From Candidatus Methanoperedens sp. (GTDB lineage: Archaea > Halobacteriota > Methanosarcinia > Methanosarcinales > Methanoperedenaceae), in the NCBI GenBank assembly GCA_027460585.1, contig JAPZAP010000051.1, positions 1 through 35,850 on the forward strand: a stretch of DNA of 35,850 bases, given 5' to 3'. The first letter of the stretch is position 1. Every line of letters starts with the position of its first letter. A program made the position numbers and the translations under genes. The notes under the pieces were generated by a model. It had not been told where the DNA came from, searched no databases, and saw nothing but the letters and a program-made list of their open reading frames with translations. Positions 1-35,850 of the stretch are shown here, piece by piece.

Positions 1-20
1 ATATACCCTATAGGGTATAT
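1..20. repeat. Perfect 20-bp palindrome at window edge
   Basis: ATATACCCTATAGGGTATAT equals its own reverse complement. It lies about 100 bp beyond the stop of the truncated DUF262 gene. It could be an operator, a terminator-like cruciform, or the edge of an inserted element; the window ends here, so its other side cannot be seen. Confidence 0.6.
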
Positions 21-116
21 AAATATATAAATCTTTCGGTCACTATTTGTTGTGATAAAAACGGAAGAGGAGAAGGGAAAAAAGGAAAATATGGTCTTAG
101 AAAATCAGATTAAACC

Positions 117-1067
117 CTAGGATTTTGCGAAGGTTGGGTTATCAACTTTAAATGCAATATCTAAATCGGAAAGAACCAAACAACTCTTAAGAACAAAGTC
201 TTTGTTGAATTCAAAGCCTTCTCCAATTCTATTAATTTCATCTACAAATGAAGTAATTTCCTCTCTTGCATCTTTTGTTTTCCATTGAGCGGTTGCAATA
301 GATAATAGTAAATCTGAATAATTTAATTCAGTCCCACCACTATTCACTCTTATAAAAATATTAAGGACTTTATCTAATTTCTGTGAAGTTTCAAGGTAGT
401 AATTTATAACTCTATCTTCTGTAATAACTTGATATAATTTAAATAAACATTCCTCTGCAAATGGACATTCGATTAAACCATTTTCCCTCAAAAATTTATT
501 AATATCTCGCAAACTCTCGAATTCAACGATTTTGCTAACTTCAAACCAAAAAGTCTCTGCGTCCTTTTTGATTGCTTCTTCTTTTGTCAAAAAAGAAAAA
601 TTGTATTCTAAATCAAATTCATCGGATTTAGATAAGAGATTTAGGAACAACTTTCTTTTTGGAAAAGCGTCATCATTCTCCCATCGTTTTCTTGGTATCT
701 TGTAAGAATATGACCCCTTAATGCCAATATATAAAGCAGTTAATCTTTGTTGCCCATCAAGAATGGCAGTTATGTCATCTTTTCCTGTTATCTCTGCTTT
801 GGGATTATGTGTATAATCCCTCTCATGATATTTTGTTATGAATTCATAAAATTGGAATTCCTTTGATTTATCTTTATCAACATTCCATAATAGAAATGAT
901 CCGATTGTATACTCTCTCATTAATGAATCAAATAACCGAATAATTTTTTCGGGACCCCAAACAAATTCTCTTTGAATAGCTGGAAGAAGGTATTTTTTCT
1001 TATGAATTGATTCGATTGTTTCTTTTATGGTTATTGGCGTTTGAAAAGCAGATTTTTTTGCATCCAT
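117..1067 (-). CDS. DUF262 (ParB/Srx-like) protein, C-terminally truncated
   Basis: 316 residues. The N-terminal half is a clear DUF262 domain: QREFVWGPEKI near residue 33, then the hallmark DGQQRLTAL near residue 104, then FIRVNSGGTELNYSDLL. DUF262 is the nucleotide-sensing/NTPase half of GmrSD-type modification-dependent restriction enzymes and related defence proteins, which usually continue into a DUF1524/HNH nuclease half and reach about 550-600 residues. Here translation stops at TAG right after the helical region, with no nuclease half and no continuation in another frame over the 116 bp left in the window. The ATG start is well supported by GAGG 5 nt upstream. Either a stand-alone domain or a truncated remnant; I favour the remnant because of the disturbed surroundings. 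Family call confident, activity not. Confidence 0.85.
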   Translation of the reverse strand: MDAKKSAFQTPITIKETIESIHKKKYLLPAIQREFVWGPEKIIRLFDSLMREYTIGSFLLWNVDKDKSKEFQFYEFITKYHERDYTHNPKAEITGKDDITAILDGQQRLTALYIGIKGSYSYKIPRKRWENDDAFPKRKLFLNLLSKSDEFDLEYNFSFLTKEEAIKKDAETFWFEVSKIVEFESLRDINKFLRENGLIECPFAEECLFKLYQVITEDRVINYYLETSQKLDKVLNIFIRVNSGGTELNYSDLLLSIATAQWKTKDAREEITSFVDEINRIGEGFEFNKDFVLKSCLVLSDLDIAFKVDNPTFAKS

Positions 1068-1106
1068 TTTATCCTCAATAATTATATTATACCTATTTAT
1101 AATTAT

Positions 1107-1295
<189 letters not shown>

Positions 1296-1315
1296 TCTGA
1301 TGTAAATTGAATATA

Positions 1316-1531
1316 ATGGCAGAATCAGGACTTATTATAAGAAGATTGGCAGATGATGTAGTATCTCTAAAGGAGCAGATGACCCGAATAGAGATTACCT
1401 TAAATGAAATTGATAAAGACATTCATCGAGAAATAAATCCAGAATATCTTAAGAAATTGGAAAAAATTCAAAAACAGCAGGGCATTAAATTCACAACAGC
1501 CGAAGAATTTGATGAATATTTTTCTGATTGA
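1316..1531 (+). CDS. Putative antitoxin (RelB-like) of a type II TA pair
   Basis: 71 residues from ATG 1316; a TTG three codons upstream (1307) also keeps the frame but is less likely. The protein is highly charged and helical, with a heptad-like first half (LIIRRLADDVVSLKEQMTRI) and a C-terminal tail EEFDEYFSD, the type of acidic end that wraps the toxin in RelB/StbD-like antitoxins. I do not recognise a specific DNA-binding fold. Identification depends mainly on size, charge and its position 33 bp before a RelE-type toxin on the same strand. Confidence 0.7.
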   Translation: MAESGLIIRRLADDVVSLKEQMTRIEITLNEIDKDIHREINPEYLKKLEKIQKQQGIKFTTAEEFDEYFSD

Positions 1532-1564
1532 TTGAAACAAATAATCTAGACGCGCTGGCAAAAC

Positions 1565-1852
1565 ATGAATCAAAATAAAGTTCCAACGACGTCCTATTCC
1601 TTTGAGCTAAAGCCTGAGCTGGCAACTAAATTGAAAAAGTTGAAAAAGAAGGACACACTACTGTTCACACGAATCAAAAAGAAGATTTTTGAAATTATTG
1701 AGCATCCCAATCACTACAAACCGCTGAAATACGGCATGAAGACAATCCGGCGAGTGCATTTTAACCCGTTTGTTTTGACTTTTACACTAGATGAAGACAA
1801 GCATCATGTGGAATTTCTGGATTTTGCGCACCACGATGAAATATATTTATGA
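1565..1852 (+). CDS. RelE/ParE-family toxin
   Basis: 95 residues with the order of elements typical of archaeal RelE: an N-terminal strand (SYSFELKPELATKLKKLKKK), a helical hairpin, then HPNHYKPLKYGMKTIRRVHFNPFVL with the basic patch, then TFTLDEDKHHVEFLDFAHHDEIY, which matches the usual C-terminal strand plus HHDxxY end. RelE-type toxins cleave mRNA in the ribosomal A site; here H89, H90 and Y94 are candidate functional residues by position. It follows the putative antitoxin by 33 bp, in the usual antitoxin-toxin order. The pair sits between two enolase-gene fragments, which suggests insertion or duplication. Confidence 0.85.
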   Translation: MNQNKVPTTSYSFELKPELATKLKKLKKKDTLLFTRIKKKIFEIIEHPNHYKPLKYGMKTIRRVHFNPFVLTFTLDEDKHHVEFLDFAHHDEIYL

Positions 1853-1953
1853 TAAGGTTTTAAAGAGAAACACTTGATTGTAATCGAGTGATTTATTTAC
1901 TTCATTCGACCACAATCTGTGACTGAATTCTTTAACTCATATCCCCACAAACC

Positions 1954-2019
1954 CTTACCAGCGCGCCTGTCTTTATAGGCTCGGCGCCGATAGCAACTGA
2001 AATTTAGCGATCATGGTAT
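1954..2019 (-). pseudogene. eno: Second, decayed enolase-gene fragment
   Basis: About 65 bp align with the enolase fragment at 1190-1256, same strand, with about a dozen mismatches and one single-base gap. Shared blocks include GCGCGCCT, TCTTTATA, GCTCGGCG and CGATAGCAAC on the plus strand. In this copy the frame is broken by an in-frame stop and the 1-bp deletion. It covers only the part equivalent to TTIADIS...GAPA. The two copies form a direct repeat around the toxin-antitoxin pair. Confidence 0.7.
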
Positions 2020-2106
2020 ATTCAAAGAGAGAGCATTCTCCGTTCTTTCTTGAAAGGATCGTCCCAAAAACAAAAATAGGATTAAACAAATATAGCACCC
2101 TACTAC

Positions 2107-4719
2107 ATGGAAAAGATGACACCGGCGATGCGCCAGTATTACGAGGCAAAAGAGAAGCACAAAGATGCCCTGATATTTTTCAGGATGGGTGACTTCTATG
2201 AATCTTTCGGGGAAGATGCCGGGGTGATCGCAAAAGAACTGGGGATAACACTTACTTCGCGGGGCAGGGATAAAGAAGGCGGGGATATGCCGCTGGCTGG
2301 TATCCCGTATCATGCCATTGATTCATACCTTCCAAAACTTATCAAAAGAGGATACAAAGTAGCCATCTGCGAACAGCTCGAAGACCCAAAAAACGCAAAG
2401 GGTGTCGTGAAAAGAGGAGTTGTCAGGGTCATAACGCCGGGAACTGCTATTGATTCATCACTTATCCAGGAACAGTCCAATAATTACCTTATGTCGGTTT
2501 CGAGTGAAAATGCAGAATTCGGCGTCTCCTTCCTTGATGTGAGCACAGGGGAATTCATGACAACGCAGTTCGCAGATAATCTGATTTTTGACAAAATAAT
2601 TAGCGAAGCTGCAAGAATGCATCCGGCTGAATGTATCCTTCCGCCAGCGCTTTTTGATAACAAGAAACTTTGTGAGCGCCTAAGAGGCACAGGCATCACG
2701 ATTAATAAACTGGACGCGGAAGCTTTTGACACAAGAAATGCAAAAGATATACTTCTCAAGCATTTCGGGGTCCTGACGCTTGAGGGCATGGGATGCGAGA
2801 AGCTCCCCCATGCAGTTGCAGCATCAGGCGCCGCGCTTTCATACGCAAAGACCACCCAGATGCGTGATCTGGCTCATATTCAGGCGTTACGTGTTTATTC
2901 AGAGAGCGAGTTCATGGTGCTTGATTCCATCACACTCAGGAACCTGGAGATCATCCAGGGCATACGGGGAGAAGGAGGAAGCTCTCTATTATCTGTACTT
3001 GACCATACAAAAACACCTATGGGAGGACGCCTCTTGCGTAAATGGCTTCTTTTGCCCCTTATATCTGTGAATAAAATAACCCAACGTTACGAAGGCATTG
3101 ATGAAATTGTCAAGAAAACATTGATGCGGTATGACCTGCGCTCAATAATTACACGGGTTCGCGACATTGAGCGCCTTATAGGGCGCATCGTTTATGGTAA
3201 TTCCAATGCCCGTGATCTGATAGCGCTTAAAGTTTCACTTCTTGCCGCACCTGAAATTAAAAAGTCACTTAAAGAAAGCGAAATAAAATCTGTTTTCCTG
3301 TTGAGCATACTGGAAAGGCTGGGTGATCATAACGATATTGTCGCATTGCTTGAAAAGGCGCTTCTTGATGACCCGCCGCAGGGGATACGCGAAGGCGGGA
3401 TGATCAAAGAAGGATATAATGAAAAGCTTGATGAACTCAAGAAAATGTCCTTTCATGGTAAAGACTGGATAGCGCAGATGCAGCAGAAAGAGCGCGACCG
3501 CACAGGAATAAAATCCCTGAAGATCGGATACAATTCCGTGTTTGGTTATTATATCGAGGTCACAAAAACAAACCTTTCCCAGGTGCCTTCCGATTATATC
3601 AGGAAGCAGACTACCGCTAACGGTGAACGCTTCTATACACCTGAACTCAAGGAAAAAGAGGTATTGATACTTTCTGCCGACGAAAAACGAATGGCGCTTG
3701 AATTTGAACTTTTCACTGAGCTCAACTCTTTTGTGGCAGCACGATCTAAAGAGCTTCAAATTACGGCGCAGGCTATAGGGGAACTGGATGTTATCACAAA
3801 CCTGGCAGAAATTGCGGTGAATAACAAATATGTGCGCCCTGAAGTGAATGATGGTTGCAATATTCTCATAAGGGATGGCAGGCATCCTTCTGTTGAATAT
3901 GCGCTTTCCGGCGGTTTTGTCCCGAATGATACGCACATGGACTGCCAGGAAAACCAGTTCCTGCTCCTGACAGGTCCCAATATGGCCGGAAAATCCACTT
4001 ACATGAGACAAACCGCGCTTATCGTGGTGATGGCCCAGATCGGCAGTTTTGTGCCAGCGACTTATGCTTCCATCGGGCTTGTGGACAGGATATTCACACG
4101 CGTAGGCGCCTTTGACGACCTTGCAAGCGGCCAGAGCACGTTCATGATAGAGATGGTGGAACTTGCGAATATCCTTAACAATGCCACGCCAAAGAGTCTT
4201 ATCCTGCTTGATGAAATCGGGAGGGGCACAAGCACTTATGATGGTTTCAGTATTGCAAAAGCTGTGGTTGAGTTCATCCATAATAAAGACCGCCTGGGCG
4301 TCCGGGCGCTTTTTGCCACCCATTACCACCAGCTTACAGCACTTAGCAGCGTTCTTAAACGTGTGAAGAATTTTCATGTTGCTGTAAAAGAAGAAGGCAA
4401 TGACCTGGTTTTTTTGCGAAAAATAATTCCAGGCGCAACAGACAGGAGTTACGGCATCCATGTGGCAAGGCTTGCAGGTGTTCCGCTAAAAGTTACACAA
4501 AGGGCAAAAGAGATCTTAAAAGAGGTCGAGAGCGCAAGTGTCATGGGGCGCGCAAAGGACAGCGCGAAATATACGCAGCTTATGCTTTTTGATGCTGATA
4601 ATACTACAAAGGAATCTCCAGTTGTTGAGGAGTTAAAGAAGCTCAATGTGGATGCTATGACACCAATCGAGGCGCTGAATGCGCTTGCGGCGCTCAAGAA
4701 GAAAGCGGGAGAGAAATAG
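2107..4719 (+). CDS. mutS: DNA mismatch repair protein MutS
   Basis: 870 residues, full length for MutS1. The mismatch-reading Phe-x-Glu is at F30-E32 (FYESF), inside the N-terminal domain that opens PAMRQYYEAKEKHKDA. The connector, lever and clamp domains follow, with GYNSVFGYYIEVT and RFYTPELKEKE characteristic of the clamp region. The ABC-type ATPase has Walker A GPNMAGKST at 623-631, Walker B ILLDE around D702-E703, the signature DLASGQSTFM, and FATHYH. The protein recognises mispaired and looped-out bases and switches on ATP binding. No MutL follows here; the next gene is an unrelated oxidoreductase after 415 bp. MutS1 of this type is patchily distributed in archaea and generally thought to come from bacteria. 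Confidence 0.97.
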   Translation: MEKMTPAMRQYYEAKEKHKDALIFFRMGDFYESFGEDAGVIAKELGITLTSRGRDKEGGDMPLAGIPYHAIDSYLPKLIKRGYKVAICEQLEDPKNAKGVVKRGVVRVITPGTAIDSSLIQEQSNNYLMSVSSENAEFGVSFLDVSTGEFMTTQFADNLIFDKIISEAARMHPAECILPPALFDNKKLCERLRGTGITINKLDAEAFDTRNAKDILLKHFGVLTLEGMGCEKLPHAVAASGAALSYAKTTQMRDLAHIQALRVYSESEFMVLDSITLRNLEIIQGIRGEGGSSLLSVLDHTKTPMGGRLLRKWLLLPLISVNKITQRYEGIDEIVKKTLMRYDLRSIITRVRDIERLIGRIVYGNSNARDLIALKVSLLAAPEIKKSLKESEIKSVFLLSILERLGDHNDIVALLEKALLDDPPQGIREGGMIKEGYNEKLDELKKMSFHGKDWIAQMQQKERDRTGIKSLKIGYNSVFGYYIEVTKTNLSQVPSDYIRKQTTANGERFYTPELKEKEVLILSADEKRMALEFELFTELNSFVAARSKELQITAQAIGELDVITNLAEIAVNNKYVRPEVNDGCNILIRDGRHPSVEYALSGGFVPNDTHMDCQENQFLLLTGPNMAGKSTYMRQTALIVVMAQIGSFVPATYASIGLVDRIFTRVGAFDDLASGQSTFMIEMVELANILNNATPKSLILLDEIGRGTSTYDGFSIAKAVVEFIHNKDRLGVRALFATHYHQLTALSSVLKRVKNFHVAVKEEGNDLVFLRKIIPGATDRSYGIHVARLAGVPLKVTQRAKEILKEVESASVMGRAKDSAKYTQLMLFDADNTTKESPVVEELKKLNVDAMTPIEALNALAALKKKAGEK

Positions 4720-5134
4720 AAATAGACGGGGAAAATAATATAAAATTTCTGATCTCTGTGCCTGGTATGAAAAAAAAATAACAACGAACTGGTACGAACT
4801 CAATACGAACTAACGCCACCTGAGGTCGTATAAGTCGTATAAGTTCGTTTTCCTATCTATATTTTTTCATCTTAAGTTATGAACCAGAGGTTCAGCCGAC
4901 TCTGTGGACACATGACAGATATATTTGAATAAGAGCCAAAATCAAAGACTGTCAATAATAGGCAGGAACATTGGCCGGATATCGTCGGGATTTGCACAAA
5001 GATTGTCGGGTGGATAAGGTAGAAAAAGTATAAGTTCTACTAATAGGAAATATATGTTAGGAATGGAATTCTAAAAAGTGTATATTCAACAAGAATAAAA
5101 GTTCTAATTTAGGGAATTAAAGGAGGTTAGCAAG
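4720..5134. other. Gene-free stretch with clustered short repeats
   Basis: No gene recognised in these 415 bp. ACGAACT occurs three times in a row at 4784, 4794 and 4805 (steps of 10 and 11 bp, one helical turn). It is followed by a tandem 9-bp repeat GTCGTATAA at 4825 and 4834, and then AGTTCGTT at 4842-4849, the inverse of AACGAACT at 4783-4790. Helical phasing and inversion suggest a protein-binding or structured-RNA site. The strong AGGAGG Shine-Dalgarno of the next gene lies near 5121. Confidence 0.55.
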
Positions 5135-6073
5135 ATGAAATCAGCACAGATCAGAAAATATGGAAGCAGTGAAGTAGTTGAGATCAATAAAAATGCACCG
5201 GTGCCGGTCATCTCACAAGGCCAGATCCTTGTCGAGGTTTACGCGGCAGGTGTTAACCCCGTAGACTGGAAGATCCGTGAAGGATATTTGAAGGAAATGG
5301 TGCCCTTGAAATTTCCGGCAACCCTTGGAGGAGATTTTTCAGGCGTAGTTATTGAAACGGGCGCCGGGGTTTCTGAGTTCAAGAAGGGTGATGAGGTTTA
5401 CGGGCAGGCCGGCGCCTTAAGAGGCGGTTCAGGATCATTTGCGGAATTTGTTTCCACTGACACAAAAGTCGTATCACGAAAACCAGGGAAGGTCGATCAT
5501 CTGAAAGCTGCTGCATTGCCGCTTGTCGGTGTGAGCGCCTGGCAGGCACTTGTTGAGAATATTGGGCTTTCAAAAGGAAAGAAGATACTCATCCACGGAG
5601 GAGCGGGAGGTATAGGGACCATGGCCATACAACTGGCAAAATACCTCGGGGCTTATGTTGCAACAACGGTGAATGCCAGGGATATGGAATATGCCAGAGA
5701 ACTCGGAGCAGATGAAACTATTGATTATAAGAATCAATCCTTTGAAAAGATGTTGCATGACTATGATGCAATATTTGACACGGTCGGCGGCGAGACCTAT
5801 GCGAGATCATTTTCAGTTCTCAAAAAAGGAGGTATAATAGTTTCGATGCTGGAACAGCCCCGCCCTGACTTAATGAAAAAATACGGTGTAAATGCCATAG
5901 CACAATTTACACAAGTGAATAGTGAGCGTTTGTCCAGGGTAGCTGAACTTGCGGATAAGAATATTTTAAAAGCGCAAGTCGAGAAAACTTTTCCCCTGGA
6001 AAAAGCCAGGGAGGCTCTTGAATATCTGCAAACAGGGCATCCGAGAGGTAAGGTCGTCTTGAAAATAAAATAG
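5135..6073 (+). CDS. Zinc-free MDR oxidoreductase (quinone oxidoreductase-like)
   Basis: 312 residues, medium-chain dehydrogenase/reductase superfamily. The N-terminal GroES-like fold runs from MKSAQIRKYG through AAGVNPVDWKIREGYLK and LGGDFSGVVIETG. The Rossmann domain has ILIHGGAGGIGTMAIQLAK with the nucleotide loop at about residues 155-161, and DETIDYKNQSFE and FDTVGGETY typical of the quinone oxidoreductase branch. The Cys/His zinc ligands of alcohol dehydrogenases are absent, so an NADPH-dependent reduction of quinones or enones is the likely chemistry. Substrate unknown. A strong AGGAGGTT Shine-Dalgarno lies about 8 nt before the ATG, unusual in this window, where most genes have weak or no SD. 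The next two genes on the same strand (DUF2769 and a flavodoxin-fold protein) may form a redox operon with it. Confidence 0.92.
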   Translation: MKSAQIRKYGSSEVVEINKNAPVPVISQGQILVEVYAAGVNPVDWKIREGYLKEMVPLKFPATLGGDFSGVVIETGAGVSEFKKGDEVYGQAGALRGGSGSFAEFVSTDTKVVSRKPGKVDHLKAAALPLVGVSAWQALVENIGLSKGKKILIHGGAGGIGTMAIQLAKYLGAYVATTVNARDMEYARELGADETIDYKNQSFEKMLHDYDAIFDTVGGETYARSFSVLKKGGIIVSMLEQPRPDLMKKYGVNAIAQFTQVNSERLSRVAELADKNILKAQVEKTFPLEKAREALEYLQTGHPRGKVVLKIK

Positions 6074-6096
6074 AATTATGCATATGGAGTTTAAAC

Positions 6097-6387
6097 ATGC
6101 CAAAAAATATGACTTTTGAACTGGCTATGGAAGCGATGAGCAAAATGTCTCTCGATGAGATAAATGCAAGTTTGGCAGATCTGACTAAGATATGTGTTTG
6201 CGGGAAATGTCCAAGTTATAAGGGCACAGGAGAAACAAGATTATTATTCTGTGTAACAGGGAAAAGGGCATTAATCCAAAAAGAGAAAGGCTGCATGTGC
6301 CCGGCCTGTCCGGTCACAGAGAAATTGGGTCTTAGATGGCTGTACTATTGCATGAAAGGATCAGGCAAAGAGCAGGCTGGCCTATAA
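6097..6387 (+). CDS. DUF2769 cysteine-rich protein
   Basis: 96 residues. The Cys pattern CVCGKCPSYKGTGETRLLFC, then GCMCPACPVTEKLGL, then YYCMKGSGKEQ matches the DUF2769 family, which I know mainly from methanogens. About eight cysteines in spaced pairs imply bound metal (zinc or Fe-S), but no function is established. It starts 23 bp after the oxidoreductase and ends 20 bp before the flavodoxin-fold gene, so a shared transcript is likely. The N-terminal 30 residues are helical and free of cysteines. Confidence 0.88.
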   Translation: MPKNMTFELAMEAMSKMSLDEINASLADLTKICVCGKCPSYKGTGETRLLFCVTGKRALIQKEKGCMCPACPVTEKLGLRWLYYCMKGSGKEQAGL

Positions 6388-6407
6388 TTCTCTATATATG
6401 ATTCCAT

Positions 6408-7145
6408 ATGACAGCACATCCAAGCGGCAGAAAATTGGGTATCCATTTGATCCCGGCACCTGATCCTAAAAAATGTGAGGGAATTAAAGTTCTGGGCATA
6501 TCGGGCTCTTCCAGGCAAAGAGCGGGGATAAGCAAATCAGAAAAAGTTTTATTGAAAGCACTTGATATTGCAAAAAGCTATGGGGCAGTAACCAATTTCA
6601 TCCGGTTGCAGGATCTGAAGATTTATTATTGCGAAGGCAATTATTCAACGAATCCGGGTTTTTGCACTTATCCATGCCAGAGTTCAATGAAATATGAAGA
6701 CGACCAGATGCAAATAGTTTATGATGCCATTCTGGAAACCGATGTCATGATCCTGGCTACCCCCATTCGATGGAATAATCATTCTGCGCTCATGCAAACT
6801 TTTATAGAGAGAATGAACTGTATCGAGAATTCAGATGCCTGGTTCGGGAAGCGATTGATCAATAAAAAAGTGGCGGGATTGATAATAATAGGTCACGTTG
6901 ACGGGGTACAGCATGTCGCAGGGAATCTCATGAATTTTCTCAACTGGCTGGGCTTCCATATGCCGCAGGATATGATCGCTTCATGGGTTGGCCCGAACGA
7001 TGAAGATACGACAAAGGATTGGGAAGAAATCCAGGCCAATCCCTATACGCAGGAGGATATTGTGAATATGGTATATAGTGTTCTCAGGCTTGCGTGTAAC
7101 ATAAAAAATAGTGATCAGGAAATTCCTGAGGGAGATACTATTTAA
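6408..7145 (+). CDS. Flavodoxin-fold NAD(P)H-dependent FMN reductase-like protein
   Basis: 245 residues. After a 25-residue leader, KVLGISGSSRQRAGISKSEKVLLKAL is the phosphate-binding first strand/loop of the flavodoxin-like FMN reductase fold. DAILETDVMILATPIRWNNHSALMQTFIERM gives the second flavin loop (ATPxxxxxxSAxMxxFIER). Cysteines C75, C84 and C88 (YYCEGNY, FCTYPCQSS) sit where related iron-sulfur flavoproteins carry a Cys cluster, but the compact CxxCxxC of true Isf is not clear. Probably an FMN-binding reductase; partner and substrate unknown. Last gene of the putative three-gene redox run; the repeat array begins 26 bp after its stop. Confidence 0.85.
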   Translation: MTAHPSGRKLGIHLIPAPDPKKCEGIKVLGISGSSRQRAGISKSEKVLLKALDIAKSYGAVTNFIRLQDLKIYYCEGNYSTNPGFCTYPCQSSMKYEDDQMQIVYDAILETDVMILATPIRWNNHSALMQTFIERMNCIENSDAWFGKRLINKKVAGLIIIGHVDGVQHVAGNLMNFLNWLGFHMPQDMIASWVGPNDEDTTKDWEEIQANPYTQEDIVNMVYSVLRLACNIKNSDQEIPEGDTI

Positions 7146-7171
7146 GAAAGCTTATTTTAATCTATAAAATT

Positions 7172-7422
7172 CCGTTACGGTATTTTTTAGAATATATCCC
7201 GTTACGCAATCAGACAATATAATTTATTTTTAAATATATATTAGTAAAAAATTAAAAATATGTTCAACCTGAATAATTCCGTTACGCAAATAATTGAGTT
7301 AATACCCGTAACGGTATTTATACGGAGATATTCCGTTACGCAATTATCTTATATATTCCCCGTAACGGTATTTATGTCGTTAAATTCCGTTACGCAATTA
7401 TTATATATAATATCCGTAACGG
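7172..7422. repeat. Array of eight CCGTNACGG/C sites at 27-bp steps
   Basis: Sites start at 7172, 7199, 7279, 7306, 7333, 7360, 7387 and 7414. Every step is exactly 27 bp except 7199 to 7279, which is 80 (one less than 3 x 27). The core is an odd-length palindrome, CCGT-N-ACGG. From 7279 onward the sites alternate in orientation: CCGTTACGC then CCGTAACGG, so the true unit is 54 bp, present three times (7277-7330, 7331-7384, 7385-7438). The 18-bp gaps are AT-rich and vary. Neighbouring opposite sites could pair as 8-bp RNA stems. A second array of the same core and spacing lies at 13165-13253. Not a standard CRISPR: the repeat is far too short. Function unknown. Confidence 0.9.
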
Positions 7423-7657
7423 AAATTAAAAATATTATTATTCAAACCTCTTATTTTAATTTATGGCGATAGTTCTATATCGAGTCTTACATTTTATACC
7501 AGGCAATCTCAAAACAATATTTCAAAGAAAAATTCTATTTTGCACATGTGACCAGAGAATTTTTTGAATCAATTGAACTGATCTAATTTTGATGAAAGAT
7601 GGTGTAAAATTTGGGTAAATTCAATGGTTTTTCCCATTAAATCTAGCAATTTACCTT
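7423..7657. other. Gene-free AT-rich stretch, possible decayed coding tail
   Basis: Nothing firmly recognised. One frame is open on the plus strand from about 7469 to a TAA near 7587 and reads YQAISKQYFKEKFYF and VTREFFESIELI, which looks protein-like but has no start. It may be the tail of a lost gene, such as a transposase or restriction-type protein; this is a guess from composition only. Confidence 0.3.
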
Positions 7658-7691
7658 AAAACTGTATATAACAGATATTATATACAGTTTT
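7658..7691. promoter_or_regulatory. Perfect 14-bp inverted repeat before the HNH gene
   Basis: AAAACTGTATATAA (7658-7671) and TTATATACAGTTTT (7678-7691) are exact inverses with a 6-bp loop, CAGATA. It is shaped like a repressor operator with TATA-like sequence inside the arms. It is also followed by two more T, so a terminator is possible. A strong GGAGG and an ATG lie immediately downstream (7694-7706), which argues for an operator/promoter element controlling what follows. Confidence 0.65.
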
Positions 7692-7703
7692 TTGGAGGCA
7701 AAT

Positions 7704-7733
7704 ATGAACCGAAATCTCTATTTGATAGAATAA
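7704..7733 (+). other. Nine-codon mini-ORF with strong Shine-Dalgarno
   Basis: GGAGG at 7694-7698 followed 5 nt later by ATG, then MNRNLYLIE and TAA. It has the best ribosome-binding site of the region but encodes only nine residues, and it ends 14 bp before the HNH start (GTG 7748), which has no SD of its own. It could be a leader peptide that delivers ribosomes to the HNH gene by re-initiation, or the 5' stub of a gene replaced by recombination. Confidence 0.4.
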
Positions 7734-7747
7734 TATTTTAGGCCGAC

Positions 7748-8104
7748 GTGAACAACAAAAAATATATCAGAAAGAAGTATATAACTTGCAGCAGGTGCGG
7801 AAGAAATAAAATCCATCATGCACATGGATTATGCAGTGGATGCTATATGTCCATTAATCGAATAGAACAGATAAAAAAACATAACGCTGAATCATATCAC
7901 AATATTCCCTACGAATTATATCTAAAAATAACAGAAAAATGCTGTATCTGCGGTTTTGATTCTATAGTTGAGCTTCATCATATTGATGAAAACCATGAAA
8001 ATAAATCGTTAAATAACCTTGTTGGCTTATGCCCAAATCATCATGCTATGATTCATCATAGAGATTTCAATACAGAAATAAAAAAATTAATAAATTATAA
8101 GTAG
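7748..8104 (+). CDS. Small HNH endonuclease with N-terminal zinc finger
   Basis: 118 residues from GTG. Residues 14-32 form a four-Cys zinc knuckle (CSRCG ... CSGC). Residues 65-103 are an HNH nuclease: CCIC with C65/C68, VELHHID with H77-H78, N90, then LCPNHHAMIH with C95, H98, H99 and H103. The Cys pairs hold a structural zinc, the HH and the last His bind the catalytic metal. HNH proteins of this size occur as homing or phage-type nucleases and in restriction systems; target unknown. No Shine-Dalgarno; translation may depend on the upstream mini-ORF. GC is low, like the rest of 7146-8750, and unlike flanking housekeeping genes, consistent with acquired DNA. The recombinase gene follows after 37 bp. 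Confidence 0.85.
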   Translation: MNNKKYIRKKYITCSRCGRNKIHHAHGLCSGCYMSINRIEQIKKHNAESYHNIPYELYLKITEKCCICGFDSIVELHHIDENHENKSLNNLVGLCPNHHAMIHHRDFNTEIKKLINYK

Positions 8105-8141
8105 CTTTATATACTTTGAGAAAAATAGTGAAATTGGATTC

Positions 8142-8972
8142 ATGATAGTTGATGAGCGTCTTAAAAAGCTTAATACTGAAGCAAAGTTGAGAGGCTTCTC
8201 ACCACAGACAATAAAAATGTATTTGTTTTATAATGAGAAATTACTTGATTACACAAAAAAGGAACCGGTAGATATCACAGAAGATGACATTAAAGATTTT
8301 CTTGGATACAAACTTTCAGATGATTCGGTTTCAAATGCTACGATAGCACTAATAAAAGCTGCCTTGAAATTTTATTATACAGAACTTCTTGGAAAAAATA
8401 TCTCCCAGATAAAAACTCCAAAGAGGTCACAAAAACTTCCGGTAGTCCTTAGCCAGACTGAAATAAAAAACCTCCTTGATAAAACAGAAAACCTCAAGCA
8501 CAGGCTTATAATTGAACTCCTCTACTCCACGGGTTTAAGACTTTCAGAATGTATTAATCTGAAATACTCTGACCTTGATCTAAATGATGGTATAGGCTGG
8601 GTGCGTTTAGGAAAAGGTTCAAAAGACAGAATTTTTATTATTTCTGATATATTCAAAAAAGATCTCCTCGACTATAAAGAAAAAAATGATTCAGATGGAA
8701 AAGGATACATATTTTTAGTGAATGGTAAAAAAATGACCTATAGAGGTATCCAGCATGCGATCAAAGTTTCCGCCGAGCGCGCAGGCATCGATAAACCTGT
8801 GCATGTACATACGCTTCGGCATTCTTTCGCAACACACCTTCTTGAGAACGGCGTGGACATCAGGAAGATCCAGAAGCTGCTCGGACACTCGAATTTGCAG
8901 ACCACGCAGATCTATACCCAAGTTTCAAATGAAGAAATAAAGAAGATAAAGAGTCCGCTGGATATGCTTTGA
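8142..8972 (+). CDS. Tyrosine recombinase, XerA/XerC-like
   Basis: 276 residues, the size of archaeal XerA. The N-terminal SAM-like core-binding domain is followed by the catalytic domain with a complete set: R133 (STGLRLSE), K158 (GKGSKDR), H223 and R226 (HTLRHSFATH), H249 (LLGHSN) and the nucleophile Y258 (IYTQVS). XerA resolves chromosome dimers at dif; close relatives act as integrases. Context beside an HNH gene and repeats favours a mobile role, but a chromosomal XerA cannot be excluded. Composition is mosaic: I count 85 G+C in the 160 bases 8751-8910 (53%) against 17/60 at 8221-8280 and 20/60 at 8581-8640, so the C-terminal catalytic part appears to have a different history. Confidence 0.92.
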   Translation: MIVDERLKKLNTEAKLRGFSPQTIKMYLFYNEKLLDYTKKEPVDITEDDIKDFLGYKLSDDSVSNATIALIKAALKFYYTELLGKNISQIKTPKRSQKLPVVLSQTEIKNLLDKTENLKHRLIIELLYSTGLRLSECINLKYSDLDLNDGIGWVRLGKGSKDRIFIISDIFKKDLLDYKEKNDSDGKGYIFLVNGKKMTYRGIQHAIKVSAERAGIDKPVHVHTLRHSFATHLLENGVDIRKIQKLLGHSNLQTTQIYTQVSNEEIKKIKSPLDML

Positions 8973-9286
8973 TCAGGGTGAGGAAAACAGGGTAATATTC
9001 AAGAAGAATATCTGTCCTTAGATTAATGATTTAATAAATGAATATTTATGATTTGGATTGAGCAGGCGTTGGATAGGTGTGTGTGTTCTATTAGGAGTGA
9101 CATTTTGAAAATATTGCCTGCTCATACTTATAATAATCATGATAGTATTTAAAGATTTATGATATCTAAAATGATTATAATGATGATTGTAAAGCATAAT
9201 AATCTTAATGACAGCTTTATATGTTTCTAAATACATTTTGATTATTGGATAATATCAAAGAGTGGAACCTTCTTCTCTTCATATTT
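8973..9286. other. Gene-free stretch downstream of recombinase with 9-bp inverted repeat
   Basis: TGAGCAGGC (9059-9067) and GCCTGCTCA (9116-9124) are exact inverses 48 bp apart. The rest is very AT-rich with repeated ATGATTAT/ATAATCAT motifs (9130-9215). The nearest gene is the recombinase, so a recombination site or a structured RNA is possible. A 72-codon frame on the minus strand (9018-9236) looks like chance in low-complexity DNA. Confidence 0.45.
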
Positions 9287-9589
9287 CTACGATGTGATAT
9301 ACCTCAGAACACCCCACGGGCACATGACGCCGACCCACGTATGATCAACTCCAAGGATATGTTCTGTGAGAGATTGTTCGTGTGGTTTGCCATCCAGATG
9401 CACTTCTTCATGTTGTATGAGAAGGTTTTTATCTTTTTCATTGAAAAATATTCCATCATCGTTGACGTATATTTCTTTATCTTTCGGACAACAAAATCCT
9501 CTGAGGAGATACTTCACATACCACAAAGGTTTTGTGCCTCCACAGGCTCTGTAAGCTTCAAAAAACAAATCTCTTTTTAATATTTTCAT
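9287..9589 (-). CDS. Small HExxH protein, putative zinc metallopeptidase-like
   Basis: 100 residues. H60-E-E-V-H64 is an HExxH zinc-peptidase motif, preceded by KEIYVNDDGIFFNEKDKNLL, a strand-helix arrangement like that before HExxH in minimal metallopeptidases. Candidate third ligands are H70, H77 and H83. C16, C33, C34 and C90 are further possible metal or disulfide residues. No signal peptide or membrane segment is seen. I do not recognise a named family and cannot exclude that the motif is fortuitous. The gene faces the recombinase across a 314-bp AT-rich gap and is itself more balanced in composition, which supports it being coding. The plus-strand frames over it lack sensible protein character. 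Confidence 0.65.
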   Translation of the reverse strand: MKILKRDLFFEAYRACGGTKPLWYVKYLLRGFCCPKDKEIYVNDDGIFFNEKDKNLLIQHEEVHLDGKPHEQSLTEHILGVDHTWVGVMCPWGVLRYITS

Positions 9590-9856
9590 ATCTAACTACC
9601 AGTATAATATATAGACTCTGCACCATCTTATTAAATATGTGGTAAATAGTTCAGGATTAGCACAAAAAATGTAATTGTGATAAGTGTTATGCGATTTGAT
9701 CATAGTCGGAGGAAATTATTTATATGGAAATCCCTGAAAAAATCCAATCATAAGTTTCAAGCAGGAGCATCTGTAAGAAATGAAGGATATCCAAAATAAC
9801 CCGATTATATTATCTTAAGACATCCTTATTTCCTCTCATGCATCATAGGACATAGA

Positions 9857-10630
9857 ATGACAAGCTACAAAATAATGGTGAAGGATGTTATCAAACAGGC
9901 AGATATCCTTCTTGAGATCATAGATGCCAGATTTCCGGAAGAGACACGAAACCATGAAGTAGAGCGTGATGTTGCGCGTTCAAAGAAGCCGTTGATAATA
10001 GTTATCAACAAATGCGATCTTGTATCAAGGGAAATACTTGAGGAAACAAAATCACGCCTGTCAAAAATTGCACCCACGGTCTTTGTGTCCAGTAAGGACG
10101 GATTCGGGAAAACAATGTTAAGACACATGATCCTTGAAAACGCCAGTATAAAAGGACGTGATATACTGGTCGGTACTCTCGGATATCCAAATACAGGAAA
10201 ATCCTCGGTTATCAATGCGGTATCTGGGAGACATTCAGCTCCCACATCTCCAATATCGGGTCATACAAAAGGAGTGCAAATTGTGAAGGCAGGTTCGCGC
10301 ATCAAATTTATCGATACTCCAGGTGTGATCCCTTTTGGCGAGAACGACCAGTATATACAGGGGATTCTTGGAGTTAAAAGTGCATCGCATCTGGAGGACC
10401 CCATTGGTGTTGCATTGAAAATAATTGAGAAAATGTGCGCCGGGAATAAAACCATTATTGAATCCTTCTATAAAATAACAATTGAGGGACAGGATTCTTA
10501 CGATGTGCTAACACTCATTGGGAAGCAGTGCAATTTCCTCCAGAAGAAGGGTGAGGTTGATGAATCAAGGGCTGCTATGAAGATAATCGATGACTGGCAA
10601 AAAGGGGCGCTTATGAATGGATCACCTTAA
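9857..10630 (+). CDS. Circularly permuted GTPase (YlqF/RbgA/MMR1-HSR1 family)
   Basis: 257 residues with GTPase motifs in permuted order G4-G5-G1-G2-G3: NKCD at 51-54, VSSK near 77-80, GYPNTGKSS at 109-117, a G2 threonine in SGHTKG near 137, and DTPG at 153-156. This order defines the YlqF/RbgA/YawG group, whose members assist assembly of the large ribosomal subunit. DVIKQADILLEIIDARFPEETRN is the usual opening. The C-terminal region is helical, as in the family. The gene converges on ywbE and their 3' ends overlap by 20 bp. Confidence 0.93.
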   Translation: MTSYKIMVKDVIKQADILLEIIDARFPEETRNHEVERDVARSKKPLIIVINKCDLVSREILEETKSRLSKIAPTVFVSSKDGFGKTMLRHMILENASIKGRDILVGTLGYPNTGKSSVINAVSGRHSAPTSPISGHTKGVQIVKAGSRIKFIDTPGVIPFGENDQYIQGILGVKSASHLEDPIGVALKIIEKMCAGNKTIIESFYKITIEGQDSYDVLTLIGKQCNFLQKKGEVDESRAAMKIIDDWQKGALMNGSP

Positions 10631-10808
10631 CTCTTCCAACTTTGCCATCCATTAATTCAACTTTTATTCCATTTGGATGAAATGAAGAATTTGTCAGGAT
10701 TCTCTTTACAATACCACGGGTTATTTTACCACTCCTCTGATCTTCCTTTAAAACTATCCCTACACTTGCTCCTGGTTTAATATTTTCTCGGTAACTAGCT
10801 TTTTCCAT
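10611..10808 (-). CDS. ywbE: YwbE family protein (DUF2196)
   Basis: 65 residues, matching the small YwbE/DUF2196 family in full: REDNIKPG-like opening (RENIKPGASVGIVLKEDQRSG), then ITRGIVKRILTNSSFHPNGIKVEL, ending in DGKVGRVKVI. The family is a compact beta-barrel with no experimentally settled role; KOW-like nucleic-acid binding is often supposed. The gene overlaps the 3' end of the GTPase on the opposite strand by 20 bp. Confidence 0.9.
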   Translation of the reverse strand: MEKASYRENIKPGASVGIVLKEDQRSGKITRGIVKRILTNSSFHPNGIKVELMDGKVGRVKVIHS

Positions 10809-10858
10809 AGTGAAATGTTAATTCATGGTTATATAAACATATACAAAAGTCTCATTAT

Positions 10859-11368
10859 TTACCGTACATTCTCGTTCTGATAGACGCCTGAATATCCTTT
10901 CAGGACCTCCTCTCCAAGCCTGAAAAACAAGAGCTGAAGAACACGGGCACCTTTTTTTATCCTGAAACCCTTTTCATTATATACCACAAGAAGGCTCTCG
11001 CTTCTCCCGCTATATCCTGCGTCCCATACAGCAGTTTCCACAGTAACACCGCAGCGAAGAAGGCTTGAGCGCGGTTTTGCGATAGCAGCAATGTTTTTCG
11101 GGATATTGACTATTTCATTGAACACTATCTTGTAACTGCCTTTTGGCAAATGCAGCCATCCATCATCATCAAAATCAAGGTTCTTCGTCTGGGGGAGTTT
11201 TCTTTGTGAATTGTCAAAAGCGATCGCCCCTGAATTTTCATGTGATTCCACCCGCTGCAGGGTCAATTCGACACCGTTTGGCTGAACCTGGATATCCGGG
11301 TCTATCATTTGTTCGACGAGCGGCGGCTTTGCATTTATAAGAGTGATCAATTCGTTATGGGATAACAT
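10859..11368 (-). CDS. dut: dUTP diphosphatase of the archaeal Dcd-like type
   Basis: 169 residues from ATG 11368; an ATG 11 codons upstream (11401) is in frame, but the family begins with MLSxxEL as here. Family marks are DIQVQPNGVELTL, AKPRSSLLRCGVTVETAVWDAGYSGRSE (the nucleotide-binding motif with the catalytic region) and ARVLQLLFF. Dut hydrolyses dUTP to dUMP and pyrophosphate, keeping uracil out of DNA and supplying dUMP for thymidylate. Dcd and Dut are close relatives; the sequence resembles the archaeal dUTPase group rather than dCTP deaminase, but deaminase activity cannot be excluded by eye. Monocistronic by appearance. Confidence 0.85.
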   Translation of the reverse strand: MLSHNELITLINAKPPLVEQMIDPDIQVQPNGVELTLQRVESHENSGAIAFDNSQRKLPQTKNLDFDDDGWLHLPKGSYKIVFNEIVNIPKNIAAIAKPRSSLLRCGVTVETAVWDAGYSGRSESLLVVYNEKGFRIKKGARVLQLLFFRLGEEVLKGYSGVYQNENVR

Positions 11369-11456
11369 GTGTGCAAAATTAGGGGGAGAATGCATAAGCA
11401 TTTGCTGAAAGAAGAATAGACTTTTTTTTTCTTGGTAAAAAAAGAAATTGACATCA

Positions 11457-11558
11457 AATCTGTGTAAATCGGCGTTAATCCGTGTCTAAAAAGAGAAATT
11501 ATAATTAGGGAACGTAATTAAAAGCCCAAGACACGGATTTCACGGATTAACACAGATT
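11457..11558. repeat. Imperfect 30-bp inverted repeat
   Basis: The arm at 11457-11487 (beginning AATCTGTGTAAATC, ending AATCCGTGTCT) and the arm at 11529-11558 (beginning AGACACGGATT, ending TTAACACAGATT) are inverses at most positions, separated by 41 bp. The words CACGGATT and ACACAGATT recur inside each arm. Lies between the divergently placed 5' side of dut and the 3' end of tgtA, both on the minus strand. It may be a small dispersed repeat or a terminator-like fold after dut's upstream region. Confidence 0.6.
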
Positions 11559-11642
11559 ATTGAAAGCCAAATAAATCGACTTATCTATTTCAGTAGTGGG
11601 ATAAGGAAATGTGTATAGTTTCCTATGCATTGAAAAGTCCCC

Positions 11643-13085
11643 TTATGACGATAGCTTTTGGATCTCTACCATAAGTGGATGCTCTGAAAAATCATCCAGC
11701 GCTATATTAAATTCACAACCAGTATTTAATTTCATTAATTCGATCAAATTTTGAAGCGCCACAGTTAACGATTCATGATCAGGAACGTCACACACCTCAG
11801 CATTCAAAGGATATGTTTCTTTCAGTTCAACCGGATATGGGCCAAATGGCGGTTTAAAATCAAGGACCCAGTCAAATTCATCTTCGTTATCAAGTCTATG
11901 GTTCTTGACAAGAACTTTTCCTTCAAGCTTTAAGTTCTTCAGTCTTTTCCTGTGCCTTATAACCTCAGGCCTCAAAGCTGATTCAGGCCCGCTGTAAAAG
12001 AATGTTGCCCTTGATAAAGGCTGGAATTCTTCGATCCAACCTGAATGTTTTGACAGGGTATGCATGAGTCCTGATAATAATTTGGGATGCCCCCGGCTTC
12101 GATATTCCACAAGTTCCCAGAGGTTTCCCTCATGGATGGCCTGCTTTACTTCCCGTATTTCCTCAAATGTGACATAGAGGTTATGGCTGGCAAGCAATTC
12201 TTCCTTATTATCGCTTTCCATTAATTCACGAACATTATACGAACTGCAAACAGGACAGGAACAGGGTAGGTACTGGAGCTGTTCTAAGTGATAAGTGCCC
12301 CGTGCAGTCATGTATCTTCCGTCCTTGGCGTATAAAGCATAAGATGCGGAATCAAAAAGATCGCACCCCAGAGCCACAGCCAGTGAGAACATCATGGGAT
12401 GCCCTGCCCCGAAAAGATGCACGGGCGCGGCAGGAGAGAGTCCCTTTTTTGATGCAACGATAACGTCAACCAGGTCTGAATACCGATATGATTCCATAAG
12501 AGGAACAACTGCGCCAAGAGGATAAACATCAAAATCAAGCTGGCTCAATTCGCGCGCCGATCTCTCCCTCAGTTCGGGAAATGTGGAACCCTGGACTGGC
12601 GCTGCAAGAAGCATCTCTTTTTTCAATCCCAGAGCCTCTTTTTCCCGCGCAAGCGTCTGTTCAAGTTCAGACTCGGCGCGCGTCCACGAAACATCAGGAG
12701 GCGTTGGTATATCCAGGGGCACGCCGATGTCAGAGCCGATATCCCTCTGGAATTCAACTATCTGTTTATTATTTACTTCAACTTCCCCATAGATCGATAA
12801 CTGATATGAACCTGAGTCGGTCATTATAGGCCCATCAAAACCGATAAGTGAATGCAGCCCCCCCCTAAGGGCGCGCTCCCTGAGTTCTGGTTTGCGGTAA
12901 ATTATGTATGAATTTGTTATTATGACCTGGGCGCCGAATTTTCGAAGTTCAGATGGTTTAATGGTCTGAATATTAGGATTAACAACAGGCATTATAGTTG
13001 GCGTCTCGATTACACCATGTTTAGTTTCAAGCCGTCCGATGCGACCGGCGCAGTCCTTATGAAGAATTTCGAAGATAGGGGGCAT
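11643..13085 (-). CDS. tgtA: Archaeosine tRNA-guanine transglycosylase
   Basis: 480 residues. It exchanges guanine-15 in the D-loop of archaeal tRNAs for preQ0, the first step toward archaeosine. The TIM barrel contains the catalytic-site segment MTDSGSYQ (D90), the second Asp segment near VPLDIPTPPDVSW, and the zinc site C275, C277, C280 (PCSCPVC) with H301. Length is shorter than the 580-residue crenarchaeal/thermococcal form because the C-terminal PUA domain is missing; in methanosarcinal archaea that part is usually on a separate protein (ArcS-like). The 500 bp upstream contains the second 27-bp-period repeat array, starting 80 bp from the ATG. Confidence 0.95.
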   Translation of the reverse strand: MPPIFEILHKDCAGRIGRLETKHGVIETPTIMPVVNPNIQTIKPSELRKFGAQVIITNSYIIYRKPELRERALRGGLHSLIGFDGPIMTDSGSYQLSIYGEVEVNNKQIVEFQRDIGSDIGVPLDIPTPPDVSWTRAESELEQTLAREKEALGLKKEMLLAAPVQGSTFPELRERSARELSQLDFDVYPLGAVVPLMESYRYSDLVDVIVASKKGLSPAAPVHLFGAGHPMMFSLAVALGCDLFDSASYALYAKDGRYMTARGTYHLEQLQYLPCSCPVCSSYNVRELMESDNKEELLASHNLYVTFEEIREVKQAIHEGNLWELVEYRSRGHPKLLSGLMHTLSKHSGWIEEFQPLSRATFFYSGPESALRPEVIRHRKRLKNLKLEGKVLVKNHRLDNEDEFDWVLDFKPPFGPYPVELKETYPLNAEVCDVPDHESLTVALQNLIELMKLNTGCEFNIALDDFSEHPLMVEIQKLSS

Positions 13086-13164
13086 TATAGGCTAAGATTG
13101 GATTGGGGGGTATATTAGGGTGAGGTTTCCGGGGAAAGAGGAGATGGGGTGTCGTGGGGTAATG

Positions 13165-13253
13165 CCGTTACGGAAAATCATTTGAAGTTTCCGTTACGGA
13201 ATATTTTATATTTTTTCCCGTGACGGAATTAGTAACTTACTATCCCGTAACGG
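13165..13253. repeat. Second CCGTNACGG array, four sites at 26-27-bp steps
   Basis: CCGTTACGG at 13165 and 13191, CCGTGACGG at 13218, CCGTAACGG at 13245: steps 26, 27, 27. The centre base varies (T, T, G, A), so only the CCGT/ACGG halves are conserved, as expected for a protein-binding palindrome. It lies 80-170 bp upstream of tgtA, and 330-410 bp upstream of tRNA-Ser. Same core and period as the array at 7172-7422. Confidence 0.9.
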
Positions 13254-13579
13254 CTTTTAGGAGCTATTTCAGCGGGAAATGTTTCAGCATGGAACTTTGA
13301 TTCGATCAAATACAAATGAGGGAGCTGTTGGACAAAATTAAGCTGAGTACAATTTCATCAAATTATGCCAGACACCCATACATGTTAGTGCGGTGCCAAT
13401 ACGGTTATCCTTTTTTTGTCCCCGGCCTTTGTTGTCTATAACCTTTATATGGGTTAAAAACGTCTAAGCAAACTCAATACGCTTATCTAATATTGATTTT
13501 GGGATATCCTTTTTATCAAAAGGGATTTCTTAAATTATCCAATATCGATACCGTTTTGTGCTTTTTACAAAAAAGCATT
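13254..13579. other. Gene-free leader region before tRNA-Ser
   Basis: No coding gene recognised. A TTTATATG at about 13444 could be a promoter box for a transcript running toward the tRNA. Just before the tRNA, TGCTTTTT (13559-13566) and AAAAAGCA (13570-13577) form an exact 8-bp hairpin with a 3-nt loop. A looser inverted repeat ATCCTTTT/AAAAGGGAT lies near 13506-13526. Confidence 0.4.
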
Positions 13580-13665
13580 GACGAGATAGCCAAGCCCGGT
13601 ATGGCGCAGGGTTGCTAACCCTGTGTTCCGCAAGGAGCTCGGGGGTTCAAGTCCCCCTCTCGTCG
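13580..13665 (+). tRNA. tRNA-Ser(GCU)
   Basis: 86 nt. The acceptor stem GACGAGA (13580-13586) pairs with TCTCGTC (13658-13664), followed by discriminator G. The anticodon arm CAGGG-TTGCTAA-CCCTG gives anticodon GCT, reading AGC/AGU serine codons. A long variable arm (TTCC-GCAA-GGAG region) marks it as a class II tRNA, and the T arm is GGGGG-TTCAAGT-CCCCC. CC follows the discriminator in the genome but A does not, so CCA is completed enzymatically. No intron. Confidence 0.96.
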
Positions 13666-13967
13666 CCTTTTAATTTATTAAATATGGTATTTTCCTTTGT
13701 CTTCCCGATATCCTATTGGTCTTGATAAGCGGATTTTCGTTGTATATGCCTTCCAATCAGACCGTATCGCCATTTTTGCTCATCAATGAAGATTGGATAG
13801 TTGAATAAACATACCCTGACCTACATTCAGAGTTTCTGCCAGGTCAAATCCTGCATTGAGGATTAACAGATATAGATAGATGATTTTTTTCTTGATACCG
13901 GTAAACTCAAGATAATGTGTCGTTTTTCTTTAATAAAAGATTGTTAAAAAAATAGTGACAATGCAAG
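13666..13967. other. Gene-free stretch after tRNA-Ser
   Basis: No gene supported. On the minus strand a short open run (about 13785-13868) reads NAGFDLAETLNVGQGMF before a stop, which looks protein-like and may be a decayed gene piece. The 3' side of tRNA genes is a common integration site, but no repeat of the tRNA end is visible in this window. Confidence 0.3.
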
Positions 13968-14930
13968 TTACTGGCTTGCATTGCTCTCATTATGTATTAC
14001 GTTTATGTCCAGTATATTCGGCTCACCACGCATGCCACTATATCTCAATGCAAGCCTATACTCCCCGGTGGTATTGAAAATATAGCTATTTCTAACACGG
14101 AGAACCATATCAGGTATCTTCTTATCCATTTCAACAATCGTATAGTCGCTTAACTCCTTATTCACAATGATAACCATATCCCCCGCGTTTATAGTGATAC
14201 TACTTGTGGGATAGTACCTGTCTTCTTTAACAAATATATCTACATTCTTTCCCGTAGGAGTTGCAGCTACATATGGTGTTGGCTCAGGAGTGGGTGTCGG
14301 GGTTGCTATCTCTGTTGTCTCAGTGGTTTGGACTGATATCGAAGTGGTGGGAATAGGCGTTGGAGTTGGGGATGGAGTAGGAACAGGCGTAAATTCCCTA
14401 GGTGTGCCTGATTTGAGAGTTATAGGCATAATCCTCGCTTCAACTTTCTGCCCGTTAACGGATAAAGTAATTGTTATTTCATAGGTACCTGCAAGACTTC
14501 TTCCCTGCATTTGTTCAATTGTATTGAAAACAGCGGCAATCTTACCATTTGTCCCTGGTTTTATCTCAGTATTAAAATCCATGGAATAATTTCGCGTTTT
14601 CTGTTCTTCGCTCATGGTCTTTAAAGCTATATTTGCCAGGGCATCATCAAGCGTTTTTACTGTGGCTTTTATATCAACAGTCTCATTGGTGATGGTTTCA
14701 CTTCCAGTATTCGCTATAAGGAGTTCGGCTGTTACTTTCTCGCCTGCTCTGACATCAGCTGGAACAAGTTTTACATCAACTACTTTCGCGTCAAGGTTGG
14801 CATTTGCATGTTCGATTTTTTGCACTTCCACGGTAGTTGTTTTTGAGGAGTTCGAAGAATCGGAACCTGTACAACCTGACAGGGCTACTATCAGGATAAT
14901 TAATATTATGATTGGAAACTTTTTGTTCAT
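13968..14930 (-). CDS. Secreted lipoprotein: Ig-like domain, PT-rich linker, cupredoxin-like domain
   Basis: 320 residues. A lipoprotein signal ends in ALSGC (C20). Residues about 45-175 resemble a CARDB/Ig-like beta sandwich (VRAGEKVTAELLIANTGSETI, IKPGTNGKIAAVF, AGTYEITITLSVNG). A linker of Pro/Thr repeats (PTPSPTPTPIPT, TPTPTPEPTP) spans roughly 180-225. The last 85 residues look like a cupredoxin fold (YYPTSSITINAGDMVIIVNKE ... NTTGEYRLALRYS) but lack the His/Cys/Met copper ligands, so electron transfer by copper is unlikely. Probably cell-surface anchored. The lipoprotein at 26505-27011 has the same anchor-linker-cupredoxin-like plan. No function assigned. Confidence 0.8.
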   Translation of the reverse strand: MNKKFPIIILIILIVALSGCTGSDSSNSSKTTTVEVQKIEHANANLDAKVVDVKLVPADVRAGEKVTAELLIANTGSETITNETVDIKATVKTLDDALANIALKTMSEEQKTRNYSMDFNTEIKPGTNGKIAAVFNTIEQMQGRSLAGTYEITITLSVNGQKVEARIMPITLKSGTPREFTPVPTPSPTPTPIPTTSISVQTTETTEIATPTPTPEPTPYVAATPTGKNVDIFVKEDRYYPTSSITINAGDMVIIVNKELSDYTIVEMDKKIPDMVLRVRNSYIFNTTGEYRLALRYSGMRGEPNILDINVIHNESNASQ

Positions 14931-15026
14931 TACTTCACCTATAGTTAAAATAGTTTTATTGCATAAAAAGATTTCTCATTATTATAATTGTATAAACTAT
15001 TATAATCCCGGATATTTTGCGAATAA

Positions 15027-15034
15027 TTTTATAC
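15027..15034 (+). promoter_or_regulatory. Probable TATA box of the thioredoxin gene
   Basis: TTTTATAC sits 23-30 bp before the ATG at 15057, the distance expected for a leaderless archaeal transcript. No Shine-Dalgarno is present before that ATG. Confidence 0.5.
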
Positions 15035-15056
15035 TCGAAAGCCAATTCAACTCGTG

Positions 15057-15563
15057 ATGCGTGTACAAAGGACATTTTTGGCTATAATAGCATTGTTTCT
15101 CATTATCTTAACAATTGCAGTTGCAGATGCCCAAACCACAAAATGGTACAAATATGAAGCAGGTATTGAAGAAGCAGGTTCAACCGGAAAACCTGTTATC
15201 ATGGATTTTTATGCCGATTGGTGTTCCCCATGCATTGCCATGGAAGAAGGAACATATCCTGATCCCCGCGTAGTTTCCGAAATGAAGGATTTTATTGCTA
15301 TCAAAGTGGATACACAGGTAAGAATCGATATCGAGAGCAAATATCATATTGCATATTATCCCACGATCGTATTCCTTAATTCAAAAGGAGATGAGATTAC
15401 ACGCCATGTCGGGTATCTGGGTCCTGAAGATATGGTAAAAACGATAAATGAAACACGCGGGAAATTACCAAAGGAATCACCGGGATTTGAGGCGACAAAC
15501 GTGTTATTTGTCCTCATATTAACGATATCCTTGATGATTTTGCGAGGAAGAACAATTATTTGA
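15057..15563 (+). CDS. Membrane-anchored extracytoplasmic thioredoxin-like protein
   Basis: 168 residues from ATG 15057; a GTG directly before it is also in frame. Residues 5-25 are a hydrophobic signal/anchor (FLAIIALFLIILTIAVADA). The thioredoxin fold carries WCSPC with C56 and C59 after PVIMDFYAD, and the cis-proline segment YYPTIVFLNSKG. A second hydrophobic segment (ATNVLFVLILTISLMIL) near the C-terminus would tether the domain outside the membrane from both ends. Such proteins reduce or form disulfides on secreted proteins; in a c-type cytochrome maker, keeping heme-binding cysteines reduced is a plausible job, but no cytochrome gene is adjacent. The 3' end overlaps thiI by 8 bp (convergent). 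Confidence 0.88.
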   Translation: MRVQRTFLAIIALFLIILTIAVADAQTTKWYKYEAGIEEAGSTGKPVIMDFYADWCSPCIAMEEGTYPDPRVVSEMKDFIAIKVDTQVRIDIESKYHIAYYPTIVFLNSKGDEITRHVGYLGPEDMVKTINETRGKLPKESPGFEATNVLFVLILTISLMILRGRTII

Positions 15564-16719
15564 ATTTCTTGATATTTTTCAGCATGTTCTCAACAAGCGA
15601 AGGAATATCTAATAACTTCTCGGCTTTTACTACATCCTGGGGCTTTGCTGCCGTTGATGGATATTCCGGCACTGCCATACAGCAAGTGGCCGGCTTTGTT
15701 GATGGGCCCAGTGTGCCTATTTTTCTTGCCATATCCGTAATTTCTAGTTTATCAAGCCCGATAAGTGGATGATAGATGGGATATTCCATGCCATACATTT
15801 CTGCAAGCATATTCTCTGATGTCTGCGATGCGACCTGACCCAGTGAAGAGCCTGTGATAATACCATGCGCCTCCTCCATTTTCAGCACTTCGCCTGCGAT
15901 CCGATACATCATGCGCCTGCACAGGACGCAGTTTAAACGGTTATCACAATTATTCAGGAAAGCCAGGAGGTTTTCACCATGCGGCGCTTCATAAACTGTG
16001 AATTTCTTTTGGGGCGACCATTTCTGGAGTATCTCGATACAGTTCATCGCCCTCTCACGTGTAGTATTATCTGAAAAAGGTTCATTGTTCAAATACAGGG
16101 GTATTATTTCGCAGCCGCGTTTCATCATTAACCACGCTGATACAGGAGAATCTATACCGCCGGAAATTAATGCAACCATTTTACCCTGGGTGCCCAGTGG
16201 AAGCCCGCCCACGCCCCTTTCTGATCCTGTGAACACATATCCTTTGTCCTGCCTTATTTCTACGAATATTTCCACATCCGGATCATCAAGGTCAACAGTG
16301 ATACTGCGGTTCATTTTTTCAAATACTGCATCCCCGCAGGCAATACCTATGTCCCGTGATGTGAAATCATGATTCCCGGCCCTTCGAGCCCTTATTGCAA
16401 AAGATTGACCTTCCTTCATTATTTCAGATGCTATCTCGGCGGATAATATGGCAGCTGATGCAAGCGAAGCCTGGCATGTATGAACCGGGCTTGCAGAAAC
16501 TACGCCAAAGACCTTTGTAGCACTTTTAAGTGATTTTGGGTCATCGGTATGAATAAATACTCGTCCCATTTCACGGGTAATCCCAGAATAATTGCATTCA
16601 TCTGCCTTTAGCATTGCCTTCAAGTTCCTGACAAGTATCTGCTCAAACCTTATCCTGACATTCTTGCTTTTCAGGGCGAGTTCATCATAACGGACAAGGA
16701 TTACATCAATAGGTTTCAA
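15556..16719 (-). CDS. thiI: tRNA 4-thiouridine synthase ThiI
   Basis: 387 residues. An N-terminal ferredoxin-like/THUMP region (about 1-165, with KSKNVRIRFEQIL and MGRVFIHTDD) binds the tRNA acceptor end. The PP-loop ATPase has SGGIDSP at 186-192, which adenylates U8. There is no C-terminal rhodanese domain, as in archaeal ThiI; instead the C264-x-x-C267 pair (NCVLC) corresponds to the essential CxxC known from methanococcal ThiI, and a further CC lies in ATCCMAVPEYP. The product makes s4U8, and in other organisms the sulfur for thiamin. mobB lies 139 bp upstream on the same strand. Confidence 0.95.
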   Translation of the reverse strand: MKPIDVILVRYDELALKSKNVRIRFEQILVRNLKAMLKADECNYSGITREMGRVFIHTDDPKSLKSATKVFGVVSASPVHTCQASLASAAILSAEIASEIMKEGQSFAIRARRAGNHDFTSRDIGIACGDAVFEKMNRSITVDLDDPDVEIFVEIRQDKGYVFTGSERGVGGLPLGTQGKMVALISGGIDSPVSAWLMMKRGCEIIPLYLNNEPFSDNTTRERAMNCIEILQKWSPQKKFTVYEAPHGENLLAFLNNCDNRLNCVLCRRMMYRIAGEVLKMEEAHGIITGSSLGQVASQTSENMLAEMYGMEYPIYHPLIGLDKLEITDMARKIGTLGPSTKPATCCMAVPEYPSTAAKPQDVVKAEKLLDIPSLVENMLKNIKKFK

Positions 16720-16858
16720 TTGTTTTCTCCTTATTTTCCAGAATAGAATATGGCTCTTTCATTCTATTACTTGCTTTTATTTCTTTCTCAACTCAATAGT
16801 TATTTCGTGGATGATATCGTTGCTGGAAAAGAGCTGGTTATGTCAAGTGGAAACGGGT

Positions 16859-17323
16859 TCAGGGTTCATTGAGGAATCCCAGAATATTATCAATAACTGC
16901 CCCTATATTCTCAATATTCCCGTCCGTAACCGATATAACCCTGCATCCTCTTTCAAATATCGCTGCATCCTCTTTTTTTTCAACCACGATAATCCGGGGC
17001 TTATCGGATAAAGTGAAACCGTCCGCAAGAACAATATCATTATCTCCAAAATATTTCTCGCAAATCTCTTCAATATTTGTCGGGACCTTTATATTTTTGA
17101 CGAGCGCAAATTTGACGGATGAAGTTATGGCGACCGTTTCAGCCCCGGCCATTGCGTATTTCCATGTATCTTTCCCTTCGATATCGATCTCAAAATCCCC
17201 ATGTTTATGGTATTTCAAAGCTCCCACACTCAAGCCGCGGTTCTTCAAATCCTTTATCAATGCTTCCATCAGTCGGGTCTTAGCTGCCTTATTATTTCCC
17301 AGAATGCAAATCATTGGCGGCAT
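16859..17323 (-). CDS. mobB: Molybdopterin-guanine dinucleotide biosynthesis protein MobB
   Basis: 154 residues, MobB/TPR-type P-loop protein that helps guanylylation of the molybdenum or tungsten cofactor. MICILGNN opens the first strand; the body KDLKNRGLSVGALKYHKHGDFEIDIEGKDTWKYAMAGAE is the conserved MobB core with the HxH-like HKHGDFEID and the TWKYAxAGA motif. DIVLADGFTLSDKPRIIVV is the Walker B-like strand. The P-loop is odd: GNNKAAKT at 9-16 instead of GxSGSGKT, so two glycines are missing although the Lys-Thr is kept. It overlaps the 3' end of fdhD by 13 bp, so the two are translated together. Confidence 0.9.
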   Translation of the reverse strand: MPPMICILGNNKAAKTRLMEALIKDLKNRGLSVGALKYHKHGDFEIDIEGKDTWKYAMAGAETVAITSSVKFALVKNIKVPTNIEEICEKYFGDNDIVLADGFTLSDKPRIIVVEKKEDAAIFERGCRVISVTDGNIENIGAVIDNILGFLNEP

Positions 17324-18063
17324 AAAAGCCTCTCAGGATGCGAAAAAACTGTTATTTTATTATGGGATACAAAACACACAAGACAAACTCCAGTCCTTTG
17401 CGCCGCATCAATACCAGAATTAAGGGGAGCGGTTTTTGAAGCAACAAGCGGTATCCCTGCCCGCGCAGCTTTTAATACCATGCCGGCAGACTGCCTTCCG
17501 GATGAAAAAATGAAATGTTCACTAACATCTATCCCATTAAGATACGCGTATCCCACAACCTTATCAAAAGCATTATGTCTTCCGACATCGATGGCTTTTG
17601 TGACACAATCTCCTTCTGTGTTCATAAGGCATGCTGCATGCGTTCCATGCGTTTCTTTGTAAATTTCTGATTCAAGGAATCCAAGGCTTTTGCATATTGG
17701 ATATACACTAAATCTTGTGCCTGAAGTAATAAATATCGATTCATTTTCATCCCATTTTACACCCACGCAGCCAGATGATCTTAATTCGCGCCACAGTTCA
17801 AGATGCTCGGTTTCATCTATCGTGACATATATCCGTTTTTCGTCAATTTTGAAATCGGTAATATGTTCCGCATTTTTCACAAGACCCTCGCAAATGAGAT
17901 ATCCAATGGCGAGTTCTTTTAACATTTCAGGCGTAGCAAGTATTGATGCTATTGGCAGTTTGTTTACAAATAGTTCAATTGTACCCTCAACTGCCACGGT
18001 ATAAATTTTTTCATGCACTGTGTTGCCATTGTGCTCGATTGCTGTATAATTTTTTGTATACAT
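17311..18063 (-). CDS. fdhD: Formate dehydrogenase accessory sulfurtransferase FdhD
   Basis: 250 residues from ATG 18063. A TTG at 18120 keeps the frame and would add 19 residues overlapping mobA; I prefer the ATG because the added part lacks family features. Hallmarks are SSGCVGVKW with a single Cys, THGTHAACLMN, DVGRHNAFDKVVGYA, FSSGRQSAGMVLKAARAGIPLVASKTAPLNSGIDAAQRTG. FdhD passes sulfur from a cysteine desulfurase to the Mo/W-bis-MGD cofactor of formate dehydrogenase-type enzymes. E. coli FdhD has a CxxC; here only one Cys of the pair is evident, as in several homologues. Sits between mobA and mobB in a cofactor-maturation operon, pointing to Mo/W oxidoreductases such as formylmethanofuran or formate dehydrogenase. 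Confidence 0.93.
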   Translation of the reverse strand: MYTKNYTAIEHNGNTVHEKIYTVAVEGTIELFVNKLPIASILATPEMLKELAIGYLICEGLVKNAEHITDFKIDEKRIYVTIDETEHLELWRELRSSGCVGVKWDENESIFITSGTRFSVYPICKSLGFLESEIYKETHGTHAACLMNTEGDCVTKAIDVGRHNAFDKVVGYAYLNGIDVSEHFIFSSGRQSAGMVLKAARAGIPLVASKTAPLNSGIDAAQRTGVCLVCFVSHNKITVFSHPERLLCRQ

Positions 18064-18109
18064 TGTAAATATGGTCTTAATTGATTGGATGGGTATTGGT
18101 CTATCGATA

Positions 18110-18721
18110 TTATTGGTCAATATTATTTGTTATTTGTTCCATGTCTTCTGGCGTATTGATATTTATAAATGTTCTTAAGTCCGGGTCGATCTTCCTGATA
18201 GTTTCTATACTTATATAATTCACATTTATTCTAAATATCGGAGCAATGATCGTATTCTCCCCAAGCTCTATTGCTTTTCTTGACTCACGTATCATTGATT
18301 TGCATCTGTAAACCGCATGGAGAGGCTCAAGAAAACCGTCTTCCCAGCGTGGAATAGCTGCTTCGTAAGCTTCACTCAACCTGAAAAGCATTTTTACAAC
18401 ATTCTCATTAATAAAAGGCATATCACATGCGCCTATAAAGCAAAATTCATTCTTGCAAAGAGTAAGACCTGATAACATTCCTGAAAGCGGACCTTTATTT
18501 TCAAACTCATCATTGGCATAAGTGTATCCAGGCATTATTTGTTTTAATACATCTCCCTGCGATTTATCGCGAACTGAAATTATGATCTCATCGACAACAT
18601 TCTCAAGACTCTTTATGACGTAATCTATCAGTGGTTTCCCATTAATGACCATGAGAGCCTTTTCCCTGTTACCCATGCGTTTTCCCCTGCCTCCCGCAAG
18701 GATGATCGCGGAATATGCCAT
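18110..18721 (-). CDS. mobA: Molybdenum cofactor guanylyltransferase MobA
   Basis: 203 residues. The nucleotidyltransferase signature LAGGRGKRMGNREKALM opens the protein, followed by GPLSGMLSGL and the metal-binding FIGACDMPF. MobA transfers GMP from GTP to Mo-molybdopterin, making the MGD form used by formylmethanofuran and formate dehydrogenases. The gene begins 15 bp after radC and is followed by fdhD and the MobB gene on the same strand, so radC-mobA-fdhD-mobB is probably one transcript. Confidence 0.95.
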   Translation of the reverse strand: MAYSAIILAGGRGKRMGNREKALMVINGKPLIDYVIKSLENVVDEIIISVRDKSQGDVLKQIMPGYTYANDEFENKGPLSGMLSGLTLCKNEFCFIGACDMPFINENVVKMLFRLSEAYEAAIPRWEDGFLEPLHAVYRCKSMIRESRKAIELGENTIIAPIFRINVNYISIETIRKIDPDLRTFININTPEDMEQITNNIDQ

Positions 18722-18736
18722 GTTACTTCTCCCGGT

Positions 18737-19423
18737 TCAGATGTGACCTGCCTCTTTCAGGCTGAAATGCTTTCCATCGCCTATTATCACATGGTCAAGA
18801 ACTGTTATTCCCATAATATTTCCGGTCTCGACTAATTTTTTTGTTATTTCAATATCTTCCCTGCTTGGCGTAGGGTCGCCTGAGGGATGATTATGCGCTA
18901 CAATTATATGGGCCGCTGATTCGGCCAGCGCGAGCTTGAACACTTCCCTTGGGTGCACGACGTTGGCATTTAATGAACCTATGGAAATAACTTCCTCTTT
19001 TAATATCTGGTTCTTTGTATCAAGACAAAGTTCGATGAACATTTCCTTTTTCTGTTCCCTCATTCGCGGGAATAATCGCCTGTAAACATCTTCGGGTGAG
19101 CTTATCTTGGGCTTTTCTACGCTATTGAAAGATTCAAGTCGCCTTGCTATCTCAAAACATGCTGAAATCTGTGCAGCTTTACTTTCCTTGATCCCATGAA
19201 CTTTCATTAATTGTGTGATATTTATTTGTGAGAGCTGTTTAATGTTATATTCCCCAAGAATCCTCTGGGAGAGGTTTATAACATTCTCCTGTTTCGAACC
19301 AGTCCGCAGGATTATCGCGAGGAGTTCAGAATCGCTCAATGCCGAAGCTCCGTTCTTTATAAGCCTCTCACGTGGTCGTTCCTCTTTTTGCATATCAAGG
19401 ATCCTTATCTTATAGTCCTGCAT
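18737..19423 (-). CDS. radC: RadC family JAB/MPN domain protein
   Basis: 228 residues from ATG 19423; a TTG four codons upstream is less likely. The N-terminal helix-hairpin-helix part (ERPRERLIKNGASALSDSELLAIILRTG, then VHGIKESKAAQI) precedes the JAMM motif HNHPSGDPTPSREDIEIT, with the upstream Glu in EEVISIGSLNANVVHPREVF. All zinc and catalytic residues of a JAMM metalloprotease-like site are kept. Despite the name, a direct DNA repair role has not been confirmed for this family. Heads the apparent radC-mobA-fdhD-mobB run. Confidence 0.95.
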   Translation of the reverse strand: MQDYKIRILDMQKEERPRERLIKNGASALSDSELLAIILRTGSKQENVINLSQRILGEYNIKQLSQINITQLMKVHGIKESKAAQISACFEIARRLESFNSVEKPKISSPEDVYRRLFPRMREQKKEMFIELCLDTKNQILKEEVISIGSLNANVVHPREVFKLALAESAAHIIVAHNHPSGDPTPSREDIEITKKLVETGNIMGITVLDHVIIGDGKHFSLKEAGHI

Positions 19424-19535
19424 AGGTGCGTACAATTAATTTCATACGCATAATATTTTCCTATGATGGACTACATCATGTATAAAACAATAGAACTATA
19501 ACAATAATCTCACATATTGGGTCATGAGGTATAAA

Positions 19536-19694
19536 ATGGAAGAAATCGATATTGTTCTTGAGATGGACGGGAAAAAAATTCCCATGAATGATTTTGTAAA
19601 AAAGATCCTCTGCGGTATGATCAAAGGTTCAATTGAAACCCTTCATGGAGTTGGGGATGATTGGAAAACTGCAAATATCAGGTTGAACCGGTAA
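19536..19694 (+). CDS. Small 52-residue protein, unknown function
   Basis: MEEIDIVLEMDGKKIPMNDF opens it, and it ends DDWKTANIRLNR. GAGGT at 19526-19530, 5 nt before the ATG, is an excellent ribosome-binding site. An ATG at 19524 is in frame but overlaps this SD. The sequence looks like a beta-hairpin (IDIVLEMDGKKIPM) plus helix (NDFVKKILCGMIKGSIETLHGV) plus closing strand, a fold I associate with small proteins of methanogens, but I cannot name a family. It stands alone between the divergent radC and a convergent membrane protein gene. Confidence 0.75.
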   Translation: MEEIDIVLEMDGKKIPMNDFVKKILCGMIKGSIETLHGVGDDWKTANIRLNR

Positions 19695-19739
19695 TTCCGG
19701 TTAACTTTAAAACAGTTTTTATCAACTTGAAAAAATAAA

Positions 19740-20102
19740 TTACGTGACAGAACTGTCCTTTATGCTTCTGTATATCATGATTACAAAAGTTATCAGGATA
19801 AAACTGAGAATCAATCCTAAAATCCTTTGTAAATCTTCTATGAATAACAATGAATTTGATGGCAAAAAATGCGGAATATAGATTAAAGCAACATGAAGAA
19901 TTAAAACGAAAGCAAATGCTGCTAATAATATGAACGCTTTCTTGATCTCACAGTATTTTAGAAAGATCCTCGACCTGATAATATCCTGGTCTTTTTTCCA
20001 TAAATAAATAGTTATATACATCAAAACAACGAAAGTGACTATTGCTATAGGTAATACCAATAACTCATTTATAACTTCTAAAACGTTTTTTATATCCATC
20101 AT
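19740..20102 (-). CDS. Three-helix membrane protein, unknown function
   Basis: 120 residues starting with two ATGs. Three hydrophobic segments are visible: about 13-34 (ELLVLPIAIVTFVVLMYITI), 55-77 (AFILLAAFAFVLILHVALIYI) and 90-112 (LGLILSFILITFVIMIY). A basic stretch (KKDQDIIRSR) follows the first helix, which places that loop in the cytoplasm. No catalytic motif is seen and I do not recognise the family. It converges on the 52-codon gene and diverges from the heme cluster. Confidence 0.75.
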   Translation of the reverse strand: MMDIKNVLEVINELLVLPIAIVTFVVLMYITIYLWKKDQDIIRSRIFLKYCEIKKAFILLAAFAFVLILHVALIYIPHFLPSNSLLFIEDLQRILGLILSFILITFVIMIYRSIKDSSVT

Positions 20103-20190
20103 ATTAATGTATCCGAAGCGATATATTGAATAGGCTTATTCCTATCTCGATTCTTATATGAATGATCACTAAATAAATATATCTGATACC

Positions 20191-20649
20191 ATGGACGAAA
20201 TTGATATAAAATTATTGAAACTTATACAGGACGGAATACAGATAATTCCTGAACCGTTTGGATTAATTGCAGAAGAATTGAAACTTTCCGAAACGCAAGT
20301 CATTGAGCGGCTGAACGAAATGATAAAAGATGGCGTTATCAGGCGATTTGGAGCTTCTATCGGGCACAGGGCTATTGGAATAACGGCAAATGCCATGTGC
20401 ACGTGGAATGTTCCAGATGATAAAGTGGAAGAAGTCGGAGCCATTATGGCAGGTTTCCCGGAAGTTACCCATTGTTATGAACGACCGCGTTATCCAGATT
20501 GGAAATACAATCTCTTCACGATGGTGCATGCATACTCACGCGAGGAATGTGAGAAGATCGCAAAAGAGATATCTCTTGCAACCGGGATAAAGGATTATAG
20601 TATACTTTTCAGTGAACGTGAATTCAAGAAAACAGGCGTGAGGTTATGA
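20191..20649 (+). CDS. ahbB: Siroheme decarboxylase subunit (AhbB-type)
   Basis: 152 residues, Lrp/AsnC-like architecture. An N-terminal winged helix (DEIDIKLLKLIQDGIQIIPEPF ... VIERLNEMIKDGVIRRFGA) is followed by a RAM-like core with the decarboxylase signatures HCYERPRYPDWKYNLFTMVH and a closing FSEREFKKTGVRL. AhbA and AhbB together turn siroheme into 12,18-didecarboxysiroheme in the siroheme-dependent heme pathway of archaea and sulfate reducers. The RRFGASIGHRxxGxxxNAM stretch fits AhbB/NirL-like subunits better than AhbA; the A/B call is tentative, and the partner is not in the window. The stop overlaps the next ATG (ATGA). Confidence 0.85.
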   Translation: MDEIDIKLLKLIQDGIQIIPEPFGLIAEELKLSETQVIERLNEMIKDGVIRRFGASIGHRAIGITANAMCTWNVPDDKVEEVGAIMAGFPEVTHCYERPRYPDWKYNLFTMVHAYSREECEKIAKEISLATGIKDYSILFSEREFKKTGVRL

Positions 20650-21281
20650 ATGAATTTTTACCTTTAATGATCGACCTTCACGAAAAAGAGATAGTAATTT
20701 TCGGAGGAGGAGAAGTGGGTGAGCGCAAAGCTGCCCTTTTTTGTGAGCATGCAACCGTCAAAGTTGTAAGCAAGGAATTTACTCCCGGATTGGATCGTTT
20801 ATATAAGGAAGGAAAGATAGAACTTATCAAGGTAAACAATATAGGCGAAAACGAAATCGCTTCTTTTTTGAATGATGCTTTTATTGTTATTCCAGCAACC
20901 AATGATCCGGTCTTTAATGAGAAAATAGCAAAGATCGCAAAAGTCCGCAGAAAATTTATCAACCGTGTGGATGAGATAGGAAATATTATCGTCCCTTCAG
21001 TTATCATGAGAGGCGATATCGTGATCGGCATTTCCACAGGTGGCCAAAGTCCCGCTCTTTCAAAATACATTCGCCAGAAAATAGAAGATGTCATAACTCC
21101 TGAATTCGCGCATATGTCGCGGCTTCAAAACGAAATCCGGGAAAAATTGAAATCCATGGTTAATGACCAGAAAAAACGTAAAGATATTTTATGGAATATC
21201 ATTAATGATGATGATGTTTGGAACTCCCTGCGGGAATCATATGAAAAAGCATATATGACAGCATCAAAGCATATAAGATAA
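20646..21281 (+). CDS. Precorrin-2 dehydrogenase / sirohydrochlorin ferrochelatase-like
   Basis: 211 residues, homologous to Met8p/SirC and the N-terminal half of CysG. FLPLMIDLHEKEIVIFGGGEVGERKAALF holds the NAD-binding GGGxVGxRK loop; VIPATNDPVFNEKIAK and GDIVIGISTGGQSPALSKYIRQKIED are the conserved second half. It oxidises precorrin-2 to sirohydrochlorin with NAD and, in the bifunctional forms, may insert iron to give siroheme. Four-base overlap with the siroheme decarboxylase gene and 26 bp before hemA: product and next enzyme of one pathway in one operon. Confidence 0.93.
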   Translation: MNEFLPLMIDLHEKEIVIFGGGEVGERKAALFCEHATVKVVSKEFTPGLDRLYKEGKIELIKVNNIGENEIASFLNDAFIVIPATNDPVFNEKIAKIAKVRRKFINRVDEIGNIIVPSVIMRGDIVIGISTGGQSPALSKYIRQKIEDVITPEFAHMSRLQNEIREKLKSMVNDQKKRKDILWNIINDDDVWNSLRESYEKAYMTASKHIR

Positions 21282-21307
21282 AACGAACACAAAAATAGGA
21301 ATAATTA

Positions 21308-22564
21308 ATGACCGAAATATCAAGCATGCTAATCACGCATACCAAGGCGACCATTGTGGAAATGGAAGGAGCCTGGCATGGCGGCATAGAACAGCTCCTG
21401 GTGCACCTGAAGTCACATGAACTTGTTGAGGAATGTGCGGTCTTAAAAACCTGCAACAGGGTTGAAGTTTATGTGGTCTCACCAAAAGGGAGCAAAGTAC
21501 TTTTTGATTTTGCAAAACATATGAAAGTCTCGTCACGAATCATTGATTTCCTCGATCATGATGAATCACTGAGACATCTCTTGCGCCTGACTTCGGGTCT
21601 TGAGTCAATGATCGTAGGCGAAGACCAGATACTTGGACAGGTAAAAGAATTGTTCTTGATGGCAAAGAAAGCCGGAGCAGTTGGAAAGACCCTCGATACC
21701 GCCTTCAATAAGTCAATCCAGGTGGGAAAGCGCACGAGAAACGAGACGGGAATAAATAAAGGTTCAGTATCCATCGGTTCAGCTGCTGTGGAATTAGCTG
21801 AAAAGGAGCTTGGGGGACTTGAGGGAAAGACGGTAATGGTAATTGGGGCAGGGGAAATGGGAACACTTGTCGCTAAAGCGCTTGCCAATAAGAATATCAA
21901 GGTAATTTATGTAGCTAACAGGACATTCGATAAGGCAGAAACTCTTGCATGCGAATTAAACGGAAAAGCCGTGCAATATGATTTAATGGAGAAATATATT
22001 CCCAGATCTGATGTCGTGATAAGCGCCACCAAAGCGCCGCATTTTGTCCTGACGCATGAGATAATGTCAAGATTGATGAAAGAACGCAATAAGGATATTA
22101 TGCTTGTCGATATTGGAAATCCCAGGAATATCGAAGGCAGCGTAAGTGAAATACCCGGAGTCAGCCTTCACAATATTGATAGTTTAAGAAGCATCAGTGA
22201 AGCAAACCTGGAAAAGCGAAGGAGCGAAGCAAAAAAGGCAGAGATAATAATAGAAGAGGAACTGGGTCTTCTTAAGAAACAGTATAAGCGCCAGCAAGCG
22301 GATAACATAATTTCAGCTCTTTATTCCAAGGTCGAGCAAATCCGGGAAAAGGAACGCGAAACAGCAATAAATAAACTGAAATCAAGACATACGATCGGCG
22401 ATATAGAGCGCGAAGTCCTTGATGATATGACGCATTCTTTTGCCAAACAGATCCTGGCCGAACCAACCAAAATCTTAAGGAATGCCGCTGAACACGATGA
22501 TGAAAGATTCCTGGATACGGTTGCTGAATTGTTCAAATTGAAAGAAACAAAAGTGAAGACATAA
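21308..22564 (+). CDS. hemA: Glutamyl-tRNA reductase
   Basis: 418 residues. The catalytic cysteine is C49 in LKTCNRVEVY. The substrate-site motif GLESMIVGEDQILGQVKELF, the NADPH domain VMVIGAGEMGTLVAKALANK, and the long dimerisation helix in the C-terminal third are all present. It reduces glutamyl-tRNA(Glu) to glutamate-1-semialdehyde, the first committed step to tetrapyrroles (F430, siroheme, heme, cobamides). Clustering with the siroheme enzymes joins the entry of the pathway to its siroheme branch. Confidence 0.97.
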   Translation: MTEISSMLITHTKATIVEMEGAWHGGIEQLLVHLKSHELVEECAVLKTCNRVEVYVVSPKGSKVLFDFAKHMKVSSRIIDFLDHDESLRHLLRLTSGLESMIVGEDQILGQVKELFLMAKKAGAVGKTLDTAFNKSIQVGKRTRNETGINKGSVSIGSAAVELAEKELGGLEGKTVMVIGAGEMGTLVAKALANKNIKVIYVANRTFDKAETLACELNGKAVQYDLMEKYIPRSDVVISATKAPHFVLTHEIMSRLMKERNKDIMLVDIGNPRNIEGSVSEIPGVSLHNIDSLRSISEANLEKRRSEAKKAEIIIEEELGLLKKQYKRQQADNIISALYSKVEQIREKERETAINKLKSRHTIGDIEREVLDDMTHSFAKQILAEPTKILRNAAEHDDERFLDTVAELFKLKETKVKT

Positions 22565-22569
22565 GGGAC

Positions 22570-23232
22570 CTAAACAAGCTCTGCGTCAATTACTTTCAGC
22601 ACCCCGTGATCGCCCATCCATATCTTCTTTGTTTCAATAAGTTTAATCTTTTTGCTGTAATAAGGCGCATTTAGCACAAGCGTCTCATATTCGCCGCCCT
22701 CGCCGGCAAGATGTACCCTGTACTTGCGATTCAGCTCTTTAAGGTCAGCTATCATCTTTTTGTCAAAACGCCTGCCCAGCCATGACTCATCCATACCGCC
22801 GGCAGCGACCTTAACCATAATGATATCCATACATTCGATCATTTCGAAAAGCAGGCTTTCCGGGTCTTTATGCCACAAAGGAGCATACATAATGAGTCCA
22901 AGTTCATTGCAAATATGCCTCACCCGCGATGCCTGGTATTCTGATTCGATCGCTCCCACTGCAACGCCTTCTACTTTCAGGTGTGAAAGGGCTTTTTTGA
23001 GGTCATCAAGTTCTTTTTCCTTCTCGCCAGATGATATCTGTGACGTTAAAGGAATGCCGCACGCCTGTGAGATGAGGCTTGTCAGGTGGATATTAGCAGA
23101 ATGGAACATGTATGAGTCTTCATTTGCCGGTTTGATCGTAACAAGGTTTGTTACAACATGTCCTTCCTGAAGTGCTTTATATATGGCAAATGAGGAATCC
23201 TTGCCTCCAGATATGAGTGCTGCTAGCTTCAT
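22570..23232 (-). CDS. dph6: Diphthine-ammonia ligase-like ATP pyrophosphatase
   Basis: 220 residues. The PP-loop SGGKDSS is at 8-14, followed by the Dph6 family blocks VKVAAGGMDESWLGRR and HLAGEGGEYETLVLNAP. Dph6 completes diphthamide on elongation factor 2 by amidating diphthine with ammonia and ATP. Archaeal members of this family (MJ0570-type) are assigned this role by homology to the yeast enzyme. Converges on hemA with 5 bp between stops, and is downstream of UPF0212 and DUF357 in a likely operon. Confidence 0.9.
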   Translation of the reverse strand: MKLAALISGGKDSSFAIYKALQEGHVVTNLVTIKPANEDSYMFHSANIHLTSLISQACGIPLTSQISSGEKEKELDDLKKALSHLKVEGVAVGAIESEYQASRVRHICNELGLIMYAPLWHKDPESLLFEMIECMDIIMVKVAAGGMDESWLGRRFDKKMIADLKELNRKYRVHLAGEGGEYETLVLNAPYYSKKIKLIETKKIWMGDHGVLKVIDAELV

Positions 23233-23244
23233 TTTTATGAGAAT

Positions 23245-23634
23245 TTATTCTTCAGTTAAGACTTTACCTTTCGAGTTCTTTTTTTCCCTTCCGCCTTCAA
23301 ATTCGTCTACGTCAACAACATTTAGCGGCGTATTTCTCAAAGCTTTCCCTATTGTGGACTTGGCTATTCGTGCGCCATGCTCCTCATTTTCCGCATCGTA
23401 CACTTTCATCTCAAGCAGAACTCCTACAAGAGCAGTACCTGCTGCCATAAATACGCTGTCAAAAGCCTCACCACATGCAGGGCAGCTTGTTGTTCCAACT
23501 TCTATCTCCACGAAATTAAGGTCGGGATTAAGCATCTTCCCAACTTCAGATATCGCTATATTCATTGCATCTTCAACACTTTCTACACTTTTCACAAGCC
23601 AGGCCGCTTCAAGCGTAACAATATAATTTGACAT
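23245..23634 (-). CDS. UPF0212 (DUF555) family protein
   Basis: 129 residues from ATG 23634; the frame is open to a TTG at 23652, but the family starts [14 protein letters not shown] as here. Further family blocks are [31 protein letters not shown] with a CPxCG zinc-knuckle half, and [21 protein letters not shown]. Found throughout euryarchaea; function unknown. GAGG precedes the ATG. Lies between DUF357 and dph6, with 12-14 bp gaps, suggesting co-transcription. Confidence 0.9.
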
Positions 23635-23648
23635 TTTATTTTTCCTCT

Positions 23649-23957
23649 TCAAATTGTAAACAGGTTTTCATCACTTACTTTAAACACGCCGAGTTTTACA
23701 CCGGCATCCAGCCACGCATGTCCATAACTGAAACAAACGAGAGCATTCACCAAATCCCCTTCTTCCACAAAGTGCATCCCGTCGTCGTAGTAGGAACTGG
23801 CCATATTTGAAAAATCTTCACACACTTTTCTTAAATGGGAATTTTCCTGTACGCCTATTTCAAAGGATTTCAAAGCTTTACGTAAGAGCTCTTCATATCT
23901 TTTTACTTTTTCTGGAAGGATAGCGTGCTGTTTCACTTTTCTGTAATATACAGGCAA
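23649..23957 (-). CDS. DUF357 family protein
   Basis: 102 residues, all-helical. The family signature is clear: [42 protein letters not shown]357 proteins are small archaeal helical-bundle proteins of unknown role, often next to UPF0212-type genes, as here (14 bp gap to the UPF0212 ATG). No membrane segment or metal site is seen. Confidence 0.92.
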
Positions 23958-24224
23958 TGATATGTAAAGGTTGTTGTAATACTTATATAAAAATAAGAAC
24001 GTCGATAAAAATGATGATTAGAAAAGGTAGAGGATTTCAAGAGTTCATGGATAGATTGTGGATAGGATAGGAAGTGAATCTTGTTGAATGTTATTTATCC
24101 TCTACGCATACATTAATTGGTTATATGCTTTAATATTATTTTTCCAAGATTATACCCAAATTCCCCCCAGAAGCATCATTTGAACCATGATTGAAAGAAT
24201 CTGCTGATCGACAGCGCACCTGCC

Positions 24225-24806
24225 TTATTTAACCCATATCACTTTTGGTTTAATCCTTTCAGGCATCTTAGTCTCTCCTTTAGGATAACCAAAAATCAGT
24301 GGTGCGACATGAATATACCCTTCAGGTGCCCCTATTTCCATCAGGAGTTTTTCATCCATCAGGGCATGCTGTGCGCCTCCGATCCAGCAGCTTCCGATCC
24401 CGATTGACTGCGCCGCAAGCATCATTGTCTGCGCTGCCATAGCACAATCATAAACTGCTGTCATTGCGTTCCTGTTCCCAAGTATTATTACAATCACGGG
24501 TGCACCATAGAACATATCGCTGCCCTCTTGTTTCAGGAATGAAAGAAAATTTTTCGTTTCTTCGGATGTGTTTCCTTCAAGATGCGGGATTAAGGACTTC
24601 TTGCAGATTTCCGATAACTCCAATTTCTTATCTTTATTCTTTATTACGAGAAATGCCCATGGCTGCATATTTAAACCAGAAGGCGCATATCCCGCGCAAT
24701 CGATTAGAAATTTTATATCGTCGTCTAGAATCTCTTTATCCAGAAATTGACGGACGCAGCGGCGTGTTTTTATTATTTCTATTACATCTTTTGAAGATTT
24801 AGCCAT
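24225..24806 (-). CDS. Nitroreductase family FMN protein
   Basis: 193 residues. RRCVRQFLDKEILDDDIKFLIDCAGYAPSGLNMQPWAFLVI is the FMN-binding N-terminal block of the NfsB/FRP fold, and MAAQTMMLAAQSIGIGSCWIGG plus PLIFGYPKGE are the second half. The family reduces nitro compounds, quinones, iodotyrosines or flavins with NAD(P)H; substrate cannot be told. It sits 102 bp downstream of ftr's stop on the same strand but shows no metabolic link to it. Confidence 0.9.
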   Translation of the reverse strand: MAKSSKDVIEIIKTRRCVRQFLDKEILDDDIKFLIDCAGYAPSGLNMQPWAFLVIKNKDKKLELSEICKKSLIPHLEGNTSEETKNFLSFLKQEGSDMFYGAPVIVIILGNRNAMTAVYDCAMAAQTMMLAAQSIGIGSCWIGGAQHALMDEKLLMEIGAPEGYIHVAPLIFGYPKGETKMPERIKPKVIWVK

Positions 24807-24908
24807 AATGATATCCTTTGTTAATAACAGATTTCTAAATATTATTAGATAACCTTTCTGGTTAAGAAAAAGGAAAAAGAAGAGAAGTGGGATTTAATCC
24901 CCTTCAAA

Positions 24909-25802
24909 TTAAAAAAGACCGTGCAGGCTGAATTTATGTGGGCCCAGTGTCCCGCCGTAATTCCCCGCGCTTATCTTTTTGACACCCGGGATCATAACGG
25001 CAGCTTCTATTCCTGCTTTCATGGATTTGCTAATTGCCTCAACGCTTAAACCGTTGATAACGATTTCATAAATAGCATTTACATCTGCAGGTACTTGCGT
25101 ATCTTTTATTTTTGCTTTTATTGAAGGGCTGAATTTTTCATTGGTCGTTGCCTTCATGAATTTGTAATTCGTAAATCCGACTTTTGATCCGCTTGCAACA
25201 ATACCTCCGGGGAATGGCGTTATTGTTCCATCCAACTGTGCTATTGCATCTACTGCATTTTCAGCCGCAGCAAGCGCAGCCATCTGGTTATCTGCCATTA
25301 TGAAGAAATTTCCTCCGGCAATACCTTCCTGTGCCCCAATACCATGCTCTGCAATAAAATCACCCTGCATCATCGGTATTTTGTAAGCTTTTCTTCCACC
25401 AATATTGGTCTCTGATTCAAATCCATCACCAAAGAATTTCAATTTGAACCCTGTGTCGAATTGCTTCTCTGCATTCGGAAGTCCATTCCACATGGCGGCT
25501 GTTGGCGCGGTCAGGACGCACTGGCCCAGGCGTTTTAATAACTGTTCTTCAAGCGATTTGAAGCCGAAGGTGCAAATCTGGATATAAGCGCCAGGTCTTC
25601 CATCAGGCGTCTCATTACAATTTACAACCTTTTCAACACCGGCTTCTGCCGGGCACATTATGACTGATGTTCCAAAACCAGTTGCTTCCTGTGCAGCCAC
25701 GAGAGCCCATCTCTTCGTTGCGCCTGTGATCAGTATTCGTGCAATCTTTATCGGAAATGCTTCCGCAAAGGTATCTTCTATCTCTACTCCATTTAGTTCC
25801 AT
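24909..25802 (-). CDS. ftr: Formylmethanofuran:tetrahydromethanopterin formyltransferase
   Basis: 297 residues, the normal Ftr length. The start MELNGVEIEDTFAEAFPIKIARILITG, and CPAEAGVEK, TPDGRPGAYIQICTF, GIAGGNFFIMADNQMAALAAAENAVDAI and FPGGIVASGSKVGFTNYKFM are hallmark blocks. Ftr moves the formyl group between methanofuran and tetrahydromethanopterin: the second step of CO2 reduction in methanogenesis, or the penultimate step of reverse methanogenesis in ANME archaea. This is the clearest metabolic marker in the window. The C-terminal ANYGGTLGPHKFSLHGLF-like end is intact. Apparently monocistronic. Confidence 0.97.
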   Translation of the reverse strand: MELNGVEIEDTFAEAFPIKIARILITGATKRWALVAAQEATGFGTSVIMCPAEAGVEKVVNCNETPDGRPGAYIQICTFGFKSLEEQLLKRLGQCVLTAPTAAMWNGLPNAEKQFDTGFKLKFFGDGFESETNIGGRKAYKIPMMQGDFIAEHGIGAQEGIAGGNFFIMADNQMAALAAAENAVDAIAQLDGTITPFPGGIVASGSKVGFTNYKFMKATTNEKFSPSIKAKIKDTQVPADVNAIYEIVINGLSVEAISKSMKAGIEAAVMIPGVKKISAGNYGGTLGPHKFSLHGLF

Positions 25803-25930
25803 TAATATCCCTCATATGATTAACCCAAAATATACATTACGGGTCATCAAACAATCAGTTATTTTTATTGTAGTACCTAATATATGCATCGAAATGTTTT
25901 GGCGGTGCAATAGAAAAAAAAAGAACGTTT

Positions 25931-26206
25931 TTAATGCATCATCTCGTCCACAGCCCGACTTGCAAGTTCCTGCATTCGCACCTGTGTTCTTCCCGGTCCT
26001 GAGAACTCATCATGCGCCATTACGGACGCGATTTCCTGGCCAAGGATGAAGATTGCATGTTTGTGTTCGGCTTTGCTTCGATGCACATGTATGGGGCTTA
26101 TCTGAAGGGACTGGTAATGTGAAAATTCCACATTTTCACTTTCCTCAAAGAACTTCTTCATTTGCACCATCAGTGTATGTAGTTGGATTAATTCTTCTTT
26201 ATGTAT
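25931..26206 (-). CDS. UPF0058 family protein, apparent ATA start
   Basis: 91 residues if begun at ATA 26206. The frame reads (I)HKEELIQLHTLMVQMKKFFEE, and UPF0058 proteins begin MHKEELIQLHTL, so the codon at the conserved Met is ATA. AGGAGG lies 7 nt before it, in a stretch (GGAGGCGGTC) close to the full anti-Shine-Dalgarno complement. The first true ATG (26170) has no SD and would drop 12 conserved residues. The rest, ISPIHVHRSKAEHKHAIFILGQEIASVMA, is strong family sequence. Function of the family is unknown; it is widespread in euryarchaea. Either a non-canonical start or a recent ATG-to-ATA change (real or sequencing). Confidence 0.85.
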   Translation of the reverse strand: MHKEELIQLHTLMVQMKKFFEESENVEFSHYQSLQISPIHVHRSKAEHKHAIFILGQEIASVMAHDEFSGPGRTQVRMQELASRAVDEMMH

Positions 26207-26504
26207 AAGACCGCCTCCTAACTGTGTGTAGCTGTTTACTGCTTGGCAGTAACTCTGATTCTAGTGACATTGATTCAGTACTAAAATGGTTTGCCCGGAA
26301 AATCTATGCCGCTCTCCTAAGCTTAAGCTTTTCGATTTAATCTTAATGATTCTTCGTGATTAATATATAATTTCAGGCTCAAAATTTTGTTAATATCAAT
26401 CAACATGTTAACGAATAAACTGAAATCTCAGTTTATATGGTTTTAGGGCATGCTTTGCATGCCCTTCATTATATCACAAATCCACAAAGTATTTTTGTAA
26501 GATT
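26207..26504. other. Gene-free stretch with three perfect hairpins
   Basis: No gene. Exact stems: TTACTGC/GCAGTAA at 26236-26252 (3-nt loop); ATAAACTGA/TCAGTTTAT at 26415-26436 (9-bp stem, 4-nt loop); GGGCATGC/GCATGCCC at 26446-26464 (8-bp stem, TTT loop). The first lies 30-46 bp upstream of the UPF0058 start and could be in its 5' UTR. The other two lie 41-90 bp past the stop of the lipoprotein gene and may end its transcript. There is also a 12-bp palindrome AAGCTTAAGCTT at 26319. Confidence 0.6.
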
Positions 26505-27011
26505 TTACGGGTTAACAACTATTTTCTGGTGCGTCTCGCGAGGATATTCTTTTATATAAACTTCATATTCCCCGGGCTTGTCGAATGTATAATTGAAATA
26601 ACTCAATTCATGTCTCAGTCTGGAACTGGAATTATTCCATAAACCTTCCTGACTAACTATTGTAAGGACATAATTATCTACTGAGACGCTTCTCCATTTT
26701 ACAGTATCTCCTTCATTGATCGTGAGGGTATAATTGCTATAAGGTGCCGAACCATTAAAGACCGTGACCTTGCGGAATCCATATAATTCATCGACGTCGG
26801 AAGTATAAAGCTTCTGCTCCCTTATTTGTGTCGGAACAGGAGTAGGCATCTGAGTGGTCGGGACAACCGTTGGCGAAGCTATTGCAGCCGTCGGGGTGGC
26901 CGTCAGGGTAGCTGTCGGGGCTGGAGTCGCTACCGGTTTTTCTTCAACACATCCAAGGAAAAACAAAGATAAAGTTACTATGAAAATTGAAATAAGTTTG
27001 TTATTAGTCAT
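26505..27011 (-). CDS. Lipoprotein with ligand-less cupredoxin-like domain
   Basis: 168 residues. A lipoprotein signal ends in FFLGC (C21). A Pro/Thr/Ala linker (about 27-63) leads to an 85-residue beta domain: YTLTINEGDTVKWRSVSVDNYVLTIVS ... FNYTFDKPGEYEVYIKEYPRE ... KIVVNP. The strand order and the GDTVxW and F.YTFxxPGEYxVY segments are those of plastocyanin-like cupredoxins. The expected first His (N-Y-V-L-T here), the Cys (I here) and the second His/Met are not present, so it probably does not bind type 1 copper. Surface anchored. Similar in plan to the lipoprotein at 13968-14930, more distantly in sequence. Role unknown. Confidence 0.82.
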   Translation of the reverse strand: MTNNKLISIFIVTLSLFFLGCVEEKPVATPAPTATLTATPTAAIASPTVVPTTQMPTPVPTQIREQKLYTSDVDELYGFRKVTVFNGSAPYSNYTLTINEGDTVKWRSVSVDNYVLTIVSQEGLWNNSSSRLRHELSYFNYTFDKPGEYEVYIKEYPRETHQKIVVNP

Positions 27012-27120
27012 ACCTCACCGGTAACCGTAATGGCGCTCTGTATAATAATATTATCTATTTGTTCTCTGATATCGATTCAGGATAAGGGTTTATTAACAAT
27101 CCCTTACATAAATCCCATAA

Positions 27121-28347
27121 ATGGATAAAAGCGAAAAAAAAGAGATGAAGTGGATATACGAAGAGATCGTGGGCAGAATTCCCCCATTCTCCCTTATTTC
27201 TTATAAATACAGCATTCTCCTGCAATTATTTTTACTTCTGGTCATTGGTATCTTCCTTGGTTTTGTCTTTGGCATTAAACAAATTTCAATGCTTTACGGT
27301 TCACTTGCCATACTTGTGGCAGTATCGTGGAGCCTTTTGATTCTGCAACTTGCTCCAACGCTTCGCAAATTCAGGGCGCCCTTAAGCAAGGATGAAAATG
27401 ATTTGCTTGAGCGGTATAAAGACATCCTTTTTAACAGGAATCATTATGAAGCAGTCCCTGGTCTTGTTATTTTCATACCATTCATGTTCTATCTTTTTTA
27501 TCAGGGCACGGATCTGCTGGAAATGTGGCTTGGAAAAGAACCGAATATTATTTTGATATTGTTCGTTAGTCTTCTTATCTGGGACATCTGTTACAGGATG
27601 GGACTGGGGGTATGGACATCGATCCTTGCGCTTTGGAGATCCATCCGGCTCAAGAGACTTGCAGAAAAAAGAACTGAACTTGAACATACACCTTACACGG
27701 AGCTTAGATATCTGCAAAAGCTGGATATAAATAACGTATTTTTCGGGATAATATCACTTCTTCTGTTACCCATTTTCAAGACCGATGAACTCCTTTTTAC
27801 GGTCATACTGGTCTTTATGTTTTTTGTAACCATTACTTCTTTGATATCCGCATATATAATATCAAAAGTACCCTGGCTTCCCCCGGATATTTATGATCTT
27901 GTTAATGAGTCAAGTTTTGCATACATCGGTACTTCACTTGGTGGAATTACACATGTTACTCCTGTAGTGTATGTTTTTGACGGGCAGAAAATCTATTTCA
28001 ATACATCAAAGGAAGCAAAAAAATTAAAGATCATGCAGCAAAACAACAAAGTCGCATTCCTGATCGATAAAAGGGACATGAGCAACATATATGAGAATAA
28101 GGCAGCCATGTTCACAGGAGAAGTCAAGATATATGGATTAATGGATATTCCGTTGCGTCTTTTCAGTATGCTTGGAGCTTTGAAACTTTTTATGAAGAAA
28201 TATCCTGAATACACAAAGAAATATTCTACTTCGGAATTACCCAAAGCATGGCAGTTGACGCCGATCATATCAAGGATATTGGTCGAAGTAAAACCCGTCA
28301 AGATCATCTACTGGAGAGGAGCAAAACAAATCAGTGTGCCGGTGTGA
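27121..28347 (+). CDS. Six-helix membrane protein fused to PNPOx-like flavin domain
   Basis: 408 residues in two parts. Residues 30-250 contain six hydrophobic helices (about 31-50, 56-78, 111-127, 142-158, 204-219, 224-248) with charged loops. Residues 255-405 are a split-barrel pyridoxamine 5'-phosphate oxidase-like domain: FAYIGTSLGGITHVTPVVYVFDGQKIYFNTSKEAKKLKIMQQNNKVAFLID, ending LVEVKPVKIIYWRG. This domain family binds FMN, F420 or heme. The fusion puts the cofactor domain at the membrane face. The next gene, 2 bp after the stop, encodes a soluble paralogue of the same domain, pointing to a paired function. I know of no characterised protein with this arrangement. Substrate unknown. Confidence 0.8.
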   Translation: MDKSEKKEMKWIYEEIVGRIPPFSLISYKYSILLQLFLLLVIGIFLGFVFGIKQISMLYGSLAILVAVSWSLLILQLAPTLRKFRAPLSKDENDLLERYKDILFNRNHYEAVPGLVIFIPFMFYLFYQGTDLLEMWLGKEPNIILILFVSLLIWDICYRMGLGVWTSILALWRSIRLKRLAEKRTELEHTPYTELRYLQKLDINNVFFGIISLLLLPIFKTDELLFTVILVFMFFVTITSLISAYIISKVPWLPPDIYDLVNESSFAYIGTSLGGITHVTPVVYVFDGQKIYFNTSKEAKKLKIMQQNNKVAFLIDKRDMSNIYENKAAMFTGEVKIYGLMDIPLRLFSMLGALKLFMKKYPEYTKKYSTSELPKAWQLTPIISRILVEVKPVKIIYWRGAKQISVPV

Positions 28348-28349
28348 TT

Positions 28350-28838
28350 ATGCAAATACCAGATGAAATGCGAAATATCTTATATGCGAATTATTTTGGA
28401 TACGTTTGCACGAGCGACAGATTTGACCAGCCTCACCTGACTCCGGTTTTTTTTGTGTATGATGAAAATTCCCATAAACTATTTTTTATTACGAATGAAA
28501 GATCAAAAAAGATCAAGAACTTATCCGAAAATCCCAATGTCAGTATTACAATAGACATAAGAGATCCGGTAAACCCATTCAACAATGAAGGAGTAATGGC
28601 ACAGGGCACAGCGAATATCACCGACAGGGCACCAATATATTTCTTATCAGAAGAGACATTGCAATTATACTATGACATCTATCTTGAATTCAAAAGCAAA
28701 TACCAGAAAGTCATTGATAATAAACCGATGGGAGAGAACGATGTAATTATCCAGATCAATATTGAAAAAATGGTGTACTGGAAAGGACCACATTTTAAAT
28801 CTTTGAAATTCAAGAAAGATTCGCAGGTTATTTCCTAG
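28350..28838 (+). CDS. PNPOx-like split-barrel flavin/F420-binding protein
   Basis: 162 residues from ATG 28350; GTG 28344, which overlaps the previous stop, is an alternative. The frame stays open further upstream but that part lies inside the previous gene. Family marks: LYANYFGYVCTSDRFDQPHLTPVFFVYDENSHKLFFITNERSKKIKNL, then ENPNVSITIDIRD, ending IEKMVYWKGPHF. The HLTPVxFVYD and KxKNLxxNPNV segments are those of pyridoxamine phosphate oxidase-like proteins that use FMN or F420. It shares its layout with the C-terminal domain of the preceding membrane protein, so the two probably arose by duplication and act together. Confidence 0.87.
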   Translation: MQIPDEMRNILYANYFGYVCTSDRFDQPHLTPVFFVYDENSHKLFFITNERSKKIKNLSENPNVSITIDIRDPVNPFNNEGVMAQGTANITDRAPIYFLSEETLQLYYDIYLEFKSKYQKVIDNKPMGENDVIIQINIEKMVYWKGPHFKSLKFKKDSQVIS

Positions 28839-28986
28839 CTCTCATTAATGGTGTCATGGAAAACAACGATACAAAATCATTCTTTTTTTGTTGAGTCCGC
28901 TTACCCGGGTTAGAAGGCTATAATTGCATATTTCTTGCAAAATAAAATATACTTTAAAGTAATAAAAACATAATATAATAGAAAAA

Positions 28987-29616
28987 ATGTATATTGATAA
29001 TTACACTTCCAGATGCAAGATATTCGAACAAATCCCCACCGGGTCAACTGTACTTGAGATCGGGTGCGGTTCAGGCAGGCTTGCAAATATTTTGACCATA
29101 AAGAAAAAATGCAGGGTTTATTGTGTAGACAAAGACCCAATAATATCTTCTTTTGCACGCGGTAAATGCCTTGAGATATTGAATATTGATATTGAAAATA
29201 TGGAGTTGCCTTATGAAAAAGAGGCTTTTGACTGCATAATTATTGGAAATACTCTTGAACACATGATAGAACCCGGACAAGTTTTGATAAGCCTTAAGAA
29301 ATATCTTAAAGAGGATGGATTATTGATATATTCTGTCCCGAACATTGTGAACTGGTATTCCAGGATGATGATTTTTTGTGGCAAATTCGAATATGAAGAC
29401 GGAACCGTTTTTGAGAGGAACCATTTGCGGTTCTTTACACTGCGGTCTGCAAAAAAACTGGCTATTGATTCGGGTTATCGCATCATACGGCTTGATGTTA
29501 CACCCAGCATATATCTTTGCAGGGAGCGTTTAAACTTCTTGTGGTACGGGATGGCGAAAGCCTGGAAAAATCTTTTTGCGGACGAATTCATAATCATTGC
29601 GAGAAAGCCTTATTAA
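28987..29616 (+). CDS. Class I SAM-dependent methyltransferase
   Basis: 209 residues. Motif I VLEIGCGSGRLANIL (about 22-36) binds S-adenosylmethionine; VYCVDKD is the acidic loop after strand 2; FDCIIIGNTLEHM is motif post-I with the LEH seen in UbiG/Methyltransf_11/23 types. The C-terminal half (SVPNIVNWYSRMMIFCGKFEY ... HLRFFTLRSAKKLA) resembles methyltransferases linked to surface glycan or lipid synthesis. Substrate unknown. Separate from its neighbours by 148 bp upstream and 51 bp downstream; may be co-transcribed with the repeat protein. Confidence 0.88.
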   Translation: MYIDNYTSRCKIFEQIPTGSTVLEIGCGSGRLANILTIKKKCRVYCVDKDPIISSFARGKCLEILNIDIENMELPYEKEAFDCIIIGNTLEHMIEPGQVLISLKKYLKEDGLLIYSVPNIVNWYSRMMIFCGKFEYEDGTVFERNHLRFFTLRSAKKLAIDSGYRIIRLDVTPSIYLCRERLNFLWYGMAKAWKNLFADEFIIIARKPY

Positions 29617-29667
29617 TGTTAGCGTCAAAACATTCTGTCAGGTTTAAGAAAAAACCTGGATACAGAA

Positions 29668-30696
29668 ATGACAGACGAGAAAGCAATTGCATACATCAAA
29701 AAATGTCTTGATGCAGGGAAGATGCGTGAAGCCATAGATGCCTCCAGGATAACAAAAGTCCCGCTTTCAAAAGAAGAACTCAAATTTTGCATTCAGAAAT
29801 ATCTTGATGCTGGATGGATGCCAAAAGCCATCGAAGGCTCAAAAGCCGCATGTATAGACTTGCCTCAAGATGTGCTTATCAAATATGTCAATAAGTATCT
29901 TGAAGAGGGAAAGATCTACTCAGCAGTTGATGCCTCAAAACTGATCGGTATGCCGCTTCCTAAAGAGAAGATCGCTATCACAGGAAAAGAGTGCCTGCTT
30001 AAAGGAAAACTCACATCAGGACTTGAAGCCTACAAGCTTATAAAAGAATCGCCCCCCGAAGAAGAACTTATCGCATGCGCAAGCGTGTGTTTCAAAGAAG
30101 GAAAGCTCTCTCATGGTCTTGAAGCATATAAACTAATTAATAAAGCCCCGCCTGAAGATGAACTCGTTACCTGCGGAAATTTTTGTTTCAATATCGGACA
30201 GATCACTCCCGGCCTTGAAGCTTATGCTTTAGCAAAAAGGACACCCACAAAAGAACTCCTTCGCGCATGCGGCGAAACATGCCTTCTTGAAAAACGCACA
30301 GACGATGCCAGGAAATCTTTCGTGGCTGCGCAGAAAATTGATGAAACGAAGAACAAGGATATTGAGGTCAGGGAAATATCATTTAATGACTTGAGCGCCG
30401 GTATCAATAAATCCTGGAAAAGTCCCGGGCCGAAAGTATGTTCCGATTGCCACAACGATACGGAAATGAAAGACAGGTTTTTTATATTGTCAAGATGTCC
30501 TGAAAATGTGGATGAGGAAGAACGTCTTGATACTCTCATGAAAAAACAGCATGGTGTTATGCAATTTTGTGTCGAGATGGATGTTTTCGGAGATGGCAGG
30601 GGATTGATATGCTCTGCTGTATGCGCAAAATGCGGCTCACAAAATGTTGTTCTTGGTGCTGATGATTGGACGTATATGGAGATAAAAAGGAGATAA
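29668..30696 (+). CDS. Seven-fold 32-residue helical-repeat protein with zinc-binding tail
   Basis: 342 residues. Residues about 7-230 are seven gapless repeats of exactly 32 residues; the marker glycines fall at 17, 49, 81, 113, 145 and 177, with the seventh at 209 changed to Lys. A unit reads like CxxKGKLxxGLEAYKLIKEx followed by PPEEEL: two short helices with a turn, TPR/PPR-like but shorter than TPR (34) or PPR (35). Residues 255-342 hold two Cys pairs, C258/C261 (CSDC) and C319/C322 (CAKC), most likely a zinc ribbon. No signal peptide or membrane helix, so cytoplasmic. A scaffold or RNA/protein-binding role is plausible; family not recognised. Confidence 0.82.
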   Translation: MTDEKAIAYIKKCLDAGKMREAIDASRITKVPLSKEELKFCIQKYLDAGWMPKAIEGSKAACIDLPQDVLIKYVNKYLEEGKIYSAVDASKLIGMPLPKEKIAITGKECLLKGKLTSGLEAYKLIKESPPEEELIACASVCFKEGKLSHGLEAYKLINKAPPEDELVTCGNFCFNIGQITPGLEAYALAKRTPTKELLRACGETCLLEKRTDDARKSFVAAQKIDETKNKDIEVREISFNDLSAGINKSWKSPGPKVCSDCHNDTEMKDRFFILSRCPENVDEEERLDTLMKKQHGVMQFCVEMDVFGDGRGLICSAVCAKCGSQNVVLGADDWTYMEIKRR

Positions 30697-30767
30697 AACA
30701 TCACGTATATTCGTTTAGATAATATTATATTCCTTAAGACCAATTTGTAAGCAATGGGTGAAAATTA

Positions 30768-31001
30768 ATGACCATTGGCTTTGTATTGATCAATGTATCG
30801 CCGGGAACTGAAAAAAAGGTCTTTGACACAATGATAAAATGGGATGAGATCCAGGAGCTGTATCCACTTTTTGGTGATTATGACCTCATCGCAAAAGTAC
30901 AGACAAGCGATTATGAGGGATTAAGTGATATCGTGGTCAATAAGATAAGGGCATTAAAAGGCGTTACTGAAACAAAAACGCTTACAGGGGCAAAATTCTA
31001 A
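30768..31001 (+). CDS. Stand-alone Lrp/AsnC ligand-binding (RAM) domain
   Basis: 77 residues comprising only the effector/oligomerisation domain of Lrp/AsnC regulators: GFVLINVSPGTEKKVFDTMIK, LYPLFGDYDLIAKVQTSDYEGLSDIVVNKIRALKGVTETKTL. The DNA-binding winged helix is absent. Such single RAM proteins bind amino acids and form rings, and may modulate full-length Lrp proteins. An 8-T run directly after the stop (about 31003-31010) is a likely archaeal terminator. Monocistronic by appearance. Confidence 0.92.
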   Translation: MTIGFVLINVSPGTEKKVFDTMIKWDEIQELYPLFGDYDLIAKVQTSDYEGLSDIVVNKIRALKGVTETKTLTGAKF

Positions 31002-31223
31002 TTTTTTTTAAAAAATTGCGGATATCAAGCATTCTGGATAGAAGCACATGTTGTAATAGTTTTTTCTAAAAAATCTGTTGCATCCAGCCTTCTCTATCGT
31101 TTCCTCAGTCGCCTGCCGAATAAGGGCTATTGTAACGTCCGAGGAATACGTTTTTCATTCATTAATTATCCACTAAAATATCCATCAATAAACTATTTAA
31201 AATTGTATGGAATATCACATTGT

Positions 31224-31290
31224 TGTGCAAATGTTGCTCAAATTATTTATACTACTTATTTCAATTATACTAATGTGCAAATATTGCACA
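31224..31290 (+). promoter_or_regulatory. Paired 17-bp palindromic operators flanking a TATA box
   Basis: TGTGCAA-ATG-TTGCTCA (31224-31240, one mismatch between arms) and TGTGCAA-ATA-TTGCACA (31274-31290, perfect arms) are two copies of one palindrome, exactly 50 bp apart. A TATA-like TTTATACTA (about 31246-31254) lies between them, and the gene's SD (GAGGGA) and ATG at 31314 follow. A repressor bound to both sites would close the promoter. Apart from this and the 8-T run near 31003, nothing is seen in the gap 31002-31313. Confidence 0.75.
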
Positions 31291-31313
31291 TATAAAGATA
31301 ATAGAGGGAAAAA

Positions 31314-31607
31314 ATGAAACTAATAAATGCAATCAGAATGGTCCAAGAACGTGAAAAAATAAAAAGAAAAGAAGAAAAAGAGATGCAAAGACGGAGAATG
31401 CCTTTTGGAAATCAATTCGTCGATATGCAGAATCCAAAACATACATTGGCTCAAGGATTATTCGCTCAGAAAAATCTGGTTCATGTACAGTCCATTTTTC
31501 CAAAGGAAGATGTTCTTGAACTAAAAATGAGAACCAAAGAAGCACATATAAAGGAAGCTCTTTTAAAAGCAGTTTACTTTTATTTGGAAAACGCCGATGA
31601 TGAGTGA
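31314..31607 (+). CDS. Small charged protein, DUF5371-like
   Basis: 97 residues. The N-terminal 40 are strongly basic and helical (MVQEREKIKRKEEKEMQRRR). The C-terminal part, LVHVQSIFPKEDVLELKMRTKEAHIKEALLKAVYFYLE, looks like the methanosarcinal DUF5371 family, which resembles a ribbon-helix-helix pattern: one strand (LVHVQSIF) then two helices. That would make it a DNA-binding dimer and, given the double palindromic operator in front of its own promoter, a candidate autorepressor. The family match is from memory and moderately sure; the ribbon-helix-helix reading is inference. Confidence 0.7.
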   Translation: MKLINAIRMVQEREKIKRKEEKEMQRRRMPFGNQFVDMQNPKHTLAQGLFAQKNLVHVQSIFPKEDVLELKMRTKEAHIKEALLKAVYFYLENADDE

Positions 31608-31615
31608 ATAATTTC

Positions 31616-31629
31616 TTTTTTTAAAAAAA
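31616..31629. terminator. Bidirectional T7/A7 terminator
   Basis: Seven T (31616-31622) followed by seven A (31623-31629) lie between the convergent DUF5371-like gene (stop 31607) and the Cas4-like gene (stop codon 31621-31623). Each strand sees a T run at the end of its gene, the usual archaeal termination signal. Confidence 0.65.
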
Positions 31630-32379
31630 CTTGGAAGCAAGCGTGGATTTCACATCACATATTTCCGTAAATCCGCAATACTGGCATGGCGCATCACCGG
31701 GTCTTTCCGGCATAAAACCATCCTGTATCTTTTTTATCCTTTCCCTTACCTGTAGGACTTTCCTGCGCTCATGCCGCTTGATAACGACAGGTCGTACAAT
31801 GCCCCAGCGCGCATATTCGACGAACCCTTTTTCAATAATTGAAACAAATTTTTCTTCAACTAGAATTGAATAAGCGGTCAACTGGAGTCGATCTCCCTGC
31901 CAGACGCCATTCTCAGGCATTTTGCCGGTTTTTATTATGGAGGGTATAAAGTTCTCGTTTATTTTTATCATCCTGTCAGGACTGCCAGTCAGTTCGAATT
32001 TTGTTGAGCACAAAACGGGTTCATCACAAACGAATTCACTTGAATAGAAATCGTTATTCAAGGACAGATTAGAACTGATCGTATCAAGTAGGGACGAAAC
32101 CTCCGCAATGGATTTTTCCAGTGTTTCATCATCAACATTTTTTAATTCATTAGGATAGATGACCCTGATCTCATTTGAGATCCTTTCAAGCTGGGTTTTC
32201 AGGAAAGAAAGGTTGTCATTGCTCAAAACTGCAGAATCATATGTCAATGCCAGCTCTTTTAATATGATCCTCTCAAGGTAACCTGATGATATCTCATTAA
32301 TCAGATCATGTCCCCGATTCATGAAATAGCACATCCTGGGACATTTTAGGTAGGTGGTGATGTCTGAGACTTTGATCAT
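31621..32379 (-). CDS. Solitary Cas4/Dna2-like PD-(D/E)XK nuclease
   Basis: 252 residues. The [4Fe-4S] ligands of Cas4 are visible: C13 (or C17) in LKCPRMCYFM, and C232, C235, C241 in PCQYCGFTEIC. Nuclease core: GSPDRMIK gives the metal-binding Asp, GDRLQLTAYSIL the Q-x3-Y motif. The expected E-x-K is I-I-K here (FIPSIIKTGK), so the catalytic Glu looks replaced, and cleavage is uncertain. Cas4 trims prespacers in CRISPR adaptation, but no CRISPR array or other cas gene is in the window; solitary Cas4-like proteins are common in archaea outside CRISPR loci. 62 bp from pgi. Confidence 0.82.
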   Translation of the reverse strand: MIKVSDITTYLKCPRMCYFMNRGHDLINEISSGYLERIILKELALTYDSAVLSNDNLSFLKTQLERISNEIRVIYPNELKNVDDETLEKSIAEVSSLLDTISSNLSLNNDFYSSEFVCDEPVLCSTKFELTGSPDRMIKINENFIPSIIKTGKMPENGVWQGDRLQLTAYSILVEEKFVSIIEKGFVEYARWGIVRPVVIKRHERRKVLQVRERIKKIQDGFMPERPGDAPCQYCGFTEICDVKSTLASKFF

Positions 32380-32441
32380 GGGACGTGTAAATATCCCAGG
32401 CGTTTAAAATATTAATGGAATCTGGAAATGATGATATAAAA

Positions 32442-33173
32442 TTATTGACTCAGTATTTCTTCAAATACCCATTCATGCTCATGCGGATTTTTAAGGAATT
32501 CAAGTTTATTCAAATCCCGCACAAGCCCGTACATCTCTTTATTTTTCTGCAATCCCAATTCTATTAGATTTGCAGGTTCAAAGAACCTTATTTCTGGAAC
32601 ATAATCATATTTAGTATTGGTTACCATTCCTGTTTCCAGGAAGAAATATGCTCCGCCTCTTTTTTCCTTTATAGGAGGATATATGGATTCAAAATGGTCA
32701 GCCACCCAGTTAGCCATTTTCAAAACCTTGTTCGATGCATTGATGGTAAGATGCCCGTATCCGGGTGGAATTATTATCTTGTCGCCTTCGCGTGCTTTTA
32801 TCAGGATCACATCCTCGATGCCTTCCCCATCAGGTTTTTGCAGTAAATAATGGGCTTCACCGCCCAAGACTTCATATATTTCAGGAAAAGTGACATTGGT
32901 CCCGGGTACAAGAGGATGGTAATGACCTGCAGTTTTCACATATTCACAGCCAAGCATCCGGGGTGGGATGACGGTAATATCGTACCTGAGGCCATGTTCT
33001 TTGATCAAAAGCGCGTCTTTCTTGCTAATTGATAGATCGCGGTACATATAATATAATTCAACATTTTCCGCACGGGAAAGCCAGTCATGGTCATAGATGA
33101 CATCTTTCATATCAGAAAGCATTCGAACATTAGCTTTAACCCTGTTTGATCCAAATTCCAGTATGGTCTCCAT
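32442..33173 (-). CDS. pgiA: Archaeal cupin-type glucose-6-phosphate isomerase
   Basis: 243 residues. The cupin metal site is H84, H86 (TAGHYHPLVPGTNVTFPEIYEVLGG), E98 and H141 (PPGYGHLTIN), matching the Fe/Ni/Zn site of the Pyrococcus enzyme. It interconverts glucose-6-phosphate and fructose-6-phosphate. It is unrelated to the bacterial/eukaryotic isomerase. The protein is longer than the ~190-residue Pyrococcus form, as in methanosarcinal and Archaeoglobus homologues, because of a C-terminal extension after YDYVPEIRFFEP. Confidence 0.93.
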   Translation of the reverse strand: METILEFGSNRVKANVRMLSDMKDVIYDHDWLSRAENVELYYMYRDLSISKKDALLIKEHGLRYDITVIPPRMLGCEYVKTAGHYHPLVPGTNVTFPEIYEVLGGEAHYLLQKPDGEGIEDVILIKAREGDKIIIPPGYGHLTINASNKVLKMANWVADHFESIYPPIKEKRGGAYFFLETGMVTNTKYDYVPEIRFFEPANLIELGLQKNKEMYGLVRDLNKLEFLKNPHEHEWVFEEILSQ

Positions 33174-33253
33174 TGTGTACTAGTCTGATATGATTATATA
33201 AAAATCATTTCATTTGTTTGTTGTCATTTTTGCTTTTTTCAATCGTGCAGGAT

Positions 33254-33853
33254 TTATTCCTGGGGGAATAATGAAGATACCTTTTCCGGATAGAATGAAA
33301 AGATGTTACCCGAAGTGATCAATACCATGCCGGACCAGAAGATCAACAAGTGGTAGGGACTATCTTGAAAGTTCACGAAATTAAATATTAATATAACTAC
33401 CCCAAGATGCAGGAGTGATGAACCAAGCCTTACTATATATCCTTCCTTCTCGAACCTGATAGTCCTGCTCTTTTTAATTGTCAATATGAGTACAATAGCT
33501 TGAACTGCGGTCATCGCCACAAGGATAAAACCCAGTCCTGTTTCCAGGCCAGAAAAAATAGTAAGGATTATGGTAATTCCAAGGACCAATGCGCTGGATT
33601 TTATCATTGTCTCCTGCTCGAATAGCCTTTTGGGAATACAAAGACCAAGCGAAATAAGAAGCAGTACAAGGAATGGATAAATGTATAAGTTCATCTCATC
33701 GATGTACTGGCTGTATTGCGCGGTTTGTGTCCACTGGGCATCGACTGCCAGATAATTATAATATGTAATTCCATAAAGGCTCACAGCTCCTATTCCAAAA
33801 AGGATAAGTGTTGTAATGATAATTAAATAATAATCGTAATTCCTGGGCTTCAT
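33254..33853 (-). CDS. Membrane protein paired with CcmF/CcsA-like gene
   Basis: 199 residues from ATG 33853, whose first base overlaps the previous stop (ATGA). The frame is open 34 codons further up but that lies inside the CcmF/CcsA gene. About six hydrophobic segments, starting YYLIIITTLILFGIGAVSLYG and ending LLIFWSGMVLITSGNIFSF. Region SSLLHLGVVILIFNFVNFQDSPYHL recalls the middle part of CcmF (SxHLGV...). Thus the two genes could be a split CcmF, the larger part carrying the WWD heme motif and this one the downstream helices. Assignment by context and one motif, not certain. Confidence 0.75.
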   Translation of the reverse strand: MKPRNYDYYLIIITTLILFGIGAVSLYGITYYNYLAVDAQWTQTAQYSQYIDEMNLYIYPFLVLLLISLGLCIPKRLFEQETMIKSSALVLGITIILTIFSGLETGLGFILVAMTAVQAIVLILTIKKSRTIRFEKEGYIVRLGSSLLHLGVVILIFNFVNFQDSPYHLLIFWSGMVLITSGNIFSFYPEKVSSLFPQE

Positions 33854-34836
33854 GGCTGCACCACTGAATGTATTCCCGGAACAATATATGTGAGCAGATA
33901 GGTAAATATCAAAGACGCAAAACATATTATACCAAGATATGCGGTAGTTTTCCACATTTTGCCTCTGCTGACATATATGCGGGAATGAAGATACGCGCTA
34001 TAAAGAACCCACATCATTATCGAGCCGCTAATCTTGGGGTCCCACCACCATGCGCTGTCCTTCCATGCCTCTATCGCCCAGGGGTATCCGATAAGCATTC
34101 CCGTCGTGAGAAAAAGATAACCGATCTTTGAATACCTGTAGGCGATCTCATCATATATCCGGTCATTTTTAAGAAGCATAAAAACGCAAGCTGCAAAAGT
34201 GATAATCAGGGATGCATAAGCTATAAAGAGCATGGGGGGATGTGTCCACATATATGTTGAATTATAATAATACGTTATTCGACCGTATAGTGTTCCTGCT
34301 ACCTGGAAAATTGTCATATCACTTCTTAGAAGCGCTGCAAAATATTGCGTTATTTCACTATGTACTATCGGAAGAGGATCTTTGAAAGGATTTGACCAGA
34401 AATATATTATCACGGAAAAAATTGATAGAATTACCCCAAGAAAAGACATTATATCTTTCCTTCGCTTAACGGTCAAAGCAAACACGGATGCACACATCGC
34501 CCAGAAATATAATTTTTCGCTTTCGATCCATAAGGGAATAGCAAAACGGCTGCTTTCAACCGGGATCATTTGTCGCATTGCGGCAGGATACTCTATCAAA
34601 ACAGTATTATATATTTGCAGATGGAACCATGCGAGAATCAGGAATCCCAACAAGTAAAGTCCTGTTGAAACATATAAACATTTTAATAAATAATCAAAAT
34701 ATTTGTTCTCCCGTTTTATCAAATAAAGAATCGAAAAAGTACCTAGAAATAAAGATATAAACAATAGATAAGTGATAACAGGCTGGCCTATCAGTCCCAG
34801 CGTTTCCCTTGCAGCGAGATATTCTGTATAACCCAT
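33850..34836 (-). CDS. ccmF: Cytochrome c assembly protein, CcmF/CcsA WWD type
   Basis: 328 residues with about eight membrane helices. The heme-handling WWD motif reads AWKDSAWWWDPKISGSIMMW (258-277). Conserved membrane-boundary histidines are H199 in MWTHPPM and H284 in YLHSR. This family presents heme to apocytochrome c outside the membrane for attachment to CxxCH cysteines. It is overlapped by 4 bp with the next membrane gene and follows UPF0200-UPF0201 by 30 bp, so these four may share a transcript. Archaeal Ccm systems often have CcmF in two pieces. Presence of this gene means c-type cytochromes are made. Confidence 0.9.
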   Translation of the reverse strand: MGYTEYLAARETLGLIGQPVITYLLFISLFLGTFSILYLIKRENKYFDYLLKCLYVSTGLYLLGFLILAWFHLQIYNTVLIEYPAAMRQMIPVESSRFAIPLWIESEKLYFWAMCASVFALTVKRRKDIMSFLGVILSIFSVIIYFWSNPFKDPLPIVHSEITQYFAALLRSDMTIFQVAGTLYGRITYYYNSTYMWTHPPMLFIAYASLIITFAACVFMLLKNDRIYDEIAYRYSKIGYLFLTTGMLIGYPWAIEAWKDSAWWWDPKISGSIMMWVLYSAYLHSRIYVSRGKMWKTTAYLGIICFASLIFTYLLTYIVPGIHSVVQP

Positions 34837-34866
34837 TAATTATCCTGCTCCATTTTTTCCATGTGT

Positions 34867-35289
34867 TTACAGTTCTATCTCCATGACAGGCTTGCCATCC
34901 TCTGTCTGGGGAGCCAGCCAGTCGATAATAGTCAGTAGGTCATCCTCAGTATCCGCCGAAATTTCCACCTCGATCGAGCCCAGGCTTTCCTCACCTGCCG
35001 GGAAATTCAATTTGCCGATAAAAGCGACCTGCTTGTTCAACCTGAATCGTGTTGAATATCCCTCTATCCCGTTAAGGAATAATCGACGCGCAGTATCAAG
35101 TATCCTTTCTTCCCTCAGGCGCAAATGAAGTGTCCTTAAGCTTTCAAAGTCTCCCTCACCGCAAAGCCCTGAAATTGCAGAATCCTGAAGCTCAAAAGAT
35201 AACGGGAAAAAATTCAATATGGCTTGTTCTACTTTTTCCTGCACTTCCGTTGGATTAACATGTGCAAAAACCGCAACTTTCGCGTTCAT
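34867..35289 (-). CDS. UPF0201 family RNA-binding-like protein
   Basis: 140 residues. Family blocks are KVAVFAHVNPTEVQEKVEQAILNFFP, LRLREERILDTARRLFLNGI, FRLNKQVAFIGKLNFPAGEESLGSIEVEI and the end DWLAPQTEDGKPVMEIEL. UPF0201 (COG1325) has an L5/RNA-binding-like fold and occurs in nearly all archaea; exact role unknown. It overlaps the UPF0200 kinase gene by 4 bp (ATGA), the standard archaeal pairing. Confidence 0.92.
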   Translation of the reverse strand: MNAKVAVFAHVNPTEVQEKVEQAILNFFPLSFELQDSAISGLCGEGDFESLRTLHLRLREERILDTARRLFLNGIEGYSTRFRLNKQVAFIGKLNFPAGEESLGSIEVEISADTEDDLLTIIDWLAPQTEDGKPVMEIEL

Positions 35290-35825
35290 ATATTTCCCAG
35301 CAATTGTTCCATTTTTTCCCGGAATTTCTCTATGCTTCCTGTGTTATCGCTATTGATGTCAGCTTTTTCTATCGCCCTGTCAAGTCCCCATCCTTTTTCC
35401 CGCTCATCACGTCTTATTAATTCTTCCATGCTTTTCATATCATCCGAACGGGCACGCTTTTTTACCCTTTCGAACCTGATCTCAAAAGGAGTATTGATCG
35501 CAATGAGCCTGAAATCATTGCCGAATTCTTGTTTATAATATTCTATTTCATTGATATTTCGTATTCCATCGACAACGACAACCTTTGATTTTATCGAACG
35601 GATCTTTGGGACACATCGTTTTGCGATCACATCCATCCCTTCTTCACGCCTGAGAGCAGTTCCAGTGCCGCCGATGTTTTCATCAGTAGGGGGTAAACAC
35701 CTTTTCGCGGTTTCTTCCCTGACTATGTCTCCCATATTGACAACAGGAATTCCCAGTTTTTTTGCTATCGCTGCTGCTTCTGATTTTCCGGATGCGGGCA
35801 TTCCAACAAATGCAATGAGCTTCAT
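35286..35825 (-). CDS. UPF0200 family nucleotide kinase-like ATPase
   Basis: 179 residues. P-loop GMPASGKSE at 8-16, VVNMGDIVREE, the lid-like RFERVKKRARSDDMKSMEELIRRDEREKGWGLDRAIEKAD, and VVVDGIRNINEIEYY define UPF0200, an archaeal relative of dephospho-CoA kinase and adenylate kinase. The phosphate acceptor has not been established. Translationally coupled to UPF0201 downstream. The window ends 25 bp beyond its ATG. Confidence 0.92.
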   Translation of the reverse strand: MKLIAFVGMPASGKSEAAAIAKKLGIPVVNMGDIVREETAKRCLPPTDENIGGTGTALRREEGMDVIAKRCVPKIRSIKSKVVVVDGIRNINEIEYYKQEFGNDFRLIAINTPFEIRFERVKKRARSDDMKSMEELIRRDEREKGWGLDRAIEKADINSDNTGSIEKFREKMEQLLGNI

Positions 35826-35850
35826 GAAAACGATTAATTTAGCTGCATGA

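Follow-up and report, generated by a model that had tools for sequence, protein, structure and literature searches.

Phased palindrome arrays beside a dif-like repeat and a xerA-like gene in Candidatus Methanoperedens

We found that the window (the whole stretch of 35,850 nucleotides analyzed here) carries a gene for a XerA-like recombinase, a dif-like inverted repeat upstream of it and two arrays of short palindromes at steps of about 27 bp, and that such arrays keep company with the dif-like repeat across the genus. We suggest that this is a XerA/dif locus, where a putative dimeric protein would fill the arrays cooperatively and form an accessory complex at dif, with further sites at dcd and ubiD acting as operators. 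Reasoning from sequence, we give this explanation roughly even chances.

Palindrome arrays and a recombinase gene in the window

The features of the window that bear on the argument are as follows.

7172..7422, no strand assigned: array 1, eight CCGTNACGS palindromes in 27-bp steps (one of 80), with dif between the array and xerA
7433..7468, + strand: conserved AT-rich block in the array-dif interval (TATTTTTATTCAAACCTCTTATTTTAATTTATAGCG in relatives), from k-mers and alignment
7661..7688, no strand assigned: dif-like repeat ACTGTATATAA-CAGATA-TTATATACAGT, a perfect inverted repeat with 11-bp arms and a 6-bp center
7748..8104, + strand: small ORF in the dif-xerA interval, judged HNH-like by eye, with relatives in L057, L066, L073 and L122
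8095..8114, + strand: candidate relic of an older dif right half, TTATAAGTAGCTTTATATAC, recognized by eye (compare TTATACGCAGTTTTTATATAC in insert-free loci)
8142..8972, + strand: xerA, tyrosine recombinase of 276 aa (Pfam PF00589, 1.4e-44; PF13495, 1.8e-13)
10859..11401, - strand: dcd, dCTP deaminase-like; preceded by array sites in several relatives, though not directly in the window
11643..13085, - strand: tgtA, TGT family, downstream of array 2
13165..13253, no strand assigned: array 2, four perfect CCGTNACGG in steps of 26/27/27 bp, between tgtA (-) and tRNA-Ser (+)

The original prediction had placed eight CCGTNACGS palindromes at 7172, 7199, 7279, 7306, 7333, 7360, 7387 and 7414 with 27-bp phasing, and we found all eight there, at steps of 27/80/27/27/27/27/27 bp. 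Matches to CCGTNACGG with at most one mismatch numbered 18 in the window vs 3.94 ± 1.99 in 100 dinucleotide shuffles (largest value 9). The array 1 region holds eight CGTNACG sites, six with a partner 26-28 bp further on; 2000 shuffles of this region gave at most two sites and one such pair, and no 26-28-bp pair arose in 200 shuffled versions of the whole window. We conclude that array 1 is real and stands far above shuffle expectation. Array 2, with sites starting at 13165, 13191, 13218 and 13245, had been overlooked.

In the genome to which the window belongs (2.47 Mb, 153 contigs, 84% complete), a pattern for paired sites gave 15 matches, all inside the two arrays, and its reversed control gave nine. 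Single perfect copies of CCGTNACGG numbered 24, eight of them in the window, vs 38 for the reversed control. Because the single motif is not over-represented genome-wide, what is unusual is its clustering and phasing rather than its count. Across arrays the step was 27 bp in 109/167 cases and 26-28 bp in 133/167. Taking 10.5 bp per turn, distances of 27 and 54 bp come to about 2.6 and 5.1 helical turns, so that alternate sites lie on one face of the DNA.

Two earlier descriptions of the array needed revision. The spacers, said to be conserved only in AT-richness, are not so: across 239 array sites from the window's first 20 kb and 31 loci, with both strands read, the consensus reaches about wAATnSCGTNACGSnATTw (T 82% at -6, A+T 97% at -7), the CGTNACG core being invariant because the sites were picked by it. 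The 54-bp unit proposed from the alternating orientation of the sites is in part, from 7275 on, ordinary tandem repetition (TRF, 78% matches), and spacer identity among its units is 22/36, 16/22 and 15/22. Such repetition does not explain the arrays of other genomes, where the step is kept and the spacers differ.

The palindromes had also been read as a chain of RNA hairpins, and the + strand does outdo 200 shuffles in folding (z -4.4). Such pairing is built into any set of copies of one palindrome, however, so this fold is uninformative, and the sites that flank a TATA-like box at ubiD (see below) are more easily understood as sites in DNA. We find the hairpin reading barely credible.

By its domains, the 8142-8972 product has the hallmarks of a XerA, with a predicted Phage_integrase catalytic domain and N-terminal SAM-like domain, and it is closest to known XerA proteins. 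Its best PDB match is 4a8e (XerC-like, P. abyssi XerA; E 1e-46), and 5hxy, also a XerA, matches at 1.5e-40. Genome G022 has a second xer-like gene (G022:C6:27289-28125), which is 53% identical to the window XerA and lies off the G022 dif locus.

The dif-like repeat

The repeat at 7661-7688 was traced through k-mers conserved near 27 xer genes; it sits upstream of xer and has the architecture of archaeal dif, with 11-bp inverted arms and a 6-bp center. We infer that it works as dif. A genome-wide search of 60 genomes with a degenerate pattern, several of the assemblies being incomplete, found matches in 27/31 genomes of the genus (own included), 25 of them once, in 2/2 of the sister genus g2 and in 0/27 others (g3 and 26 of other families). 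The reversed pattern, used as a control, was matched in G014 only. The single match in the window's own genome is the repeat at 7661-7688. Imperfect sites are present in G011 and G023, and the genome-wide search gave no match in G027 or G028. Second matches off the xer locus occur at G020:C97:74235-74262 and at G014:C175:5828-5855, the latter with poor arm symmetry; no array was seen at either (for G020, among the matches listed). GC skew along 360 kb of G015:C3 and 240 kb of G022:C15 was uninformative on the position of the terminus.

The arms vary by genome, falling into ACTGC-, ATGTC-, AGTAC- and ACTGTA- types. Both arms change together, mixed sites being found in L057, L062, L068 and L071. 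Judged by eye, with arm labels typed by hand and row L125 disregarded (its merged tblastn pieces gave a false long branch), the types mostly group on the XerA tree, L056 being an exception. A perfect 11-6-11 repeat, its arms those of the window's dif and its center different, occurs on a viral contig, IMGVR_UViG_3300020171_002226 (L227 1714-1741); it could mark a dif-using virus or be a chance match in so large a collection.

Two elements border the repeat. The AT-rich block is represented by k-mer TATTTTAATT near 23/27 xer genes and is absent by alignment from L049, L050 and L126; it is possibly a promoter or a second accessory element. On the xerA side, the small ORF at 7748..8104 had no Pfam match. 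All five loci with this HNH-like ORF (the window, L057, L066, L073 and L122) have ACTGTATATAA on at least one dif arm, an arm also present in L071 and G029, where the ORF was not noted. The candidate dif-half relic follows the ORF in the window, L066 and L057, and the stretch at 7689-8114 of the window is perhaps a small insertion at dif.

Arrays keep company with dif

Pairs of sites were found in 28/30 other genomes of the genus (G001-G030) with a wide-gap pattern, which also yields reversed-control matches (153 forward vs 58 reversed); there were none in G027 (63% complete) or G028 (68% complete). In 26 genomes of other families the same pattern gave four forward vs 42 reversed matches, and a narrower-gap pattern gave 41 vs nine in eight genomes. 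Since many assemblies are fragmented, we put little weight on the absences in G027, G028 and G032. The recurrence of a clustered, phased motif in relatives, which had been proposed as a check, was thus seen and goes beyond a single tandem duplication, a count of the motif alone being insufficient.

We mapped 31 loci (L045-L075) and ten more (L120-L129, labeled genes only), with mechanical ORF calls in the relatives. The maps place arrays around xer as well as at dcd and c5-ubiD: 28 of these 41 regions have dif (two of them imperfect), six lie at ubiD and three at dcd, and four (L046, L053, L121 and L128) at none of these. All 41 were fetched via the array, so it is the genome-wide dif search that gives an unbiased test. 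Of the 29 genomes with a dif match, 27 have an array no more than 431 bp from dif (26/28 loci and G029), the exceptions being G024, whose nearest site is 1441 bp away, and G031 (876 bp), where dif is near a contig end. The distance is 138-176 bp in 19/28 loci and 238 bp in the window; from dif, the nearest array is typically beyond the AT-rich block. Of the 26 loci not cut by a contig end, 22 have array sites on each side of dif within 2 kb. The window has no array beyond xer, its next array being 4.2 kb on. In 360 kb of G015:C3 and 240 kb of G022:C15, every cluster (at least two sites within 60 bp) is within 2.8 kb of dif (2/2 and 4/4, respectively).

Two side observations concern the ground around dif. 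In G024 (L057 6899-10755), about 3.8 kb with two ORFs part dif from the array, where G015 has 331 bp; this is possibly an element inserted beside dif. A shared element, TAGTGGGCAGA, followed in several loci by TCTGCCCACTA and GTTCGTATATATACGAAC, lies between the beyond-xer array and ubiD in L126, L127, L073, L074 and L123.

Genome G002 separates the two partners. Its single close xer (79% identity; next match E 2e-7) is on contig C117, in a region (L166, record JAPMTR010000063.1, with array coordinates in that genome the same as in G002) that has no array and no dif-like repeat within about 5 kb. Its dif is on C61 (L070), with a nine-site array 158 bp away. Because this dif keeps nine sites away from xer, the arrays go with dif. 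Four more distant xer loci (L167, L168, L175 and L176; 35-49% identity) have neither arrays nor an 11-6-11 repeat of dif-consensus type; L175 has a 6-bp-spaced repeat of other sequence with one mismatch, and others have repeats with centers of 5, 7 or 8 bp.

These observations bear on the suggestion that the array is a substrate of the nearby recombinase. The link to a recombinase stood, but the substrate is more likely the separate repeat at 7661-7688. Arrays on both sides of xer in most loci, and a xer found elsewhere in one genome, could also point to a recombinase-carrying mobile element of which the arrays are the ends or recombination substrates. Array sites are unlike dif and independent of its arm types, however, and the relocated xer took no arrays with it; the 7140-7760 stretch was unmatched in a plasmid collection, and three viral contigs with a three-site pattern proved to hold tandem repeats, in contigs of 55-67% GC without the dif pattern. 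We regard a mobile element as very improbable. That almost all genomes of the genus have a dense cluster of sites next to dif would also suit a centromere-like or terminus-organizing site (of ParB-, SegB- or MatP-like function) that is at dif by chance, but no partition gene was among the 27 proteins scanned with Pfam, and we hold this to be improbable.

We also considered that the arrays are purely transcriptional operators of a small regulon (xerA, dcd, c5-ubiD, tgtA and neighbors) that clusters round dif by chance, dif being in the xerA leader by ancestry. The sites at ubiD speak for it. In 14/17 ubiD upstream regions (exceptions L048, L072 and L075), two sites spaced 22-25 bp flank a TATA-like TTTATATA that lies a short way ahead of the small ORF c5, and the pair is kept where ubiD is on a different contig from dif (G004, G007 and G018) or about 48 kb off (G019); the ubiD of the genome from which the window comes, on contig C26, retains a single site next to the TATA-like box, and the other site has decayed. 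Many arrays are upstream of some gene, and in seven loci (L049, L050, L058, L059, L062, L068 and L125) the far array is upstream of an ORF that adjoins the xer 3′ end and converges with it. Sites are absent upstream of that ORF in L065 and the window, and lie between the two ends in L067 and L071. Against a purely transcriptional role stand the nine sites at the G002 dif without xer, and that genome's xer without any; the two-site array of L071, which separates xer from a nitrate-reductase-delta-like ORF convergent with it; and the nearest array, which remains at dif though the flanking genes differ. Up to nine sites at 27-bp steps are also more than a simple operator needs. We consider operators as the sole function possible but on the unlikely side.

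A putative accessory protein and known Xer systems

Among the earlier readings, a cooperative DNA-binding platform is the best, and by analogy we favor one putative protein with two uses, as an accessory factor at dif and at operators nearby. ArgR and PepA, which serve plasmid Xer sites, also regulate genes. The binder is most likely a protein other than XerA, because the dif arms differ between genomes while the array sites keep CCGTNACGG. A MarR protein, encoded beside the arrays in three loci, was considered as the binder and rejected, as close relatives occur in only 4/27 genomes of the genus. The analysis turned up no binding protein, a point against the accessory-protein explanation.

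Under the accessory-protein explanation, this would be the XerA/dif locus of Methanoperedens and its sister genus, presumably serving chromosome dimer resolution. XerA would bind both 11-bp arms at 7661-7688 and exchange strands across the 6-bp center, like known XerA proteins. The CCGTNACGG palindromes at 27-bp steps would be sites for a putative dimeric protein that fills each array cooperatively, and arrays flanking dif-xerA would let it build a defined nucleoprotein complex by folding this region. This complex may control the timing of XerA recombination, or the choice of dif copies, much as accessory sequences do at plasmid cer and psi. The same putative protein would also bind the promoters of dcd and c5-ubiD, whose expression it probably represses or tunes. 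In a bolder form, which we think rather doubtful, the array-forming protein replaces FtsK, and assemblies on both sides of dif-xerA act as a topological gate for XerA while also regulating dcd and ubiD, linking dimer resolution to the state of the cell.

Cortez et al. 2010 (PMC2958812), in the parts drawn on here, leave room for a partner that binds dif-flanking sequences. They also report dif recombination in vitro by P. abyssi XerA acting alone, which counts against an accessory complex. For archaeal XerA control without FtsK, the arrays offer conserved candidate sites for such a partner; if the explanation is true, a putative helper protein may control dimer resolution in cells that lack this bacterial control protein. 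Usable outcomes are a consensus with which to fish for the protein, a defined dif-like repeat for recombination in vitro and, in G002, a natural case of xer separated from dif. A literature search, with most subscription journals and preprints outside its scope, returned nothing on Methanoperedens dif or these arrays among the matches listed.

We know of no arrays comparable to the CCGTNACGG arrays at XerS/difSL of streptococci and lactococci. That system, as described in the parts of two papers used here, resembles this locus in that a lone recombinase gene adjoins its dif-like site (PMC2958812, PMC2731167), and it depends on FtsK (PMC2958812). XerA/dif of the Thermococcales, according to the main-text parts of Cortez et al. 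2010 (PMC2958812), likewise has a single XerA, 11-bp arms, a 6-bp spacer and one site per genome; unlike here, dif is not adjacent to xerA, and those parts mention no multi-copy phased array. In the Sulfolobales dif is near xerA, as in Methanoperedens, but has a 13-bp conserved flanking sequence on one side only (PMC2958812, section 6). A likeness in working may be drawn to cer and psi, which in the same account have sites beside the Xer core site that need the partners ArgR or ArcA and PepA (PMC2958812). Those are plasmid sites, whereas the arrays described here are chromosomal, have many copies on both sides of the core site and would be bound by a putative protein.
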